NCBI GenBank assembly: GCA_014360905.1 | Contig: JACIWW010000004.1 | Span: 1-64,000, forward strand | DNA: 64,000 nt | Direction of reading: 5' to 3' | Source of the DNA: Chloroflexota bacterium | Lineage (GTDB): Bacteria > Chloroflexota > Anaerolineae > UBA2200 | Shown here: positions 1 through 64,000 of the stretch, in pieces | How the letters are laid out: each line of letters starts with the position of its first letter | Position numbering within the stretch: position 1 is the first letter of the stretch | Translations under genes and position numbers: made by a program | The notes under the pieces: generated by a model | Databases searched by the model: none | What the model was told of the DNA's origin: nothing | Seen by the model: only the letters and a program-made list of their open reading frames with translations

Positions 1-83
1 AGCTCCTCTTGCAAGGCAGCTACTTGTGCGCGCAAAGTATTGTTCTCAGCACGGAGGGCAACGACTTCTTCTTCCAGTGTCAT
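1..83 (-). CDS. N-terminus of IS66-like transposase (partial)
   Basis: An open frame starts at the ATG at 83 and runs off the left edge (27 full codons visible). The peptide begins MTLEEEVVALRAENNTLRAQ and has leucines at heptad spacing, a short coiled coil of the kind found at the start of IS66-family transposases. It lies only 21 bp inside a candidate element end (104-124). A perfect 8-bp target duplication seen around a related element at 32296-32439 also fits IS66. The family call is inference, because the catalytic part lies outside the window. Confidence 0.45.
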   Translation of the reverse strand, partial: MTLEEEVVALRAENNTLRAQVAALQEE

Positions 84-103
84 GTGCTCAGTATACCACA
101 GCT

Positions 104-124
104 AGCCCTAATCTGAACAATTAC
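104..124. repeat. Terminal inverted repeat of the IS at the left edge
   Basis: Read on the minus strand this is GTAATTGTTCAGATTAGGGC plus one T. The same core (GTAA-N-TGTTCAGATT) forms both ends of the 144-bp element at 32296-32439. The outermost GTAA lies next to non-element DNA at 125, so 124 is the probable element boundary. The other end is outside the window. Confidence 0.6.
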
Positions 125-141
125 AAATTTTCGCACTGAAT

Positions 142-294
142 GGGTGCATTTCAGTTCTGGGGCAAGAAGCACCTGAAGGCGGCCAGAAACCGGGTTTCTT
201 ACCCCCGGACATGACCATCCATGTAGCGGGAAGCAGGAATTTCAACGACTTAGAAACCCGGTTTCTTAACCTGCCCCAAAATTGAAATGCACCC
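142..294. mobile_element. 153-bp inverted-repeat (MITE-like) element
   Basis: The ends form 23-bp inverted repeats (142-164 and 272-294) beginning GGGTGCATTTCA, with 21 of 23 positions matching. Inside are two further inverted near-palindromes around AGAAACCGGGTTTCTT (about 184-199) and its complement (252-267). No coding capacity is visible. The right end lies exactly where the reading frame of the NHL-repeat gene stops making sense, so the element appears to have inserted in or replaced the rest of that gene. No target duplication can be seen at the left side, where another element begins within about 20 bp. Confidence 0.6.
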
Positions 295-660
295 CACCGC
301 CACGCCACTGGGATACCAGAACTGCCCGTCGCCAACGCCAAGGGAGCCCCACTTGCCCAGGAAGGCCCCCGTAGCGCTGAAGCGCTGCACGCGGTGGTTG
401 CCCGTGTCCGCCACGTAGAGCGTGCCATCGGGCGCCACCGCCACGCCACTGGGATACCTGAACTGCCCCACGGGCGCCTGCGCACCAATGGCAAACTGGA
501 ACTTGTCCGGCAGGGGAGCTTGAGCTCCCACGCCTCGGCCTCGTGGCAGCAAAGCAAGAGCAATGGCGGCCACAAGGATACTCCCAATCCCATGCCGATA
601 GGCGCTTCGGCAAGCAACAAGCAGCAGCTCCTCTATCCCCTTTGCTCTGCTTTGCACCAT
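250..660 (-). pseudogene. NHL-repeat secreted protein, truncated at its C-terminus
   Basis: From the Met at 660 (MVQSRAKGIEELLL) the product starts with a signal peptide (hydrophobic stretch ILVAAIALALL, then an Ala-rich cleavage region). It continues with NHL/beta-propeller repeats of the type PDGTLYVADTGNHRVQRF. After the second repeat reaches YPSGVAV, the sequence switches at 294 into the inverted-repeat element and ends with 11 unrelated residues. Intact NHL proteins need six or so repeats for a propeller, so this copy is presumably non-functional. The repeats are almost identical at DNA level to those in the next gene upstream (680-2125). Confidence 0.6.
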
Positions 661-679
661 CCCGCACATCCTCCCCCAA

Positions 680-2125
680 CTAGTACTCCACGCGCAGTGC
701 ATAGGGCACGTGCGCATGCCAGCCCTCAATGCGTACCACTAACAAGTAATAGCGCCCAGCAGGCAGCGGCCCCCACGAGATGTGCTCATCCTTGTTGCCT
801 GGCTGAGCCGAACTGGTGAGGTGGTTCCCAGTGGGGCCCCGCAGGTACAGGTCATAGTCACAACCAGATGGGATCTCCCTCAGCCACGCCTCAATGGTGT
901 GCGCTACAGGCATGTCGAAGTAGAACCAGTCGCACTCATCGCTGGACGAGGAAATGTAATCGCGATACACCTGCCCAGAAAGCAGCGGCCCACACGCTCC
1001 CTCGCGACGATCGTTGTCCGGCTCGCGGCATGCCACTGACGCACGCTTTATCACAGGCAAAAACTCTCGCCATGGCCCCAACTGCGTCCAGCGTAGCTGC
1101 AGCGCCGCACTCCCTCCCGCCTCGTAGTACTCCAGCAGCAGCCGATGGTACCCCGCGCTGAGCGAGATCTCTGCCGCGTAGCTGGCCACCTGCTCCTGCC
1201 ATTGCTCAATCAGCAGTGTGTCATCCACCCACAGACGCACGCCATCATCGGCAAAGACGGTGAAACGATAGCGGCTAGCCGCAAAGGGCACGTAGCGCTG
1301 CCAACGCGCCGAGAAGTTGTCCGCAGGCACGCCACTGCCTGGCGAGCCTGTGCCCCACTGGAAGTCTAGCGCAGCGTCCTGGCGGATGAGGATTGGCCGC
1401 TCAGCCAACCAGCGGTTGGCAAAGTACTCACCCCGCCAAGTGGTGGGGTAGGCAATGCCAAAGGCTTGGATGCGATCGTTGCCCGTGTCCGCCACGTAGA
1501 CCGTGCCATCGGGCGCCACCGCCACGCCACAGGGATACCAGAACTGCCCGTCGCCAGCGCCAGGGGAGCCCCACTTGCCCAGGAAGGCCCCCGTAGCGCT
1601 GAAGCGCTGCACGCGGTCGTTGTCCGTGTCCGCCACGTAGAGCGTGCCATCGGGCGCCACCGCCACGCCACAGGGAAACCAGAACTGCCCGTCGCCAACG
1701 CCAAGGGAGCCCCACCTGGCAAGAAACGTGCCTGGAGGCGTGATATAATCGTAGTACCAAACCCCAGTTAGCAGTGGGCCGCATGCACCCTGACTGGTTT
1801 CATTGGCTGGTTCTGCACATTGCCACGGAACTGGCACAGGCACCGTACGAACGCTGCGAAGTGCCACCGGGACAAAGAGCCTGTTCACAGCTGGGGCCGT
1901 ATCTGCTCCTGACACGGGGCTATGCACTATGAACCCCAGCATGAGGGCCAGCACGGTACCTGTGCAAACGAATCCTTTCCATCTTCCCAAGTCTCCAATA
2001 TGCGCACTATTGCTCTGCATCGGCTGCTGTATTCTCTGCCACTGCCATGTTACCGCTGTGCCGGCATGGTTTTCATGCCAAGACCTGTTGTGACGAACGG
2101 TGCTGGCAGACTGCTCCATCATCAT
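680..2125 (-). CDS. Exported NHL-repeat / PA14-domain protein
   Basis: A 481-residue protein. An N-terminal hydrophobic segment (GTVLALMLGFIV, about residues 55-70) acts as signal or anchor. Two NHL units follow (GQFWFPCGVAVAPDGTLYVA and a second copy), then a PA14-like beta-barrel (WRGEYFANRWL, then FTVFADDGVRLWVDDTLLI) and a C-terminal pre-peptidase-like module with Asp-rich and YDLYLRGP features. PA14 domains usually bind carbohydrate, so a surface or extracellular role is inferred. The two NHL units and those of the downstream truncated gene share long near-identical stretches, a recombination-prone arrangement. The start is uncertain: no clear ribosome-binding site precedes 2125, and a Met at 2020 is an alternative. 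Confidence 0.65.
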   Translation of the reverse strand: MMMEQSASTVRHNRSWHENHAGTAVTWQWQRIQQPMQSNSAHIGDLGRWKGFVCTGTVLALMLGFIVHSPVSGADTAPAVNRLFVPVALRSVRTVPVPVPWQCAEPANETSQGACGPLLTGVWYYDYITPPGTFLARWGSLGVGDGQFWFPCGVAVAPDGTLYVADTDNDRVQRFSATGAFLGKWGSPGAGDGQFWYPCGVAVAPDGTVYVADTGNDRIQAFGIAYPTTWRGEYFANRWLAERPILIRQDAALDFQWGTGSPGSGVPADNFSARWQRYVPFAASRYRFTVFADDGVRLWVDDTLLIEQWQEQVASYAAEISLSAGYHRLLLEYYEAGGSAALQLRWTQLGPWREFLPVIKRASVACREPDNDRREGACGPLLSGQVYRDYISSSSDECDWFYFDMPVAHTIEAWLREIPSGCDYDLYLRGPTGNHLTSSAQPGNKDEHISWGPLPAGRYYLLVVRIEGWHAHVPYALRVEY

Positions 2126-2193
2126 GCAACTCAGCTTGGGTCACCAGGCCAGCCTCTGCATGAAAGGATGCTGCCGCACTTCCTGAGCATACC

Positions 2194-3873
2194 CTAAATC
2201 TTTGGTGTGCGGGTTGGTGTTGGTCGAGGCCCTGGCGCTGGCGCACCAGCCTCGAGCTTCCAGGTGAAGAGGCGCTCTTCGCTGCGCGGGCTGACTGCAC
2301 TGCCCGTGATCTGGCCTTTGTCGTTCATGCCTGGGTTACGCATGACCACCACATACCAGCCATGCTGCCACCCCAACCCTCGGTCCGCCAGGACATCGCT
2401 ATCGTACAAGAACGGATTGAGCTGCCCCTGCCAGCGTGTACTCTTCGTCGTAGCTTGCAGATAGGGGTACCTGTGGCCATCGCGGTGCAGGAAGGTGATG
2501 ACCAGAGCGTAGTACTCATCTGCAGCTAACTGCGGCGCTACCGGTTGCCAGGAAAACTCCATCGTCACGTAGCCAGTGAAAGTAGCGTCCTTGGCTGGAG
2601 TCGACAACGGCGGAGCAGGATATTTGTAGGGACTGGGTGTGCGTGTGCTGGTTGGCTGCACCACAGCAGCCTGGGCAGTGGCCGTGTGCATGGCAATAGC
2701 AGTACTTGTCGCCTTCGCTGCGGCAGTGCTTGTTTGCTTTGCAATAGCAGTTTGTGTGGCCTGCAAAACGGCTGTCTGCGTAGCTTTGGCCACAGTGGTT
2801 TGGGTTGCCTGAGCAGCGGTGGCAAAGGCAGTCCGCACCCTTGTCACTGACATAGTGGGAGTCAAGGTCAACACACGGATGATTGCCGTCAAAGTCGGAT
2901 GCGCCGCTTCCAACACCGTGGCTGAAGGAGTGCGCATATGAACAAGCATACTAATGGGCAAAGAGCTATTGCAACTTGGCAAGAAATAACTAATGACCAA
3001 CAGTACAAGCACTATGATTGCCACTGCTAACAATACTAATGGCCAGCGAGAAGTTGGAAAAAGCGCCGCGCGCAGATCCCTCGCCATCTGAGAGGCGCTT
3101 GCATAACGCTTTTCTGGCTCCTTGGCCAAAGCTCGTAAAACAACACTATCAACACCCCTGGGCAAGCCTGGACGTTTTTTGCTCGGTGGCGGCGGGAGTT
3201 GCGTCAAGTGGGCTTCTTTAATTTCCCTACTGCTGCCACGTTCAAAAGGCACTTTTCCTGTTAACATCTGGTACAAAACAATGCCTAATGAATAGATGTC
3301 TGAATAACCATCCAGCTCCTTGCCCTGTACGTGCTCAGGCGACATATACCATGGCGAACCAACTGAGCGCTTTGGTTCTTCTTGACTACGCTTTACCCTT
3401 GCTCTCGCACGCGCTATGCCAAAATCAACGAGCTTAACCCGCCCGTCCGTGTCAACGAGGACATTGCTAGGCTTGACATCACAATGGATAATACCCTGTG
3501 CATGGGCATAATCCAAAGCTTCTGCTATCTGATCGAACAGCGTGCAGACCTTCTCAGGCGGCAACCAGCCAAATTCCTGAATCATTTTGCGCAAATCCAG
3601 TCCCGGTACATATTCCATGACAATATATGGAATGCCATTATGCTCATCTACGTCGCTGATTTTGACAATGTTGGGATGATCCAATCGGGCAGCAAGCCGC
3701 GCTTCTCTAACAAAGGCTTCCACAAACTCCCGGTCATTGCATTTCTCGGGTTGGGGCACCTTAATCGCTACTGCCTTGCCAAGCACAGGATGCCAAGCCT
3801 TATACACCTTTCCCATGCCCCCTTCGCCGATCTCCCCTTGAATTTCATATTTGCCTAATGTTTGACTAATCAT
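2194..3873 (-). CDS. Transmembrane serine/threonine protein kinase (PknB type)
   Basis: Numbered from the Met at 3873, the N-terminal kinase domain has the Gly loop GEGGMGKV, Lys38 in VAIK, the helix-C Glu57, the catalytic loop HCDVKPSN (Asp132) and DFG (Asp150). The usual HRD Arg is Cys here. One membrane helix follows at about residues 275-295 (LVLLAVAIIVLVLLVISYF). Then come an Ala/Thr/Gln-rich linker and a small extracytoplasmic C-terminal domain without PASTA repeats. The kinase lies inside and the sensor outside. It precedes the NHL/PA14 gene and follows the PP2C phosphatase by 63 bp, so kinase and phosphatase form one operon. The start at 3873 was preferred because an upstream Met at 3882 touches the GAGG motif. 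Confidence 0.9.
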   Translation of the reverse strand: MISQTLGKYEIQGEIGEGGMGKVYKAWHPVLGKAVAIKVPQPEKCNDREFVEAFVREARLAARLDHPNIVKISDVDEHNGIPYIVMEYVPGLDLRKMIQEFGWLPPEKVCTLFDQIAEALDYAHAQGIIHCDVKPSNVLVDTDGRVKLVDFGIARARARVKRSQEEPKRSVGSPWYMSPEHVQGKELDGYSDIYSLGIVLYQMLTGKVPFERGSSREIKEAHLTQLPPPPSKKRPGLPRGVDSVVLRALAKEPEKRYASASQMARDLRAALFPTSRWPLVLLAVAIIVLVLLVISYFLPSCNSSLPISMLVHMRTPSATVLEAAHPTLTAIIRVLTLTPTMSVTRVRTAFATAAQATQTTVAKATQTAVLQATQTAIAKQTSTAAAKATSTAIAMHTATAQAAVVQPTSTRTPSPYKYPAPPLSTPAKDATFTGYVTMEFSWQPVAPQLAADEYYALVITFLHRDGHRYPYLQATTKSTRWQGQLNPFLYDSDVLADRGLGWQHGWYVVVMRNPGMNDKGQITGSAVSPRSEERLFTWKLEAGAPAPGPRPTPTRTPKI

Positions 3874-3936
3874 TTCACCCATCCTCGTTGTTCCGAGCGG
3901 AAATCTTGGTACATGGTAGACCACGAGACTCGATTC

Positions 3937-5688
3937 TCAGCTAGCACTGATTGCAGAGATGGTTCCAATGCTTGAATTGGCTGTGACTCTGGGGGCATCC
4001 GTTGTGGCGGCCGTTGGCACTGGCGTGGCCGTTGGCACTGGCGTGGCCGTTGGCACTGGCGTGGCTGTTGGCACTGGCGTGGCCGGTGGCACTGGCGTGT
4101 CCGGTGGCACTGGCGTGGCTGTTGGCACTGGCGTGTCCGGTGGCACTGGCGTGGCTGTTGGCACTGGCGTGGCCGTTGGCACTGGCGTGTCCGGTGGCAC
4201 TGGCGTGGCCGTTGGCACTGGCGTGGCCGGTGGCACTGGCGTGGCTGTTGGCACTGGCGTGGCTGTTGCCGGTGGCACTGGCGTGGCCGTTGGCACTGGC
4301 GTGGCTGTTGCCGGTGGCACTGGCGTGGCCGTTGGCTCTGGCGTGGCCGTTGAACAAACCTCTTGATAAACAAAACTGCCCGTCTGACTCCATTCGCTGC
4401 GCGGCGTCGGCTCCGCCTGCCCTTGCTCCATTTGCACAATGCGCACTTTCCAGCAATAGACTCCTACCCCACCAGGGGGAACAATAAAGCCGTCGCGCGC
4501 TTTCCCTTGGAATATCGATAGACGTTGTTCTGCTTTTCCTTGCAGCCACATCCATAGATCAAAGTACTCGTTATCCTGCAGCGTGCCCTCGAAACGCCAC
4601 CGCACACGAATTTCTTGTCCACACATCGTGGCCCCATTGGCAGGTTCCTGCAAAGCAGGCGCTACGTAAGGTACAAACGTAGCAGTGGGGCCGCGCACCT
4701 CTGTCGCTGTTGCGGACGCAGTGGATATCAACGAATAACTTGGGGATGGTACAGGGGGAGCTATAGCTTGCTCAGTGGGTGTCGGTGTCAGCCGAAGTCT
4801 ATTAATAATAGGGGGTACTAGGGTAGCCATAAGAGCCATGACGGCAATCAGTAACAAAACCTTTGGCAACTGGAGCGATACCCTAGTACTTGGAGTTACA
4901 TCCACCGTTTTTGTGGGAGATGTTTTGCAGACCTTCACAACGATGACGCTGATGTTATCTATGCCTCCTCGAGCATTGGCCTGCTGCACCAGTTTGTTCG
5001 CAGCCTCTTGGGCTGGAAATCGTCTCACGATGCGTTCTATCTCCTTCTGGCTCAGTGGTTCCCAGAGGCCATCTGAACACAGTACCAGCACATCGCCTGG
5101 CTGGAGTTTCTCCGGCCGAGCTAGTTCGACTTTCACACCGGGGGCCTTTCCCAGGCGGCGTGTAAGCTTATGGCGATCCGGTGAACGCTGTGCTTCCTCC
5201 GCGCTTAGTTTTCCCATACGCACCTGCTCAGCAACAAGGGTGTGATCCACACTTAGTTGGCGAGGTGGTTTACCAGGGCGGAAGAGCAAAGCGCGACTGT
5301 CACCAACATTGGCAACATACAACTCATCGCCACGCACCACAGCAGCCACTACTGTCGAGCCCATTCCGCTCCAGATTGGCCTCTCTGCCATGAAGCGAAG
5401 GAGCTCAGCATTAGCAGCTTCAATAGCGTAAGTCAGGCTCTCAGCCGGATCAGCCGTCAGCGAATAAGAATAGTAGGCATCAATCACCTTAAACACAGCG
5501 CGATGACTAGCAATTGCGCCTGCTTCCTGACCTCCCATGCCATCGGCAACGAGATAAAGACACCCCTGCTGAGCTCGCTGACTTTGATCCTGGGGCTCAG
5601 AAACTTCTAATGTATCCTCATTCTCAAGACGTTTGCGTCCGCGATCGGTGGCTTTTCCCACCTCATAATAAAAATTCCCAGCCGCCAT
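3937..5688 (-). CDS. PP2C-type serine/threonine phosphatase with TM and Pro-Thr repeat tail
   Basis: Residues 1-255 form a PPM/PP2C phosphatase with metal-binding motifs ENED (Asp25), DGMGG (Asp49), GDSR, SDGL and DNIS. A single membrane helix follows (VLLLIAVMALMATLV), then an extracytoplasmic region with a beta-sandwich-like part. The tail is roughly 105 residues of repeating P-V-P-T-A-T-P type hexapeptides. It presumably reverses the action of the adjacent kinase. The repeat tail is probably an extended wall-spanning linker. The final 25 residues after the repeat are non-repetitive. Confidence 0.9.
   Translation of the reverse strand: MAAGNFYYEVGKATDRGRKRLENEDTLEVSEPQDQSQRAQQGCLYLVADGMGGQEAGAIASHRAVFKVIDAYYSYSLTADPAESLTYAIEAANAELLRFMAERPIWSGMGSTVVAAVVRGDELYVANVGDSRALLFRPGKPPRQLSVDHTLVAEQVRMGKLSAEEAQRSPDRHKLTRRLGKAPGVKVELARPEKLQPGDVLVLCSDGLWEPLSQKEIERIVRRFPAQEAANKLVQQANARGGIDNISVIVVKVCKTSPTKTVDVTPSTRVSLQLPKVLLLIAVMALMATLVPPIINRLRLTPTPTEQAIAPPVPSPSYSLISTASATATEVRGPTATFVPYVAPALQEPANGATMCGQEIRVRWRFEGTLQDNEYFDLWMWLQGKAEQRLSIFQGKARDGFIVPPGGVGVYCWKVRIVQMEQGQAEPTPRSEWSQTGSFVYQEVCSTATPEPTATPVPPATATPVPTATPVPPATATPVPTATPVPPATPVPTATPVPPDTPVPTATPVPTATPVPPDTPVPTATPVPPDTPVPPATPVPTATPVPTATPVPTATPVPTAATTDAPRVTANSSIGTISAISAS
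4011..4350. repeat. 18-bp tandem repeat inside the phosphatase gene
   Basis: About 19 imperfect copies of an 18-bp unit (plus strand GTTGGCACTGGCGTGGCC and variants with GGTGGCACTGGCGTGTCC) encode the ATPVPT/PPATPVPT tail. Because the unit is a multiple of three, gain or loss of copies keeps the frame. Copy-number variation between strains is likely. This is a coding repeat, not CRISPR: there are no spacers. Confidence 0.9.
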
Positions 5689-5816
5689 GCTCGCTCCTTT
5701 TCACTTAGTCACTAACGAGTTATGCCATCTTACTTGTTGTAAATAGCCCCTTATCTCCTTGCTTGTCCTCATTAGTCTGAGCTAAGAAGCCTTAGCATTG
5801 AGCCTCCCGATCCTTC

Positions 5817-7400
5817 CTATGTATCTGTATCTTGAGTTTCCTCCCCAGTTTCGGAAATATCTCCGGTCCCGGAAGTAGTTAAATAATTAAAACGCAATAC
5901 CGTTTTCGTCCCCAATTGAATAAGGTCACCGTCGTGGAGTTCTCTGCCCTTATCAGTCAACTTCTCATCGTTTATCCTTGTCCCGAAGGTGCTGTCTTCA
6001 TCATAGAGATACACCCTCCCATGCTCATACTGCAATCTCGCATGATAGCGCGAAACTGGGTTGTCATCTATGATTATATCGTTGTCCTCATGGCGTCCTA
6101 TGGTCACTTTACCTTTCTGTAATTTATCTCGGGGAATCGTAAGCGATTCACCTTCTCTCATCTTGACGCTCTTAACTACGGTGAATTTAGCCACTTCCTC
6201 TGTATCGTCTGTATCGATGGTGATGGTATTGCCTTTTTTATCACGTGACGGCCTCTGTGCCTCGTACGTAGGTTTGTATCGTGCTCGCAGGAGCATCCAT
6301 AGGGAGAAAATGATGACCACAACCGTGAAGCCTATTGCCAATAGACGCCAATTCTCTATAACCCTCACCATAACACTCGCATGCTCACCAGGGTAAGGAG
6401 TTGGAGGAGGAATCAGAGTTGCAGGAGGTGGCTGGGAGCTAGTCGGTTCGGGCGTTGCGGTTGCTACGGGTTGGGGTACAACAAAATTCTCGCTATCAGG
6501 CTTTTGTTGACCTTGATAGTTTACCTCAACCACCAAATAATGATTACCCACTGCAGCACTCGTTTCGTACCTAATCACATACTGGCTGCGCAGCAGTTCT
6601 GCAATCTGGCGATAAACCTCTGTCAGATCTTCAGGTTCAGGTGCCGACCAATAAGCTCCACCTGTTTTCTGAGCGATGCGCCGGAGCACCGATTCATCCA
6701 CCTTGCGCCCAAAACCTACCGTATAGACGGGAACTCTATGCTGGTAAGCCAAATTAATAACATCATCTACCGAGACCTTACTACAAGGCCTTCCTGCACG
6801 GTCATCTCTGCCATCGGTCATAACAACTACAGCGCGACGCCCTTGAACAACCTGCATAGCTTTTTTCACTGCCGTATCAATGGCATCGTACAGACACGTC
6901 CACCTGTCTACTAACTCCAATTTATCTACGGCATTATGTACTTTACCATGATCTTGTTCGAAATCAGATAATAGCCTGGTTTCTTCCTGAAATTCGTACA
7001 GTGCTATATAATCTTGTGCGGGCATGCTTCGTATAAACTGCTTAGCCGCGTCTTTAGCCCATGCAAGCCCTGTAGTACCCATGCTTGTCGTAGTGTCCAT
7101 CAATAAGACGATCCATAACGCCTCGCTGGCTTGCTGCACTTCGAATTGCGCTACCCGCACTCCATCTTCGAAAAGTACAAAAGAACCAGCTTCCAATTGC
7201 TTGATGGGGAAACCATCCAGGTCAGTCACTGTGATATACGCTTTGACCACACTTTGCACATCAGAAAGCCGCGATACTTCAATAAAGTTGATATTCACAT
7301 CCCGAATGAGTTGTTGCGCCTTTGCTGCGAATAACGCAAATGTCATTACAACTGAACAAGTTACCACAACCACTAGAACAAAACGCCATCGGTAATTCAT
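5817..7400 (-). CDS. VWA-domain and FHA-domain membrane protein
   Basis: A 527-residue protein. It has an N-terminal signal or anchor (VLVVVVTCSVVMTFALFAA), then a von Willebrand A domain with MIDAS-like DTTTSMG and a second motif MTDGRDD. A Pro-rich linker and a second membrane helix follow (ENWRLLAIGFTVVVIIF, about residue 350). The cytoplasmic C-terminal FHA domain has GRHEDNDI, SRYHA and GTRIN. FHA domains bind phosphothreonine, so it is a plausible target or reader of the neighbouring kinase, linking an external VWA adhesion or metal-binding domain to phospho-signalling. It starts at the Met at 7400 and is separated by 128 bp from the phosphatase gene downstream. Confidence 0.88.
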   Translation of the reverse strand: MNYRWRFVLVVVVTCSVVMTFALFAAKAQQLIRDVNINFIEVSRLSDVQSVVKAYITVTDLDGFPIKQLEAGSFVLFEDGVRVAQFEVQQASEALWIVLLMDTTTSMGTTGLAWAKDAAKQFIRSMPAQDYIALYEFQEETRLLSDFEQDHGKVHNAVDKLELVDRWTCLYDAIDTAVKKAMQVVQGRRAVVVMTDGRDDRAGRPCSKVSVDDVINLAYQHRVPVYTVGFGRKVDESVLRRIAQKTGGAYWSAPEPEDLTEVYRQIAELLRSQYVIRYETSAAVGNHYLVVEVNYQGQQKPDSENFVVPQPVATATPEPTSSQPPPATLIPPPTPYPGEHASVMVRVIENWRLLAIGFTVVVIIFSLWMLLRARYKPTYEAQRPSRDKKGNTITIDTDDTEEVAKFTVVKSVKMREGESLTIPRDKLQKGKVTIGRHEDNDIIIDDNPVSRYHARLQYEHGRVYLYDEDSTFGTRINDEKLTDKGRELHDGDLIQLGTKTVLRFNYLTTSGTGDISETGEETQDTDT

Positions 7401-7991
7401 CTTGTTGCCCCTCCATTGTTCGTCAGAACAGAATTTTGGTCCGTTATCGACTGAGCGTTCTCCCCCAACTACAAGGACAAGTAAACAGCGGCCAGCAAGA
7501 TGCTAGCACGCGCAAATTATTGCAACGAGCATATTGGCGACTTATGCGGTAATAAGAACGAGGTACGAGACTACAAATAGCAGGAATAAGTCCATTACCC
7601 GCTAGTAATTGCCCAATAAGCCTCATCGCTGTGAATGATAGTGAGGCAAAAGAAGGGGAAGATACTCGACGGCACAGAGAACCTTGCCTATTAATCATCG
7701 TTAAATCGGAAACTCTCGTTTGAGCCATTGTTCTACCCCTTTCACCACGCAAACAACCCTTCGCTCTTTTCACGCCACCTGACTATGGACTAGGTTGAAT
7801 CCATCAGTATAACTGCCTATATCTTGCACATGCCCATTCATTGATGCAAAAATCGGGCAAATGCTAAATATTGCATCAATTACGGAAACCTTCAGCCTAA
7901 ACTGCAAGATCTTGACAAGTCAGCCAATGGTGACGTGTAATCATTCTGTAAATATTATAAACATGATTAATGGAAGCTGTCAAGCCTATGA
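7401..7991. other. Intergenic stretch with one doubtful small ORF
   Basis: No recognised gene. A 94-codon frame on the minus strand from the ATG at 7728 (MAQTRVSDLTMINRQG) to 7444 has a fair ribosome-binding site (AAAGGGG). It resembles nothing I know and has an Arg/Ser/Cys-rich composition, so it is left as possible only. The region 7790-7970 is AT-rich and shows no structure I can interpret. Confidence 0.4.
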
Positions 7992-8065
7992 CTCAAACGG
8001 AAAAGCTCAGCCGCCCCGCGTAGCAAGCGAAGCGGAGCGGCGTCGGGTGCAACGCGGTGTTGGGC
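7992..8065 (-). other. attC-like site closing the intI-proximal cassette
   Basis: Read on the minus strand it starts with R'' GCCCAAC (8065-8059). It runs through TTGCACCCGACGCCGC, complementary arms (GCCGC with GCGGC, CGC with GCG) and ends with a poor R' (GTTTGAG, 7998-7992). The position, just 3' of the cassette ORF, is as expected for attC. The degraded R' suggests it is the end of the array or no longer active. Confidence 0.55.
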
Positions 8066-8069
8066 GGCA

Positions 8070-8692
8070 CTACCTGGCTTTGCAACGAAAACGAGGTATC
8101 CAAGCTGGTACACGCCTAACGTATGCATCCCAATGCTCACCGAATTCCATTGCCAGCGCTTGTTCTTCCCGTTTGGCACGGATGATCAAGGCCAAGAAGT
8201 TCACTGTGACAAATACAAACGTCCAGGTGCGATAAAGCAACAATCCCCCAACGGCAGCAACCTGGAGTCCCAGGTACAAAGGATGGCGCACCAAGGCAAA
8301 AGGCCCGTGAGTAACTAGTCGGTGCTCGACATTCAACTGCACTCCAAAACCGCTAGAGGCTTTGTACATCTCCCCCAGTGTCCTAGCTCCCCATAAGTAC
8401 AATGCCAGACCGAGGAAATAGAGCAGTGTACCGAGGCTCAAAGTCGCGACACGAGCAGAGATAGTAAGTGTGACTGGAACTGGTTGCCACAAGATGAAGC
8501 ACAGACCAATCCAGAGTGCGCCAAATAGCAGTTGGAGTGGCACGTGCAACACCCTGGCTGCTGCGCCTGTTGTCCTCCCGAAGGACGTTGTAATCCTTGC
8601 CATACTGCCCGCCACAGCGCGATTGCCAGGGTCACAAATCCCACTACAGCTCCGATCCAGCTTATCCATCTTTCAATGACATCAAGTATCAT
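8070..8692 (-). CDS. Isoprenylcysteine carboxyl methyltransferase-family protein (integron cassette, probable N-terminal frameshift)
   Basis: The main frame (stop at 8070) encodes a small integral-membrane methyltransferase of the ICMT/PEMT fold. It has hydrophobic helices and the SAM-binding signature THGPFALVRHPLYLG followed by REEQALAMEFGEHWDAYVRR. Its own first Met (8603) would omit the first helix. That helix is encoded in the neighbouring frame from the ATG at 8692 (MILDVIERWISWIGAVVGFV). The two frames join naturally near 8585 (QRPSG then RTTGAAARVL). This indicates a single-base frameshift or a sequencing error there. The ORF points away from intI, as cassette genes do. The natural substrate is unknown. 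Confidence 0.65.
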
Positions 8693-8721
8693 TTCTGGTG
8701 TTGTCCTGTTCGTAGAGTGCC

Positions 8722-8844
8722 GCATAACGGCGCGGCGGATGGAGTCGCGCCATTAGCGCGGACGCGCAGCGTCCGCGCTAACTATTGAGTAGACCGAACT
8801 ATTTCGGCCTAGCTACCCCGATTCCTAGACAGAATCAGTTCGGT
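8722..8844. other. Recombination region beside intI (attC/attI-like)
   Basis: On the minus strand the cassette begins at an R'-type heptamer GTTATGC (8728-8722). It is preceded by CATCCGCCGCGCC, the same half-site as in the attC-like site at 34631-34713. Next to it is a perfect 13-bp hairpin (8753-8765 with 8769-8781). Further towards intI lies an inverted repeat ACCGAACT (8793-8800) and AGTTCGGT (8837-8844). The position between intI and the first cassette is that of attI, but no known attI sequence is conserved enough to prove it. Confidence 0.5.
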
Positions 8845-8860
8845 ATAGCATTCTAAAAAG

Positions 8861-8887
8861 TTGACTTATGCCAGTTTCGGCTATAAT
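8861..8887 (+). promoter_or_regulatory. Possible intI promoter
   Basis: TTGACT (8861-8866) and TATAAT (8882-8887) lie about 100 bp upstream of intI. The spacing is 15 bp, shorter than ideal, so strength is uncertain. No clear LexA box is visible, though ACCGAACT/AGTTCGGT flank the area just upstream. Confidence 0.4.
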
Positions 8888-8988
8888 ACCTGAAGTCTTG
8901 ACTGGGCAATCGGGTTAACGATGCAGGTCCGACGACGCCTGCATTATGCAAAACAAATCTTTTCTTGTCAAGTTCGAGGAGACAATCT

Positions 8989-9981
8989 ATGGAGGAGCAG
9001 CGCCCGAAAAAACTCTTGGACCAAGTCCGCGACGCCATCCACCTCAAGCACTATTCTATCCGCACCGAACAGGCCTACGTCGGCTGGATCAAGCGCTACA
9101 TCTACTTCCACGGCGTGCGCCACCCGTCCGAAATGGGCGCTCCCGAGGTCGAAGCCTTTCTCACCTACCTGGCCGTCAAGGAAAACGTCGCTGCTTCGAC
9201 ACAGAACCAGGCCCTCAGCGCCCTTCTCTTCCTCTATCGCGAGGTACTCCAACAGGACCTGGGTCCCGTTGACGCCCTGCGCGCCAAGCGACCCAAGCGG
9301 CTGCCCACTGTCCTGACCAAAGAAGAAACCCTGCGTCTGATCGGCTGCCTATCGGGCACACACCAGTTGATGGCCAAATTGATCTACGGCAGCGGTCTGC
9401 GTCTGATGGAATGTCTACGCTTGCGCGTCAAAGACCTGGATTTCGAACGGCGGGCCATTATCGTCCGCGACGGCAAAGGGGAACAGGACCGGGTGACGGT
9501 GCTGCCCGACAGCCTCATCCCGCTGCTCCAGGAACACCTGCAGCGGGTGAAAGCCCTGCACGAGCGGGATCTGGCTCAAGACCTCGGCTCAGCCTATTTG
9601 CCCGATGCCCTGGCGCGCAAATATCCCAACGCCGACAAGGAGTGGGGCTGGCAGTACGTCTTCCCCGCCAACCGCCTATCTCAGGATCCTCGCAGCGGCG
9701 TCACGCGCCGCCACCACCTGCACGAGAGCAGCCTGCAAAAGGCGATCAAGGAAGCAGCCCGCCTGGCGAGCATCGTCAAGCCGGTCGGCCCCCACACCCT
9801 CCGCCATTGTTTCGCTACGCACTTGCTGAAAGGGGGCTATGACATCCGCACTGTGCAAGAACTCCTCGGCCACAAAGACGTGCGCACCACCATGATTTAC
9901 ACCCACGTCCTGCAGCGCGGCGGAATGGCCATACGTAGCCCTCTGGATAAGATGCACAGTTTGACTTCGCAGATTTCCTAA
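8989..9981 (+). CDS. intI: Integron integrase (IntI-type tyrosine recombinase)
   Basis: A 330-residue tyrosine recombinase with catalytic Arg138 (GSGLRLME), Lys163 (DGKGEQDR), His269/Arg272 (PHTLRH), His295 (LLGHKD) and Tyr304 (MIYTHV). It carries the segment specific to integron integrases between the Lys and the second Arg: [18 protein letters not shown], then [20 protein letters not shown]. That segment closely parallels IntI1 as I remember it ([37 protein letters not shown]). XerC/D lack this insertion. The start at 8989 has the GAGGAG ribosome-binding site 8 nt upstream. Its stop overlaps the stop of convergent nadB by 2 bases. It would excise and insert attC-bounded cassettes to its left. 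Confidence 0.95.
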
Positions 9982-11549
9982 TCCTCGCGATAGTGGCAGC
10001 CGCGGCTGACCTTGTTCTCCCACGCCGCCTGAGCCACGATGAGTGCGGCTTGCACGGCATTGCGCAGACCAATCAAGCCATCCGAGAGTTTGGTCGTGCT
10101 GTAGAAGCGCGTGATGTCTATCTGCAAGTTGCGCAAATCGCTGATGGCGCGATCCAGCCGCCGCGTCGAACGCACCAGCCCCACATAGTTCCACATGATG
10201 TGCTGAATGGTAGTCATGTCCTGGCGGATCAGCGCCGGGTCAGCGACTTCCGTCAGTCCGCCGTTATACCACGGCGGGATGTCATCCGGGTCGCAGCCCA
10301 GTTCACCCAGGTTTTGTGCGATATCATGCGCCGCGCGGACGCCCCACACCAATCCCTCCAACAACGAGGCACTGCCCAGCCGGTTTGCACCGTGCACCCC
10401 TGTACAGGACACTTCGCCAATGGCATACAGGTTGCGGATGCTGGTCCGTCCATATTCATCCACCCATACCCCGCCGCAGTGATAATGCGCGGCGGGCACG
10501 ACTGGAATCAAGTCTTTGGTGATGTCCACGTCGAATTCTAGACACCTCTGGTAGATAGCCGGAAAGTGGGCTTTGATCTCATCCGCCGGGAGGTAGGACT
10601 TGATATCTAGATAGACACATTTGCTTCCTGTAGCCAACATCTCTTGATGGATGCTCCGCGCCACTACATCGCGAGGGGCCAGATCTTTCCATTCCGGCGC
10701 GTATTTCTGCATGAATGGTCGTCCACGATCATCTACTAGGCGCCCTCCTGCACCACGAACTGCCTCCGTGATCAGGAATCGTGCCTGGTCGCGGTAGTAG
10801 AAGGCAGTAGGATGAAACTGCACGTATTCAGCATTGATGATACGTGCGCCAGCGTTGTAAGCCATAGCCAACCCATCCCCACGCGCCGTGGGTGGGTTAG
10901 TGCTGTACAGGAAGATGCGCCCCAAGCCGCCGGTAGCCAGGATAGTCTTTTGGGCCAGGTAGGCATCTACCTCACCCGTGGCCTGGTTGAACACATACGC
11001 CCCAACACACGAAAGCGGGTCATATACCGACAGGCGGTTGCGGGAATGGTGGGAAGGTGTCAGCAGATCCACCGCAGTGTGCTGGGTCAAAAGTTTGATA
11101 TTGGAGCAAGCACGCAGTGCTTCCACCAGTTTTTCTTGGATCGCGCGCCCCGTATAGTCGCCAACATGTAAGATGCGCTCCGTGGAGTGCGCCGCTTCTT
11201 TGATGCGCTCCAGTGCATTGTCGGGCATCCGGTCGAAAGGCACACCCAACTCTTCCACCAGGAACTCGCGCACCAGTTGAGGACCTTCTTCGGCTAAGAT
11301 ACGCACAGCGCGGAGATTACTCATGCCCGCGCCGGCGCGCTCGATGTCCTCGCTCAGCAGCTCTGGGGAATCGTCGTCGCCACGGTAGATGATACCACCT
11401 TGCGCATAGTATGTGTTCGATTCGCGCGGATCCTCTTCTGAGGTAACGACAGTAATGCGCAAGGCAGGATTCCTAGCCAAATGCAAAGCAGCCGTAGCAC
11501 CCGAAATGCCACAGCCTATGATGAGGACGTCCGTTTGGATATGAGCCAT
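9978..11549 (-). CDS. nadB: L-aspartate oxidase NadB
   Basis: A 523-residue FAD enzyme oxidising L-aspartate to iminoaspartate, the first step of de novo NAD synthesis. The N-terminus has the Rossmann FAD motif [16 protein letters not shown]. Typical family segments are [23 protein letters not shown] and [17 protein letters not shown], followed by [22 protein letters not shown]. The helical C-terminal domain is complete. It starts 1 bp after the stop of the upstream nadC-nadA fusion, so both are co-translated and the entire aspartate-to-NaMN route is in two genes. It normally works in the cytoplasm with NadA, which must use the unstable iminoaspartate. Confidence 0.97.
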
Positions 11550-11550
11550 A

Positions 11551-13479
11551 TTATTTCACCGCCAGCATTTTCTCCAATGCGATATTCGCCCAGCGTGAAA
11601 TTTCCGGCGGAACTCGCACCACGTTCACCGGGTCACCTGTCCGCAGGTGGTCGAGCGTGTAACTGAGGTTGTACGGATTGATGCGGTACATTGCTCCACA
11701 CAGCGACCTGGCCAGGGGTACAATAGTTTTATCAGGATTCTCCTTGGCCAGCCTAGCCACTAGATGGAGCTCGGTGCCGATAGCGAAGGCTGAACCTGGT
11801 GCGGCTGTCTCCACTGTACGTACGATAAAGGAAGTGGAACCATTTAGGTCAGAGCGGGCAACAACTTCTATAGGGCATTCGGGATGCACAATAACCTGGA
11901 TGCCAGGATACTGACGGCGCACCTTTTCCACGTGCTTAACGGTGAAGAAGGTGTGCACGAGACAGTAGCCCTTCCAAACCACAACCGTAGCCTGTCGGGC
12001 CGCTTCGCGACTGGCCTCAGGATCAGCAGGGTCCCAGACGGCGATCTCTGCCGCCGGGATGCCAATAGCTAGCGCTGAATTGCGCCCCAGGTGCTCATCG
12101 GGAAAGAACAGCACATGCCCCTTCTGTTTCAATGCCCAGCGCAGGATAGCCTGGGCATTGGCTGAGGTGCACACAGCGCCACCTTTTTGCCCGCAGAAAG
12201 CCTTGAGTGTGGCATACGTATTCTGATACGTCACCGGGAGGAGGTCATCGCCCCACAGCGAGGTCAGGTGTTGCCAGGCCAGTTCTGCCTGCTCTACATC
12301 AGCCATTTGCGCCATGGGGCACATGGCAGAATGCGCCGGCAAGCAGACGATTTGTTCAGGCGCGCAGAGCATGGCCGCCGTCTCGGCCATAAAGTCCACG
12401 CCGCAAAAGACGATATACTGTGCATTGCTGGCCTGCGCCGCCACGCGTGACAACTCCAAGGAGTCGCCACGGTAGTCCGCAAATTGGATCACCTCATCGC
12501 GCTGATAGTGGTGTCCCAGGATCACCAAGTCACCGCCGAGATCCGCCTTTGCTTCGTGTATTCGAGCAAGGATCTCCGCCTCTGGGAAGGTCTGATAATC
12601 CGCCAGAGTACCGAGCACTTCCGCTTCAGCTTCCAGGCTGATGTCCAGTGCCGGAGCTGAATGGGTCAACGCCCCTACACTAATGTAATCCACGCCAGTT
12701 TTGGCTATCTCCGCAACATTGTCCAGGTTGATGCCGCCCGAAGCCTCCAGCTCAACGCGTCCACCGGTTAAAGCCACTGCCTGGCGCATCTGCTCCAGAT
12801 CCATATTGTCTAGCATAATGCGGTCTACGCTCAGTTCAAGTGCCTCGCGCAACTCATCCAAATTCTTGACCTCCACTTCGATGGGCAGGGCAGATTGGTT
12901 GTGCTCCCGTACCTGTTGCACTGCGGCAGTAATGCTGCCCGCAGCTGCAATATGGTTGTCTTTGATCAGCACCATATCATACAGACCAAAGCGGTGATTC
13001 CTGCCACCGCCGAGGCGCACGGCCATCTTGTCCAGTATACGCAAGCCCGGCGCAGTCTTTCTCGTATCCAAAATCACTGCTTTGGTGCCTCTGACTGCCT
13101 CGACATAACGATGGGTAAGCGTAGCGATGCCCGACATGCGCTGCAAGAAATTCAGTGCCACTCGCTCAGCGCCCAGTATGCTCCTGGCCGGACCATGCAC
13201 CGTCGCCAGCACATCGCCGCGCGAGACAGGGGTGCCATCCGCTACACGGCTCTTGAAGGTGATGCGCTCATCCACGGCTGCAAATACCCGGCGCGCGACT
13301 TCTAGGCCAGCCACAACGCCAGAGGCTTTGACCACGATCTTGCCGCGCAGACGCAGATCGGCAGGCAAAGTCCAAGAGCTGGTTACATCTCCTGGACCGA
13401 TGTCTTCTGCCAACGCGCGGCGGATGATTTCCTCAATTTCTGCTGCTTTTGTAGAACTCGTCCATATCTTCATATTCAC
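11551..13479 (-). CDS. NadC-NadA fusion: quinolinate phosphoribosyltransferase / quinolinate synthase
   Basis: A 642-residue fusion. Residues 1-290 are NadC: EDIGPGDVTSS, NFLQRMSGIAT, DTRKTAPGLR, IKDNHIA, EVEVKNLDE and EASGGI. Residues about 295-640 are NadA: ILGHHYQRDEVIQFAD, FCGVDFMAET (Cys359), HSAMCPMA, TYQNTYA, CTSANA, FFPDEHLGRN, HPECP and SLCGAMYRIN. The Cys residues are as expected for the [4Fe-4S] cluster. NadA makes quinolinate from iminoaspartate and dihydroxyacetone phosphate, and NadC converts it to NaMN. The order in the chain is C before A. The start is a GTG at 13479 with AGGA 5 nt upstream; an ATG at 13473 is possible. The linker is short (about 290-298). Confidence 0.95.
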   Translation of the reverse strand: MNMKIWTSSTKAAEIEEIIRRALAEDIGPGDVTSSWTLPADLRLRGKIVVKASGVVAGLEVARRVFAAVDERITFKSRVADGTPVSRGDVLATVHGPARSILGAERVALNFLQRMSGIATLTHRYVEAVRGTKAVILDTRKTAPGLRILDKMAVRLGGGRNHRFGLYDMVLIKDNHIAAAGSITAAVQQVREHNQSALPIEVEVKNLDELREALELSVDRIMLDNMDLEQMRQAVALTGGRVELEASGGINLDNVAEIAKTGVDYISVGALTHSAPALDISLEAEAEVLGTLADYQTFPEAEILARIHEAKADLGGDLVILGHHYQRDEVIQFADYRGDSLELSRVAAQASNAQYIVFCGVDFMAETAAMLCAPEQIVCLPAHSAMCPMAQMADVEQAELAWQHLTSLWGDDLLPVTYQNTYATLKAFCGQKGGAVCTSANAQAILRWALKQKGHVLFFPDEHLGRNSALAIGIPAAEIAVWDPADPEASREAARQATVVVWKGYCLVHTFFTVKHVEKVRRQYPGIQVIVHPECPIEVVARSDLNGSTSFIVRTVETAAPGSAFAIGTELHLVARLAKENPDKTIVPLARSLCGAMYRINPYNLSYTLDHLRTGDPVNVVRVPPEISRWANIALEKMLAVK

Positions 13480-13831
13480 TTATATCCTGTTGGTTTGTTG
13501 AACATAATCCACAAGTACACTAACATGCTTGATAGCGTGGCTAGCTCTTCTTTAACCCAAAGCACTATGCTCTCTGCTCAGTGATTTTACTCCTTACAAG
13601 GATATTAGTCAATCTTCTGTCTTCTACAGTGCTGCGGCATAACTGATTCGGGTGTGATTGTGAGCAGAACACAGAGCCACCACATTGTTTGGAGATCCTC
13701 CACTCTATTCAAGCTAACCATCCATAGCCTTCAACGGTTCCGACCAAACCTCGTTCGGGTTTTTCACGGAAGCACTCTCGTGTATAATACATCTGAGAAC
13801 AAGGGCGGTAGACCAAAAGGAGAAGGGATCT
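13480..13831. other. Divergent intergenic region nadCA / amidohydrolase
   Basis: No gene supported. A -10-like TATAAT at 13783-13788 lies 44 bp before the amidohydrolase start, with a weak -35 (TTTTTC at 13760-13765, 17-bp spacing). I see no clear operator for NAD-responsive repressors and no terminator. A 63-codon frame here lacks any family resemblance. Confidence 0.4.
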
Positions 13832-15217
13832 ATGATGATCTATGAGCACGGAACGCTGATTACTATGGATGCGCAACGACGCATCATCACCGACGGGGCA
13901 ATGGCCGTAGAAGGCAAGAAATTCGTAGCGATTGACAAAGCCAAAGTACTACGCGAACAATTCCCCACCGAACCACGCACTGATCTAAAAGGCAAAATCG
14001 TCATTCCCGGATTAATCAACACCCACGTGCATTTGGCACAAGCCATGATCCGCGGCTGCGCAGATGATATGGAGCTTCTTGATTGGCTTGGCAAACGTGT
14101 TTGGGTGCTGCAAGGCAATTATACGGAAGAAGACGGCCGGGCCAGCGCTGAGCTGTGTATCCTTGAGATGCTCAAATCAGGCACCACCGCTTTTGTCGAG
14201 TCCATGCTGGCTGAGCGGTACGGTTTCGATGGCATTGCCGAAGTTGTGCTGCGTTCGGGCATCCGCGCCGCCCTGGCCAAGATCGTCATGGACATCGGCA
14301 CCTATGCCACAAAGGACAGTTGGATGCATCCTGGCATGATCGAAGATCGTGAAACGAGCCTCAGAAACACCTTGGCGATGCACGACAAATGGAACGGCGC
14401 TGGCAATGGACGCCTGTTGGTCTGGTTTGGACCACGCACCCCAGGTGGTGTCACGCTAGAACTGTACCGCGAGATCAGCGCGTTGGCCCGCGCGCGAAGC
14501 ATGGGCATTACCGTGCATCTGGCTGAAGTACAGGCAGACCGCATATTCTTGCAAGAAAAATACGGCAAGACACCCGCACAATTTGCAGAGGATGTGGGGC
14601 TCGTTGGCCCTAATGTGCTATTAGTGCATACGGTATGGATGGATGCCAATGACATTGAGATCCTGGCCCGCACGCAGACGCACGTATCACATAACCCCGT
14701 GTCCAATGCCAAGTTGGCTTCAGGCATCGCACCTATCCCTGAGATGCTTGCAGCAGGTGTCAATGTGGCTCTGGGCACCGATGGAGGCCCCAGCAACAAC
14801 ACTTACGACATGGTACGCGATATGCGCTGGGCTTCCTATATTCATAAGGCGCGCACGCTCAACCCCTTGGTCATGCCGGCCGAGACAGTGCTGGAAATGG
14901 CAACCATCAATGGAGCAAAAGCCATGGGGCTGGAAAAGGAAATCGGCTCGCTCGAAGTGGGTAAACAAGCAGATTTCGTCGTTTTTCATCTGGAGAAGCC
15001 GCACTTAACTCCCAGCATGGATCCTGTTTCCATCCTCGTTTGTGCTGCCACCGGCGCAGATGTGGACACTGTCGTGATCAGTGGACAGGTAGTGGTACAG
15101 AATGGACATGTGCTCACCATGGATGAGGAGCGCATTCTACGCGAAGCCAGCGAACGAGCAGCGGCCGTATGGAAACGCGCCGGCATCGAAAGAAAACCCC
15201 GCTGGCCGGTTCTATAG
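13832..15217 (+). CDS. Amidohydrolase, 5-methylthioadenosine/S-adenosylhomocysteine deaminase-like
   Basis: A 461-residue metal-dependent amidohydrolase of the Atz/TRZ/MtaD branch. Seen are the metal ligands HVH in INTHVHLAQAMIRG, the later His in TVHLAEVQADR, HTVWMD, and the catalytic Asp in GTDGGPSNNTYDM. The C-terminal beta-sandwich completes the fold with EIGSLEVGKQADFVVF. This branch deaminates adenosine derivatives such as MTA and SAH, or chlorotriazines and guanine-like rings; substrate cannot be fixed from sequence alone. The start ATGATG at 13832 has AAGGAGAAGG upstream. It stands alone on the plus strand between nadCA and ssb. Confidence 0.85.
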   Translation: MMIYEHGTLITMDAQRRIITDGAMAVEGKKFVAIDKAKVLREQFPTEPRTDLKGKIVIPGLINTHVHLAQAMIRGCADDMELLDWLGKRVWVLQGNYTEEDGRASAELCILEMLKSGTTAFVESMLAERYGFDGIAEVVLRSGIRAALAKIVMDIGTYATKDSWMHPGMIEDRETSLRNTLAMHDKWNGAGNGRLLVWFGPRTPGGVTLELYREISALARARSMGITVHLAEVQADRIFLQEKYGKTPAQFAEDVGLVGPNVLLVHTVWMDANDIEILARTQTHVSHNPVSNAKLASGIAPIPEMLAAGVNVALGTDGGPSNNTYDMVRDMRWASYIHKARTLNPLVMPAETVLEMATINGAKAMGLEKEIGSLEVGKQADFVVFHLEKPHLTPSMDPVSILVCAATGADVDTVVISGQVVVQNGHVLTMDEERILREASERAAAVWKRAGIERKPRWPVL

Positions 15218-15278
15218 GCTCAATGTGAGAGAAGTGAGTCGCCGTGTTTGCAGGTCGGGCTGACCACGACCGCATGTT

Positions 15279-15307
15279 TTGACAATATAACCAGTGTGCG
15301 ATAGAAT
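15279..15307 (+). promoter_or_regulatory. ssb promoter
   Basis: Consensus -35 TTGACA (15279-15284) and -10 TAGAAT (15302-15307) with exactly 17 bp between, 54 bp upstream of the ssb start. It is a strong sigma-70-type match. Confidence 0.8.
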
Positions 15308-15360
15308 GCAATCACTAATCCGCAGTGCCGAATTCAATCCGCGAAAAGGGAGGATATACC

Positions 15361-15753
15361 ATGTATCAAAGTACTGTGGTGGTGGGGCATTTGGGCCGTG
15401 ATCCTGAGATGCGCTACACCCCAGATGGTACGCCAGTGACAACTTTCAACATCGCTACCACACGCAAATGGGTGAATGCTGACGGTCAGCCCCAGGAAAA
15501 AACAACCTGGTTCCGTGTAACTGCATGGCGGAAACTTGCTGAGACCTGTAACCAATTCCTGGCAAAGGGGCGGCTGGTGCTGGTTGAAGGGGATATCGAT
15601 GTATCCACTTGGAATGACAAGACCACTGGCGAACCCCGTGCCATGCTGGAACTCCGTGCCCGCACCGTGCGCTTCTTAGGCGGTAGAGGTGAAAAGGCTG
15701 AGGTTCCTGAAGAAATCGCTCCTGAAGCTGAAGAGGAACTTCCCTTTCTCTAA
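15361..15753 (+). CDS. ssb: Single-stranded DNA-binding protein
   Basis: 130 residues. The N-terminal OB fold is typical: MYQSTVVVGHLGRDPEMRYT, then VTTFNIATTRKW and TTWFRVTAWRKLAE. The tail is acidic and ends LPFL, a variant of the usual D-F-I-P-F-type tip that recruits repair and replication proteins. The start at 15361 is preferred over an upstream Met because GGGAGG sits 7-12 nt before it. It has its own promoter and terminator and is not linked to rpsF/rpsR as in many bacteria. Confidence 0.96.
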   Translation: MYQSTVVVGHLGRDPEMRYTPDGTPVTTFNIATTRKWVNADGQPQEKTTWFRVTAWRKLAETCNQFLAKGRLVLVEGDIDVSTWNDKTTGEPRAMLELRARTVRFLGGRGEKAEVPEEIAPEAEEELPFL

Positions 15754-15832
15754 TTCCATACGACTAACGAGAAACAGCGAACGAACTTGGGCGTCTGCAG
15801 GATAACGGAACGCATATTCAATGCTGCCATAC

Positions 15833-15868
15833 AGCGACCTCGAGCCGATTTCGGGGTCGCTTTGTTTA
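15833..15868 (+). terminator. Rho-independent terminator after ssb
   Basis: An 11-bp stem (AGCGACCTCGA, 15833-15843, with TCGGGGTCGCT, 15851-15861, one G-T pair) with a 7-nt loop, followed by TTTGTTT. The remaining stretch to 15974 holds no gene I can support. Confidence 0.75.
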
Positions 15869-15974
15869 CCGCTAGAAGCTAACCACCCCAGACCATAGAG
15901 GTTTTCAACCAGTTCCCAAGGGCTAAGACCGCGCCAATAAGCCAGCTCAGCGATGAAAGGATACAAAGAAAAAA

Positions 15975-16913
15975 ATGACCATCAAAATGGCCATGGAGCA
16001 AGTCATTACCAATATCGAAAAGGTCATCATCGGCAAGAGAGATGTTATTGAATTGACCTTGGTAGCTTTGCTATGCGAAGGACATGTCCTTATCGAAGAT
16101 GTGCCCGGCACGGGCAAAACCACGCTAGCCAAGGCCATCGCCCGTTCTCTGGGTTGCTCCTTTCAACGCATCCAGTTCACGCCAGACCTACTGCCCTCAG
16201 ATGTGACCGGCCTTTATTTCTTCAATCAGAAAACGCAAGATTTTGAATTCCGCCCTGGCCCCATCATGGCTCAGATCGTGCTGGCGGATGAGATCAACCG
16301 TGCTACGCCACGTACACAAGCAGCCCTGTTGGAAGCTATGCAGGAGCGTCAGGTTAGCATTGATCTGGAAACCAAACCCCTCCCTCGTCCATTTCTCGTC
16401 CTGGCCACTCAAAATCCTATCGAACTCGAGGGTACCTTCCCCTTGCCTGAAGCACAGGTTGACCGTTTTCTCATGAAAATCAAGTTAGGCTATCCCAGTG
16501 AGAAAGATGAAAACGAGATGCTATTGCGTTATGAGCACGAAGACCCGCTGGAGACGCTACAGCCCGTCCTGTCTAGCGAAACCCTGCTACAGTTTCAGAC
16601 GCAGGTGCGCTCGATCCAAGTGGAGGAATCCGTACGCCAATACCTGGTGCGCATAACACGTGCCAGTCGAGAACATCCCGCAGTTGAACTGGGTGTCAGC
16701 CCGCGTGGGACTCTCGCGTTATACAAGACAGCACAAGCCCTTGCTGCACTACGCGGCCGTGATTATGTCATCCCAGATGACATCAAACACCTGGCGCCAT
16801 CTGTTTTGACCCACCGCATCATTATCCACCCTCAAACACGGCTACGTGGTCGCACGCCTGAGCAGGTTATCGCTGAAATCGGGGACTCGGTGCCTGTTCC
16901 TGTGGAAAGATAA
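15975..16913 (+). CDS. MoxR-family AAA+ ATPase
   Basis: 312 residues. Walker A is GTGKTT in EDVPGTGKTTLAKAIA and Walker B is VLADEINRATPRTQAALLEA. Sensor region LATQNPIELEGTFPLPEAQ, DRF and the C-terminal lid SPRGTLALYKTAQALA are all diagnostic. MoxR ATPases act as chaperones for assembly of metal or VWA-containing complexes. This is the first gene of a four-gene operon with DUF58, DUF4129 and a large membrane protein. Its stop overlaps the next ATG (TAATG). Confidence 0.95.
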   Translation: MTIKMAMEQVITNIEKVIIGKRDVIELTLVALLCEGHVLIEDVPGTGKTTLAKAIARSLGCSFQRIQFTPDLLPSDVTGLYFFNQKTQDFEFRPGPIMAQIVLADEINRATPRTQAALLEAMQERQVSIDLETKPLPRPFLVLATQNPIELEGTFPLPEAQVDRFLMKIKLGYPSEKDENEMLLRYEHEDPLETLQPVLSSETLLQFQTQVRSIQVEESVRQYLVRITRASREHPAVELGVSPRGTLALYKTAQALAALRGRDYVIPDDIKHLAPSVLTHRIIIHPQTRLRGRTPEQVIAEIGDSVPVPVER

Positions 16914-18133
16914 TGTTTAACGAGAATTGGGTTGCCCTTGCCATATTCGCTGCCCTGCTTGGTCTGCTGTTCCAGCAGAGTGGCCTGCTGGTCATGGCCA
17001 TTCTGGTGCTGGTGGCTGCTATAGCAGGAAAGGCTTGGAACCAGTATTCCCTGCAAGGCATCGAATACGAACGGTCCTTCAGCGAACGGCGAGCATTTCT
17101 GGGTGAAACAGTGGAACTTACCTTGCAAGTCACCAATCGCAAATTGCTGCCGATCTCCTGGCTAAAGATTGACGATGAATACCCTCTTCCGATCACTGTG
17201 ATGGATGAAGATATACAGCCCTCCAATAAGCCAGAAGTGGGCTTGCTCAGCAGTGTGATGTCCTTGCGCTGGTTTGAACGAGTCAAGTGGCGCTATCGCC
17301 TGCGCTGTGACAAGCGAGGGGTCTATGCCTTTGGTCCTGTTCACCTCCAATCTGGCGACCTTTTCGGCCTTTTCAGTTCCCAACAAGAACGCACCAAACT
17401 GGATTGGCTCATTGTTTATCCTGAGGTAAAGCCCATAGAGATTCTGACCCTGCCACTGAAGGAACCCTTTGGCGAAGTAAAGACACGGCAATGGATATTC
17501 GAGGATCCAAGCCGTGCGGTAGGCATACGCGACTACGGATCCAAGGATGACCTGAAACGCATCCATTGGAAAGCGACAGCGCGTCAGCAAAAGCTACAGG
17601 TCAAAGTCTATGAACCCACTACCACATTCCAATTGGTGATCTTTTTGAACATGGTCACGCTACCCAAACCCTGGCATGGATCGATTCCCGAACTATTGGA
17701 ACAAGCTATCAGCGTTGCGGCATCCATTGCCAGTTACGCTGTAGAAAAGCGCTTTCAGGTAGGAATTCTAGCAAATGGTTGCTGGCCGCACTCGGATCAG
17801 GCTCTGAAAGTTTTGCCTGGCCGCAGCCCGGATCAATTGACGCGTATCCTGGAAGCGCTCGCAGCAGTATCTGCCTTGCCGACCATTTCTATCGAAGCGT
17901 TGCTCAACAAAGAAAGCGCCCGCCTGCCATGGGGGGCTACGCTATTGGTGGTAACAGCTGTTGTATCGGAAGAACTTCTTGCCGTTATGGCCCGACTGCA
18001 GGCTGCAGGACGGCGCATGGTCCTTGTCCGTTTAGACGACAAACCACTGCCTTGCGAAGCGCCGAAATTCCCAGTGCATCGCGTAGTAGATTTAGGCCAC
18101 GCATTCGGGATCGAGACAGAGGTGCAGCAATGA
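16913..18133 (+). CDS. DUF58 protein
   Basis: 406 residues. Two N-terminal membrane helices (ALLGLLFQQSGLLVMAILVL region) are followed by a beta-rich section (ERSFSERRAFLGETVELTL) and the DUF58 signature DYGSKDDLKRIHWKATARQ. After that comes a VWA-like fold that lacks a full MIDAS. DUF58 and MoxR genes are paired across bacteria; the function is not settled, with roles in envelope assembly suspected. The start overlaps the moxR stop and the end overlaps the next start (ATGA). Confidence 0.92.
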   Translation: MFNENWVALAIFAALLGLLFQQSGLLVMAILVLVAAIAGKAWNQYSLQGIEYERSFSERRAFLGETVELTLQVTNRKLLPISWLKIDDEYPLPITVMDEDIQPSNKPEVGLLSSVMSLRWFERVKWRYRLRCDKRGVYAFGPVHLQSGDLFGLFSSQQERTKLDWLIVYPEVKPIEILTLPLKEPFGEVKTRQWIFEDPSRAVGIRDYGSKDDLKRIHWKATARQQKLQVKVYEPTTTFQLVIFLNMVTLPKPWHGSIPELLEQAISVAASIASYAVEKRFQVGILANGCWPHSDQALKVLPGRSPDQLTRILEALAAVSALPTISIEALLNKESARLPWGATLLVVTAVVSEELLAVMARLQAAGRRMVLVRLDDKPLPCEAPKFPVHRVVDLGHAFGIETEVQQ

Positions 18134-19659
18134 GCACCGAAGTAGCTACACCGATGCCAACCCAAAATGGAAAAGAGGCGGCAGACAGCGAGCCCCGGCG
18201 CGTGAACTGGCGCAAAGAGATGCTCTACCTGGGCCTAGCAGCAATGGAAAGCTGCTGGTTTGCGCCATGGTTGGCGCTCATTTTGGGCTCCGGTTATCGA
18301 GCTACGCATATTCCGTTTGCTGCGATATTCTCCACACTGCTTTTGGGAATGTATGCGACTCGTTTCCTAACCTACCGAGAAATCTCGCTGCGTATGCAGC
18401 GCGTAATCACCATATTATTGGCAGTTCTCAATTCCTTGGCGCTGCTTAGGTTGTTTATTTATATAAACTACAAGGGACACGACTTTTCCTGGCTGGGCTA
18501 TTTTGTATGGCAGGTTGGCAACATCTTCCAGTCCATTCCGCCCGCACTGATCGTTTTCTTAGCCAATCTCCATCTCTGGGCACGAGGGATTAACCTTGCA
18601 CAGCGCGATCTAAGCGTCGACTCGCTGGGTTTTTCCTTCCGTGTGGGCATTATTGCTTTCTTCTGGTTCTTCCTGGTCAGGATATTTGGAGCCCCAGTGG
18701 ATGCAATCCCCCACGCATTTCTATACTTCTTCCTTGGATTAATCGTCGTAGGCCTTGGACGCATCGAAACGGTGAGTCGCACCCACCTGGGTATTCGCTC
18801 TCCTTTCACTGCTTCGTGGATGGCCATCCTCACCAGTGCAACACTGATGGTTTCTGGGCTGAGCATTGCGCTCGCAACACTGCTCTCGCTGCGTAATATC
18901 TCACTCATCCTAAAAAACCTTGGAATGGTCATAGCGGCATGGTTGGGCAAGGTTGTTTCACCCCTTCTGGCCATCCTAGCTTTCCTCCTCGATTTGTTCA
19001 TTACTTCCTTGATTTATCTCTTCCGCAACATCTTTGGCGCGGAAAGCAAGGAAGTCGCGCCCTTTATTCGCATAGTCGAAGGATTGCAGTTATTCCAGCC
19101 AACTGAGCCAGCACAAGGCGTATCGCTGTTGATCCTACAGGTGCTCAAATGGGGTTTCCTCAGCCTCCTCTTTCTCATTGTGCTGGCAATCCTGGCTGTT
19201 TCGGTAGGCCGTGCTCGTCAAACACTGCTGGGAGGTCGGTCAGGACAATATGAAACAGTCTGGGATAGAGACAACGTGGCTAAAGAGGTTCATGATGCTG
19301 TCGAAAACCGCTGGCGAAAGCTGTTTGCAACATTACAAGCGCATCTCGCCAGGTTTCGTGGCAGGGAATATGCATTGACCACGATCCGCCAGATTTATGG
19401 CAGCCTGGTCAAATTGGCTACTGCCACTGGCTTTCCCCGCCGTGAGGCAGAGACTCCTTATGAATATCTTGCGACGTTGCGTAAGGCTTTTCCTTACAGT
19501 GAAAAGGAGGTTAGGCTGATTACTGAAGCTTACGTACGTGCACACTATGGTCAAAGGTCTTTCTCCCCGCGGTACGTGCAGCGTGTGCGCGATGCATGGT
19601 TGGCCATTCGGGATCGTCAGGAACAAGAGGAAAGCGGGAACCAACACCCCAGGCCATGA
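18130..19659 (+). CDS. Polytopic membrane protein with C-terminal DUF4129
   Basis: 509 residues, from the ATG at 18130 that overlaps the DUF58 stop. About ten hydrophobic helices occupy residues 30-370. The cytoplasmic C-terminus carries the DUF4129 pattern IRQIYGSLVKLATATGFPRR, then ETPYEYLATLRKAFP and LITEAYVRAHYG. In other bacteria DUF4129 is fused to or paired with transglutaminase-like proteins beside MoxR/DUF58. Here no transglutaminase Cys-His-Asp core is visible, so this is the DUF4129 half only. Confidence 0.85.
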   Translation: MSTEVATPMPTQNGKEAADSEPRRVNWRKEMLYLGLAAMESCWFAPWLALILGSGYRATHIPFAAIFSTLLLGMYATRFLTYREISLRMQRVITILLAVLNSLALLRLFIYINYKGHDFSWLGYFVWQVGNIFQSIPPALIVFLANLHLWARGINLAQRDLSVDSLGFSFRVGIIAFFWFFLVRIFGAPVDAIPHAFLYFFLGLIVVGLGRIETVSRTHLGIRSPFTASWMAILTSATLMVSGLSIALATLLSLRNISLILKNLGMVIAAWLGKVVSPLLAILAFLLDLFITSLIYLFRNIFGAESKEVAPFIRIVEGLQLFQPTEPAQGVSLLILQVLKWGFLSLLFLIVLAILAVSVGRARQTLLGGRSGQYETVWDRDNVAKEVHDAVENRWRKLFATLQAHLARFRGREYALTTIRQIYGSLVKLATATGFPRREAETPYEYLATLRKAFPYSEKEVRLITEAYVRAHYGQRSFSPRYVQRVRDAWLAIRDRQEQEESGNQHPRP

Positions 19660-22127
19660 TGAAAGCAAAGCAGGAAGCAAGGCGCCGTCAGCATCAATGG
19701 GTTGCGATAGGAATACTGATGCTTCTCGCACTTTGGGCTACAGGTTGCAAAACCTACGTCCAAGATTTGGATATCACACAGGAGCGTCTGGATGCAGCCA
19801 CGCCACCACTGGATGGCTCGCACATGCTTGTCCAATCATTTATCAGCCAACATCCGAACCTGTGCGAAATCGAATTGTTGCCCGCTGTCTATCAGACACC
19901 GGGCCAAGGTACGCTGACTGTGTGCCTACAGGGAATTGGGCCGAACACCACTCCTTTGGTCAGACAGTGCATTGATGTGACCTCGATTGCGCATAATGTG
20001 CCTTTGCGTTTAGCGTTTCTACCGCAAAAGGATTCAGCAGGAAAAGCGTACAAATTGGTACTGGAAGGATCGCCCGGAGTGCGCGTAGGTTTCTGGTATA
20101 GCAGCGTGGACGCTTATGGCAATGGAGAGCTGCTACTGGATGGCCAAGTTTCTGGGGATCTCCGCTTCAGTACGCATTACCGCTACGATCTAGCAGCAAT
20201 GGGGCACGATATCGGTAAAGGACTGCGACAAAGCGGGTGGTTGTTCATTCCCTTTTCTTTGCTACTCTTGCTACCAGGCTATGTGCTGTGGTACAGCCTG
20301 GGACTGGCAAAGCCCAACGATCCCATCGCCAATCTGGCTATGTGTCTAGCTATTAGCCTAGGTCTCATACCGATAGCTCTCCTCTGGAGCACGGTCGTAG
20401 GTCTGCGTTGGGATCGCATCTCTTGTGTGGCAGCACTTATCGTACTGGCTTTGTGTGCAGCCACGCGTCTGCTCCGCACGAAGTTCAGCGACCTTGTTCC
20501 CTGGACCACAGAGAGAAACCGTCCCACTGCCCTGCTCACTGGGGTGTTGTTCGCCCTCACTTTGCTCGTACGCTTTGTACAGATTCGCAACCTGATTGTA
20601 CCAGCATGGGTAGATTCCCCACAGCATGCACTGATTACGCAATTGTTCGTTTTATATGGTCAGGTGCCACAGTCATACGAGCCGCTATTGCCCATCAAGG
20701 ACTTTGTCTACCATTTTGGTTTTCACGCCGACACGGCGCTATTCCACTGGCTCTCTGGGCTGGCTATCCCTCAAGCAATGCTCATCCTGGGACAAATCTT
20801 GAATGCCGTCAGCATGCTAATGGCCTATCTCGTGACATGGCGCCTTGTCCAACGAAAATTATCCGCGATTACAGCAGCTCTCATCGTGGGTTTGGTTTCC
20901 TACATGCCCGCCTACTACGTTTCCTGGGGGCGATATACACAGCTCACTGGCATGTTACTGTTGCCTGCAGCCATGGTAACGGCCTTGGACTGGCTAGAAA
21001 CCCAAAAGCGCGATTACCGCCTTCTTTTGATGGCGGGGTTGATACAATCTGGGCTATTCCTGACCCATGTCAGAGTAACTGTTTTTGCCATCTGCTTCTT
21101 GAGCGCTTTCATGCTATGCGAAAGCATTGGCCAACTACGCGCCAGGAACAAGGACGCACTGCTAGAGCTCTGGAGCCGAGCGGGATTGTGCATCTTAGCA
21201 ACATTGTGCATCAGCGCGCCATGGTTGGTACGGATGATCACGCACCTCCATGTTTTCCTGCCCGACCCCACTACTCTAAGCACGCATGTTGTCCCATCCT
21301 CTAGTTCTCCTTATGGGCTCTTGTTCATTACCCGCAATCGTGAATTGATGTCGTTAGCAGCTATAGGCGGGCTTTGTGGACTGCTAAAACGTAAAAAAGA
21401 GAGCATTTGGATTCTGGCCTGGTGCATGCTAGTGGCTCTGTTGACCTACCCGAGATTGGTAGGCTTATTGGCAGCTAATTTACTGAACCCTTCTGCGGCA
21501 GTGATCGCGCTTTTTCTGCCCATGGCTATTTGGGGTGGACAGGCTGTCGCTTGTATCTGGGATAGCATCCAGCCAATCTTGAGCGCTTTGCTCCGAAAAG
21601 TTGGCGCGCAGCGCAATACAACGATATTGCTACGATCTATTTTAGCCGTATTACTCCTGGGCACTGCACTGTGGAACGGCTGGGGGATAATCCAGATCAT
21701 CAATCCTATCACTGTTCTGGCCACGCATGAGGATTGGCAGGCAATGGACTGGATTGAGGACAACACGCCTCCTAACGCACTATTCTTAATCAATGCCCGC
21801 CACTGGCAATACGGAATTTACACAGGCACGGATGGTGGCTACTGGATTGCGCCTTTGACAGGACGCCGTACTTTGTTGCCCACGCTTCCTTATGCCTATG
21901 GTTCGCCCGACTATGTACAACGAGTGAACGAGATGGCCAGGATTGTAGCAGAAACGAAGGATGTCAATGAATTATCTTTTCAGACCCTTTTGGCGCAGGA
22001 AAAAGTAACGCATATCTACATCGGTGCAAAAGGCGGACCGCTGACACCCAAGATGTTTCTGGGAAACGCTCGCTATCGGCCTGTTTACAACAGCGGAGCG
22101 GTGTGGATCTTTGAGGTAGTCAGGTAG
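19656..22127 (+). CDS. Large polytopic membrane protein (glycosyltransferase-C-like, function unknown)
   Basis: 823 residues from the ATG at 19656, which overlaps the previous stop. The start is a lipoprotein-like or anchor segment (ILMLLALWATGC). A soluble beta domain of about 170 residues follows, then about 12 membrane helices. A C-terminal soluble part (DWQAMDWIEDNTPPNALFLI, then GTDGGYWIAPLTGRRTLLP) resembles the periplasmic ends of membrane glycosyltransferase-like proteins. No catalytic residues can be assigned. Being last in the MoxR operon suggests a role in envelope or exopolymer assembly. Confidence 0.7.
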   Translation: MMKAKQEARRRQHQWVAIGILMLLALWATGCKTYVQDLDITQERLDAATPPLDGSHMLVQSFISQHPNLCEIELLPAVYQTPGQGTLTVCLQGIGPNTTPLVRQCIDVTSIAHNVPLRLAFLPQKDSAGKAYKLVLEGSPGVRVGFWYSSVDAYGNGELLLDGQVSGDLRFSTHYRYDLAAMGHDIGKGLRQSGWLFIPFSLLLLLPGYVLWYSLGLAKPNDPIANLAMCLAISLGLIPIALLWSTVVGLRWDRISCVAALIVLALCAATRLLRTKFSDLVPWTTERNRPTALLTGVLFALTLLVRFVQIRNLIVPAWVDSPQHALITQLFVLYGQVPQSYEPLLPIKDFVYHFGFHADTALFHWLSGLAIPQAMLILGQILNAVSMLMAYLVTWRLVQRKLSAITAALIVGLVSYMPAYYVSWGRYTQLTGMLLLPAAMVTALDWLETQKRDYRLLLMAGLIQSGLFLTHVRVTVFAICFLSAFMLCESIGQLRARNKDALLELWSRAGLCILATLCISAPWLVRMITHLHVFLPDPTTLSTHVVPSSSSPYGLLFITRNRELMSLAAIGGLCGLLKRKKESIWILAWCMLVALLTYPRLVGLLAANLLNPSAAVIALFLPMAIWGGQAVACIWDSIQPILSALLRKVGAQRNTTILLRSILAVLLLGTALWNGWGIIQIINPITVLATHEDWQAMDWIEDNTPPNALFLINARHWQYGIYTGTDGGYWIAPLTGRRTLLPTLPYAYGSPDYVQRVNEMARIVAETKDVNELSFQTLLAQEKVTHIYIGAKGGPLTPKMFLGNARYRPVYNSGAVWIFEVVR

Positions 22128-22134
22128 AAAAAAT

Positions 22135-22166
22135 AGGGCATTGTTTGATACTACACACAATGCCCT
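22135..22166. terminator. Terminator between convergent genes (mainly for rpsT)
   Basis: A perfect 10-bp stem AGGGCATTGT (22135-22144) and ACAATGCCCT (22157-22166) with a 12-nt loop. On the minus strand it is followed by ATTTTTTC, giving a good terminator for rpsT. On the plus strand the T-run is weak. Confidence 0.8.
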
Positions 22167-22196
22167 GTTGATAGATCCGAAGCGGAGTGGTGCAAG

Positions 22197-22475
22197 CTAA
22201 GCTGCTACACCTTGCATGGCTTGGTTCAACTTGTGCATCAAGCGCGATTTGCGTCGTGCAGCATTGTTTTTGTGAATAATGCCCTTTTCTGCAGCCTTAT
22301 CCAGAGCGCGAATGGCATCAGCGACGCTTTTCTTTGCTTCTTCCAATTGTCCCGCTTCGATCTGCGCCCTGGCCCTTTTGATATACGTGCGAGCTTGCGT
22401 TCGGACCCTGCGGTTGCGCAAACGCCTCTTTTCAGAGGAGCGCACGCGCTTGAGAGCTGATTTTGTGTTTGCCAA
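22197..22475 (-). CDS. rpsT: 30S ribosomal protein S20
   Basis: 92 residues of basic helical S20: ANTKSALKRVRSSEKRRLRN and later HKNNAARRKSRLMHKLN. There is no ATG. Two TTG codons are in frame, at 22481 and 22475. GGAGG directly abuts the first and lies 6 nt before the second, and only the second gives the normal (M)ANTKSA N-terminus, so the TTG at 22475 is the start. S20 binds 16S rRNA early in 30S assembly. Confidence 0.95.
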   Translation of the reverse strand: MANTKSALKRVRSSEKRRLRNRRVRTQARTYIKRARAQIEAGQLEEAKKSVADAIRALDKAAEKGIIHKNNAARRKSRLMHKLNQAMQGVAA

Positions 22476-22640
22476 GAACAACCTCCATCCTTTTCAGAAT
22501 ATTGATGATTGCCAATCAGATGCGATCAACGTATCCTTTGACAGCGATTAATCCATGCTCTACAATTAACTTGAATTAAGAACGAAAATATTGTAATGAA
22601 TCTTACGCAGAGTGTCAAACGAACCGCTGCGCCCACAAAA

Positions 22641-22656
22641 TGTTTCACGTGGAACA
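22641..22656 (-). promoter_or_regulatory. parS centromere site (exact match)
   Basis: On the minus strand this reads TGTTCCACGTGAAACA, the classic ParB-binding parS sequence, with no mismatch. It lies in the rpsT / methyltransferase intergenic region. ParB spreading from parS and ParA-driven movement segregate the replication origin region. Confidence 0.88.
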
Positions 22657-22684
22657 TTGCGCCCCTCAAAATCGCGCTAAAAGA

Positions 22685-22700
22685 TGTTCCACGTGAAACG
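22685..22700 (+). promoter_or_regulatory. parS centromere site (one mismatch)
   Basis: TGTTCCACGTGAAACG, differing from consensus only in the last base. It sits 28 bp from the first site and in opposite orientation. Two parS within 60 bp make chance occurrence very unlikely. No parA or parB gene is in the window. Confidence 0.85.
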
Positions 22701-22722
22701 TTGAGTTAATTGAGGAGAGACC

Positions 22723-23628
22723 TTGGTCAATAATTTCAATAGCCCACAGCCTCGCTTTTGCGACTATGAGGGCAGCGATTACCGCACCGCCTTTTGGGAA
22801 GGTCACGGCCGCGAATACGAGGACCTGGCGGAACGGATCGCCTTGCAACAATTGCTTCCTCCTGCGGGAGAACGCATCATTGACATCGGCGGAGGTTTTG
22901 GTCGCCTGGTGGACCTGTACCATGGATACAAAGAAATTGTGCTCATGGACTATTCCAAAACCCAACTCGAGGATGCCCAACAGCGCCTGGGGGAAGGCCC
23001 CATCATCTACGTGGCGGCAAATCTCTATGAAATGCCCTTTGTTGCCAGAGCATTCGACACTGCGGTCATGGTACGGGTCCTGCACCATCTATCCGATGTA
23101 CCAAGCGCATTGCGCGCAATACACCGTATTCTGCGGCCAGGAGCCTCCTTTATCCTAGAATACGCCAACAAGCGCCATTTGAAAGCAATTATGCGCTATT
23201 TGCTACGTCTCCAGCGGCACAATCCCTTCTCTTACGAACCTTGGGAATTCGCTGAGCTGCACTTTGATTTCCATCCTACGTACATCGAGCGCAATCTGGC
23301 AGAAGCAGGCTTCTGCATCGAGCGAGAGCTTTGTGTATCCCACTTTCGCATCCCATTTGTCAAACGCCTTGTCCCTGCGCATATCTTGGCTAAAGTAGAT
23401 GGCTGGCTGCAACAACCCACAGCACGGCTTAAGTTAACACCGAGCATCTTCCTACACGCCCGAACTTTAGCCCAAGAAAACCAGCCTGTGCCGTTCTCCA
23501 TTTTTTGCTGTCCGCGTTGTGGCAACAGCGCGTTGACACAAGAAGGTACAGCGCTGTACTGTGCAGTCTGCGGCTCTCGTTGGAGCACGGCTGGTGGAAT
23601 CTATGACTTCAGATGTTCCCTGAAATAA
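22723..23628 (+). CDS. SAM-dependent methyltransferase with C-terminal zinc ribbon
   Basis: 301 residues. The class I methyltransferase fold has motif I IIDIGGGFGRLVDLY, the acidic strand-2 end VLMDYSKTQLEDA and motif IV-like FDTAVMVRVLHHLSD. The C-terminus is a zinc ribbon with two CxxC pairs (CCPRCGNSAL and YCAVCGSRW). The TTG start at 22723 follows GAGGAG. The target is unknown. The Zn ribbon could bind RNA or protein; some rRNA methyltransferases carry such ribbons at the N-terminus instead. The parS pair lies just upstream. Confidence 0.82.
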   Translation: MVNNFNSPQPRFCDYEGSDYRTAFWEGHGREYEDLAERIALQQLLPPAGERIIDIGGGFGRLVDLYHGYKEIVLMDYSKTQLEDAQQRLGEGPIIYVAANLYEMPFVARAFDTAVMVRVLHHLSDVPSALRAIHRILRPGASFILEYANKRHLKAIMRYLLRLQRHNPFSYEPWEFAELHFDFHPTYIERNLAEAGFCIERELCVSHFRIPFVKRLVPAHILAKVDGWLQQPTARLKLTPSIFLHARTLAQENQPVPFSIFCCPRCGNSALTQEGTALYCAVCGSRWSTAGGIYDFRCSLK

Positions 23629-23637
23629 AGAAGGTAG

Positions 23638-24720
23638 ATGATGAGTACAGAACGACCACCCGGATTTAGCTCTGCACTAGCGGCTTTTAAGGGATTCCTG
23701 CAACATTTGGATCTTGCTACCCCCATAACCATTCTCTGTCATAGCGACGCGGATGGCGTGGCTGCCGGCGCTATCCTATATCGTGCTCTGCAACGTCTGG
23801 ATTTCTCGCTCCTGACCATACTCGTCACAGGCAAAGGAGCAAACGCTTACACCCCACAAACCAAACAACTCGTTGCATCTACACGCCCGAGCGCTCTTTT
23901 TGTGCTGGACCTGGGCTGCTTGCAAGCATCTGTCCTCCCCGGCGTCCCTACCTGTTTTATTGACCACCACCGACCACTCGGAGTGCCACCCGAAGGCACT
24001 TTGATCAGCAGCTATACTTGGCAGCCCATTCCCAATACTGCATTGCTGGTGTACTGGCTATGTTCTGAATGCGTGTCCTGCGAAGACATGCTGTGGACTG
24101 CAGCTATAGGTACGCTCAGCGATCTGGGAGACAAAGCGCCTTTCCCCATTATCGCTCAAGCCAAAGCGGTATACAAAGCGAAATGGCTACATGAAGCCAC
24201 AGCACTAATTAACGCAGGACGCCGTTCGGCAAGTGGTGATGCCGAAACTGCTTTGCGTGCTATCCTGGCTGCGCAACATCCACGCGAGATCGTGGAAGGG
24301 GCCAGTCCAGAAGCCAGAAAGTTGGCTGAATACCGCAGCGAGGTCACCGCCGCTCTGGAAGAGGCGAAAAAAGCGGCGCCAAAATTCAGCGGTCAGGTAG
24401 CATTAGTGCGCGTGAACAGTCCTTGTCAGATACACCCTCTGATCGCTCAAATTTGGCGCACACGCTTGCCTAAATACATCGTGTTGGTGGGCAACGAAGG
24501 TTACCAGCCAGGCTATGTCGCCTTTTCCATGCGCACCGCCACCGATGTAAACCTGCTGGACTTGCTCTCTGGTGTGGAAGTAGACGTCGCCGAGGGCTAC
24601 TTTGGCTACGGCCACGACCAAGCCACTGGCGGAGTGCTGCCCATAGCATCCTGGAATCAATTGCTGCACCACCTGGGCTTTTCACAGGAGGTGTGGGCTA
24701 AAACGGAGGCAAACCGTTGA
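23638..24720 (+). CDS. DHH-family phosphoesterase
   Basis: 360 residues. DHH domain motifs: HSDADGVAAG (about residue 36), VLDLG and the diagnostic DHH in FIDHHRP. The C-terminal DHHA1-like part ends in GYGHDQATGGVLP, corresponding to the substrate-binding GGH motif in a variant form. The family includes RecJ exonucleases, oligoribonucleases and cyclic-di-AMP phosphodiesterases; length and lack of OB or CBS domains favour a small-substrate enzyme. It starts at ATGATG 9 bp after the methyltransferase and overlaps the DUF429 start. Confidence 0.85.
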   Translation: MMSTERPPGFSSALAAFKGFLQHLDLATPITILCHSDADGVAAGAILYRALQRLDFSLLTILVTGKGANAYTPQTKQLVASTRPSALFVLDLGCLQASVLPGVPTCFIDHHRPLGVPPEGTLISSYTWQPIPNTALLVYWLCSECVSCEDMLWTAAIGTLSDLGDKAPFPIIAQAKAVYKAKWLHEATALINAGRRSASGDAETALRAILAAQHPREIVEGASPEARKLAEYRSEVTAALEEAKKAAPKFSGQVALVRVNSPCQIHPLIAQIWRTRLPKYIVLVGNEGYQPGYVAFSMRTATDVNLLDLLSGVEVDVAEGYFGYGHDQATGGVLPIASWNQLLHHLGFSQEVWAKTEANR

Positions 24721-25499
24721 CGACGCGCTTCATCGGTCTAGATCTGGCTTGGTCGCCCCGGAACAACTCGGCAGCCGTAGCCCTCGAAGCAGAGGATGAC
24801 TGCGCTTGGTGGGTTGCCTACAGAGAACAATTGGGCAACAATGCCGAAGTGCTGGCCTTTCTACACGAAATCGCAGACAGTGGCCCAGCGTTGATCGCCA
24901 TAGATGCACCGCTGATTGTACCCAACGAGAAAGGAGCCAGGCCTGTAGACCGCCAGATTACGCGCCTTTTTGGTCGCTATGGCGCTGGTTGCTATCCCGC
25001 GTACCGCAACCGACCGGGCAGTTGCACGCGCGGTGAGGAAATCGTGGTTGCATTAGCTCAGTGGGGGTTTGCACAGAACCCTTACATACCTCAAAAAGCA
25101 GCCGCTCGCAGCGTCTTCGAGGTGTATCCCCATCCAGCTATGCTCTCTCTTTTTCATCTGGAACGAACCATCCCATATAAGGCTCGTCCCAGTCGCGGTC
25201 TGGATTCACGGCGCAGTGCGTTAGCCCGCTTGCGCGACTCTATTGCTAGTTTGGAACAACAGGAACCTGCCATGCGCAGCCCTTCTGGGGTCATGAATCG
25301 CGACCTAAATGGGCTACGTGGCATTGCGCTCAAGCATTATGAGGATCTACTAGATGCAGCCATCTGTGCCTATATCGCCTACTATGCCTGGTATTGGGGC
25401 CCAACTGGGTACCAGGTCTACGGAGACACCATTCAAGGCTACATCTTGGTACCCATGACCGACTGGATGCGTCAGCGTCTGGCACAGTATACGCTCTAG
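24717..25499 (+). CDS. DUF429 protein (RNase H-like fold)
   Basis: 260 residues beginning at a TTG (24717) that overlaps the DHH stop. The start FIGLDLAWSPRNNSA with Asp and the later IAIDAPLIVPN and EVYPHPAM fit DUF429, a predicted RNase H-like nuclease family. The C-terminal DAAICAYIAYYAW is typical. Functions in this family are not established; coupling to a DHH phosphoesterase suggests nucleotide or nucleic-acid processing. Confidence 0.82.
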   Translation: MTTRFIGLDLAWSPRNNSAAVALEAEDDCAWWVAYREQLGNNAEVLAFLHEIADSGPALIAIDAPLIVPNEKGARPVDRQITRLFGRYGAGCYPAYRNRPGSCTRGEEIVVALAQWGFAQNPYIPQKAAARSVFEVYPHPAMLSLFHLERTIPYKARPSRGLDSRRSALARLRDSIASLEQQEPAMRSPSGVMNRDLNGLRGIALKHYEDLLDAAICAYIAYYAWYWGPTGYQVYGDTIQGYILVPMTDWMRQRLAQYTL

Positions 25500-25800
25500 C
25501 TATGGCCTAACATTGTATTTAACATAACATGCAAAGGATTTATTTCTGAGTTTGATAAAACGTTCCTATTTCATATTGAAGTTCTGCCCTGAGCAGAGCA
25601 CCAGCGAGAAAACTATACATAATCAAGGTTGCTCCTCGAGTTCCACCTGAACTCCTCTGTGGGCTTAGGCAAGGCTCTTCATGTTGTTCAGGATGAGAAA
25701 AGAGAGCAGCCCCGCTCTGCGAAAAAGGAATTACACTCGTGCTTCTCTAACTTTTTGTATCTTTACCATATTTGTGGTATCATTTCTGCAATAGGCTTGT
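25500..25800. other. Intergenic region upstream of tRNA-Sec
   Basis: No gene supported. A 91-codon frame (25629-25904) runs straight through the tRNA and is rejected. A -10-like TATCAT-type element lies near 25778, but no convincing -35 is seen. Confidence 0.4.
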
Positions 25801-25897
25801 GGGGGTGGTTGAGTCCCGGTGGACTCCGCGGTCTTCAAAACCGTCTGAGGGGTGCTGCAAAAGCGGCCCTGGTGGGTTCGACTCCCATCCACTCCCG
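25801..25897 (+). tRNA. selC: Selenocysteine tRNA (anticodon UCA)
   Basis: A 97-nt tRNA with all marks of bacterial tRNA-Sec. The acceptor stem has 8 bp (25801-25808 with 25889-25896, one G-U). The D stem has 6 bp, GAGTCC (25811-25816) with GGACTC (25821-25826), and a 4-nt loop CGGT. The anticodon loop is CTTCAAA with UCA at 25835-25837. A long variable arm and a 5-bp T stem around TTCGACT follow; the discriminator is G (25897). The 8+5 acceptor/T-arm geometry is specific to bacterial selC. CCA is not encoded. It decodes UGA as selenocysteine with SelA, SelB and SelD, none of which lie here. Confidence 0.96.
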
Positions 25898-26051
25898 TAG
25901 ATAGGCCTTTTTATTTGCTTTCGCTTTTCTCAATTCCGCTCTAAAATTTCGCTAAACATAATAATTATCAGCCGTGAAGCCTCATGATGCGTTCGCAGCT
26001 CAAATCAGCCTATGACATCATAGTGAGCAAAACTTAGAAAGAAGTGCTAGC

Positions 26052-26390
26052 ATGAAATCTAAAGCGTCGCTCTATGGAACCTTGAGTGCTGGGTTATTAC
26101 TGATCGGCATGGGTATCATCTTTCTCTTAAAACAGCCCCTATTTCCTGCTATCCTGGCCGTAGTGGGCGTATCATCCATCATCGCAGGATTGTCCACGGG
26201 CCGAGGATGGTACAGCATACAGAGTGGCCTATGGCTGATTGGATTATTTTTCCTCTTCTATTTTGACATCCTCTGGCCGGGCATTTTAATCCTGATTGGC
26301 CTCTCTGCACTCATCGGCGCTTTGACCCGTTCCATGCTCACATCGCCCAAATTGCCAGAGGAAGACAAGGAGCAATTGCAAAAGCAATAA
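26052..26390 (+). CDS. Small polytopic membrane protein
   Basis: 112 residues with four hydrophobic helices (LLLIGMGIIFLL, FPAILAVVGVSSII, SGLWLIGLFFLFYF, PGILILIGLSALIG) and a charged tail. It resembles the short LiaI/LiaF-like or DUF5668 membrane modules, but the match is only by pattern. It stands alone with a terminator straight after. Confidence 0.65.
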   Translation: MKSKASLYGTLSAGLLLIGMGIIFLLKQPLFPAILAVVGVSSIIAGLSTGRGWYSIQSGLWLIGLFFLFYFDILWPGILILIGLSALIGALTRSMLTSPKLPEEDKEQLQKQ

Positions 26391-26393
26391 ACG

Positions 26394-26422
26394 AAAGGGC
26401 CGCCTTAGTAAGGCAGCCCTTT
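26394..26422. terminator. Bidirectional terminator
   Basis: AAAGGGC-C-GCCTT (26394-26406) pairs with AAGGC-A-GCCCTTT (26410-26422) around a 3-nt loop. It lies between convergent genes, 3 bp after the small membrane protein. A/T-rich stem ends serve both directions. Confidence 0.75.
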
Positions 26423-26445
26423 GTCCATTCTCCATTTATGTATGC

Positions 26446-26811
26446 TCAAGCTTCCCAGTTGCGTTTTCGGAATAATTCTTTCATATCTCCATCAAAATCT
26501 TGGAGAAAGCGGTGAAAGTCCAGCACCTCATCGGCACTGATTGGTGCACTCTCTGGAAGCTCTGCCCACTCATCGGGTTCTGCTTGCAATAGATCGTGCA
26601 GTTCTTGTGCGTCTTTGCTGCGGATAGCTGCCATAATCAACCCTTGCAATCCACAAGTGCTACAAGTTACGGAAGCCAGCCAAATATCGCCACGGCGTTC
26701 GTGGATCTGCACGTCACCGGGCTTGTAGCGTCGCCCACAACCGCTACATTGCGTATGAGCCACCACATATCTGATGATCAACGCCTGGACCGCTTTTTCT
26801 TCCTCATCCAT
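26446..26811 (-). CDS. Zinc-ribbon protein of unknown function
   Basis: 121 residues with a treble CxxC pattern: CSGCGRRY near residue 22 and CSTCGLQG near residue 50. An acidic C-terminal half contains SADEVLDFHRFLQDFDGDMKE. This arrangement is common in Chloroflexota hypothetical proteins; no function is known to me. It is the last gene of the rplI cluster. Confidence 0.6.
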   Translation of the reverse strand: MDEEEKAVQALIIRYVVAHTQCSGCGRRYKPGDVQIHERRGDIWLASVTCSTCGLQGLIMAAIRSKDAQELHDLLQAEPDEWAELPESAPISADEVLDFHRFLQDFDGDMKELFRKRNWEA

Positions 26812-26875
26812 GGCCCGTCTCCTATTTCACCTATACACCGTGCTTTATCAGCAGTACCCCAACCAACCTTGACTT

Positions 26876-27346
26876 CTATTTGGCTACTGACTCCGTGCCT
26901 GATAATGGCTCGACCATCACTGTGACTTCTGGCACCAGCGAAGACAGCAACTTGATGGGAACTTTGTGCTTGCCTAACAGCCTAAGCGGCTCCTCCAACA
27001 GAATCTTGCGCTTGTCAATGGACTGACCGATTTGCTTCTCGATCGCCTCAGCAATATCCGCTGCCGTAACAGAGCCATACAAACGACCTTTTTCGCTCGC
27101 TTTTACCTTGAAAGTCAGCGTCAGTTCGGACAAGCGCTCCGCTAAGGCTGCGCTATCCGTGCGAATGCGTTCCTCTCGTTGCTTTGCGATGGCTTTTTGC
27201 ACCTCAGTGCGCCGAATCGCACCGGGGGTGGCCAACACTGCCAAGCCACGAGGTATCAAGTAGTTGCGACCGTAGCCATCTGCCACCTTCTTGATCTCGC
27301 CAGCTTTCCCTAGCCTCTTGACATCCTTCAGCAACAAAACTTCCAC
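26876..27346 (-). CDS. rplI: 50S ribosomal protein L9
   Basis: 156 residues with the L9 signature EVLLLKDVKRLGKAGEIKKV, then DGYGRNYLIPRGLAVLAT, the long connecting helix and the C-terminal domain (VTAADIAEAI). The start is a GTG at 27346 preceded by GGGGAGAAG. The longer frame to 27388 adds 14 residues no L9 has. It lies 20 bp after an SPFH-protein gene rather than in the usual rpsF-ssb-rpsR context. Confidence 0.95.
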   Translation of the reverse strand: MEVLLLKDVKRLGKAGEIKKVADGYGRNYLIPRGLAVLATPGAIRRTEVQKAIAKQREERIRTDSAALAERLSELTLTFKVKASEKGRLYGSVTAADIAEAIEKQIGQSIDKRKILLEEPLRLLGKHKVPIKLLSSLVPEVTVMVEPLSGTESVAK

Positions 27347-27366
27347 AGTGCTTCTCCCCAGACTGA

Positions 27367-28416
27367 TTATCCGAGTTTCGTCCCGCAATTGTTACAGAAT
27401 TTGGCACCGGGCGGATTCTCATGCCCACAGTTTGGGCAGGCTGCTGTGGCAGCCAGCTTTGCTCCACAATTATTGCAGAACTTGGCTCCTGCTGGATTGG
27501 CTGTACCACACTGAGGGCAAGCAATCGCTGCTGCTGTCGTTGTGGGCTGTTCCCGCGCTCCTTTCATAGCCTCAGTGATCGCACCCGCCATTGCTGCGCC
27601 AATACCTACTCCGGCCCCCAGACCGACGCCAGCACCAGCCAAAGTCCCAGCTTCGCCCCCTGCTTTCGCCGCATCGCCCATAGCCTGTGCTGCCTTGAAC
27701 TGTATGTATGCTTGCATGTTGCCGATAGCGCCCATCGCAGCTCGCTCATCAATAGCCTTGGCTGTTTCTTCTGTTGGGCTAATCGAACTCACATACAGAG
27801 TTTTGAGTGCGATACCCGTGTTTGCAAAGTCATCCTGTGCCTTTGCTCTAACGCCGGCACCAATCTCTTCGTACAATCTTGGTAGATCAAACAGGGATGT
27901 CTGCGTCTCGCCTAGCAGATCGATCAATTTGGAGACGATGATACTGCGCAAGAAATTAGTAATCTGTGTTGTGTCATACAAGCCTTGCGCACCAACGATC
28001 TTGTTCACAAATAATTGTGGATCAGCGACCTGCATCGAGTAGGTACCAAATGCTCTGAGGCGAACCAGTCCCAGTTCCTTGTCCCTAAGCGGGATTGGCT
28101 CTGGCGTGCCCCATTTCTGATCCAAGAACTCGGTCATGTTCACAAAATACACTTCGGCCTTGAAGGGCGTCTGCCCGCTGAAGGGAATGCTCAGCAAATT
28201 CACTAGCAAAGGGATATTGGCTGTGCTAATAGTATGCCGCCCAGGACCAAAGGTGTCCAACGCCTTGCCATCCCGGAAAAAGACCGCCGCCTGGCTTTCG
28301 CGCACGATCAATTGCGAGCCCAGCCGAAAGTCACCAGAGCCATGCTCAGGAATGCGATGCACAATTTCGCGACCTGAGGGGTCCAGATACTCAATCACAT
28401 CAAAAATTCGCGCCAT
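27367..28416 (-). CDS. SPFH-domain protein with double zinc ribbon (YdjI-like)
   Basis: 349 residues from the Met at 28416 (AGGAGA 4 nt upstream). The N-terminal two thirds are an SPFH/band-7-like domain (DFRLGSQLIVRESQAAVFFR, then GTYSMQVADPQLFVNKIVG). A Gly/Ala-rich hydrophobic hinge (AGVGLGAGVGIGAAMAG) follows. Two rubredoxin-like zinc ribbons end the chain (CPQCGTANPAGAKFCNNCG and CPNCGHENPPGAKFCNNCG). In Bacillus, YdjI works with PspA-like proteins at stressed membranes. The next two genes upstream (helical protein; TM/zinc-ribbon protein) fit such a membrane-stress module. Confidence 0.88.
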   Translation of the reverse strand: MARIFDVIEYLDPSGREIVHRIPEHGSGDFRLGSQLIVRESQAAVFFRDGKALDTFGPGRHTISTANIPLLVNLLSIPFSGQTPFKAEVYFVNMTEFLDQKWGTPEPIPLRDKELGLVRLRAFGTYSMQVADPQLFVNKIVGAQGLYDTTQITNFLRSIIVSKLIDLLGETQTSLFDLPRLYEEIGAGVRAKAQDDFANTGIALKTLYVSSISPTEETAKAIDERAAMGAIGNMQAYIQFKAAQAMGDAAKAGGEAGTLAGAGVGLGAGVGIGAAMAGAITEAMKGAREQPTTTAAAIACPQCGTANPAGAKFCNNCGAKLAATAACPNCGHENPPGAKFCNNCGTKLG

Positions 28417-28510
28417 TTTTCTCCTTTCAGAAATAGAACTATTTTTCAACTATCCCAAAAACCTTGCCGAAAACCTCTCGTACCAAGCACAAACGCAATC
28501 ACACGGCTCC

Positions 28511-29038
28511 CTACGCTTTAGGGACCGCCAAGATAACATCCTGGCGCTTGCTAAAGGTATCATTGACCTCCTCCAATGCCTCGAGCAAGGCATTCCCGGT
28601 CTGCACCACGTCGTCATCTTTTTCAGCAGAAGCCACGGCATCGATCAATGTTTTGACTTTCTCCACGCTATCCACCATAGCGGCATCGTAATTGTAGAGT
28701 GCGTCCAGCTCCGCTTCTCTCACCTTGACTGCAGCAAAAAGGCCAGCATAGCCATAGCTAGCAGTCTTCAAGCGGTCAATCAGGAATTGCAGTCTCATCA
28801 GCGCCCGATCCAGAACCATCAGCACTCCCAATCGGCCTGTATTGGCAAGCTGGGCTTCTATACGGTATAGCCGCCGCCTCTGCTCCTCAAAACCGCGCGC
28901 TACTTGTAGCCGCACTAATTTGTCTGCCTCGCGTCGTACCTCTTTGTCTTTGTACCCCTTGTACCCAGGGATTTCCTTCGCCATCTCTTCGATCTTGTTG
29001 TAGGCGCTCTGAATACGCTCCACCAAATCACCACTCAT
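28511..29038 (-). CDS. Helical protein of the SPFH cluster
   Basis: 175 residues, predicted almost entirely helical and charged (VERIQSAYNKIEEMAKEIPG, then ADKLVRLQVARGFEEQRRRL). There is no signal peptide or metal motif. It resembles PspA/coiled-coil partners found beside YdjI-type SPFH proteins, but no named family is certain. It lies 95 bp before the SPFH gene on the same strand. Confidence 0.6.
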   Translation of the reverse strand: MSGDLVERIQSAYNKIEEMAKEIPGYKGYKDKEVRREADKLVRLQVARGFEEQRRRLYRIEAQLANTGRLGVLMVLDRALMRLQFLIDRLKTASYGYAGLFAAVKVREAELDALYNYDAAMVDSVEKVKTLIDAVASAEKDDDVVQTGNALLEALEEVNDTFSKRQDVILAVPKA

Positions 29039-29148
29039 TCGTCTAGCCTCCTTATGTTTTTATGGATTCACCGCATGCACACAAGTAGCGCCTATAACAC
29101 CCCCAGACCAAAGAGCCTGGCCTACTGCGCTGCTCAGCGGATGGGTTT

Positions 29149-29664
29149 CTATAGGAATAGTTCTGAGCCACAATAAGGGCATTTGACAATACCTTTGCCA
29201 ACCACTTCGCGGATTCCCCCGCAATTGGGGCATTTCGTAGTCCGCATCTCGGCTGCTTCGCGTGCGTACAGGACACCTTCGTTCCAATTGATGTAGCCAG
29301 TAAAAAGACCCTTGCCTACCAAATCGTAGATATGTTCTTTGATCTGATCGCGGGTGAGATTCATTTCCACCGCCAATTCTGGGATGTTCACCTGTCCTTT
29401 GGTGCGCACAATGTTCAGAATCTTTTTCGCCTGTGCTGCTTTAGCAAATTGCTGTGCTTCGCTACGACTCCTTGCTAATACAAGCATTCCGCCGCTTAGC
29501 AACGGCAACGTCAGTATGAGCACCAGTGCGAGTCCCAGCAGAAAGCCAGAAGCCCTCAACCGACCTTCTGCCAGCCCAGAGGCCAGAAAAAGCCCAGCCA
29601 CCACGAAAATGACCAAGGCCAAAGCCATCAGAATCAAGCCGCCTATTTTCCCCTGTCCTTCCAC
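29149..29664 (-). CDS. Membrane protein with winged-helix-like and zinc-ribbon domains
   Basis: 171 residues from a GTG at 29664, chosen because AAGGAGG lies 5 nt upstream; the longer frame to 29763 is unlikely. Two membrane helices (LILMALALVIFVVAGLFLA, ALVLILTLPLL) are followed by a winged-helix-like segment (GQVNIPELAVEMNLTRDQIK). The C-terminal zinc ribbon is CPNCGG...CPYCGS. The protein probably faces the cytoplasm at the membrane and belongs with the SPFH cluster. Confidence 0.7.
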   Translation of the reverse strand: MEGQGKIGGLILMALALVIFVVAGLFLASGLAEGRLRASGFLLGLALVLILTLPLLSGGMLVLARSRSEAQQFAKAAQAKKILNIVRTKGQVNIPELAVEMNLTRDQIKEHIYDLVGKGLFTGYINWNEGVLYAREAAEMRTTKCPNCGGIREVVGKGIVKCPYCGSELFL

Positions 29665-29817
29665 GAAAGCCTCCTTGTTCCGCTCAACGCGGCAATTCCT
29701 ATTGTACAGCACTTCTTTATATTTGTGCAAATTCCAGTTTGACCAGGGTGGAGAATTGCACAATAATATGGCCTGACATCTTCCCTGCCCAACTAAACGC
29801 TATGAGGCTGAACAAAC

Positions 29818-30261
29818 ATGATGACCCCAGAGAATGAACAAGAAACGATTCTGAAGATACTGCAGGATAGCCGCACGATCGCAGTAGTTGGATTATCCAG
29901 CGATCCAGAGCGCCCCAGTTATGAGGTTGCTCGCTATCTGCAACAGCACGGCTATCGCATCATACCCGTGAACCCCAATGAGTCTGAAGTGCTGGGGGAA
30001 CGCGCTTACCCTGATCTTTTGTCCATCCCCGAACCAATCGATGTCGTGGATATCTTCCGGCGTTCTGAAGCAGTCCCACCCATTGTCGAACAAGCGATCC
30101 AAATCGGAGCCAAGGTGGTATGGATGCAAAAGGGCGTGCGCAACGAGGAGGCAGCAGCGCAAGCGCAAAAGGCAGGCTTGCTGGTCGTGATGGACCACTG
30201 CATGATGGCTGAAGCCAGACGCTTGATTGCTGAAGGGATTTTAGCGGATAGAAGACAGTGA
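29818..30261 (+). CDS. CoA-binding (YccU-like) protein
   Basis: 147 residues with the CoA-binding Rossmann pattern TIAVVGLSSDPERPSYEVAR, then GYRIIPVNPNESEVLGE, VDIFRRSEAVPPIVEQA and VVMDHCMM. It is a stand-alone domain related to the N-terminus of acetyl-CoA/succinyl-CoA synthetases. Its biochemical role is not established. The stop overlaps the next gene (GTGA). Confidence 0.92.
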   Translation: MMTPENEQETILKILQDSRTIAVVGLSSDPERPSYEVARYLQQHGYRIIPVNPNESEVLGERAYPDLLSIPEPIDVVDIFRRSEAVPPIVEQAIQIGAKVVWMQKGVRNEEAAAQAQKAGLLVVMDHCMMAEARRLIAEGILADRRQ

Positions 30262-30920
30262 CTCAAGTTACGGACTGGGCATCGAGGATAGCCGCATTCC
30301 TCATCCGCATCGTGGCTGTGCTGGCCAGGCACTGGCTGTTGGTCATCAATACAGCATTGGCCATACAAGCGGCTCTGCCCATCCTGGCCCCTGTTCTGAT
30401 GGCCAGCGGACATCCCGCAGTAGCACGCCTTATCTATACCCTCTACGCGCCGTTCTGCCACCAACTGCCCGAGCGCTCATTCTTCCTGTTCGGACCCCAA
30501 GCCACCTATACACTACACGAATTGGAGCGCCTGATAGGCACAGATGTACCTCTACGCTACATTGGCAATCCAACCATAGGGTATAAGGTGGCCGTCTGTC
30601 AGCGGGATATTGCCACGTACCTGGCCATGCTGGCAACCGGACTGGCGTTCATTCCACTCCGTCGCCGGCTGCGTCCATTGCTCATCAGAGCCTTCATCCT
30701 GTTCTGCATCCCGATAGCCATTGACGGACTGGGACAACTGCTGGCGCTATGGGATAGCACCCCGCTCACTCGCGTTGTCAGCGGTGCTCTTTTCGGAATA
30801 GCCTGCATCTGGCTGGTTTTCCCGTACATCGAAATGGGTATGCAGGATGTGGCGCAAAGCATAGGAAAGACCAAAATGGGGACCAACTCAGATATAGATG
30901 CCAAATGGACCACTTCCTAG
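30258..30920 (+). CDS. DUF2085 membrane protein
   Basis: 220 residues, starting with GTG at 30258 in overlap with the previous stop. The DUF2085 signature is present: YAPFCHQLPERSFFLFG and later VAVCQRDIATYLAM, both with conserved Cys/His, plus IDGLGQLLALW. Five or so membrane helices. Function unknown; the Cys-His pairs hint at metal or redox binding. The gene ends 18 bp before the left-most attC-like site of the second cassette array. Confidence 0.85.
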   Translation: MTQVTDWASRIAAFLIRIVAVLARHWLLVINTALAIQAALPILAPVLMASGHPAVARLIYTLYAPFCHQLPERSFFLFGPQATYTLHELERLIGTDVPLRYIGNPTIGYKVAVCQRDIATYLAMLATGLAFIPLRRRLRPLLIRAFILFCIPIAIDGLGQLLALWDSTPLTRVVSGALFGIACIWLVFPYIEMGMQDVAQSIGKTKMGTNSDIDAKWTTS

Positions 30921-30937
30921 TGGTCACGGCTCTAGTT

Positions 30938-31010
30938 GGCCAACAACCGAGCCCACCTGGCCGCTACGGAGCGTAGTGGCATAGCGGTCCGGTGGAGTGC
31001 CTTGTTAGGT
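30938..31010 (-). other. attC-like site c (left end of cassette array 2)
   Basis: On the minus strand: R'' ACCTAAC (31010-31004), complementary arms CCACCGG with CCAGGTGG and CGCTA with TAGCG, a terminal loop near ACGCTCCGT, and R'-like GTTGGCC (30944-30938). It sits 3' of the RadC-like ORF in the orientation expected for a cassette end. The R' differs from GTTRRRY at one position. Confidence 0.6.
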
Positions 31011-31041
31011 GGACAGATATCCAAAATACTCCTCACCGCTC

Positions 31042-31739
31042 TTAAAATATCCTTTCGAGGTGCAATAACAGGTTCCTAAATTTTGATGAACCATTAATTT
31101 CTTCTATAGCCAAAACAAACTCTGATAGTGGAAGAAAACTATCAGCAGGAGAGAAAAAATATTTATAATGAATCCCTCTTTCACAAACAAACTCAACCAA
31201 ATTAATCCCATGTGTATTAAGAACATGAGCAAAATTGTTGGCTGACTCCAAATCTTTACTGCTTGGCTTTCTACAATCATAGTAATTTGGATTGGTATTT
31301 GGGTGATTATGAAAGATAAGTATTGATGTGTAATTTTCTCGCTTAGCAATGTTGGCAATCTTTTCTACTGACAGATATGGGGAAACCCCTGATCGGTCAA
31401 ATCCTTTGTTTAGCCAAATCAAGTTTATTTTTTCTGATTTTCAAAAGCAATGCTAATCCATTCGTGCTTTTTGTATTTCAAGAGCGCTGCTGCGATTGAT
31501 GGAAATTCGAAAAGGCCTTCATTTATCCTATAAAATGTTCCATTTGGATTCATCCGCTTCTTAAACTCTCTGTTAACATCGAACTCTCCTGCGGCGAATG
31601 AAAAGTATCCACGAATCTGTTTATTCCTTCTTTTTGTTGCCAATTGGTTGATTTCACCTTCATTTAGTGGACGAAGATGTGTAAATACGAAGACAATGGT
31701 AATGAGAAAGATGCTAACTAAAATTAAAATCGGTTCCAT
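31042..31739 (-). CDS. RadC/JAB-like protein split by a -1 frameshift
   Basis: Two frames make one protein. Frame one (31739-31425) has a membrane helix (LILVSIFLITIVFVFTHL) and then WISIAFENQKK before a TAA. Frame two (to 31042) continues NLIWLNKGFDRSGVSPY and carries the JAMM/RadC motif FHNHPNTNP followed by PSSKDLESANNFA. The switch falls on an AAAAAA run (CAG AAA AAA TAA), where a -1 shift gives QKKINLIWLNKG without a gap. It may be a mutation, an assembly error or programmed slippage; a TTG 2 nt after the stop could also restart translation. Catalytic His-x-His and Asp are retained. It is in cassette orientation. Confidence 0.65.
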
Positions 31740-31751
31740 TTGGCGATGCTC

Positions 31752-31814
31752 TCACTTTGCGGAAATGACCGCTTGAATGTTGCTCAAGAAGTCGCTATCC
31801 TTTCGCTCACACAT
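31752..31814 (-). pseudogene. HEPN (DUF86-like) toxin remnant
   Basis: A 20-codon frame (MCERKDSDFLSNIQAVISAK) starts inside the end of the MNT gene (ATGTGTGA overlap) and stops at once. The start and the overlap are typical for the HEPN partner of MNT nucleotidyltransferases. About 90 percent of the domain is missing. Confidence 0.5.
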
Positions 31815-32096
31815 ATAAAATGCTCCCGGCGACATCTCTGGCTATGCGGGCTATCCTGATTCCTTGGTACCTACCGGCATTAGTACATCTACCACGCGGC
31901 CAACCTGTCGTTCAAGGCAATTTCAATAAACCTAAAGCCTATCAGGTTGCTCAAATTTTACAAAAATGTGCACATCGCTATCCTTATCGGGTTGTCCTCT
32001 GGCATAAGAGCCAAACAAGCTAATCCTTTTTACCCATACTCGGTGGAAAGACTGGATTGGTTTTGTCTGGGTAAATGCTATAATTTGTTCTTTCAT
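31807..32096 (-). pseudogene. MNT-domain nucleotidyltransferase antitoxin, frameshifted
   Basis: From the ATG at 32096 the first 52 codons contain the nucleotidyltransferase motif RISLFGSYARGQPDKDSDV, matching GSxARGxxxxxSD. A stop (TAG at 31940-31938) follows. Downstream pieces in other frames give LERQVGRVVDVLMP and IARIARDVAGSILYV, which match the continuation of the MNT domain. At least two indels have broken it. MNT/HEPN pairs are common toxin-antitoxin modules and frequent integron cassette cargo. Confidence 0.7.
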
Positions 32097-32260
32097 CACC
32101 ACAAGCCCTTCCTCTAAAGACCTCTTAAGCGGCGGTCAATTATTGATTATGCGGACTCCGCTTTGGCCTCTTTCTATGGTCAGCTACAAGGATTCCGTAT
32201 ACCCTGCTAAATAGTTGACTCTTGAATTGACGACAGTAGAGACTGCTTTGAGCGCAATTT
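32097..32260. other. Leader region shared with 34799-34888
   Basis: Non-coding. On the minus strand it contains GGAGTCCGCATAATCAATAA (32161-32142), closely related to GGATTCCGTATAATCAGTAG near 34798-34817. A second GGTATACGGAATCC copy is at about 32209-32196. Together with the promoter-like sequence at 32261-32288 it is a diverged copy of the array leader at 34.8-34.9 kb. Confidence 0.5.
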
Positions 32261-32288
32261 ATTGTAATGCCAAGTAACAAAATATCAC
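32261..32288 (-). promoter_or_regulatory. Degenerate copy of the array promoter
   Basis: On the minus strand GTGATA (32288-32283), 16 bp, TACAAT (32266-32261). It aligns base by base with the consensus promoter at 34889-34916, including the spacer (TTTTGTTACTTGGCAT against TTTTGTTGCTTGGCGT). It points at the MNT/HEPN and RadC-like genes. The MITE has inserted immediately upstream, its duplicated target overlapping the -35 element. Confidence 0.5.
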
Positions 32289-32295
32289 CTTATAT

Positions 32296-32439
32296 GTAAC
32301 TGTTCAGATTTGAGGTAAAGAATCTTAAGCGAGCACCCTCGTGTCGCAAGATACAGTAGTGCCACGATAGCTAGGCCCGAATAGTAGAAAACGAGCTGTC
32401 CTCCAACTCACCGAACCCAGCCCTAATCTGAACACTTAC
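32296..32439. mobile_element. 144-bp MITE with 8-bp target duplication
   Basis: The left end GTAACTGTTCAGATTTGAGG and the right end (complement GTAAGTGTTCAGATTAGGGC) are inverted repeats with 15 of the first 16 bases alike. CCTTATAT occurs directly on both sides (32288-32295 and 32440-32447), a perfect 8-bp target duplication. There is no ORF inside. The ends match the IS end at 104-124, so the element was presumably moved by that IS transposase. GTAA ends with an 8-bp duplication fit the IS66 family. Confidence 0.85.
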
Positions 32440-32447
32440 CCTTATAT

Positions 32448-32781
32448 TTATGCACATTCAGCGCCCAACAGACCTAAGATTGAGGGGACAAAACCTTCTC
32501 TGAGTTTGGTTTGCTCTACAGCCGGTAGGGGACACCCCCCATATACCGGACTAGGAGTTAGCCAGGCTCAGGTGCCTAATGGATCTTTCCAAGCATTCCG
32601 TGCCCTTTCATGGCTCGGCAGATCTTGGCGTACTCACACCCGCTATTTCGCACGCTCTGCGCTGGCTTCCTATCCCTTAACCTTATCCCTGAGCAAAGCG
32701 AAAGAATCGTCGCCATTCACCTTATTACGTCCCAAGATACACCTAAAATCCCTACCCAAAGAAAGTGTGAAACAAGAAAAG
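32448..32781. other. Region without a supported gene
   Basis: There is a plus-strand frame (32506-32817), but it is Ser/Arg-rich and opposite to all cassette genes, so it is not called. Two features are seen. GCCCAAC at 32465-32471 could be an isolated attC core. An imperfect hairpin occurs at about 32521-32548 (CCGGTAGGGG with CCCCCCATATACCGG). Confidence 0.4.
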
Positions 32782-33057
32782 TTATTGCTTTCTGCTTGTG
32801 GAGATAGGGTAGAATAGCCATCGAATTTTTGAAGTTAGTATCTCAAGGAGGACCACAATACTCTCGACCAGCAATGCAAAAAGCAAGAGGGACAAAGCAA
32901 CCGGAAGTAGTAAAATACAGCATCCGCTTAACCAGTTAACGGCAGTCTCTGTACTACCACACAATGGACACTTGGCAGAAAGATAACTACCTCTAGGATA
33001 CCACGTGTAACCACATTTTCGACAAAAATTCTGGAGTCTTTTTGTCTGCTTACCCAT
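32782..33057 (-). CDS. Zinc-ribbon membrane protein (cassette ORF)
   Basis: 91 residues: an N-terminal zinc ribbon with CRKCGYTWYPR and CPLCGSTE, then one or two membrane helices (GCCILLLPVALSLLLFALLV). It begins 24 bp after an attC-like site and reads in cassette direction. The function is unknown; such short zinc-ribbon/TM proteins are frequent in Chloroflexota accessory regions. Confidence 0.6.
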   Translation of the reverse strand: MGKQTKRLQNFCRKCGYTWYPRGSYLSAKCPLCGSTETAVNWLSGCCILLLPVALSLLLFALLVESIVVLLEILTSKIRWLFYPISTSRKQ

Positions 33058-33080
33058 TACTATGTGCTACGTAATTATAC

Positions 33081-33152
<72 letters not shown>

Positions 33153-33162
33153 GAACCAATCT

Positions 33163-33996
33163 TTATGCGATTGGCTCACGTCTCATAGGATCCAATCCCC
33201 ATATCTTGATAATGATCAGTACCGTAACCGCCAAAAAACCAGCCATAAATCCGATGGTAGACAAGTCCATTTTCATATCAGGCATTACTAACCAGATGGA
33301 CCAATTCATAGCCGTATGTGTCAAAAGAGCGGCCAAAACGCTGCCGTTGGTATTATTGTAAATCCACGTGAATATGATAGATGTCAGGGTAATGACTACC
33401 AATAGTGCCAAAAAGACAATAAGATTGTCCGTCATAAACCTACCAGGAATGAAAACCGCTGGCAGATGCCATAGCCACCAGAAAAAGCCCAGTATGACAC
33501 TAGAAATTAGAGAGTTGAAGCGAGATTGCAAGCGCGGTAATGCGTACCCCCGCCAGCCAAACTCTTCCTGGAGAGGGCCACCGGTGAACAAGATGACGAA
33601 AAAGGCAATCAAAGCATAAGGCGGATTGGAAATTATTGCTAGATCCAACGGCCTTACGCCTGCCAATATCGAAGCAAAAATTGAACCGCCGAAAATCACA
33701 ACCGGAAGAAGCAAGATTGCTATCAGCCAGATTTTCTTGAAACAAAAGTCAATTCCCCGTTTTAAGAGTTGGAGAACGCCTTTTCCGCCGTGCTGGAGAA
33801 AAGTTAGCAACAAGGCGGCAAATAATGGGCCAAAGGCGGCCGGGTTAAGAGGCCCAGTGATGAAATTTACCATCCTGGCAGGCAAGGCAAAACCATTTAC
33901 AATCAAGGCATTGGGTATCCAGAAGATCCAAGAAAAAGCGCAGGTAATCATAAAGTACAACCACAAATTTTTGCTGTCATCAACTTTGACTGTCAT
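33163..33996 (-). CDS. CPBP-family intramembrane metalloprotease (cassette ORF)
   Basis: 277 residues from the Met at 33996 (AGGAGA upstream); the longer frame to 34167 runs through recombination sites. About eight membrane helices. Motifs of the CAAX-protease/bacteriocin-processing (ABI) family are present: GPLQEEFGWRGYALPRLQ, then FFWWLWHLPAVF and the final THTAMNWSIW, giving Glu-Glu, His and Asn/His of the glutamic-type intramembrane protease. Possible roles include peptide processing, immunity to bacteriocins or membrane-protein turnover. It lies between attC-like sites d and e. Confidence 0.85.
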   Translation of the reverse strand: MTVKVDDSKNLWLYFMITCAFSWIFWIPNALIVNGFALPARMVNFITGPLNPAAFGPLFAALLLTFLQHGGKGVLQLLKRGIDFCFKKIWLIAILLLPVVIFGGSIFASILAGVRPLDLAIISNPPYALIAFFVILFTGGPLQEEFGWRGYALPRLQSRFNSLISSVILGFFWWLWHLPAVFIPGRFMTDNLIVFLALLVVITLTSIIFTWIYNNTNGSVLAALLTHTAMNWSIWLVMPDMKMDLSTIGFMAGFLAVTVLIIIKIWGLDPMRREPIA

Positions 33997-34019
33997 TACA
34001 TTTTCTCCTGTTTTGTTCT

Positions 34020-34083
34020 GCCCAACGACTAGCGTCAGCCGCACCGCGACTTCTCCGAAGGGCGCCTCAATTCGAAGCACGTC
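34020..34083 (-). other. Partial attC-like site e2
   Basis: On the minus strand the 3' half is typical (GCGGTGCGGCTGACGCTAGTC, then R' GTTGGGC at 34026-34020). No separate R'' is visible: the 5' side abuts the R' of site e. It may be an empty cassette of about 60 bp or the scar of a rearrangement between two attC sites. Confidence 0.45.
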
Positions 34084-34148
34084 ACATAACCCAATTGCGC
34101 CCCGATACCAGACCGCGGAGCGGTGTCGGCTGCACGCACTTGTTAGGT
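34084..34148 (-). other. attC-like site e
   Basis: On the minus strand: R'' ACCTAAC (34148-34142), GTGCGTGCAGCCGACACCGC, a loop, a weakly complementary right arm (GGGGCGCAATT) and R'-like GTTATGT (34090-34084). It lies 25 bp after the stop of the two-TM protein, as a cassette end should. Confidence 0.6.
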
Positions 34149-34173
34149 GGCCTGTGCCCAACGCCAACTGGCA

Positions 34174-34536
34174 TCACATATTGTGCTTGGGTGTTCTGGT
34201 ACCTAACCATACAAAGAGCATAACGGCCACGCATACCACCAGAGCCACCCCAAAATACAAGTAGTAGGGAATGAGATGGTCAAGTAAGTTGTAAACAGCC
34301 AGCACTTGGGCCTGATCCTGATATATGTTCATCATCTCAAGCACCATGCCTCTCATCATCCACGAGGTGACACACCCTCCAAGAGCAAACCCAGTTACAA
34401 GCAGTAAGATCGATAGCAAGGACGTTCGCTGTCGATATAGCAGTTGCCATGGCTTCTTTTCTGTCATTACCTGATCCTGGCTTTCAATCAGTCCACGCGA
34501 CGACTTTGCATCCGCCATATTTGTTGTTATTGACAT
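34174..34536 (-). CDS. Two-TM hypothetical protein (first cassette of array 2)
   Basis: 120 residues. Helices at about 40-60 (SLLSILLLVTGFALGGCV) and 93-113 (LYFGVALVVCVAVMLFVWL) with a soluble loop between (MNIYQDQAQVLAVYNLLDHL). No family recognised. It starts about 95 bp after attC-like site f and about 350 bp downstream of the consensus promoter at 34889-34916. Confidence 0.6.
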   Translation of the reverse strand: MSITTNMADAKSSRGLIESQDQVMTEKKPWQLLYRQRTSLLSILLLVTGFALGGCVTSWMMRGMVLEMMNIYQDQAQVLAVYNLLDHLIPYYLYFGVALVVCVAVMLFVWLGTRTPKHNM

Positions 34537-34630
34537 TTAGGGTTTTCCTTTGCTGTTCCCAACCGTGCTGACGTGATGGACTACCATATTCGCCTTTATG
34601 TTTTCCCTTGTGCCTTATTGCAGGAAGGCC

Positions 34631-34713
34631 GCCTAACGGCGCGGCGGATGAGCCGCGCGTAGCGGAGGCGCGTCAGCGCCGATGCGAGTGTCGGCTCCAT
34701 CCGCTTGTTAGCC
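34631..34713 (-). other. attC-like site f
   Basis: On the minus strand: GGCTAAC (34713-34707), arms AAGCGGATGGAGCCG and CGGCTCATCCGC that pair well, a loop with sub-hairpins, and a perfect R' GTTAGGC (34637-34631). The right half (CATCCGCCGCGCCGTTA-GC) is the same as in the half-site next to intI (8722-8742). Confidence 0.7.
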
Positions 34714-34767
34714 GGAGGCGAGCGTCAGCGAGCCGAAGGCTAGCAAGCGGACGAAGTCCGCCGCGTC

Positions 34768-34798
34768 GTTAGCGCGGACGCTGCGCGTCCGCGCTAAC
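34768..34798. repeat. Perfect 14-bp hairpin shared with the intI region
   Basis: GTTAGCGCGGACGC (34768-34781), loop TGC, GCGTCCGCGCTAAC (34785-34798). The same hairpin with loop GCA lies at 8753-8781 next to intI. Each carries GTTAGCG/CGCTAAC at its tips, resembling integron core sites in a fully symmetric form. Confidence 0.8.
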
Positions 34799-34888
34799 TA
34801 CTGATTATACGGAATCCGTATATCCCTCCTCCTCTACGTATGGTTGGCTTTGTCAAATTCATAGTGATAAATAGCCAAGCCCAATTTT

Positions 34889-34916
34889 ATTATAACGCCA
34901 AGCAACAAAATGTCAA
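34889..34916 (-). promoter_or_regulatory. Consensus promoter reading into cassette array 2
   Basis: On the minus strand TTGACA (34916-34911), 16 bp, TATAAT (34894-34889): both hexamers perfect. It points left towards site f and the cassette ORFs, the geometry of an integron cassette promoter (Pc). About 70 bp further, ATACGGATTCCGTAT (34808-34822) forms a palindrome followed by another TATAAT-like sequence. Confidence 0.75.
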
Positions 34917-34984
34917 CTTTGACCAAAGAAACAGCAGTGAAACTTGGATACCCTGGTTATTTGTGCGCCAAATCGAAAGTGCGC

Positions 34985-35020
34985 CAAAAAACAAGAGCCC
35001 CTCGTGCAGAGGGGCTCTTG
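34985..35020 (-). terminator. groEL terminator
   Basis: A 12-bp perfect stem CAAGAGCCCCTC (34992-35003) and GAGGGGCTCTTG (35009-35020), loop of 5 nt, followed on the minus strand by TTTTTT. It lies 17 bp after the groEL stop. Confidence 0.9.
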
Positions 35021-35036
35021 GGAGTCTAGTCTACTT

Positions 35037-36665
35037 TTAGTACTCAGGCATGGGTGGCGCGGCGGGTTCCTTCTTCTCCGGGATGTCGGTAACCAGCGCC
35101 TCGGTGGTGAGGATCATCGCCGCAATGGAGGCTGCGTTCTGTACTGCGGAGCGCGTCACCTTGAGCGGGTCGATGATGCCCTTCTCGTACATGTCGCCAA
35201 ACTCATCCGCAATCACATCGTAACCGATGTTGGAGTTCTTCTTGGTCTTTTGCTGGCGTCGCACTTCTTCGACGATTACGGCACCATCCTTGCCCGCATT
35301 CTCCGCAATCATGCGCATCGGGGCCTCCAGCGCCATGCGTACGATGGACACGCCCGTATTTTCGTCAGGCAACTCCATCTTGACGTTGTCCAGAGCGGGC
35401 ATCGCATTGATCAGAGCCACGCCACCGCCCGGCACTGTGCCCTCCTCCACAGCAGCCCTGGTGGCCGAGAGGGCATCCTCCACGCGGTGCTTCTTCTCCT
35501 TGAGTTCTACCTCAGTGCCTGCTCCAACGCGGATGACCGCCACACCGCCAGCCAACTTAGCCAGGCGCTCCTGCAATTTCTCGCGATCGTAATCGGAGGT
35601 TGTGATCTCGATCTGGGCCTTGATCTGCTCGATGCGTCCCTTGATATCCTTCTCGGAGCCCTTGCCCTCAATAATAGTGGTCTCGTCCTTGGTAGCAACG
35701 ACCTTGCGCGCCCGACCCAGATCATTGATGGTAGCCGTCTCCAGCTTGCGTCCCATCTCCTCCGTGATCACCTGGCCACCGGTCAGGATAGCGATGTCGC
35801 GCAACATCTCCTTGCGCCGATCGCCAAAGCCAGGGGCTTTGATCGCGATGCAGTTCAGCATGCCACGTAGCTTGTTCAGCACCAGGGTGGCCAGCGCCTC
35901 GCCTTCGACATCCTCCGCGATGACCAACAGTTCGCGCTTGCCAATTTGTACTAGTTTCTCCAGAATGGGCACGATGTCGGTCACGGCGGAGATCTTTTTA
36001 TCCGTGATCAGAATGTAGGGATCTTCGAGCTCAGCTTCCATGCGCTCGGGGTTCGTGACAAAGTAGGGCGAAATGTACCCACGGTCCAGTTGCATCCCCT
36101 CGACATACTCGGTCTCGAAGGCCAGTCCCTTTGATTCCTCGACGGTGATGACGCCATCCTTGCCGACTTTGTCCATCACCTCGGCAATGAGCTCGCCGAT
36201 CTCCTTATCTGCGGCCGAAATGGCAGCCACGTGAGCGATGTCGCTCTTATCCTTCACTTCCCGGGCCATCCCTTTGAGGGCCTCGACGACGGCTTCAGTA
36301 GCCTTCTCGATGCCACGCTTGATCAGCATGGGGTTAGCACCAGCCGTCACATTTTTCAGACCCTCGGTCACAATCATGTGTGCCAAGAGAGTAGCTGTGG
36401 TGGTGCCATCGCCCGCCACGTCGTTGGTCTTGGTAGCTGCTTCCTTGAGCAACTGAGCCCCCATGTTCTCATACGGATCCTTAAGCTCGATTTCTTTCGC
36501 TACGGTCACGCCATCGTGGGTAATCGTAGGCGCGCCGAATTTCTTGTCCAATGCCACGTTGCGACCCTTGGGGCCCAGGGTCGTCACGACCGCATTGGCC
36601 AACATATCCATGCCGGACTTGAGACGCCGCCGGGCTTCTTCACCAAATACTAACTGCTTCGCCAT
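35037..36665 (-). CDS. groL: Chaperonin GroEL
   Basis: 542 residues, full length. Typical start [20 protein letters not shown], the ATP-binding [11 protein letters not shown], the apical [19 protein letters not shown] and the C-terminal [12 protein letters not shown] with [10 protein letters not shown]-like [13 protein letters not shown]. The tail ends [13 protein letters not shown] in place of the Gly-Gly-Met repeat. It folds proteins as a double ring with GroES, whose gene is 38 bp upstream in the same operon, under CIRCE control. Confidence 0.98.
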
Positions 36666-36703
36666 TCTCTTCCTCCTTCAACCTGTGATGTAATTGATCC
36701 AAG

Positions 36704-37006
36704 TTATTTCAGTACAGCGAGTATGTCTTTCTCGCTCAGAATAAGGTACTTTTTGTCGTTCCGCTTGATCTCGGTGCCCGCATATTTCGCGTAGATTACC
36801 CTGTCGTCGACCTTAACTTCCATTGGCGCTCGCTCGCCATTATCGAGCAAACGGCCAGGGCCAACGGCCAGGACAACCCCCTCCTGCGGCTTTTCTTTCG
36901 CCGTTTCGGGCAGGACGATGCCGCTTGGAGTGGTTTCTTCCTTCTCGATTGGCTCTACGAGCACACGATCGGCTAAAGGCTTGATGTCTTTGAAGCTTTC
37001 CACCAT
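36704..37006 (-). CDS. groS: Co-chaperonin GroES
   Basis: 100 residues: [20 protein letters not shown], then [34 protein letters not shown]-like [18 protein letters not shown] and [13 protein letters not shown]. The mobile loop ([13 protein letters not shown]) that contacts GroEL is present. The start at 37006 follows GGAGGTTGC. Confidence 0.97.
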
Positions 37007-37043
37007 CTCTGCAACCTCCCATTACCAGTTTTTGATTTTAAAA

Positions 37044-37070
37044 TTAGCACTCAAACACCTAGAGTGCTAA
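37044..37070 (-). promoter_or_regulatory. CIRCE operator (HrcA binding site)
   Basis: TTAGCACTC (37044-37052), 9-bp spacer, GAGTGCTAA (37062-37070): a perfect CIRCE inverted repeat, 38 bp upstream of the groES start and just downstream of the promoter. HrcA represses here under non-stress conditions. The hrcA gene is not in the window. Confidence 0.97.
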
Positions 37071-37081
37071 TCGCGCCTAAT

Positions 37082-37109
37082 ATCATAGCAAAATGTCTCA
37101 AAAAGTCAA
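37082..37109 (-). promoter_or_regulatory. groESL promoter
   Basis: On the minus strand TTGACT (37109-37104), 16 bp, TATGAT (37087-37082). The predicted transcription start falls within or next to CIRCE, consistent with repression by steric block. Confidence 0.75.
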
Positions 37110-37235
37110 ATTTGCATACCAACCCTTTCTACATGGTCAAAATCAGACTGCGCTTGCGCGTTTGCCATTTCCGGGTATAATACCAAACGTCCTATCCGTG
37201 TTCCATAACCAAACATCTTCACAACGAGGGAAAAG

Positions 37236-38249
37236 ATGAAAGATACCACCTTAAAATATCGTGCCTTAATTGCTACATTACTGCTTATCTTTTCAGCAGC
37301 CTGTGCAAAAGAGGCAACTCCTACTTTGCCGGCGCCAACCAGCCCTTCCTACCCGCCTGCCAATACGCCCATGGCTGCAGCAACGCCGACGCAAGCCCAG
37401 GGGCAGATGGCTACGCCGGTATCGAGTGCCCCTGCGCAACCAACGGATACGCCCGTCCTGGCTATCGCTGCAGCAGCCATCGTCAACGAGCAACTGATCC
37501 CCTTGCAGGAATACGAAGCGCAGATTGCTATGGCAATCAATGCCCTTAGCCAGCAAAGTGCGGGTTCCCAAACGGAGGAGGAAAAGGCAGCTTTGTTGCT
37601 TCAGCTCCGTCACCAGATACTGGATGCACTGATTGATCAAGCCTTGATCGAGCAAGCCGCGGCGCGTGAAGGCATCTCCATCTCTGACGAACAGGTAGAA
37701 GCTGAAATTGCGCGTTTGATTGGCAATGACGTGGCCAAATTCGAGGAATGGCTCAAAGAAAACGGGATGACCCGCGATAGCTTCAAAGTTCAGTTACGGC
37801 AGCAATTGCTGAGTGCCGCTTTTCAGGAACATGTGGTTGGCTCTCAGTCGCCTATCGTGGAACAGGTACATGCCCGCCATATTCTGCTGCTAAGCGAAGC
37901 AGAAGCGCTGGATGTGTTTCTTAAGCTGCGTGCTGGTGAAAGTTTTGCCGCTCTAGCCAAACAATACTCGCAGGATACCAGCACCAAAGAAATCGGTGGA
38001 GACCTGGGCTTTTTCCCACGGGGTGTCATGCCCACCGAGATCGAAGCGGTGGCTTTTGGGCTAAACCCTGGGCAGACTGGCATTGTGAAAACGAGCTTTG
38101 GCTACCACATTGTTGAGGTAGTGGAAAAAGACCCTGCACGCCAAGTCCCTGACGAGATGTTAGCCACCTGGCAACAAAAGAAGTTTCTGCAGTGGCTGGC
38201 AGAACAAAGAGCAAGGGCTAAGATACAGTACCTCGTTCCAATAGAATAA
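37236..38249 (+). CDS. Peptidyl-prolyl isomerase lipoprotein (PrsA/SurA-like)
   Basis: 337 residues. A lipoprotein signal (ALIATLLLIFSAAC, Cys about 24) is followed by a Pro/Thr-rich linker and a SurA-N-like helical region (EEEKAALLLQLRHQILDALI). A parvulin domain completes it: VHARHILLLSEAEAL, then FAALAKQYSQDTSTKEIGGD and TSFGYHIVEV. It would fold exported proteins outside the membrane. A -10 TATAAT (37177-37182) with TTGCGC 16 bp upstream is a possible promoter. cooC follows 11 bp later. Confidence 0.9.
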   Translation: MKDTTLKYRALIATLLLIFSAACAKEATPTLPAPTSPSYPPANTPMAAATPTQAQGQMATPVSSAPAQPTDTPVLAIAAAAIVNEQLIPLQEYEAQIAMAINALSQQSAGSQTEEEKAALLLQLRHQILDALIDQALIEQAAAREGISISDEQVEAEIARLIGNDVAKFEEWLKENGMTRDSFKVQLRQQLLSAAFQEHVVGSQSPIVEQVHARHILLLSEAEALDVFLKLRAGESFAALAKQYSQDTSTKEIGGDLGFFPRGVMPTEIEAVAFGLNPGQTGIVKTSFGYHIVEVVEKDPARQVPDEMLATWQQKKFLQWLAEQRARAKIQYLVPIE

Positions 38250-38260
38250 GGAGAAGAAAT

Positions 38261-39034
38261 ATGCCCAAGCTTGCGATCACAGGCAAAGGTGGCGTGGGGA
38301 AAACTACGCTAGCCGCATTGCTTGCTTACATCTATGCCAGCGAGGGCAACAAAGTCCTGGCCATAGACGCAGACCCTGATGCCAATCTGGCTTCTGCTCT
38401 TGGTATACCAAAGGATGTTGCCCAGCAGATTACGCCCATTGCCCAGATGGGAGACCTCATCGAAGAACGCACAGGTGCGCGATCTGGACAGATTGGTGGC
38501 TTCTTCTCCCTGAATCCCAAGGTGGATGACATCCCAGACCGCTTCTCGGCCACCCACCGCGGGATCAAACTATTGGTGTTGGGTACTGTGCAGCGAGGGG
38601 GTGCCGGTTGTATTTGTCCAGAGAGCGCATTGCTCAAAAACCTCGTGCGTCATCTATTTGTTGGACGATCCGAAGTAGTTATCCTGGATATGGAAGCTGG
38701 CCTAGAGCACCTGGGGAGAGGCACAGCAGGTGCCGTGGATGCTTTTATCGTGGTCGTGGAGCCCGGGCAGCGCAGCCTGCAGACTGCCCAGGCTGTCAGG
38801 CAACTGGCGGCTGACATTGGCATCCACAAGGTATACGTAGTGGGCAATAAAATACGCAGCGAACAGGATCAGGCATTCATCTTAGAGCGCCTGCCCGGCG
38901 ATGAGGTACTGGGCTTTTTGCCCTTTAGTGAGAAGGCCATTGAAGCAGATATGCAAAACATCGCCATCTTCGATGCTGATGAAAAGTTGCTCGCTGCAGC
39001 CAGAAAGATCAAAGAAAAATTGCCTGTTGCCTAA
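38261..39034 (+). CDS. cooC: CooC-type ATPase (CO dehydrogenase nickel-insertion factor)
   Basis: 257 residues, a P-loop MinD/ParA-superfamily ATPase with deviant Walker A GKGGVGKTTLAA and AIDADPDANLASALG. The CooC hallmark is the Cys-x-Cys metal-binding motif in VQRGGAGCICPESALL, followed by LDMEAGLEHLGRGTAGAVD. CooC dimers bind Ni(II) and load it into Ni-CO dehydrogenase. No CODH gene is in view, so its partner must be elsewhere. It is distinguished from chromosome-partition ParA by the CxC motif. Confidence 0.9.
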   Translation: MPKLAITGKGGVGKTTLAALLAYIYASEGNKVLAIDADPDANLASALGIPKDVAQQITPIAQMGDLIEERTGARSGQIGGFFSLNPKVDDIPDRFSATHRGIKLLVLGTVQRGGAGCICPESALLKNLVRHLFVGRSEVVILDMEAGLEHLGRGTAGAVDAFIVVVEPGQRSLQTAQAVRQLAADIGIHKVYVVGNKIRSEQDQAFILERLPGDEVLGFLPFSEKAIEADMQNIAIFDADEKLLAAARKIKEKLPVA

Positions 39035-39180
39035 CGCAGCCATTGGATTGACGAAGATCACGGAGCAATGCGCTAGACACGCAGGGATCAAAGATATTTC
39101 GCGTAGGACTATCAAACGCAGACGATCTAGACAGCATGGGAGAGCCAAGGTAGTCCACTATACTGTCCATGGAGGCTGTT

Positions 39181-39819
39181 ATGGAAATTATCTGGTATGG
39201 CCAGTCTTGCTTTAGATTGAAAACACGAAGCGCCTGCGCCGTTACCGACCCATGTAGCAAAGAGGTTGGCTACACGATACCGCGACTCCGCGCAGACATG
39301 ATAACGATTAGCCACGATCACCCAGATTACAGCAACTGCGCCTTGATCCAAGGTGATGCCAAAGTCATTAACGGCCCGGGTGAATACGAGGTCAAAGGAG
39401 TATTTGTTACTGGCATCGCAACTGGCCTGAAAAAAAGCAAGGGCCCAGAGCGCTTAAGGAATACCATCTATCTGTTCGATTTCGATGGCCTTACCGTGTG
39501 CCACCTTGGTGTTTTGGACCACATCCCATCGCAGACCCAGCTACAAGCACTTAGCGATGTGGATATCTTGTTGATCCCAGTGGGCGGAGTGACGACGATC
39601 AATGCAAACCAGGCTGCAGAAATGATCGGTTTATTGGAGCCAAAGATCGTCATACCCATGCATTACAAGACCAAGATGGTTAAGGCAAAACTGGACCCGG
39701 TGAGCAAATTCCTCAGCGAGATGGGCTTGCCCGAGCCAAGTTCTCTAGAAACCTTGGAAATTGACAAAAGCAACCTGCCATCGGAAACGCAAATAGTGGT
39801 ACTCAACCATAAAGGATGA
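39181..39819 (+). CDS. Metallo-beta-lactamase-fold hydrolase (UlaG-like)
   Basis: 212 residues from the ATG at 39181 (GGAGG 5 nt before). It is a compact MBL domain: YGQSCFRLKT, the metal motif in the variant form ISHDHPDYSN, INGPGEYEV, CHLGVLDH and MHYKTK with the last His. The family includes UlaG-like lactonases and RNase-like hydrolases. The HxHxDH motif is altered (second His kept, DH replaced by DY), so metal binding may be incomplete. Confidence 0.82.
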   Translation: MEIIWYGQSCFRLKTRSACAVTDPCSKEVGYTIPRLRADMITISHDHPDYSNCALIQGDAKVINGPGEYEVKGVFVTGIATGLKKSKGPERLRNTIYLFDFDGLTVCHLGVLDHIPSQTQLQALSDVDILLIPVGGVTTINANQAAEMIGLLEPKIVIPMHYKTKMVKAKLDPVSKFLSEMGLPEPSSLETLEIDKSNLPSETQIVVLNHKG

Positions 39820-39859
39820 AATAACTGACTTTGGAAGCGATATTGGCGGGAGAGAACAA

Positions 39860-40861
39860 GTGGCCAGAATAGCGAATTACTACCGAATCCTGCAAGTAGA
39901 CCCAGATGCAGAACAGGAGGTCATAGAGGCAGCCTACAGACGACTCGCGCAAAAGTATCATCCCGACACCTACAAGGCTGCGGATGCAACGGAACGCATG
40001 AAAAAGATCAATATCGCATATGAGACGCTTCGTGACCCTGTCAAGAGGGCAGCATATGACCAACAGCGCGCGATGATGAAGAAAACTGCCGCGCAGAAAT
40101 CACGTACAATGGCTGCCCCAGGGACCACGATTGCAGAGGTTATAAAGAAGCCTCCTCTCACAGAACAGGTCGCGAAAACCCCCAGCCGCAGGATAGTTAT
40201 CCTCCTGGCTGCGCTTGTCCTCGTGATCGCGAGCACGGCATTGATAGCCCACCTTTCGCGCAAAGGTACCGAAGTAGCGTCCCCTACAACACAAGGCGAT
40301 GCGGCCACACATGTGGCGCAAGGACGGCGATACCTAGAGCAAGGCAAGTTCAACGAAGCCATAGCGGAATTACAGTCAGCAATCCGCATAGACCCCAGTT
40401 CTGTAGAAGGGCATTTTCACCTCGGAAACGCTTACTTCCAACAGGGCAAGCTGGAGGACGCAACCAAAGAATTCCAAAAGACGCTGGAATTAGATCCGGA
40501 AAACGTGGATGCACGCTCCAACTTGGGTGCCGCCTACTATGAATTAGGCCAGTTTGAGAAAGCCGCAGCCGAGTTCAAGAAGGCAATCAGCTTAAAACCC
40601 GAAGATGCAGACATCCATTACAATCTAGGCGCTGCCTATGTACAACAGTTCCAATTCGACGCAGGGATAGCGGAATTTCAAGAGGCACTACGCCTCAATC
40701 CCAATCTCACACGAGCCTACTTCGGCCTGGGCAATGCTTATAAATTACAGGGCAACAACCAAGAGGCTATTCGAGCGTTAGAAAAGTTCTTATCTGTTAG
40801 CAGCGAAGCAGATTTGCGTACTATAGCGGAATCTCTCCTGGCAGAGCTGAGAGGGCAATAA
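39860..40861 (+). CDS. DnaJ-domain / TM / TPR protein
   Basis: 333 residues from a GTG at 39860. It has an N-terminal J domain with the HPD motif (LAQKYHPDTYK, residue about 35) and INIAYETLRDPVKRAAYD. One membrane helix follows (ILLAALVLVIASTALIAHL, about 112-130), then five TPR units (GRRYLEQGKFNEAIAELQSA, NAYFQQGKLEDATKEFQ and others). The J domain would recruit cytoplasmic DnaK while TPRs lie across the membrane, an unusual topology. The next gene is an M16 peptidase. Confidence 0.88.
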   Translation: MARIANYYRILQVDPDAEQEVIEAAYRRLAQKYHPDTYKAADATERMKKINIAYETLRDPVKRAAYDQQRAMMKKTAAQKSRTMAAPGTTIAEVIKKPPLTEQVAKTPSRRIVILLAALVLVIASTALIAHLSRKGTEVASPTTQGDAATHVAQGRRYLEQGKFNEAIAELQSAIRIDPSSVEGHFHLGNAYFQQGKLEDATKEFQKTLELDPENVDARSNLGAAYYELGQFEKAAAEFKKAISLKPEDADIHYNLGAAYVQQFQFDAGIAEFQEALRLNPNLTRAYFGLGNAYKLQGNNQEAIRALEKFLSVSSEADLRTIAESLLAELRGQ

Positions 40862-40899
40862 CCCCCTAGCATTGCGCAACAATTCTACTCAACAAGGGA

Positions 40900-42174
40900 A
40901 TGAAGATGTATTACAAAACTACTTTGGACAACGGCCTGCGCATACTGACCACGCCTATGCCCCATACTCGGTCAGTCAGTGTTGCTATCTTTGCTGGTGT
41001 TGGCTCGCGCTACGAATGTGAAGAGGAACGGGGCATTTCCCACTTCATCGAACATATGATGTTCAAAGGTACTGAGCGCCGCCCCACAGCCCAGCAAATC
41101 GCCGAAGCCATCGAAAGCCTGGGCGGAGTGATGAACGCAGGCACAGACAATGAATTAACTGTTTACTGGGCCAAAGTCGCGCATCATCATTTATCCATTG
41201 CCCTAGATGTGTTGCTGGATATGTTTCAGCACTCAAAATTCGACCCCGAAGAAGTGGAAAAGGAACGCCAGGTCATCCTCCAAGAGATCAACCGTATGAT
41301 GGATATGCCTGAGACCTGGGTGCATGTCCTAATTGCAGGATTGATTTGGCCTAACCATCCCGTGGGCTGGGAAACCGCCGGAACCAAGGAATCAGTATCC
41401 GGCATCACTCGACAAGATATGCTGGATTATATCGCGCGAAATTACACTGCACGCAATACTGTGATTAGCCTGGCCGGCAACCTAGAGCATGAATCCGTCA
41501 TCGAACAACTCACCACCTACCTAGCGCAATGGGATGAGAAGACAAAGCCCTCTTTTCTGCCCGTAACAGACGAACCCATTGGCCCAAATCTGCAGATTGA
41601 GTTCAAAAAGACGGAGCAGGCACACTTATGCGTAGGATTGCGCGGTTTTGCCCTTGGCGACCCGGATCGCTTCAAGCTGCGTGTGCTAAATACCATCCTC
41701 GGAGAGGGCATGAGTTCAAGGCTCTTTCTCGAAATTCGCGAGAAACGTGGCCTGGCTTACAGCGTGGGGTCCTACACGAATTACCTGCGCGATACTGGAG
41801 CAATTATTCTCTATGCCGGCGTCCCTCCTCACAAAGCGGCGGAAGTAGTCAGCGCAATGATGGAACAGCTCGATCTATTGCGCACCAAAGAAGTACCAGA
41901 GGAAGAGCTGGAAAAGGCTAAGGAATTCTCCAAAGGACGTCTCCTACTGCGCATGGAAGACACCTTCGCCAACGCGGAATGGATAGGGCACCAAGAAGCA
42001 TTGGATCAAGCAGTTCTGACCGTAGATCAAGTCATCGCGCAAATAGATGCGGTCACCGCTGCTGACGTGCAGCAAGTAGCACGGAGATTGTTCACCACTG
42101 AGAAACTAAACCTGGCTATAGTGGGGCCATTCAAGAAGGAAGAGCCCTTTAGAAAGTGCTTGGAATTACCGTAG
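40900..42174 (+). CDS. M16-family zinc peptidase (processing peptidase-like)
   Basis: 424 residues. The inverted zinc motif is HFIEH (in GISHFIEHMMFKGTERR) with the downstream Glu in EVEKERQVILQEINRMMD. The second domain has the conserved EIREKRGLAYSVGSY. This size and pattern match PqqL/YmxG-type mitochondrial-processing-peptidase homologues, which act as dimers. The start may be the Met at 40906, which has better spacing from AAGGGA. Confidence 0.93.
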   Translation: MKMYYKTTLDNGLRILTTPMPHTRSVSVAIFAGVGSRYECEEERGISHFIEHMMFKGTERRPTAQQIAEAIESLGGVMNAGTDNELTVYWAKVAHHHLSIALDVLLDMFQHSKFDPEEVEKERQVILQEINRMMDMPETWVHVLIAGLIWPNHPVGWETAGTKESVSGITRQDMLDYIARNYTARNTVISLAGNLEHESVIEQLTTYLAQWDEKTKPSFLPVTDEPIGPNLQIEFKKTEQAHLCVGLRGFALGDPDRFKLRVLNTILGEGMSSRLFLEIREKRGLAYSVGSYTNYLRDTGAIILYAGVPPHKAAEVVSAMMEQLDLLRTKEVPEEELEKAKEFSKGRLLLRMEDTFANAEWIGHQEALDQAVLTVDQVIAQIDAVTAADVQQVARRLFTTEKLNLAIVGPFKKEEPFRKCLELP

Positions 42175-42265
42175 AATCTTGATATACATAACAAAAGAAA
42201 AACCGTTTCCTTTAAAAATATGGATAAAACATAATACCTAAGCATATTCCAGAAGCATCTGCGAT

Positions 42266-42293
42266 TTGCCAAAATCAATTTTTCGGGTATAAT
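42266..42293 (+). promoter_or_regulatory. tRNA-Val promoter
   Basis: TTGCCA (42266-42271), 16 bp, TATAAT (42288-42293), 8 bp before the tRNA. Confidence 0.7.
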
Positions 42294-42301
42294 ATAGCTA
42301 A

Positions 42302-42375
42302 GGGCAAGTAGCTCAGTTGGTCAGAGCGCCACGTTGACATCGTGGAGGCCGTAGGTTCGAGTCCTATCTTGCCCA
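42302..42375 (+). tRNA. tRNA-Val (anticodon GAC)
   Basis: A complete cloverleaf: acceptor GGGCAAG with CTTGCCC, D arm GCTC/GAGC, anticodon stem CCACG/CGTGG with loop TTGACAT (GAC), T arm around TTCGAGT, discriminator A. CCA is not encoded. It has its own promoter and terminator. Confidence 0.97.
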
Positions 42376-42398
42376 CTAGTGAGGTAGCAAAGTCGCTA

Positions 42399-42438
42399 GG
42401 CCTACGCCCAGACGCAAGCGTGGGCCTTTTTCTTTTTT
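42399..42438 (+). terminator. Terminator after tRNA-Val
   Basis: GGCCTACGC (42399-42407) pairs with GCGTGGGCC (42418-42426), one T-G pair, followed by TTTTTCTTTTTT. Confidence 0.85.
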
Positions 42439-42541
42439 GTTCACGGCAACACTCGCGCTGCCCTTGTAAGGAGACTGTCCCTTTGCTCACTGTTGAAATC
42501 TATGATACAATACAAGCAGCATCTGCAAAGGAATGGGTCGC

Positions 42542-44194
42542 ATGGATACGCGGTCGCGCCTGAAATCTGTGCCTCTCTTTGCCGCTCTCTCGCCAACAGA
42601 CCTGGCGTTGGTGGCTAAGATAGCGACCAGACGCTACTATCCCAAAGGCAGTATTCTCTGCCGACAGGACGAATTCGGTGAGACATTGTATGTCATTGAC
42701 TCCGGTGAGGCTATCCTACGCCAAACGGACCTGCAGGGTGTAGAGAGGCCAGTGGGATATCTACGCGAAGGTGACTCCTTCGGTGTGGACGCTCTCTTTT
42801 TGGGAGACGCTTATGGCTCATGCGTCCAAGCTACTGCGCCCCTCGAAGTATTGTGTATCCGAAAGCAGGATTTTGACCAACTGTTGATGGAGCATCCCCA
42901 TATTCAAAGACAACTGATCCTCCCGCGTTTGATTCGCGAGCGCTTGCGCCTGCGTTCCATACCTTTGCAGGACAAGGATGAGCCCTGGCTGCTCCTTCGT
43001 AGAAGGCACTGGATCGTACTGGTGCGTAGTATGCTGTTGCCTATCCTCATTCTGTTCGTCTTTGGTATAGGGGTGGCTAGTCTGAATGGGCTGAACGCGA
43101 TCACGCGGATGCCTTTTATCACTCTACCCGCAGCAGGTATTATCGCGATTCTCGTGCTTTGGTACTTCATAGATTGGCGAAACGATTTTTATCTAGTGAC
43201 AACGAAGAGGATCCTTCACCGGGAACAGGTCATCCTCCGTTTCGAGACTCGCGACGAGGCCCCGCTGACCAAAATTCAAAACATTAACATCAAACGCGGG
43301 TTCATAGGCAAGTTCCTCGATTATGGCACCATGGAAATCCAGACCGCCGGTGCAAAGGGGGGGTCAATCGTACTAGACTACCTGCCTGACCCGGAAAGCA
43401 TGAAGCAGGTCATTTTCAAACAGATTGGTTATCTCAAATCAAGACAAAAACAAGAAGAACACGAAAAAATCCGCCAAGAACTCGCTCACCAAATCCAAAA
43501 GGATAAAGTGGAAGAGGAATTGCCTATTCCTCCCTTGCCCCCACAGGAGCCACTCAAGAAACGCAGCTTTCTGGTACGTATTGCGCCCTCACGACCTTTG
43601 CTGAGAGTTCGTTACGAACAAGCAGATCGATTTACGTGGCGCAAGCATTGGATTTTCCTGCTGAAACGAATTTATCTGGCCCTGCCCGCTTTCGTCCTGA
43701 TCACTATCTCCATCACCATCATTAGTCTTTCCGGTGGGCTTGGTCAGTATCGTTTTCCTATCTTGCTCGCTGCCCTGGTGCTTTGGATAACATCTGTTTT
43801 CTGGTTGTGGTGGGAGTGGGAAGATTGGAGAAACGACGAGTATATCGTCACCAAACGCTCGATTGTTGACATCGTGAAAAAGCCTCTCTTCTTCGACGAA
43901 GTACGCAAAGAAGCCTCGCTGGACATGATCCAAAACGTTTCGCTGAAGAAACCAGGGCCTCTGGCCGCTCTCTTGGATTATGGGGATGTCTTGATCCAGA
44001 CAGCGGGACCTGGCGGCACATTTACTTTCGCTGGTGTCCATCGTCCTGCGGAAGTACAACGGGAAATATTCCGCCGCATCGAAGCGTATGAGGAGGAGCG
44101 CAAGCGCCAGGAAAAAGAACAAAGGAAAGCAGAATTGTCATCCTGGTTCAAGATCTACCATGAGATGGAGCAGCAAAAGAAGACCGAATCCTAG
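42542..44194 (+). CDS. Cyclic-nucleotide-binding domain protein with two membrane-PH (DUF304) modules
   Basis: 550 residues. Residues 1-125 are a cNMP-binding/CRP-like beta barrel (PLFAALSPTDLALVAKIATR, YPKGSILCRQDEFGETLYVI, GYLREGDSFGVDALF) with no DNA-binding domain. Two similar halves follow. Each has two membrane helices, then WRNDxYxVTxxRI and the bacterial-PH signature (TKIQNINIKRGFIGKFLDYG and DMIQNVSLKKPGPLAALLDY). A charged coiled region links the halves. The architecture suggests a membrane sensor responding to a cytoplasmic nucleotide. The canonical phosphate-binding Arg of CRP is not obvious. The start at 42542 has AAAGGA 9 nt upstream. Confidence 0.82.
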   Translation: MDTRSRLKSVPLFAALSPTDLALVAKIATRRYYPKGSILCRQDEFGETLYVIDSGEAILRQTDLQGVERPVGYLREGDSFGVDALFLGDAYGSCVQATAPLEVLCIRKQDFDQLLMEHPHIQRQLILPRLIRERLRLRSIPLQDKDEPWLLLRRRHWIVLVRSMLLPILILFVFGIGVASLNGLNAITRMPFITLPAAGIIAILVLWYFIDWRNDFYLVTTKRILHREQVILRFETRDEAPLTKIQNINIKRGFIGKFLDYGTMEIQTAGAKGGSIVLDYLPDPESMKQVIFKQIGYLKSRQKQEEHEKIRQELAHQIQKDKVEEELPIPPLPPQEPLKKRSFLVRIAPSRPLLRVRYEQADRFTWRKHWIFLLKRIYLALPAFVLITISITIISLSGGLGQYRFPILLAALVLWITSVFWLWWEWEDWRNDEYIVTKRSIVDIVKKPLFFDEVRKEASLDMIQNVSLKKPGPLAALLDYGDVLIQTAGPGGTFTFAGVHRPAEVQREIFRRIEAYEEERKRQEKEQRKAELSSWFKIYHEMEQQKKTES

Positions 44195-44402
44195 GATAAC
44201 TGACTTTGGACTGCATCTGCGCTGGCTTTGCATAGCCGAATTGATTTGTTCTGTACTCGACCTGGCTCACTCGCAAAGATTCAAAATCTGGGTTGATTGA
44301 TCTTAAGGAAAGGGGGTGATCTACTTTAAGTATCTGATCTGAGTTTTTCCGTGATAAAGTTGTGCTTCGATTATATTGAAAACTAAAAGGAGGGGAGCTG
44401 TG
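44195..44402. other. Leader region of the BMP transporter operon
   Basis: No gene. A -10-like TATATT lies at about 44371, with TTGTGC some 14 bp upstream. AAGGAGGGG at 44387-44395 is the ribosome-binding site. I do not see a purine-riboswitch core or strong hairpin. Confidence 0.4.
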
Positions 44403-45659
44403 TTGAGAAATAAGAGACTTTGGATAATTACCACATTCTTATTACTGGCGACAATATTGCTGTCCGCGTGTGCTCCCACGGCCACGCCAACGCCTGCAGC
44501 GCCAGCACCGGTGAAAGAAGTCACACGTCTTGTAGAAGTCACCCGTATAGCCCCGGCCCCGGAGAAGAAACTCAAGGTTGGCTTCATCTACGTTGGGCCT
44601 ATCGGTGACTATGGCTGGACCCATGCCCACAACCAAGGCCGCCTCTACGTGCAAAACAAATTTCCATGGCTGGAAACGGTCTATGCCGAAGCAGTGCCCG
44701 AGGCAGATGTTGAGCGCTTCCTGGATCGCTTCATTGTGGAAGAGAAATGCGATGTGGTCTTCACCACCAGCTTTGGTTTCATGGATGGAACTCTAGCAGC
44801 GGCACTGAAATACCCAGACAAAATCTTCTTCCACTGCTCCGGTTTCAAGCGCGCACCCAACTTGGGCACTTACATGGCCGATTTCTACCAGATTTATTAT
44901 CTGAACGGCCTGATGGCTGGCGCATTAACCAAGACCGGCAAGGTTGGCTATGTAGGCGCCCATCCAATCCCCGAGGTGGTGCGGCATATCAACGCCTTCA
45001 CCCTAGGCGTTCGCGAGGTTAATCCAAAGGCCACGGTAGATGTGCGTTGGCTGTTTTCCTGGTACGATCCCGCCAAGGCCCGCGAAGCGGCTGAGGCTCT
45101 CATCGCTGCAGGCTGCGATACGCTGGCCTTCACCGAAGACTCGCCAACCGTGCTTCAGGTAGGCCAAGAGTACACGCAGAAGGGCCAGCCAGTTTACACC
45201 TTCAGCCACTATAGCCCTATGGAAGAGTTCGGTCCTGATTCCTGTGTCAGTGGCCAGCTTGTGGACTGGGGCATTATCTATGAAGACATATTGACCAAGG
45301 TTTACCTGGGCATCTACAACAACCAGAACCTGGAGAACGTGGACTACTGGTGGTTACTACGCGAAAATGCGGTAAAGCTCGGTGGCTCCTTCGAACACCC
45401 CATTAACCCCAAGTTCGTGGATGCGCTCAAAGCAGTGAAAGTCACCGATCCTTTCCTTGGCCAGCTCACCGTGTATGATTTGGTCATGAAACGCATGGAG
45501 CAGATGAAAGATCCGGCCATGCTCTTCGATCCCTTCAGCGGTCCTATCAAGGACCAGGCTGGCGTGGAACGCGTCAAGGCAGGCCAGCGGCTCTCCATTG
45601 GCGAATTGCTGAGCATTGACTGGTTCGTGCAAGGGAACATTGGCACCATCCCGCGCTAA
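44403..45659 (+). CDS. BMP-family substrate-binding lipoprotein of a nucleoside ABC transporter
   Basis: 418 residues. Start TTG at 44403 (MRNKRLWIITTF), 7 nt after GGAGGGG; a GTG at 44400 is the alternative. Lipoprotein signal LLLATILLSAC, Cys about 21. The BMP/PnrA fold is clear: KVGFIYVGPIGDYGWTHAHN, then VVFTTSFGFMDGTLAAALKY, KTGKVGYVGAHPIPEVVRHI and DSPTVLQVG. BMP proteins bind purine nucleosides for import. It is the first gene of an operon with an ATPase and two permeases. Confidence 0.92.
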   Translation: MRNKRLWIITTFLLLATILLSACAPTATPTPAAPAPVKEVTRLVEVTRIAPAPEKKLKVGFIYVGPIGDYGWTHAHNQGRLYVQNKFPWLETVYAEAVPEADVERFLDRFIVEEKCDVVFTTSFGFMDGTLAAALKYPDKIFFHCSGFKRAPNLGTYMADFYQIYYLNGLMAGALTKTGKVGYVGAHPIPEVVRHINAFTLGVREVNPKATVDVRWLFSWYDPAKAREAAEALIAAGCDTLAFTEDSPTVLQVGQEYTQKGQPVYTFSHYSPMEEFGPDSCVSGQLVDWGIIYEDILTKVYLGIYNNQNLENVDYWWLLRENAVKLGGSFEHPINPKFVDALKAVKVTDPFLGQLTVYDLVMKRMEQMKDPAMLFDPFSGPIKDQAGVERVKAGQRLSIGELLSIDWFVQGNIGTIPR

Positions 45660-45692
45660 CCGATCATCGCCACAAAACAACTGAAAGACGAA

Positions 45693-45720
45693 GCAGGGGA
45701 CACCAACATGTGTCCCCTGC
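45693..45720 (+). terminator. Intra-operon hairpin
   Basis: A perfect 11-bp stem GCAGGGGACAC (45693-45703) and GTGTCCCCTGC (45710-45720) without a long T-run, between the binding-protein and ATPase genes. Such hairpins commonly give partial termination or 3' protection so that the binding protein is made in excess. Confidence 0.6.
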
Positions 45721-45748
45721 CCCATTCTTATGTGCAAGGAGACCTCAC

Positions 45749-47287
45749 GTGCCCCATTCATCAGGAACGCGTATCGCAGTAGCTATGCATGGCATTGTCA
45801 AACGCTTCCCCGGTGTGCTGGCAAACGACCATATCTCTTTGGAGGTGCGTGCCGGCGAAATTCATGCCTTGTTGGGCGAAAATGGTGCTGGCAAAACTAC
45901 CTTGATGAACATTTTGTACGGGATTTACCAAGCGGATGAGGGTGAGATCTATGTGAAAGGACACCGGGTGCACATCCGCTCACCGCGTGATGCAATCCGT
46001 TTGGGCATCGGGATGGTACATCAGCAGTATCGGTTGGTAGCTAACCACACTGTGGCCGAAAATGTGGTGCTGGGGCTACCAGGTAACTTTCTCTTTCCTG
46101 AACGAGCCGCGCGACAAAAATTGGAGGATTTCTCCAAAAAATACGGCCTGAGCGTAGACCCCAATGCACGTATCTGGCAGCTATCAGCAGGAGAACAACA
46201 ACGCGTTGAGATCATCAAAGCCCTCTACCGTGGAGCCGATATCCTGATCCTGGACGAACCCACATCGATGCTGACCCCGGGTGAAATCGATGAACTGCTG
46301 AGCATCATCCACCGCATGGCTGCCGAGGGACATACCATCATTTTTATCACGCACAAGCTCGATGAGGTTTTTGCTATCAGCGAGCGAGTAACGGTGCTGC
46401 GCCAGGGAAAGGTAGTGGCTACACTGGAAACAACGCGCACGGACAAGCCGAGCTTAGCGCGGCTCATGGTTGGGCGGGAGGTTATCTTTCGTCTGGAGAA
46501 AAAACCGGCTCCAGTGGGTGAGGTAGTACTTCGCGTAGAGGACTTGCATGTGTTAAATGACAGAGGGTTGCCGGCTGTGAAGGGTGTCTCTCTTATTGTT
46601 GCGGCTGGCGAAATCCTGGGCATTGCTGGAGTAGCTGGTAACGGTCAGCGCGAATTGGTCGAAGCACTGGTTGGGTTGCGACCCAGCCAACGGGGGCACG
46701 TATTTCTCAAAGGTCGGGATGTAACCAATCAGCCGCCACGTGCCTTGATCGGGTGCGGAGTCTGTTATGTCCCTGGTGAACGCATGATTGGGTTAGCCCC
46801 CGGTCTGAGTGTGGCGGAGAATCTTGTCCTGAAGAGCTACGAACAGAAGCAGTTCAGACAGGGAGCATTTCTCGACTACGCGGCCATCAATAGCCATGCA
46901 AGCCGCTTGATTCATCAGTACTCTGTAACGACTCCAAGTCCCACAACGCCAGTCAAACTGCTTTCTGGTGGCAACATCCAACGCGTGATTCTCGCCCGCG
47001 AGACATGCCAGTCCCCCACTTTGCTCATCGCAGCGCATCCCACCAGTGGCTTGGACGTGGGAGCCACAGAGTACATTCGACAGCTCATTTTGAAACAACG
47101 CGACCAAGGAACAGCAGTGCTGCTGGTCTCCGAGGACCTAGAGGAAATCCTACAACTCAGCGACCGCATTGCTGTGATGTTCGAAGGCGAGATCATGGGC
47201 ATCTTGCCCGCACATCAGGCAGATTTAGGGACAATCGGCGCAATGATGGCTGGCATACAGAGGATACCTGTGCCGGAGGCAATATGA
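45749..47287 (+). CDS. Nucleoside ABC transporter ATP-binding protein (double NBD)
   Basis: 512 residues from a GTG at 45749 (AAGGAGA upstream). The first NBD is complete: GENGAGKTTLM, QLSAGEQQRVEIIKAL, LILDEPTSML, H-loop ITHKLDEV. The second NBD is degenerate as usual for this family: GVAGNGQRELVEAL, LSGGNIQRVILARE and LLIAAHPTSGLD, where the catalytic Glu is His. The architecture matches BmpD/YufO/NupA-type sugar/nucleoside importers. The stop overlaps the next ATG. Confidence 0.95.
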   Translation: MPHSSGTRIAVAMHGIVKRFPGVLANDHISLEVRAGEIHALLGENGAGKTTLMNILYGIYQADEGEIYVKGHRVHIRSPRDAIRLGIGMVHQQYRLVANHTVAENVVLGLPGNFLFPERAARQKLEDFSKKYGLSVDPNARIWQLSAGEQQRVEIIKALYRGADILILDEPTSMLTPGEIDELLSIIHRMAAEGHTIIFITHKLDEVFAISERVTVLRQGKVVATLETTRTDKPSLARLMVGREVIFRLEKKPAPVGEVVLRVEDLHVLNDRGLPAVKGVSLIVAAGEILGIAGVAGNGQRELVEALVGLRPSQRGHVFLKGRDVTNQPPRALIGCGVCYVPGERMIGLAPGLSVAENLVLKSYEQKQFRQGAFLDYAAINSHASRLIHQYSVTTPSPTTPVKLLSGGNIQRVILARETCQSPTLLIAAHPTSGLDVGATEYIRQLILKQRDQGTAVLLVSEDLEEILQLSDRIAVMFEGEIMGILPAHQADLGTIGAMMAGIQRIPVPEAI

Positions 47288-48372
47288 GCGATTGGCCACA
47301 CTTCCGCATTGAAAAACGCCTAAGCGTTTCACCTTGGTTAGAATTCCTCACCCTCGCTACCTCCCTATTTCTGGCGTTTGTGGTAATTGCAGGGCTTTTC
47401 CGCATCCTGGGTGTCAACCCGATTATTGCCTATCAGCGCATCTTTCGTGGCGCCTTTGGCAGTCTCTATGGACTTTCTGAGACCATCGTCAAAGCCATCC
47501 CGCTCATGCTGTGCGGCGTTGGGTTGAGCACAGCCTTCCGCGCGCGGGTATACAACATTGGTGCAGAAGGGCAACTGCTCGTGGGGGCAATATGCGCGAC
47601 TGGCCTGGCCTTGGCTCGACCCAATTGGCCATCCTGGGCTCTGCGTCCTGCTATGTTCTTGGTTGGCTTCATAGGAGGGGCGCTCTGGGCATTGGTCCCC
47701 GCTCTACTCAAGGTCCGTTTTCGAGTTGATGAAACGCTTAGCAGCCTGATGATGGTGTATATTGCCAGCGACCTAGTGAATTATCTGGTATATGGCCCGT
47801 GGAAGGGAGCCAAAGAAATGGGATTCCCTTATACAGACAAATTCTCGCCATCGGCTCAACTTCCGCGTTTGTTTACTACACGCATCCATTACCCAACCCT
47901 TATCTTGGCACTAATTTTAGCCGGGCTGATATACGTACTTATCCAGCGCACTAAGTGGGGATTTGAGATCCGCGTTACTGGCGAGAACCCCGATGCAGCA
48001 CGCTATGCTGGCATGAATTATCTCACTACTGTCCTCCTGGTCATGCTACTCAGTGGAGGATTGGCCGGATTGGCTGGCGTAGGCGAGGTTGCGGGTATCC
48101 ACTATCGGCTGCGGTACCCACAGGGCATTTCCCCCGGCTATGGCTTCACTGCTATCATTGTTACCTGGCTGGCCCGCCTCAATCCATTGGCAGTTGTCGT
48201 GACCTCTTTTCTGCTCGGTGGGCTGCTGGTAGGTGGCGATGCCATCCAGGTGGCAATGGGACTGCCAGTAGCAACTATCTATATCTTCAACGGCGTGATT
48301 CTGCTCTTTGTGCTGGGGAGTGATCTCTTCACACGCTATAGGATCCGCCTGGACTGGAGGCGACAAAGGTGA
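47284..48372 (+). CDS. Nucleoside ABC transporter permease (YufP/NupB type)
   Basis: 362 residues starting at the ATG at 47284, overlapping the ATPase stop; the longer open frame upstream lies inside the ATPase gene. About nine membrane helices. The family segment FRARVYNIGAEGQLLVGAI and the coupling EIRVTGENPDAARYAGMN are typical. It forms the membrane channel with the next gene, overlapping it by 4 bp. Confidence 0.94.
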   Translation: MSDWPHFRIEKRLSVSPWLEFLTLATSLFLAFVVIAGLFRILGVNPIIAYQRIFRGAFGSLYGLSETIVKAIPLMLCGVGLSTAFRARVYNIGAEGQLLVGAICATGLALARPNWPSWALRPAMFLVGFIGGALWALVPALLKVRFRVDETLSSLMMVYIASDLVNYLVYGPWKGAKEMGFPYTDKFSPSAQLPRLFTTRIHYPTLILALILAGLIYVLIQRTKWGFEIRVTGENPDAARYAGMNYLTTVLLVMLLSGGLAGLAGVGEVAGIHYRLRYPQGISPGYGFTAIIVTWLARLNPLAVVVTSFLLGGLLVGGDAIQVAMGLPVATIYIFNGVILLFVLGSDLFTRYRIRLDWRRQR

Positions 48373-49292
48373 TTGACTTCATCCTACTGGTACTGAAAGC
48401 TGCAATCCCTGCTGGAACACCACTCCTCTATGGCACCCTTGGTGAGGTCACTGCCGAACGCTCTGGGGTGCTGAACCTAGGCGTGGAAGGAATGATGATT
48501 GTAGGAGCAGTGACCGCCTTTGGTGTGACGCACACTACTGGCAATATCTGGTTTGGTCTGGCTGCAGCAGCGCTAGCCGGAAGCCTACTGGCATTGGTGC
48601 ATGCCTTTGCCAGCATCACTCTGCGCGTCAACCAGGTCGTCTCTGGCCTGGCTTTGACCATGTTAGGACAGGGCCTGAGTGGGCTGGTTGGCAAACGGTT
48701 CATCGGCATGCCACCGCGTGTGCGCTTGTCTCCATTATCTATGTCGGGCTTGAGTGATCTGCCTATCATTGGCCCGCTGTTCTTTCGCTATGATCCCATG
48801 GTGTACCTGGCGATCATCCTGGCATTTGTTCTGTGGTTTACCATGTACAAAACTCGTTGGGGCATTACCCTGCGCTCGGTAGGCGAAAGCCCAGCTACCG
48901 CTGATGCTTTAGGCGTTAATGTTTTCCTGGTGCGCTACCTGGCAGTGTTCTTTGGCGGCCTGATGGCGGGGCTTGGCGGGGCTTACCTCTCCGTAGTCTA
49001 CACCACTGCCTGGATCGAGGGCATGACCGCTGGGGCTGGCTGGATCGTAATCGCTTTGACCATCTTTGCCATGTGGGACCCAGCACGCGCCATGTTGGGA
49101 GCTTACCTCTTCGGTGGCGTGCGCGTCCTGCAGTATCGCTTGCAGCCTCTGGGCATCTCGCCCAATCTGCTGAATATGCTGCCCTTTATTTTCACCATCC
49201 TGGTGCTGATGCTCAGCACGGGTGAAGTGATGCGCCGGCGCGTTGGTGCCCCTGCAGCGCTGATGCAGCCATATGCCAGGGAGGAACGATAG
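48369..49292 (+). CDS. Nucleoside ABC transporter permease (YufQ/NupC type)
   Basis: 307 residues starting with GTG at 48369 in overlap with the previous stop. Typical GTPLLYGTLGEVTAERSGVL, NLGVEGMMIVGAV and TLRSVGESPATADALGVNV. Eight or so membrane helices. It completes the four-gene BMP-type importer. Confidence 0.94.
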   Translation: MIDFILLVLKAAIPAGTPLLYGTLGEVTAERSGVLNLGVEGMMIVGAVTAFGVTHTTGNIWFGLAAAALAGSLLALVHAFASITLRVNQVVSGLALTMLGQGLSGLVGKRFIGMPPRVRLSPLSMSGLSDLPIIGPLFFRYDPMVYLAIILAFVLWFTMYKTRWGITLRSVGESPATADALGVNVFLVRYLAVFFGGLMAGLGGAYLSVVYTTAWIEGMTAGAGWIVIALTIFAMWDPARAMLGAYLFGGVRVLQYRLQPLGISPNLLNMLPFIFTILVLMLSTGEVMRRRVGAPAALMQPYAREER

Positions 49293-49331
49293 ATCAAAAG
49301 GCCTAGATCACAGAAACGATAGGGGGACAAA

Positions 49332-50074
49332 ATGACTGAACCAGAACCTACGCTCGCTGAGTGGAGCAAGCTCTATTCAAGCAGCGGGACATGTGAAGGA
49401 AATCGCACCTTGGCAGTGGATGGAGGAGACGGATATCTTTGGCGTGCAGGACCCAGAAACGGGGAAGTTGGGTTTTTGCTAGCGTGATGGGAGCATTGGG
49501 AAAGCACCTGGCTATCGCCGTCTACCTTGGCCCAGAAGGGCTATACAGTCTTATTGGATACCGAAGATGAGGAAAGCTAATTGGTGCGCGTACCACGGGA
49601 GGAACATGGCGAACTGATGTGGGAAGGACAGGTACTGGCGGTACTGCCGCCTAAGCCCACACCTATTTCACTCATTATGGACCTTGACCTGCTGGGAAAA
49701 CTGAAGCAACTATCGCAGAGCCAACTCTTGCTCGAGGTGGATCTCCTCATGATGCCAACTCCCATAGGAGAGAAAGGGGAACGCCCTTTCTTCCCTTACA
49801 TGCTATTGTTAGTTGACAGCAACAGCGGCATGATCTTAGGCAGCGAATTGCTCATTCCAGAACGAGGGCTGGAAGCGATGTGGGGGTGATCCCATTCACA
49901 CTGGTCTATCAACTTGCCCAGGCTATGGTTGTACCAAGACGGATCAAAGTGCGTTCGCTGCTGCTTAGCCAACTGCTCCAACCAGTGGCTGAGGAATTAG
50001 GGATTGAAATTAAAACAACCACATTGCGCAGTCTGGATCGGGCCAAAAAGTTCTTGCTAGAGCGATTTACTTAG
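49332..50074 (+). pseudogene. Decayed DUF7309/DUF6930-like gene
   Basis: Coding fragments in changing frames follow one another. They are MTEPEPTLAEWSKLY; then APWQWMEETDIFGVQDPETG in the next frame; VMGALGKHLAIAVYLGPEGL in another; a 102-codon piece (49581-49889) with PFFPYMLLLVDSNSGMILGS; and VIPFTLVYQLAQAMV to the stop at 50074. Together they resemble the DUF7309 plus DUF6930 proteins of SEC-C-like context. Several indels and stops make it non-functional. The intact family function is unknown. Confidence 0.65.
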
Positions 50075-50967
50075 GGTATTGAATCCTTGCTGCTCCCTGC
50101 AGGGACTTTTCCCTTTTTCCGTCGCCAGAACGACCAGAGCGCAACGAAGGGCAGCGATACCAGGATTGCCACAGGCAAAATGTACAAAACCACCCAAATG
50201 GCGGCATCTACCAGGAAGCGTAGCGTCTGCACCAGAGTACGTAGCGCTCCGACCACCGTTTCAGAAGGCCGCCAACCAGTGCCAGCAATAGGTCTGGCCA
50301 GCACATCAGGGATCAATTCGATAGTTACTGCCGACATAGCAGAAGTTCTTTCCAGATACTGCATACGTCCCTTAAGTTGCTCAATCTGACCCCGTATCTG
50401 TGTCAACTCGCGATATACTGCCAGAATATCCTCTGCCTTGCCCGTCTTCTCGCGAACTGTGCGCAGTAGTTCGAGCAGTTCCTGCTCCGTTGCCTCCAGG
50501 TTGCGTAGTTGGGCACTCAGGTCAGTGTATTCCTCGGTCACATCCCGGCTGCTACCACTCTCGCGCTCCACCTTTACAGCAAGAGCCTTGAAGCGTCCCA
50601 AGGCTTCATCTAACGTCTCAGCGGGAACACGTACAGTGATGGAACCACGCAGTTGATCCTGATCGCGCCACAGTCTCACATCCACAACATAGCCGCCCAG
50701 CGTACTGACAATGCTCTTGATCTGGGCTACGCTTTCCTCTGTGTCTTTGACTACCAGGGATAACTCTGCTGTGCGCACGATCATCCGCTCTTCGCTGACC
50801 CCCACTGAGCTGGGTACCGCACCTGCACCTTTTCCGCCTTCTGCACTGGTGGAATAGAGAGCCGGTGCAGAAGTAGGGACAATTGGGCTGCTTCTAGGAG
50901 CACAAGCTGTAATAAGCAGCGCTAAAGATGAGATACAAACCCCACATAATACCTTACTAATCTTCAT
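50071..50967 (-). CDS. DUF4349 lipoprotein
   Basis: 298 residues from the Met at 50967 (AGGAGG upstream). Lipoprotein signal CGVCISSLALLITAC, Cys about 20. The DUF4349 body has MIVRTAELSLVVKDTEESVA, then GGYVVDVRLWRDQDQLRGSI, VRVPAETLDEAL, a coiled coil (LSAQLRNLEATEQELLELLR) and ERTSAMSAVTIEL. A C-terminal membrane helix follows (WVVLYILPVAILVSLPF). Anchored at both ends, it probably spans the envelope. Function unknown. Confidence 0.88.
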   Translation of the reverse strand: MKISKVLCGVCISSLALLITACAPRSSPIVPTSAPALYSTSAEGGKGAGAVPSSVGVSEERMIVRTAELSLVVKDTEESVAQIKSIVSTLGGYVVDVRLWRDQDQLRGSITVRVPAETLDEALGRFKALAVKVERESGSSRDVTEEYTDLSAQLRNLEATEQELLELLRTVREKTGKAEDILAVYRELTQIRGQIEQLKGRMQYLERTSAMSAVTIELIPDVLARPIAGTGWRPSETVVGALRTLVQTLRFLVDAAIWVVLYILPVAILVSLPFVALWSFWRRKKGKVPAGSSKDSIP

Positions 50968-51048
50968 AACCCTATCCTCCTGTCTGGCATTGCAATGTGC
51001 CGACACCCTCAAGACGTAGACGATGAAGGCAAAGTTCCATACCATTAG

Positions 51049-51774
51049 TCACCAGCCAAATGACAGGCGGGTGGCCAAGCGCGGTGGCAAACGCAGGGCA
51101 GCCATCAAACGTTGTGTTTCTTCGATAGGATAGTCTACCTTCCTTAATTCAATGGTCTTCGCTTCCTTATCGAAGATCATATAACTGGCGCGCGGATCGC
51201 CATCCCGGGGCTGCCCTACTCCACCCGGGTTGATCAACAAACGCTCCTCCCCAAGGGGTGTAGGCTCACCCGGCATCAGAAGAAACGCATCGCAGTTTCG
51301 CGGCGAGCCAGTGAAAGCATAGACAACAGGCACATGCGTGTGTCCAAACAGGCAGTACGTGGTGTCAAAGTGAGCAAAATTCGCTGCTGCCACAAATTGG
51401 TGCGAGATGTATTCCCAAATGGGATGGCGCGGGCTGCCATGGACAATGGTAAAGTCATCCTCAACCAGCCTCTCTGGCAAGCTCTCAATGAATTCCCGAT
51501 TGCTCGGCGTGAGCTGTTCTCCCGTCCAAAGGCATGCCTGGCGCGCATCGGGATTGAAGGAGGAGATATCGAGCCTATTGATCGATGCCCAGTCATGGTT
51601 GCCAGCTACACAAATGTGAGGTAACTCCCTCAGCCGCTCAATGCACTCGTTGGGCTGCGGCCCATAGCCAATCACATCACCCAAACACCATACTTTGTCA
51701 AACTGACCCGCATCAGCCAAAACTGCCTCAAAAGCAGCCAAATTGCTGTGAATGTCGGATAGAATGAGATAGCG
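51049..51774 (-). CDS. Calcineurin-like metallophosphoesterase (YfcE/MJ0936 type)
   Basis: 241 residues starting at a GTG (51774). All metal motifs are present: LSDIHSN, GDVIGYG, VAGNHD, TIVHGSP and FGHTHVPVV. The small cytoplasmic phosphodiesterase family has cAMP-phosphodiesterase or diadenosine-polyphosphatase-like members; the substrate is not predictable. The gap to the downstream DUF4349 gene is 81 bp on the same strand. Confidence 0.9.
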   Translation of the reverse strand, partial: RYLILSDIHSNLAAFEAVLADAGQFDKVWCLGDVIGYGPQPNECIERLRELPHICVAGNHDWASINRLDISSFNPDARQACLWTGEQLTPSNREFIESLPERLVEDDFTIVHGSPRHPIWEYISHQFVAAANFAHFDTTYCLFGHTHVPVVYAFTGSPRNCDAFLLMPGEPTPLGEERLLINPGGVGQPRDGDPRASYMIFDKEAKTIELRKVDYPIEETQRLMAALRLPPRLATRLSFGW

Positions 51775-51884
51775 CACAATCGTATCCCTTCCAGATGCAA
51801 TCAAATGATTTTTCCAATATTACCACAATTCACTTTTTACACCAAAGTTGCGAAAAATTCCTGTAGGTATTATATAATATACCT

Positions 51885-52823
51885 ATGTCTGCAGCCTGCA
51901 TTGCTTTACTGACAATGGGTGTTCTCCCCACCTTGGCACTCGCGTGGATAGTGCTATATGGCGCGCTCCATCTGACACATCCAAAACGTACCACTATTGG
52001 AGGAACGCCATCTGATTTCGGATTGCCTTACGAAAGCATCTCGTTTCCTAGTTTGGATGGAATCACCCTCCATGGGTGGTTTATCCCAGCTCAAAACCCT
52101 CGTGGTACCGTGATCTTCTGCCACGGCTACGCTGGCAGCAAGGCGCCAGATCTGCAATATGTACCCCATTTTCGCACACATGGATATAACACTTTGCTCT
52201 TCGATTTCCGCGCTCATGGCGAAAGCGATGGCGACAAAAGCTCGTTAGTCTATTACGAGCGCCAGGACTTGTTGGGCGCCATCGTGTATCTGCAACAGCG
52301 CGGCATAAACCGGGTTGGATTGATGGGCTTTTCCATGGGTGCAGCGGTGGCCATGGCTACCGCACCGCTGAGCGAGGCAGTGCGCGTCGTGGTCGCCGAC
52401 AGTGGATTCGCCGAATTGAAAACTATCCTCAACGCGTACCTACAAAACCGAGGGATACCCCGCTCGATTGCTTTTGTTATGTCTAATTTAATTATTTGGA
52501 CAGCCGGGCAGCAATTGGGCTGTTCGTTGCCCGAAAGCGACCCAATTCGTTGGGTGGGTCGCCTTGCCCCAAGGCCATTGCTCATCATCCATGGCGAGCG
52601 GGATCGCAGTATCCCTGTGAGTGACGCTCAGCGTCTGTACAAAGCAGCTCGCCAGCCTAAAGAACTATGGATCGCGCCAGAAGCGGACCATCGCTGCGTA
52701 GACCAACTTTATCCCGATGAGTACATAACCAAAGTGCTTGACTTCTTCGACAAATGGCTTGGCTCACTACCTACTGCGTGCACGGAACACGTAAATCAGT
52801 TAAAGGAGGACTCCCCACAATGA
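51885..52823 (+). CDS. Alpha/beta hydrolase (membrane-anchored)
   Basis: 312 residues. An N-terminal hydrophobic helix (LLTMGVLPTLALAWIVLYGA) is followed by the hydrolase fold with oxyanion HGYAGS, nucleophile GFSMGA (Ser about 149), acid HGERDRSIP and His in EADHRCVD. It is of the BAAT/YfhR-like group; the substrate is unknown. A -10-like TATAAT (51871-51876) precedes it closely. The stop overlaps the MFS gene start (ATGA). Confidence 0.87.
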   Translation: MSAACIALLTMGVLPTLALAWIVLYGALHLTHPKRTTIGGTPSDFGLPYESISFPSLDGITLHGWFIPAQNPRGTVIFCHGYAGSKAPDLQYVPHFRTHGYNTLLFDFRAHGESDGDKSSLVYYERQDLLGAIVYLQQRGINRVGLMGFSMGAAVAMATAPLSEAVRVVVADSGFAELKTILNAYLQNRGIPRSIAFVMSNLIIWTAGQQLGCSLPESDPIRWVGRLAPRPLLIIHGERDRSIPVSDAQRLYKAARQPKELWIAPEADHRCVDQLYPDEYITKVLDFFDKWLGSLPTACTEHVNQLKEDSPQ

Positions 52824-54097
52824 AAAAGATCCGTTTCCTAGACTACTTCAATCTGAGTGCCTATTGGTTTGCCCTCTCGTACCTATGGAACAGCATGGGG
52901 CCCATCATCTTACCCAATTTGATTTCACCGCCGATGGTAGCCGATGAAATCAAAGGCTCTGCGTTAGGGTTGCTCAGCGCGGCTGGACTGGTCATTGCCA
53001 TTATCGTACAACCTGTAGCCGGATACATCAGCGATCGGAGCACTTCGCGCTTTGGACGGCGACGACCCTACCTCCTGGTTGGAACGCTCTTTGACTTGAT
53101 CTTCCTGTTGGGTATCGCTCTCTCCAAACAATATTGGTTCTTGTTCCTCAGCTACATGCTGCTCCAAGTTTCATCCAACGTAGCTCACGGCCCGTACCAA
53201 GGTCTCATCCCGGATCTGGTTCCCGAAGAACGCCGTGGTACAGCTTCAGGCGTGAAGCAATTCGCAGAGATTGTGGGCATCATCGTTACCTCCTTGGCAA
53301 CAGCAGCATTGATGGGCCGGGGTCAGACCCTGTTGGCGATTGCCGTGATCATGGCCGTGCTCACCATAACGATGCTCATCACCATCATCGGGGTTCATGA
53401 AGAACCACTGAGGGACACGCCCAAGCAATCCTTACGCGAGACCGTGTTAGATACCTTTAAAGTGGATCCACGCAGATATCCAGACTACTTTTGGCTGCTC
53501 CTATCGCGCCTGTTTGTCCTCATGGGCATGAACCTGGTGCGCAATTATGTCCTATATTTTGTCGCCGATGTGGTGATCGGGCCTGGTGTGCCCTATGCGG
53601 AGCGCCTGGCGCAGGCCAACAATCTGAGCGGCAGCCTGTTGGCCATCATTGCCGTCGCCATCGCTTTCACTGCCCTGCCCACGGGCGTACTTTCTGATCG
53701 CGTGGGGAAAAAGCTGCTCGTGCTCATTTCCAGCATCCTGGGGGCAATGGGTGCGTTTCTCATGGTCTTTGCCAACGGTCGTACACTGCTGACACTTGGA
53801 GGCTTCCCGCTCATGGACATCCTTATCTTCGGTAGCCTCATTGGCCTGTCTGCAGGCATCTTTCTCAGCGCAAACTGGGCATTAGCTACAGACCTTATTC
53901 CAAAAGAAGAAGGGGGACGCTACCTAGGCATCTCCAACCTGGCCACAGCCGGAGCAGGGGTACTCGCCGGCATCGGTGGCCCCATTCGCGACTTTCTGGG
54001 GTACACGGCATTGTTTTTGAGCGCCTGCCTGTGCTATATGCTGGGGACTTTGCTGCTGGCTAAGGTGCATGAGCACAAGAGACCGCTGACCACATGA
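52820..54097 (+). CDS. MFS transporter (GPH/sucrose-type)
   Basis: 425 residues from the ATG at 52820 with GGAGGA upstream. Twelve predicted helices. The loop motif SDRSTSRFGRRRPYLLVGTL is typical for the GPH/SLC45-like sugar or drug branch, repeated weakly as SDRVGKKLLVL in the second half. The substrate is unknown. It is co-translated with the hydrolase. Confidence 0.88.
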   Translation: MKKIRFLDYFNLSAYWFALSYLWNSMGPIILPNLISPPMVADEIKGSALGLLSAAGLVIAIIVQPVAGYISDRSTSRFGRRRPYLLVGTLFDLIFLLGIALSKQYWFLFLSYMLLQVSSNVAHGPYQGLIPDLVPEERRGTASGVKQFAEIVGIIVTSLATAALMGRGQTLLAIAVIMAVLTITMLITIIGVHEEPLRDTPKQSLRETVLDTFKVDPRRYPDYFWLLLSRLFVLMGMNLVRNYVLYFVADVVIGPGVPYAERLAQANNLSGSLLAIIAVAIAFTALPTGVLSDRVGKKLLVLISSILGAMGAFLMVFANGRTLLTLGGFPLMDILIFGSLIGLSAGIFLSANWALATDLIPKEEGGRYLGISNLATAGAGVLAGIGGPIRDFLGYTALFLSACLCYMLGTLLLAKVHEHKRPLTT

Positions 54098-54278
54098 GTT
54101 GCATCCCGATAAATAGTGCTAGCAACACAAGCAACATCGCCCAGGGCAACTAGGCTCATGCAACAGACTCGCGATCTTTCGTCTCCGGCATCTTGGTTCC
54201 CATTCTCTCCTTCCCTTCCCTTCGGCGCCACTATCTTGAACGACAGCGTATAGCTCAACCGGCAGCCCGGCCCGGTAG

Positions 54279-56963
54279 TTACCATCTAGCCCCCTCACCC
54301 TGTAGCTTGACAATAGCATAGCCTGCCCTGACCGCAATCTGTGGGATGGCACGCACCAGAGCGCGGTCCTTCTCCTTTTCTTCCTCAGAGAGGGGTTCTT
54401 CGCCAATCGCTGCTGCCACGTCGGGCTCAAGCTGTGCACGCTCTGCAGGGGAGAGGCGGTGCCAAGGGAGCATGGCAGGATTAGTTTTCTCTACATCATC
54501 GCGCTTAGTGCCATAGCGCCAACCTGTGACGATCTTGGCGCGCAGCCAGCGCTCATGCTCTATCTCCGCCAATCTCTCCAGGTCTGCCTCCGAGAAGGCA
54601 AACGTCGCTATGCTACCGCGTACTGGGATCATAACACAACCGATGAAAGCCAGCTTGCGCATAATGTCCAGCACATTGTCACGGTTCTGCTGCTTGAGTT
54701 GCACAGACAACTGTTCATACGGTATGGACGCTGCATCAGGCACATCTGGCTTGCCTTTTAGGCTTTGCGTATAGACCTCATGGACCGCTGCAGCCAGTTT
54801 CTCCAGTAGTTCACCTGTCAGTTCAGGCTGCTGCACAAGCGCCAGAAATTCCAATCCGTTCACATGTAGGTTGAGCTGCGCCTCGGAAGGTAGGCAGGAG
54901 CGCTCGAAACGGCTTCTGCCCGCCAACATGCTCATGGCGATAATGGATTCCATGGAACGCACACCGTGTTTGTAGCTGCTGACGTGCAGAAAAGCGCGTA
55001 GAACGCCAGGATCTATGTTTAATCTCCCCTTGCCATCCGGTTCTGTAAACAGATAACCGGCGTTCCGTTCAAAAAGGTTACGCAGGATAATCGCCCGGCG
55101 GATCAGGAAGTATGGATCACCAGCGGGGTATTTGAGGTCCAGCGGGTTAGGCCCCATGATGTTCACGTACCCTTTCAAGCGGCTCAAGAAGTCTGGGCCC
55201 TTAGCATCCCTCGCATTTATCGCAATTCGGGCAAAGTCTTCCATACTGGCAGATGTGCCTCCGGCGAAAACAAAGATAGCCTGGCCAATGGGGTGGGTGA
55301 CCTGCCCCTCCTGGAAAGAGCCATCCTGCATTGGCGAGAGGAAATAACGCAGCCAGCCAAGCACCTGCCCGTCTAACTGACTGTCGAACTCGTCCCAGAA
55401 TACCAACGGCATCTTGCCTGAAAGTACCAAGTCCCTGACCTGGTGCAAAGCACTTATCAGATCCGCGGGCGTCCGGAACTGGGATAGGTTAAAAGTGCGT
55501 ATCTCGATGGCTTCCGGGTCATCTGGCCGGATGGACTTGGCCACCTGTTCCACGCCAAACGATTTGCCTGAGCCAGGCGGGCCAAAAACAGCAATGGATA
55601 TGGGGCGTTTCTGTGTACGACTGCAATATTCTGCGAGAACGGCGCGAATGCTGCGATAACTCTCGATCTCACGCCGATCTAGCGTCAGTAGTTTGCCAAA
55701 CTGCCCTATTGGCACTCCTTGCAAAGCAGATTCGACACCCTCTTCTACTACTTTACGCGCCACCTCGTCCAGGTTTTCCGGGTAACGATCCTGTAAAATG
55801 GTCCAGAATGGTGATAACGACTTAACGCCATATCCATGCTTTTCCACCAGGAAGGAGATGGGGTTTGGGACCCTGATAGACGCTAGGGGTGGTTTCCCCT
55901 CTTCATCCGTGAGCTTGTTCGCCACTATGTCTATAGGGAATGCCAGCCTGCATGGATCCTCAGCAGTATTTGGGCCGAGATAGCCGACTTGGTGTAAAAG
56001 TCGCATCCCCGCCACGCCGTTTTGGATGGCTTGTGCCAGATTGGGCTCAGCCGGATTGTGCAGAATCTGCCAGGCGATACCCGCAGTTAGGCAGGTGGTA
56101 TAACCAATGACTCGCCCGGGATACTGAACGTTCCAACCGCCTTCGGTAAACCTGGGGTCAAAGAACAGCGTGCATTCGACTTCGCCACTTTCCAGATGTG
56201 AGAGCAGCAACGCTCCTGCCGTGTCGAGGGAAATGACCACGTAAGCACAATCCGACAGGCTACTAACATGTGGGTTATTAGTCAGCTCCCAGAATAGATC
56301 CTGAGCTGTGCGTTCCCAGGACAATTCGCGGCTAATCTGCACTTGCGTCAGGCGCAGATCATCAATGGTCATCACCATAATCAAACGCTGAGCGAAGGTA
56401 TCGTGCACGTGCTCCCACAGTGGGCCGCGTGCCACAGGACGAGCCATCTTGACCAAAACCCACCCCCGGAAGTTTTCGTGGGACAAAGCACGCGGCCATA
56501 GTTCAGGCCAATGACGAAAACCCAGGTCAGCATCGTCGAGCACAACCAAAATGGGATCAGCCCGGTCATCGCGCACTTTCTGCCATAATGCTGGCGCTGC
56601 CATAGGGCTGGGATCCAGCCCCAAAGGATCTTTTACACGCCAGGCCATATCATGGCCTTTTCCGCCCTTGAACTGATCCCATAGGGCATAGGAGTGATGG
56701 AAGCGTTCATCGCCGGGATGCACAGGATCCCGTGGGGCATCCATCTGGTGGACGATATAACCCAATGGCTCTGCAATCACACTAATAAGGTCAGCAAGCA
56801 TCGCCGCGCCACCGCGATGCCAGCAGGCCTTGGTGCGGTCGCCAGCCCACCATGCGTGCAAAGTTGTATCATTCCTGGCAATGCGAAAGCGCGCCAGATT
56901 CCAATCCATCGTTACATCTCCCGTAACGATAACCTCTCCTGGCTTACCTTTTGTTTTGCTCAC
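54279..56963 (-). CDS. PfkB-like / AAA+ ATPase / RyR-domain protein
   Basis: 894 residues. Residues 10-300 look like a ribokinase/PfkB-type domain (VIVTGDVTMDWNLAR, a GGAA motif at 51-54, ISRELSWERTAQDLFWEL, FFDP, and a C-terminal GYTTCLTAGIA), although the catalytic GAGD motif is not clear. Residues about 440-640 are an AAA+ ATPase: Walker A GPPGSGKS at 461-468, Walker B VFWDEFDS with Glu525. The C-terminus is a RyR domain (LAEIEHERWLRAKIVTGWRY, then LPWHRLSPAE and KDRALVRAIP). RyR domains are predicted nucleotide-ligand sensors. It is the last gene of the TIR/RyR cluster. The short gap 54098-54278 holds nothing recognisable. Confidence 0.8.
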   Translation of the reverse strand: MSKTKGKPGEVIVTGDVTMDWNLARFRIARNDTTLHAWWAGDRTKACWHRGGAAMLADLISVIAEPLGYIVHQMDAPRDPVHPGDERFHHSYALWDQFKGGKGHDMAWRVKDPLGLDPSPMAAPALWQKVRDDRADPILVVLDDADLGFRHWPELWPRALSHENFRGWVLVKMARPVARGPLWEHVHDTFAQRLIMVMTIDDLRLTQVQISRELSWERTAQDLFWELTNNPHVSSLSDCAYVVISLDTAGALLLSHLESGEVECTLFFDPRFTEGGWNVQYPGRVIGYTTCLTAGIAWQILHNPAEPNLAQAIQNGVAGMRLLHQVGYLGPNTAEDPCRLAFPIDIVANKLTDEEGKPPLASIRVPNPISFLVEKHGYGVKSLSPFWTILQDRYPENLDEVARKVVEEGVESALQGVPIGQFGKLLTLDRREIESYRSIRAVLAEYCSRTQKRPISIAVFGPPGSGKSFGVEQVAKSIRPDDPEAIEIRTFNLSQFRTPADLISALHQVRDLVLSGKMPLVFWDEFDSQLDGQVLGWLRYFLSPMQDGSFQEGQVTHPIGQAIFVFAGGTSASMEDFARIAINARDAKGPDFLSRLKGYVNIMGPNPLDLKYPAGDPYFLIRRAIILRNLFERNAGYLFTEPDGKGRLNIDPGVLRAFLHVSSYKHGVRSMESIIAMSMLAGRSRFERSCLPSEAQLNLHVNGLEFLALVQQPELTGELLEKLAAAVHEVYTQSLKGKPDVPDAASIPYEQLSVQLKQQNRDNVLDIMRKLAFIGCVMIPVRGSIATFAFSEADLERLAEIEHERWLRAKIVTGWRYGTKRDDVEKTNPAMLPWHRLSPAERAQLEPDVAAAIGEEPLSEEEKEKDRALVRAIPQIAVRAGYAIVKLQGEGARW

Positions 56964-57047
56964 GATTCCTCCATTTATCTTGCGAATGCTCTTGCAACGC
57001 TATAGGATTTGCCCACATGGTTCTCCCTGAATTGATTACCCATCAGA

Positions 57048-57848
57048 TCACTCATACACCCCTGCCCCGAGCACACTTACACCTTCCATATCCAGCAAAG
57101 TGTCCCGTCGGCAGATCTCTCCACGAACGAGCACCCACAGGGTATGCCGCTTGTCCGCAATGTCCACGCCAGCAGGTAAAGCAGCTTTGATCTGCTGGAT
57201 AAGTGGGGAGCGGGTAGCCGCCAGGCACGCTGCACCGGTGCCCAGGCTATGCGGCCCGGCCAGGACCATGGCGAGACGTCCCGGATAGTCGGGATGCGGC
57301 CCGCGGACGATAATCCCGTGATCCATAACGTGGATAAGTGCTCCTTCCGTACCCAGATACTCCGTCCTACCTTCAACTATCTCCGTTTGGCCATTCCTTG
57401 TTCGATAGAGAGCAGTCAGATAGTCCCCCTCCTCCTTCTCGCCGGGAGTTGCTCCGAGGGTCCAATTGGGTTCGCGACCCTTTTGTAGGCGTTGCAGCAT
57501 CTCTCGAACGGGTGGGTTGCTCTTCGGAGAGCCAATGAGATAGAGATTCAAGGGTCGGCTTAGCAAGTCTGGAGGGCTATACTGCCCTGATACCAGCTCC
57601 ACACCTCTGCCCTCGCCCATAATGCACCCAAAAGCAGAGATGAGACCCAGAACTCCCAAGTTGTCACCAAATGTTCGTTGGTCATAGGCTTGAGCGCGAA
57701 TGCGGCTATCTTTGCCAGGGTATCTAGGGCTTGCGACAATGTAGGCTGGCGTGGGTATGTCCGCTTCCAACATGTCCCGCAGCAGGGCAATCTGCGAGTT
57801 CACCCGCGAACGCAGATGATCTGCTAAGCGCTTGTCAAAGATCTCCAT
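57048..57848 (-). CDS. Unrecognised alpha/beta domain protein of the TIR/RyR cluster
   Basis: 266 residues. No family is named with confidence. The chain has a conserved-looking core: LNLYLIGSPKSNPPVREMLQ, then ALYRTRNGQ, the segment GIIVRGPHPDYPGRLAMVLA, GPHSLGTGAACLAAT, and a final VLVRGEICRRDTL. The alternating strand-loop patterns suggest a Rossmann-like fold binding a phosphate-bearing ligand. It overlaps the preceding deoxyribosyltransferase-like gene by 25 bp, so the two are translationally coupled and probably work together. Confidence 0.6.
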   Translation of the reverse strand: MEIFDKRLADHLRSRVNSQIALLRDMLEADIPTPAYIVASPRYPGKDSRIRAQAYDQRTFGDNLGVLGLISAFGCIMGEGRGVELVSGQYSPPDLLSRPLNLYLIGSPKSNPPVREMLQRLQKGREPNWTLGATPGEKEEGDYLTALYRTRNGQTEIVEGRTEYLGTEGALIHVMDHGIIVRGPHPDYPGRLAMVLAGPHSLGTGAACLAATRSPLIQQIKAALPAGVDIADKRHTLWVLVRGEICRRDTLLDMEGVSVLGAGVYE

Positions 57849-58243
57849 TGCTTCCCGGCTGCCACCATAGGAGATGACTTCCCTTCCTTCAGATCGGTGG
57901 GCACCTCGACCCCTTCCTCGACGAGCAGCAACAACGGTTTCTGCATACCCACTGCATAGCCTACTTCATAAAACACATTAGCGCTAGGGGTGCTAATTTC
58001 GGCAATTACCAGTTCTGCCCTTTCAATCAGCAAATGAATCTTGGCCAGCAAATCATGGCCTGCGCCATGCACATCGTCGGCGCGAATCGCCGTAAGGCCC
58101 ACCGCCTGATGCACCACCTCGCGGATATGCACGAAAAAATCCCACCTGGACTTGTAGGGCATCACCACGAAAACATAGGGCTTGCCCTGGGTAAGCTCTT
58201 CAACGATATGCCCAAGAGCATACGATGATTCTTCTCTACGCAT
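57824..58243 (-). CDS. Nucleoside 2-deoxyribosyltransferase/TIR-like protein
   Basis: 139 residues with AGGAGGG 7 nt before the ATG. The fold pattern is YVFVVMPYKSRWDFFVHIRE, then LIERAELVIAEISTPSANV and FYEVGYAVGMQKPLLLL. This matches the nucleoside deoxyribosyltransferase/TIR-like superfamily in which the Glu of FYEVGYA is catalytic. Members cleave or sense nucleotides such as NAD in bacterial immunity. No membrane segment. It is coupled to the downstream unknown gene. Confidence 0.75.
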   Translation of the reverse strand: MRREESSYALGHIVEELTQGKPYVFVVMPYKSRWDFFVHIREVVHQAVGLTAIRADDVHGAGHDLLAKIHLLIERAELVIAEISTPSANVFYEVGYAVGMQKPLLLLVEEGVEVPTDLKEGKSSPMVAAGKQWRSLTSA

Positions 58244-58284
58244 AATAACTTCCCTCCTTTAGAGCGCCTTACCGCATAACCCGG

Positions 58285-61185
58285 CTATGGAGTCGGAGCG
58301 GACGGCCTGCAAAGGTCCGCTAGATTTGGGCATGCCGGCCGACATGGTTCGTCCCCCAGGAATTGCTGCCATTCCTTTAGGGTGAGGTTGCGATTGGCAA
58401 CGCGACAGGCACGGGCTTGCCATGAATCCAGACTCACATCCCAGAGTACGATGGTGCCATCTAGGCTGCCAGACACCAAGGTGCGGCCATCCGGGCTGAA
58501 AACTACACTGTCTACAGCAGACCTGTGGCCAATAAGCGGCCTACCTATGACGTGGCCGCTTTTCACATCCCATAGGATAATAGAGTTGTCCTCCGTGGGC
58601 GGGGCTACCTGGCCGCTGCCCGATGCCAATACTTGACCATCTGGACTGAAGGCCACACTATGCACCCCTACGCTATGGCCCTTGAGAGGCGAGAAAATAG
58701 GTTGACCGGTCGTGGTATTCCACAAAATGACAGTAGAATCTCCTCCGCCTGATGCTAAAATATAGCCATCCGGGCTGAAAGCAACGTTGTTGACCCAAAA
58801 ACTATGCCCGCGCAATGGTTGGCCAAGTGGCATCCGTGTGGCAACATCCCAAAGGATGATCGTTCTGTCCATGCCACCGGAGGCCAGCATCTTCCCATCT
58901 GAGCTGAATGCCACGCCTTGTACCTCTGCAGTGTGACCGGTTAATGGCTTACCTAGCGCTTGGTGCGTAGCGATATCCCAAAGGATGATGGTTTTGTCCG
59001 CGCTGCAGGAGGCTAACATCTGCCCATCCGGGCTGAAGGAAACGCCCATGACCGATCGTGTATGGCCTGTCAAAGGTTCGCCAATGGGTTGCTGGATCGC
59101 AATATCCCAAAGCATGACAGTGTTGTCCTCGCTTCCAGATGCCAACATCTGGCCATCTGGACTGAAGGCAAGGCTGGTTACGAAGGACTTGTGTCCCTTC
59201 AAAGGCTGGCCAACGGCTTGGCCTGTCACAGGATTCCACAAGATGATGGCATAATCCTTCCCCCCTGAGGCAAATGCTTTGCCATCAGGGCTAAAAGCGA
59301 GGCCCCCGGTATAACCAGCCTGCCTGATGACAAGCCGGGCAAGTGGTTGGGACAAAATCTGCTTCGTGTCCCATAACATAATCAAGTTCCCGCTGCCTGC
59401 GGCCAGTGTTGCTCCATCAGAACTGAAAGCTATAGTCGGCACTCCTTCGGCATGCCCAGTGACCAGCGCACCCAACGCCTGATGCGTATGCGCATCCCAC
59501 AATGTTACCGTGCCATGTCCGCTACCTGAGGCCAACGTTTCTCCGCTGGCATTGAAAGCTAGGCTGAACACCCCATCGGTGTAACCAATGAGAGGGATCT
59601 CACTTATTGCATCCCCAGATGAGACATCCCATATCATGATGGCGTCATCAGCATCCCCACCTGACAACAGCGTCTGCCCGTCTGGACTGAAGGCTATGCA
59701 AGTCACATAATGGCTGTGCCCCTCCAGGCGTGGCATCAGTAGCTTGCAGGAGGCAACGTCCCAAAGAACAATGGTGCGATAGGCGCCTGCTGCCAATATG
59801 CGTCCATCCGGGCTGAAAGCGATTTCCTGCACCATTCCCCAGTGAGGCCCAAGCGGCTGACCAAGCGCTTCTCCCGTTGCTACGTCCCATAGAATCACAG
59901 TCTGGTCATCGCTGCCAGACGCCAACGTCTTCCCATCTGGACTGAAGGCGACACTGAGCACATGGTGTTTATGTCCCTGAAGGGGAGCAAGGAGAGGCAA
60001 GCCAGTCCCTACATTCCACAGGATAATGGAACCGTCGGAACTGCCTGACGCCAGCATTTGTCCATCCGGACTGAAGGCCACGCTGTTAACTGCGTCAGTG
60101 TGCCCAGTGAGGCATCGTCCGCTGGATTCAGGATGCGCTATGTCCCAGAGCATAACGCTGCCATCCGCACTGCCTGAGGCCAGCATATTTCCTTGCGGAC
60201 TAAAGGCCACGCTGAACACGTAAGAGGTGTGGCCATGCAGAAAAGCAATAAGCCCCGGGCTGTGCTCTAATGCATCAAGCAAGCTGGCTCTAGCTTCTAC
60301 CGTATCGGTAATGCGGCTGGCCTCAACAGCCAACAGCAGCGCTAGGTCAAGCTGGTCAGAAAGGTAAGTTCGCGCCTGCGCTGCCAACTGGCGAGATAAA
60401 GCGATGCGACGCTGTTGTTCTGCATTATCCTTCTGCTGGATTGCCTCAGCTTGCGCCGTAGCGCGTACTCTGGCTTCCTCAACAGCAATAGCCTTCGCCT
60501 CCAGTGCCTCGTTGCGCTGGCTCCAGGCAACCAGTGCCAGAACGGTTGACACTACCAAGCCCAATGACACCGCAGCAAGCGTGGCCCTCTGCCGCTTTGT
60601 TGCTGTCTTGCGGCTGGCAAGGATGTACTCCACATGCAGCGGAGTTGGCGTGGGTGCTTTTGTCGCGCCTTGGCTCAACCATTCCTCTGCCTCCTGGAGA
60701 TCTCTGCCGCGCAGCGCAAAGCTATTGTCCTGCCCTTTACTGTCCCACTCTTTAGCGCGCACGAGGAGCCGCGTATGCGCGCGCACCCAGTCGAAATCCG
60801 CTTGAATCGCTCGCACTAGCTTGTCGAAAGCCTTCTGGAAATCGTCCTGTTCGCGGAAAAATATCCAATTGAGCGAAGCTATTTCAGGTGGCAGAATTTT
60901 GGGGTCTATATCATGCAACAGCACGGGTACCAATCGTTTGTGGTTCCTGAGGCCGTGCTCGATCTCTCTGCGGCAGACCTCCGAATGGACCGACGTCTGG
61001 CTGACAATGAATACCAGTATATCAGCCCCTTCAATGGCCCGATACACCTCTACCAGCCAATCTGCACTGGGGGGAATGTCCTCCCAATCAACCCATATGT
61101 CAAGACCCCTGGCTTTCAAGGCTTCGTAGAGCACACGCGCAAAAGCAATATCTTTTCGTGAATAAGAGATAAAGACGTCTGACAT
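58285..61185 (-). CDS. TIR-TM-WD40 protein
   Basis: 966 residues. TIR domain at 1-140 (VFISYSRKDIAFARVLYEAL, then the Cys-Arg-Arg-Glu motif in EVCRREIEHGL where Glu is the expected catalytic residue). A membrane helix follows (AVSLGLVVSTVLALVAW, about 205-225), then a coiled coil rich in Ala/Glu/Gln and a short helical link. Fourteen WD40 repeats from about residue 318 (e.g. GHTDAVNSVAFSPDGQMLAS) are enough for two seven-bladed propellers. The C-terminal tail (LTLKEWQQFLGDEPCRPACP) is typical of bacterial TIR/NACHT-WD40 proteins. The propeller would sense, and the TIR would signal or cleave NAD. Confidence 0.92.
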   Translation of the reverse strand: MSDVFISYSRKDIAFARVLYEALKARGLDIWVDWEDIPPSADWLVEVYRAIEGADILVFIVSQTSVHSEVCRREIEHGLRNHKRLVPVLLHDIDPKILPPEIASLNWIFFREQDDFQKAFDKLVRAIQADFDWVRAHTRLLVRAKEWDSKGQDNSFALRGRDLQEAEEWLSQGATKAPTPTPLHVEYILASRKTATKRQRATLAAVSLGLVVSTVLALVAWSQRNEALEAKAIAVEEARVRATAQAEAIQQKDNAEQQRRIALSRQLAAQARTYLSDQLDLALLLAVEASRITDTVEARASLLDALEHSPGLIAFLHGHTSYVFSVAFSPQGNMLASGSADGSVMLWDIAHPESSGRCLTGHTDAVNSVAFSPDGQMLASGSSDGSIILWNVGTGLPLLAPLQGHKHHVLSVAFSPDGKTLASGSDDQTVILWDVATGEALGQPLGPHWGMVQEIAFSPDGRILAAGAYRTIVLWDVASCKLLMPRLEGHSHYVTCIAFSPDGQTLLSGGDADDAIMIWDVSSGDAISEIPLIGYTDGVFSLAFNASGETLASGSGHGTVTLWDAHTHQALGALVTGHAEGVPTIAFSSDGATLAAGSGNLIMLWDTKQILSQPLARLVIRQAGYTGGLAFSPDGKAFASGGKDYAIILWNPVTGQAVGQPLKGHKSFVTSLAFSPDGQMLASGSEDNTVMLWDIAIQQPIGEPLTGHTRSVMGVSFSPDGQMLASCSADKTIILWDIATHQALGKPLTGHTAEVQGVAFSSDGKMLASGGMDRTIILWDVATRMPLGQPLRGHSFWVNNVAFSPDGYILASGGGDSTVILWNTTTGQPIFSPLKGHSVGVHSVAFSPDGQVLASGSGQVAPPTEDNSIILWDVKSGHVIGRPLIGHRSAVDSVVFSPDGRTLVSGSLDGTIVLWDVSLDSWQARACRVANRNLTLKEWQQFLGDEPCRPACPNLADLCRPSAPTP

Positions 61186-61257
61186 TTGGTTGCCTCCCAG
61201 GCTTTGTTCTTAATGTCCTCTCCAATAAGGAGGGCTTAGCAACCTTGCGCAGCCACT

Positions 61258-62542
61258 TCACTGTTCCAGCTTCTGGTGCAATTGCTGGTAGTATTCCTCA
61301 TCGGCAGGGGAAATGTAGATACCGGCTCGCTTCATGCCGGAAAGGATTTCATACGCTCGTCGCCACCACTCAAGGGCTGCGGGGTCACCAGAATGTTCCA
61401 GGACATCCGCGATCCAGCAACAAGCTACCCACAGGTCACGCTGCCATTCGGCGTTGGAGGGATCGGCTGCAGCCAGCCGTTCGGTTATGGTGAGGCTGGC
61501 ACGGTACTCAGTCAGCGCACCTGCCAAGTCCCCCTGCGTCTGCAACACGCGTCCTATGTCCTGGTGGCTGACCGCCAGGTCCTCTTGCCACAGGTCATTG
61601 GAAGGGTCAGCCGTCGCCAAACGCCCCAAAATTGTCAAACTGGCGCGATACTCCGTCAGCGCACCCACCAGGTCCCCTTGCACTTGCAACGTCCCACCTA
61701 CCTTGCTGTGGCTGACTGCGAGTTCACGCTGCCAAAGAGCGTTGCTCGGATCCTCTGCCGTCAGACGTTCCATAATCACTAGGCTGGCTCGATATTCTAC
61801 TAGGATGTCCAGCCGCCCCGTCGGCTCCAGTAGTTCCCGTAGGTCATACAACAGGAACTCCAGCACCGACTCCGCCTCTAGACGCGACCGCCTTCTTCCG
61901 CTGCTCGTTGGCATACCACGCCAGTCCGGCAAACACCAGTACCAGAACCAAAGCCACCGCCACTGTCATCTGCAGGCGACGAATCTGGCGCTGCGCATCG
62001 CGCTGCTTCAGTACATCAAAACTCACCCCCAGCATCCCCGCCAGCAACTTGAGCTTGGCATTGCTTTTACCATCGCCTTATGGACGGGCATCGGCTGCGA
62101 TGGGCTCGATCTGCTTCAGTGCCGCTGGAAAGCACTCCTGTGCATTGCCACTGTGAGGTTCGCCATCCACGACCAACGCCAGGACGCGGTCGCTGCGTCC
62201 TAACTCGCCAAATACCTCGATCTCGCGATTCACCCACTTAGACTGTGCCGCATGCGGCGAGCAAACAATGATCAGATAGCGCGAGGCGCGCAAGGCGTTC
62301 CCGATTTCGCGCCCCAGGTCGGCAGTCGCCGCGAGTTCCGCGCGGTCGAGGAAAACGGGGTGGAAACGCTTTGGAGCAGGCTCCCTCGCCGGCGTTTCGT
62401 GACCGACCAACTGCGCTGGTATACCATAGGTCTCAATGGCGCGGTGCAACCACCTGGCCCACCTTTGGTCCTTGCTGCTGTAACTGATGAATGCCCAGCA
62501 TCGGTATTCCTGAGCAGCGTGTGTTGTTTCAGACCTGGACAA
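61258..62542 (-). pseudogene. TIR-TM-tetratricopeptide-like protein, interrupted
   Basis: Three open pieces form one protein. TIR piece (62542-62078; TTG start): WAFISYSSKDQRWARWLHRA and FLDRAELAATADL. An in-frame TAA follows (DARP-stop-GDGKSNAKLKLL). The next piece (62077-61844) has a membrane helix TVAVALVLVLVFAGLAWYA and then changes frame at about 61888 (KKAVAS into EAESVLEFL). The third piece (to 61258) has three repeats of about 50 residues ending VGALTEYRASLTI. One nonsense and one frameshift mutation, or read errors, disrupt it. Confidence 0.7.
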
Positions 62543-62575
62543 TTCCTTTTCAGTAAAAAGCCTTCCATCGGGCCT

Positions 62576-64000
62576 CTAGTTCAGACGGTACACTTGTAGC
62601 CCAGCCCGTGCGAGGACGCGCGGCAACTCGCAAACCATATTCCGATCCTTTTCTTTCTCGTATTCAGGCAGCTCCTCCCAGGGAACCAGGATTGGGCTGG
62701 TCTTTCGCTTCATGTTTTTGGGACCTAGAGCATAGGTCCAGCCCGCACGTAGCCGCTCTTCGACAAAGCGCTGATGCTCCATCTGTGCCATCCGCTCCAC
62801 TTCTTCCGCTGTAAACTGGAACCGTTCCGCATCCCAATCGGTTAATGGTGCTATACCATAACCGACCGCCTTTAACTTCACCATAATGTGCTCCGCCTGG
62901 CACCGGTTCGATTCCCTGAGCTCCTCTGGCAATTCCTCCCAAGGGACCAAGGAAGGGTTAGTTTCAGGAATCTCACCTAATTCTTGCTGATGCCGCACAT
63001 AGCTCTCGTGAATGGCGCGAGCCAGTATTTCATGCGTACCTCCGAGGATCAGCTCTGGGCTGCAGGTCCGATCCAACAACCCAAACGCATGCAGTTTGTC
63101 GCAGTCATCCCCTTGGGAACCGCGCAGAAGCATTGCCAACCCACTCTCATGTGCCATGCGCACCACAATGGGAATTCGTCGCCCTCTGATGCACTGCAGC
63201 AGCGCCAACCCCGCTCTCAGGCCCAGAGAATCATTATCCAAGCACACATATATTGCCGTTACATCGCAGCGCCCCTCAGAATCGAACAAAAATGGGGCTT
63301 GCTCGAACTCAGGCCAGCGGATATCCATTTGCAGAGCAACTAACTCGCAGGCATTCCTCAATTTCGGATAACGTAGGTATAGCAACTCCGCTTTACGCTT
63401 TGCTTCCCAATCCACGATACTCATCCGCAAAGGGCCATTGCTTGGTGCATATTTGCTCCACCAATCTCTGGCCATATGAACCACTAGGCTCTCCCCCATA
63501 CGCCCCAGCCCAACGACCAGCACATGGGGCTGATGCATCAATAAGCCGTCCATATTAGTGAAGGGTGGGTGTTCCTGCAAAAGAAGGCGTGCTCCGCGGT
63601 CGAAGATATTGAATAACTCCAGCCGATACGAAGGAAATGGTGCGATTTCTTGCTCGCGGAGCAAGTGGTACAGTCGCGGATCCACGATATGAACAAAGCA
63701 CTCTACTGGACGTCCTTGTCGCTGTGTAGCCAGCTCTTGCACGCGAACAGCAACTTCGGCATTTGTGCTGTCATCTCCACAGACAGAGAGCACATACTTC
63801 GCTTTAGGCACTCCTGCCCACCGTAGTAACTCGCGCTCCCTGGCGTTCCCTAGGACCACGATTGCGTCTTCTTCCCGGCATAGTGCGATGAAGTCGTTGC
63901 CCTCGTCCTGCTCGATTACTACTACATGTTCTCCTTGCTGCAGAAATCCTCGGGTCAGGAGCAAACCCATGCGTCCCAACCCGCAAATCACCACATGATC
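62576..64000 (-). CDS. TrkA-N / tandem RyR-domain protein (5' end outside the window)
   Basis: At least 474 residues; the frame is open at the right edge (DHVVICGLGRMGLL). It has two Rossmann NAD-binding domains of TrkA-N type: HVVICGLGRMG with VVVIEQDEGND, and HVLVVGLGRMGES with SIVDWE. Two RyR domains follow. The first is around YVRHQQELGEIPETNPSLVP, the second around MEHQRFVEERLRAGWTYALG. This architecture was reported in surveys of bacterial conflict systems, sometimes after an ion-channel segment, which could lie outside this window. It leads the minus-strand cluster; the TIR gene follows 33 bp later. Confidence 0.85.
   Translation of the reverse strand, partial: DHVVICGLGRMGLLLTRGFLQQGEHVVVIEQDEGNDFIALCREEDAIVVLGNARERELLRWAGVPKAKYVLSVCGDDSTNAEVAVRVQELATQRQGRPVECFVHIVDPRLYHLLREQEIAPFPSYRLELFNIFDRGARLLLQEHPPFTNMDGLLMHQPHVLVVGLGRMGESLVVHMARDWWSKYAPSNGPLRMSIVDWEAKRKAELLYLRYPKLRNACELVALQMDIRWPEFEQAPFLFDSEGRCDVTAIYVCLDNDSLGLRAGLALLQCIRGRRIPIVVRMAHESGLAMLLRGSQGDDCDKLHAFGLLDRTCSPELILGGTHEILARAIHESYVRHQQELGEIPETNPSLVPWEELPEELRESNRCQAEHIMVKLKAVGYGIAPLTDWDAERFQFTAEEVERMAQMEHQRFVEERLRAGWTYALGPKNMKRKTSPILVPWEELPEYEKEKDRNMVCELPRVLARAGLQVYRLN

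What the first reader, a model, noticed from the sequence alone, without database searches (positions are those of the whole stretch)
54279..64000. TIR / RyR / TrkA-N / PfkB-like cluster: candidate immunity or nucleotide-stress system
Six consecutive minus-strand genes with gaps of 25-85 bp or overlaps combine two TIR proteins, a deoxyribosyltransferase-like protein, two RyR-domain proteins, WD40 propellers, TPR-like repeats, AAA+ and NAD-binding Rossmann domains. RyR, TIR and deoxyribosyltransferase-like domains have been tied to nucleotide-based conflict systems by comparative genomics. This specific six-gene set with a PfkB-AAA-RyR protein and the unknown domain (57048-57848) is not one I can match to a named, tested defence system. 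A plausible scheme: RyR/TrkA-N sense a modified nucleotide or NAD state, the AAA+ protein transmits, and TIR/deoxyribosyltransferase enzymes destroy NAD or nucleosides.
Basis: partly seen in the sequence, partly recalled or inferred. Interest (0 to 1): 0.88.

Follow-up and report, generated by a model that had tools for sequence, protein, structure and literature searches.

The report
TIR and RyR-channel immune signalling locus
A Chloroflexota-type bacterium carries, beside its dnaA gene, immune-type TIR enzymes next to a potassium-channel-like membrane protein that ends in the same small nucleotide-binding domain found in animal ryanodine receptors; the pairing recurs in unrelated bacteria and suggests an untested defence in which a TIR-made ADP-ribose signal opens a membrane channel.

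Summary
The cluster is real, but three details change. (1) The "unknown" and "deoxyribosyltransferase" ORFs are one gene broken by a 1-nt deletion; the TIR and TPR ORFs are another broken gene. (2) The TrkA-N/RyR ORF runs past the window: 588 aa, 2TM/pore helix-RCK-RCK-RyR, closest in fold to the ADP/NAD-binding K+ channel GsuK and to RyR3 Repeat12. (3) The last gene is PfkB-fold pseudokinase-AAA+-RyR. All three TIR_2 matches of the 2.83-Mb genome lie in this locus. In two phylum surveys, 8 of 9 other assessable RCK-RyR loci have a TIR gene within 6 kb (about 0.06 expected), often as a bare two-gene pair; 22 of 31 PfkB-AAA-RyR loci also carry a SLOG-like protein. A 2026 preprint shows that phage RyR domains bind or cleave TIR-made 2'/3'cADPR; the pocket residues are largely conserved here. 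Best reading: a Thoeris-like system in which TIR makes an ADP-ribose-type signal, RyR senses it and an RCK channel-like protein disturbs the membrane; the AAA protein regulates. Function is untested. Against generality: PfkB-AAA-RyR stands alone, without TIR, in about 20 Chlorobia-like genomes. No PADLOC, NCBIfam or Pfam family covers the core proteins as units.

The parts
54279..56963 (-). PfkB-fold pseudokinase - AAA+ ATPase - tandem RyR protein, 894 aa (GTG start)
   Evidence: Pfam RyR 7e-15; AlphaFold model pLDDT 85 matches HldA/ribokinase and AAA proteins; Walker A GPPGSGKS, Walker B FWDEFD, Arg SRLKG conserved; the PfkB GAGD aspartate is absent in all 25 relatives; dN/dS 0.08
57048..58243 (-).
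   Evidence: Single 400-aa ORF in L003, 95% identity in both halves; 1-nt deletion near 57887; Nuc_deoxyrib_tr 5e-5 and PADLOC TIR Effector 6e-9; unknown half in 1 of 400 phylum genomes
58285..61185 (-). TIR-TM-WD40 protein, 966 aa
   Evidence: WD40 2e-146; own TIR HMM 2e-55 and a hydrophobic segment at 201-219; TIR_2 5e-30; dN/dS 0.12
61258..62542 (-). Broken TIR-TM-TPR gene (TIR half 62078-62542, TPR half 61258-61932), interrupted by an in-frame TAA and a frameshift
   Evidence: Reading through the TAA continues into a typical TIR-juxtamembrane and TM stretch; TIR_2 1e-16, TPR_12 6e-7; TIR half absent from L003
62576..64000 (-). Channel-like 2TM/pore-helix - RCK - RCK - RyR protein; 588 aa, continues to contig position 64342 outside the window
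   Evidence: TrkA_N 2e-17, RyR 6e-17; full ORF; model of the L003 orthologue matches GsuK (E 1e-12), TrkA and RyR3 Repeat12; RyR vs animal RyR E about 1e-36; dN/dS 0.12

Best explanation
A Thoeris-like nucleotide-signalling system with a channel-type effector. Step 1 (inferred): a TIR protein with a sensor tail (here TIR-TM-WD40) detects an insult such as phage infection and turns NAD+ into an ADP-ribose-type signal. Step 2 (inferred; the ligand class of the RyR fold is shown in phages by others): the RyR domain of the neighbouring 2TM-RCK-RCK-RyR protein binds the signal. Step 3 (inferred): the RCK gating ring opens or closes the membrane pore, disturbing ion balance and stopping the infected cell. 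The PfkB-AAA-RyR protein, with SLOG where present, is a second ADPR-sensing ATPase that regulates the response (amplifies it, restrains it, or buffers the signal). In this genome the SLOG slot is taken by a DRHyd/TIR-like protein that is now frameshifted. Shown here: architecture, recurrence, TIR adjacency, pocket conservation across the family, purifying selection. Not shown: the signal, ion flux, phage resistance.
For: TIR adjacency: RCK-RyR proteins have a TIR gene within 6 kb in 8 of 9 assessable loci outside the window (expected 0.06, P about 2e-17), in genomes with only 1-3 TIR genes; in G082, G320 and G620 the only TIR_2 match of the genome lies next to the channel gene. Bare TIR+channel pairs without AAA: L057, L058, L117, L125, L134, L138. 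In the window genome all three TIR_2 matches are in the locus. RyR ligand class: phage RyR-domain proteins cleave or sponge 2'/3'cADPR using H75, W78, H100, D117 (PMC13232231). Equivalents: PfkB-AAA-RyR 25/25 H, 25/25 W, 21/25 H, 25/25 D; channel proteins 23/23 H, 20/23 W, 14/23 H, 17/23 D. Channel fold: TM1, pore helix, TM2, RCK1, RCK2, best match GsuK, solved with ADP or NAD bound. Effector theme: some loci carry SLOG-SLATT fusions or 2TM-RCK proteins (L007, L010) instead. SLOG-like partner or fusion in 22 of 31 PfkB-AAA loci. Patchy spread over at least eight phyla with supported cross-phylum joins and on plasmids.
Against: PfkB-AAA-RyR stands alone beside housekeeping genes in about 20 Chlorobia-like genomes with no TIR nearby, four of them without any TIR_2 match, so it has a TIR-independent existence. 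Two archaeal RCK-RyR loci lack TIR, and G257 has none nearby. No TVGYG-type selectivity filter in any of 23 channel-like proteins, so pore function is unproven. In the window copies the H100 equivalent is N (AAA protein) or S (channel), and W78 is F in the channel. Two accessory TIR genes of the window locus are broken or truncated. Neighbourhoods show few known defence genes; no phage relatives. SLOG assignment is weak.
Confidence: 0.5

Rival explanations
1. Ion or NAD homeostasis module: the RCK-RyR protein is a K+ or Ca2+ channel set by ADP/NAD/ADPR levels, PfkB-AAA-RyR is a metabolic regulator, and TIR proteins give stress signalling rather than phage defence.
For: GsuK, the nearest fold, is an RCK K+ channel solved with ADP and NAD bound. 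PfkB-AAA-RyR is kept in Chlorobia-like genomes without TIR; in three of them (L116, L118, L121) it lies 28-66 bp from a P-type cation ATPase gene on the same strand. The window locus sits beside dnaA and is syntenic in the sister genome.
Against: Patchy distribution (RyR in 10 of 400 Chloroflexota genomes), TIR adjacency, SLATT and SIR2 partners and plasmid carriage are more typical of conflict systems.
Confidence: 0.22
2. The RyR modules are negative regulators: they bind or hydrolyse the TIR signal, as phage RyDEP does, to restrain TIR toxicity, and the TIR proteins themselves are the toxic NADase effectors.
For: The H75/D117 dyad needed for RyDEP hydrolysis (PMC13232231) is invariant in all 25 PfkB-AAA-RyR proteins; the TIR proteins carry large sensor tails; several loci have multiple TIR genes.
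Against: D117 is N in 6 of 23 channel-type proteins; fusion of RyR to an RCK/2TM protein is hard to explain for a mere signal sink; six of eight phage RyR homologues tested bound the signal while none of them cleaved it as RyDEP does.
Confidence: 0.15
3. Coincidental neighbours: separate TIR, WD40 and RyR genes gathered in a hypervariable region, with no shared function.
For: Gene content varies strongly between loci; the window copies of two genes are decayed; Chlorobia-like loci lack the partners.
Against: TIR adjacency P about 2e-17; PfkB-AAA-RyR with RCK-RyR in 3 of 4 Chloroflexota genomes against 6 of 400 carrying the latter, P 8e-6; SLOG fused to PfkB-AAA-RyR in L012, L015, L016, L017, L026, L028.
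Confidence: 0.06

Closest known systems
Thoeris anti-phage systems (types I, II, IV and VI as cited in PMC12847820 and PMC13232231)
   Same: A TIR enzyme encoded beside a nucleotide-sensing effector; SLOG or TM effectors occur in known types.
   Different: No SIR2-SLOG, TM-macro or caspase-like effector here; the candidate effector is a 2TM-RCK-RCK-RyR protein. The core proteins match no PADLOC or NCBIfam Thoeris model; only the TIR domain does, weakly.
Phage RyDEP / RyR-domain anti-Thoeris proteins (PMC13232231)
   Same: Same RyR (PF02026) family and largely the same conserved ligand residues.
   Different: Those are phage-encoded RyR proteins that remove the signal; here RyR is fused to an RCK channel-like protein or an AAA+ protein in host chromosomes beside TIR genes.
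GsuK / MthK RCK K+ channels and TrkA
   Same: 2TM with pore helix followed by tandem RCK domains; GsuK solved with ADP or NAD bound.
   Different: No TVGYG filter in 23 relatives; an added C-terminal RyR domain; TIR neighbourhood.
Animal ryanodine receptors (Repeat12)
   Same: RyR domain homology at E about 1e-36; a cation channel with a cytosolic Repeat12 that binds adenine nucleotides.
   Different: Unrelated channel core; here the RyR unit hangs on RCK domains or an AAA+ ATPase.
SLOG/SLATT/TIR nucleotide-centric conflict systems (Aravind group; the 2015 paper was not available to me)
   Same: TIR, SLOG-like, DRHyd and SLATT modules shuffled in the same neighbourhoods.
   Different: I know of no tested system with PfkB-AAA-RyR or RCK-RyR. 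From memory that work discussed RyR domains, so priority for the prediction may lie there; not checked.

Membership tests
Thoeris | TIR-domain protein with catalytic Glu beside the effector gene | tested here: met
   TIR_2 matches in the window; a Glu at the canonical C/W-x-x-E place by sequence reading only (CRREI, WVNREI); TIR next to RCK-RyR across phyla
Thoeris | Known ThsA-type effector (SIR2-SLOG, TM-macro, caspase-like) | tested here: not met
   PADLOC and NCBIfam scans find no ThsA or other Thoeris effector among the locus proteins
Thoeris | TIR makes a cyclic ADPR-type or His-ADPR signal that activates the effector | not testable with these tools
   Needs biochemistry
Thoeris | Protects against phage | not testable with these tools
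   Needs phage challenge
RyR-domain (PF02026) family | Profile match over the curated cut-off | tested here: met
   55.4 and 62.1 bits against 27.4
RyR-domain (PF02026) family | RyDEP ligand residues H75, W78, H100, D117 | tested here: inconclusive
   Conserved across most relatives, but in the window H100 is N (AAA protein) and S (channel), and W78 is F in the channel
K+ channel with RCK gating ring | 2TM + pore helix + tandem RCK | tested here: met
   Model of the L003 orthologue; RCK HMM matches
K+ channel with RCK gating ring | TVGYG-like selectivity filter | tested here: not met
   None in 23 relatives; ion selectivity, if any, unknown
PfkB carbohydrate/nucleoside kinase | Fold | tested here: met
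   Foldseek to HldA, ribokinases and archaeal nucleoside kinase, E about 1e-8 to 1e-6
PfkB carbohydrate/nucleoside kinase | Catalytic Asp of GAGD | tested here: not met
   The Asp position holds S or T (rarely C or V) in all 25 relatives: pseudokinase
SLOG | SLOG-superfamily profile match for the partner protein | tested here: inconclusive
   Best weak matches are SLOG/DprA models (YAcAr 0.013, DNA_processg_A 0.015, YpsA 0.06; ShosA 0.003), all below cut-off; fusion to SLATT in L004 and L024 supports it. Absent in the window genome

The most novel reading that the evidence does not exclude
A TIR-made cyclic ADP-ribose signal directly gates a prokaryotic RyR-domain ion channel as an abortive-infection effector: a bacterial counterpart of cADPR-ryanodine receptor signalling, with PfkB-AAA-RyR-SLOG as a second signal-processing arm.
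Probability: 0.35. Interest if true: 0.9.

Novelty: new variant of a known kind. Interest (0 to 1): 0.72.

Why it matters
If true, TIR immune signalling would have a further output, ion-channel gating through a RyR domain, and the disputed link between cADPR and animal ryanodine receptors would gain a prokaryotic precedent that is easy to test. It would also offer a reason why phages carry RyR-domain proteins: they would copy the host's own signal receptor. The bare TIR+RCK-RyR pairs are only two genes and can be tested at once.

Tried and rejected
Six-gene cassette as the unit: rejected, because two pairs of the ORFs are halves of broken genes and the gene set differs in other genomes. Unknown domain (57048-57848): no Pfam, NCBIfam, PDB or plasmid match and found only in this genome among 400; left unexplained. 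PADLOC/NCBIfam membership: core proteins do not match. Phage-borne origin: no phage relatives. Defence-island test on 92 neighbouring proteins: only a few hits, including two Argonaute/SIR2-type ones, with no control set, so not counted as support. PfkB-AAA-RyR as an obligate TIR partner: rejected by the Chlorobia-like genomes. Literature: eLife 2020 and the Viruses 2022 survey do not mention RyR; NAR 2015 and J Bacteriol 2020 are not held. The dN/dS value for the unknown domain used a wrong frame and is ignored.
Full report
What is there. The window is the first 64 kb of contig C4 (156,668 bases) of a 2.83-Mb genome in 49 contigs. Its nearest relative in the genome collection is a Chloroflexota MAG (L003), which has the same locus between dnaA and an MFS transporter gene. 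Reading past the window end, the minus-strand order is: dnaA (65368-66771), a truncated TIR gene (64418-64801, 127 aa; 513 aa in L003), the TrkA-N/RyR gene (62576-64342, 588 aa), a broken TIR-TM-TPR gene (61258-62542), TIR-TM-WD40 (58285-61185), a broken DRHyd/TIR-like plus unknown-domain gene (57048-58243) and PfkB-AAA-RyR (54279-56963).

The deoxyribosyltransferase-like and unknown ORFs are one 400-aa ORF in L003, with 95% identity in both halves; the window has a 1-nt deletion between them. Reading through the TAA at the end of the second TIR ORF gives a typical TIR-juxtamembrane and TM stretch, and the TPR frame then follows after a shift. Whether this is real decay or assembly error cannot be told here. 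The intact genes are under purifying selection against L003: dN/dS is 0.08 for PfkB-AAA-RyR, 0.12 for TIR-WD40, 0.12 for the channel-like gene and 0.05 for the DRHyd half, beside 0.05 for dnaA (simple Nei-Gojobori-type counts with synonymous sites near saturation, so rough).

The channel-like protein. The L003 orthologue was modelled (pLDDT 82): TM helix within 2-47, pore-like helix 54-63, TM helix within 78-114, two RCK domains, then RyR. The best solved matches are GsuK, an RCK K+ channel solved with ADP and NAD bound (E about 1e-12), TrkA, and human RyR3 Repeat12 with nucleotides bound. By sequence profile its RyR part matches animal RyR at E about 1e-36. None of 23 relatives has a TVGYG-type filter; a conserved loop of the form DxxYxxLQLFxLESG stands in its place. 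Pore function and ion are therefore open.

The PfkB-AAA-RyR protein. The model (pLDDT 85) shows a PfkB-family N-terminus (HldA, ribokinase, nucleoside kinase), an AAA+ domain with intact Walker A and B and a conserved SRLKG arginine, and a RyR unit. The PfkB catalytic Asp of GAGD is missing in all 25 relatives, so this part is probably a binding domain and not a kinase (inference).

Recurrence. With PfkB-AAA-RyR as bait, 34 loci came from Chloroflexota, Acidobacteriota, Actinomycetota, Armatimonadota, Bacteroidota, Verrucomicrobiota, Myxococcota, Cloacimonadota and others; the weakest of these share only the RyR domain. In the 31 loci with the PfkB-AAA core (phylum-survey loci included), a SLOG-like protein is adjacent or fused in 22, an RCK-RyR channel-like gene lies within 6.5 kb in 11, a 2TM-RCK protein in 2, and a TIR gene in 13. 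SLOG is fused to the C-terminus of PfkB-AAA-RyR in L012, L015, L016, L017, L026 and L028, and SLOG-SLATT fusions follow it in L004 and L024. The SLOG label rests on weak but consistent profile matches and the SLATT fusions. The window genome has no such protein; its slot holds the DRHyd/TIR-like gene, a fold that Kaur et al. 2020 call related to SLOG and TIR. The tree mixes phyla with supported joins; long branches limit what it can prove. Relatives also lie on plasmids of Methylobacterium, beside a SIR2 gene, and Streptomyces.

The tightest link is TIR with RCK-RyR. RyR is rare: 10 of 400 Chloroflexota genomes and 27 of 385 genomes of the phylum of G400. Among assessable RCK-RyR loci of these surveys, without the window, 8 of 9 have a TIR gene within 6 kb; about 0.06 would be expected from the TIR counts of those genomes (P about 2e-17; TIR counts). 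In G082, G320 and G620 the single TIR_2 match of the genome lies next to the channel gene. L057, L058, L117, L125, L134 and L138 are bare TIR + RCK-RyR pairs without PfkB-AAA-RyR. The probability assumes random gene placement and independence of genomes, so it should be read as order of magnitude only.

Why RyR points to ADP-ribose signals. A 2026 preprint (PMC13232231) shows that phage RyR-domain proteins cleave or sequester 2'cADPR and 3'cADPR made by Thoeris TIR enzymes, through H75, W78, H100 and D117. The equivalents are 25/25, 25/25, 21/25 and 25/25 in PfkB-AAA-RyR and 23/23, 20/23, 14/23 and 17/23 in the channel-like proteins. In the window itself H100 is replaced (N in the AAA protein, S in the channel) and W78 is F in the channel. 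These are the weakest points for this particular copy.

Mechanism. Most likely: TIR with sensor tail, to ADPR-type signal, to RyR, to RCK gating of a membrane pore; PfkB-AAA-RyR with SLOG as a second sensing arm. TIR adjacency, architecture and pocket conservation are shown; signal identity, gating and defence are inferred. An ion- or NAD-homeostasis role for that protein is a serious rival.

Novelty. No Pfam, PADLOC (2023) or NCBIfam (June 2026) model covers the core proteins as units, and the held literature has only the phage RyR paper and one incidental mention for Thoeris with RyR. From memory, the Aravind group's 2015 comparative-genomics paper dealt with RyR domains in such networks; it was not available, so priority for the prediction is uncertain. 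I file this as a new variant of a known kind: Thoeris-like logic with an untested RyR-channel output. It is not a Thoeris member by the effector test.

Noticed in passing
L118:4810-10082 (also L116, L121): In Chlorobia-like genomes a solitary PfkB-AAA-RyR gene is followed by a P-type cation ATPase gene 28-66 bp downstream on the same strand; other such genomes have queD-like and radC-like genes there.
   Followed up: partly
L084:7018-10741 (Arcobacter plasmid p121_Kiel_2759): A split form: an RCK (NAD-binding) protein, a separate small RyR protein and a DUF4062 protein in a row, near type I restriction genes. L035 (Lachnospiraceae) also pairs RyR with DUF4062.
   Followed up: partly
L064:4308-14685 (Methylobacterium plasmid pA): PfkB-AAA-RyR next to a 2,082-aa SIR2 family protein between transposase genes: a different NADase in the TIR position.
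   Followed up: no
window 58285-61185; L003:1988-3529, L003:12788-14989; L030:15140-16945; L117:8926-10158: The TIR proteins of these loci tend to be TIR - long or TM linker - variable beta-propeller or carbohydrate-binding-like tail (WD40, GH43_C2/DUF1349, Fib_succ_major), which could mean sensing at or outside the membrane.
   Followed up: no
window 57048-57848 / L003:9115-9912: A ~266-aa domain fused to the DRHyd/TIR-like domain, with no detectable relative in Pfam, NCBIfam, PDB, PLSDB plasmids or 399 other Chloroflexota genomes.
   Followed up: partly
L031:8795-12783 and L032:8678-10480 (Methanomicrobia): Archaeal RCK-RyR proteins without TIR; in L031 the gene overlaps a TPR protein gene.
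   Followed up: no
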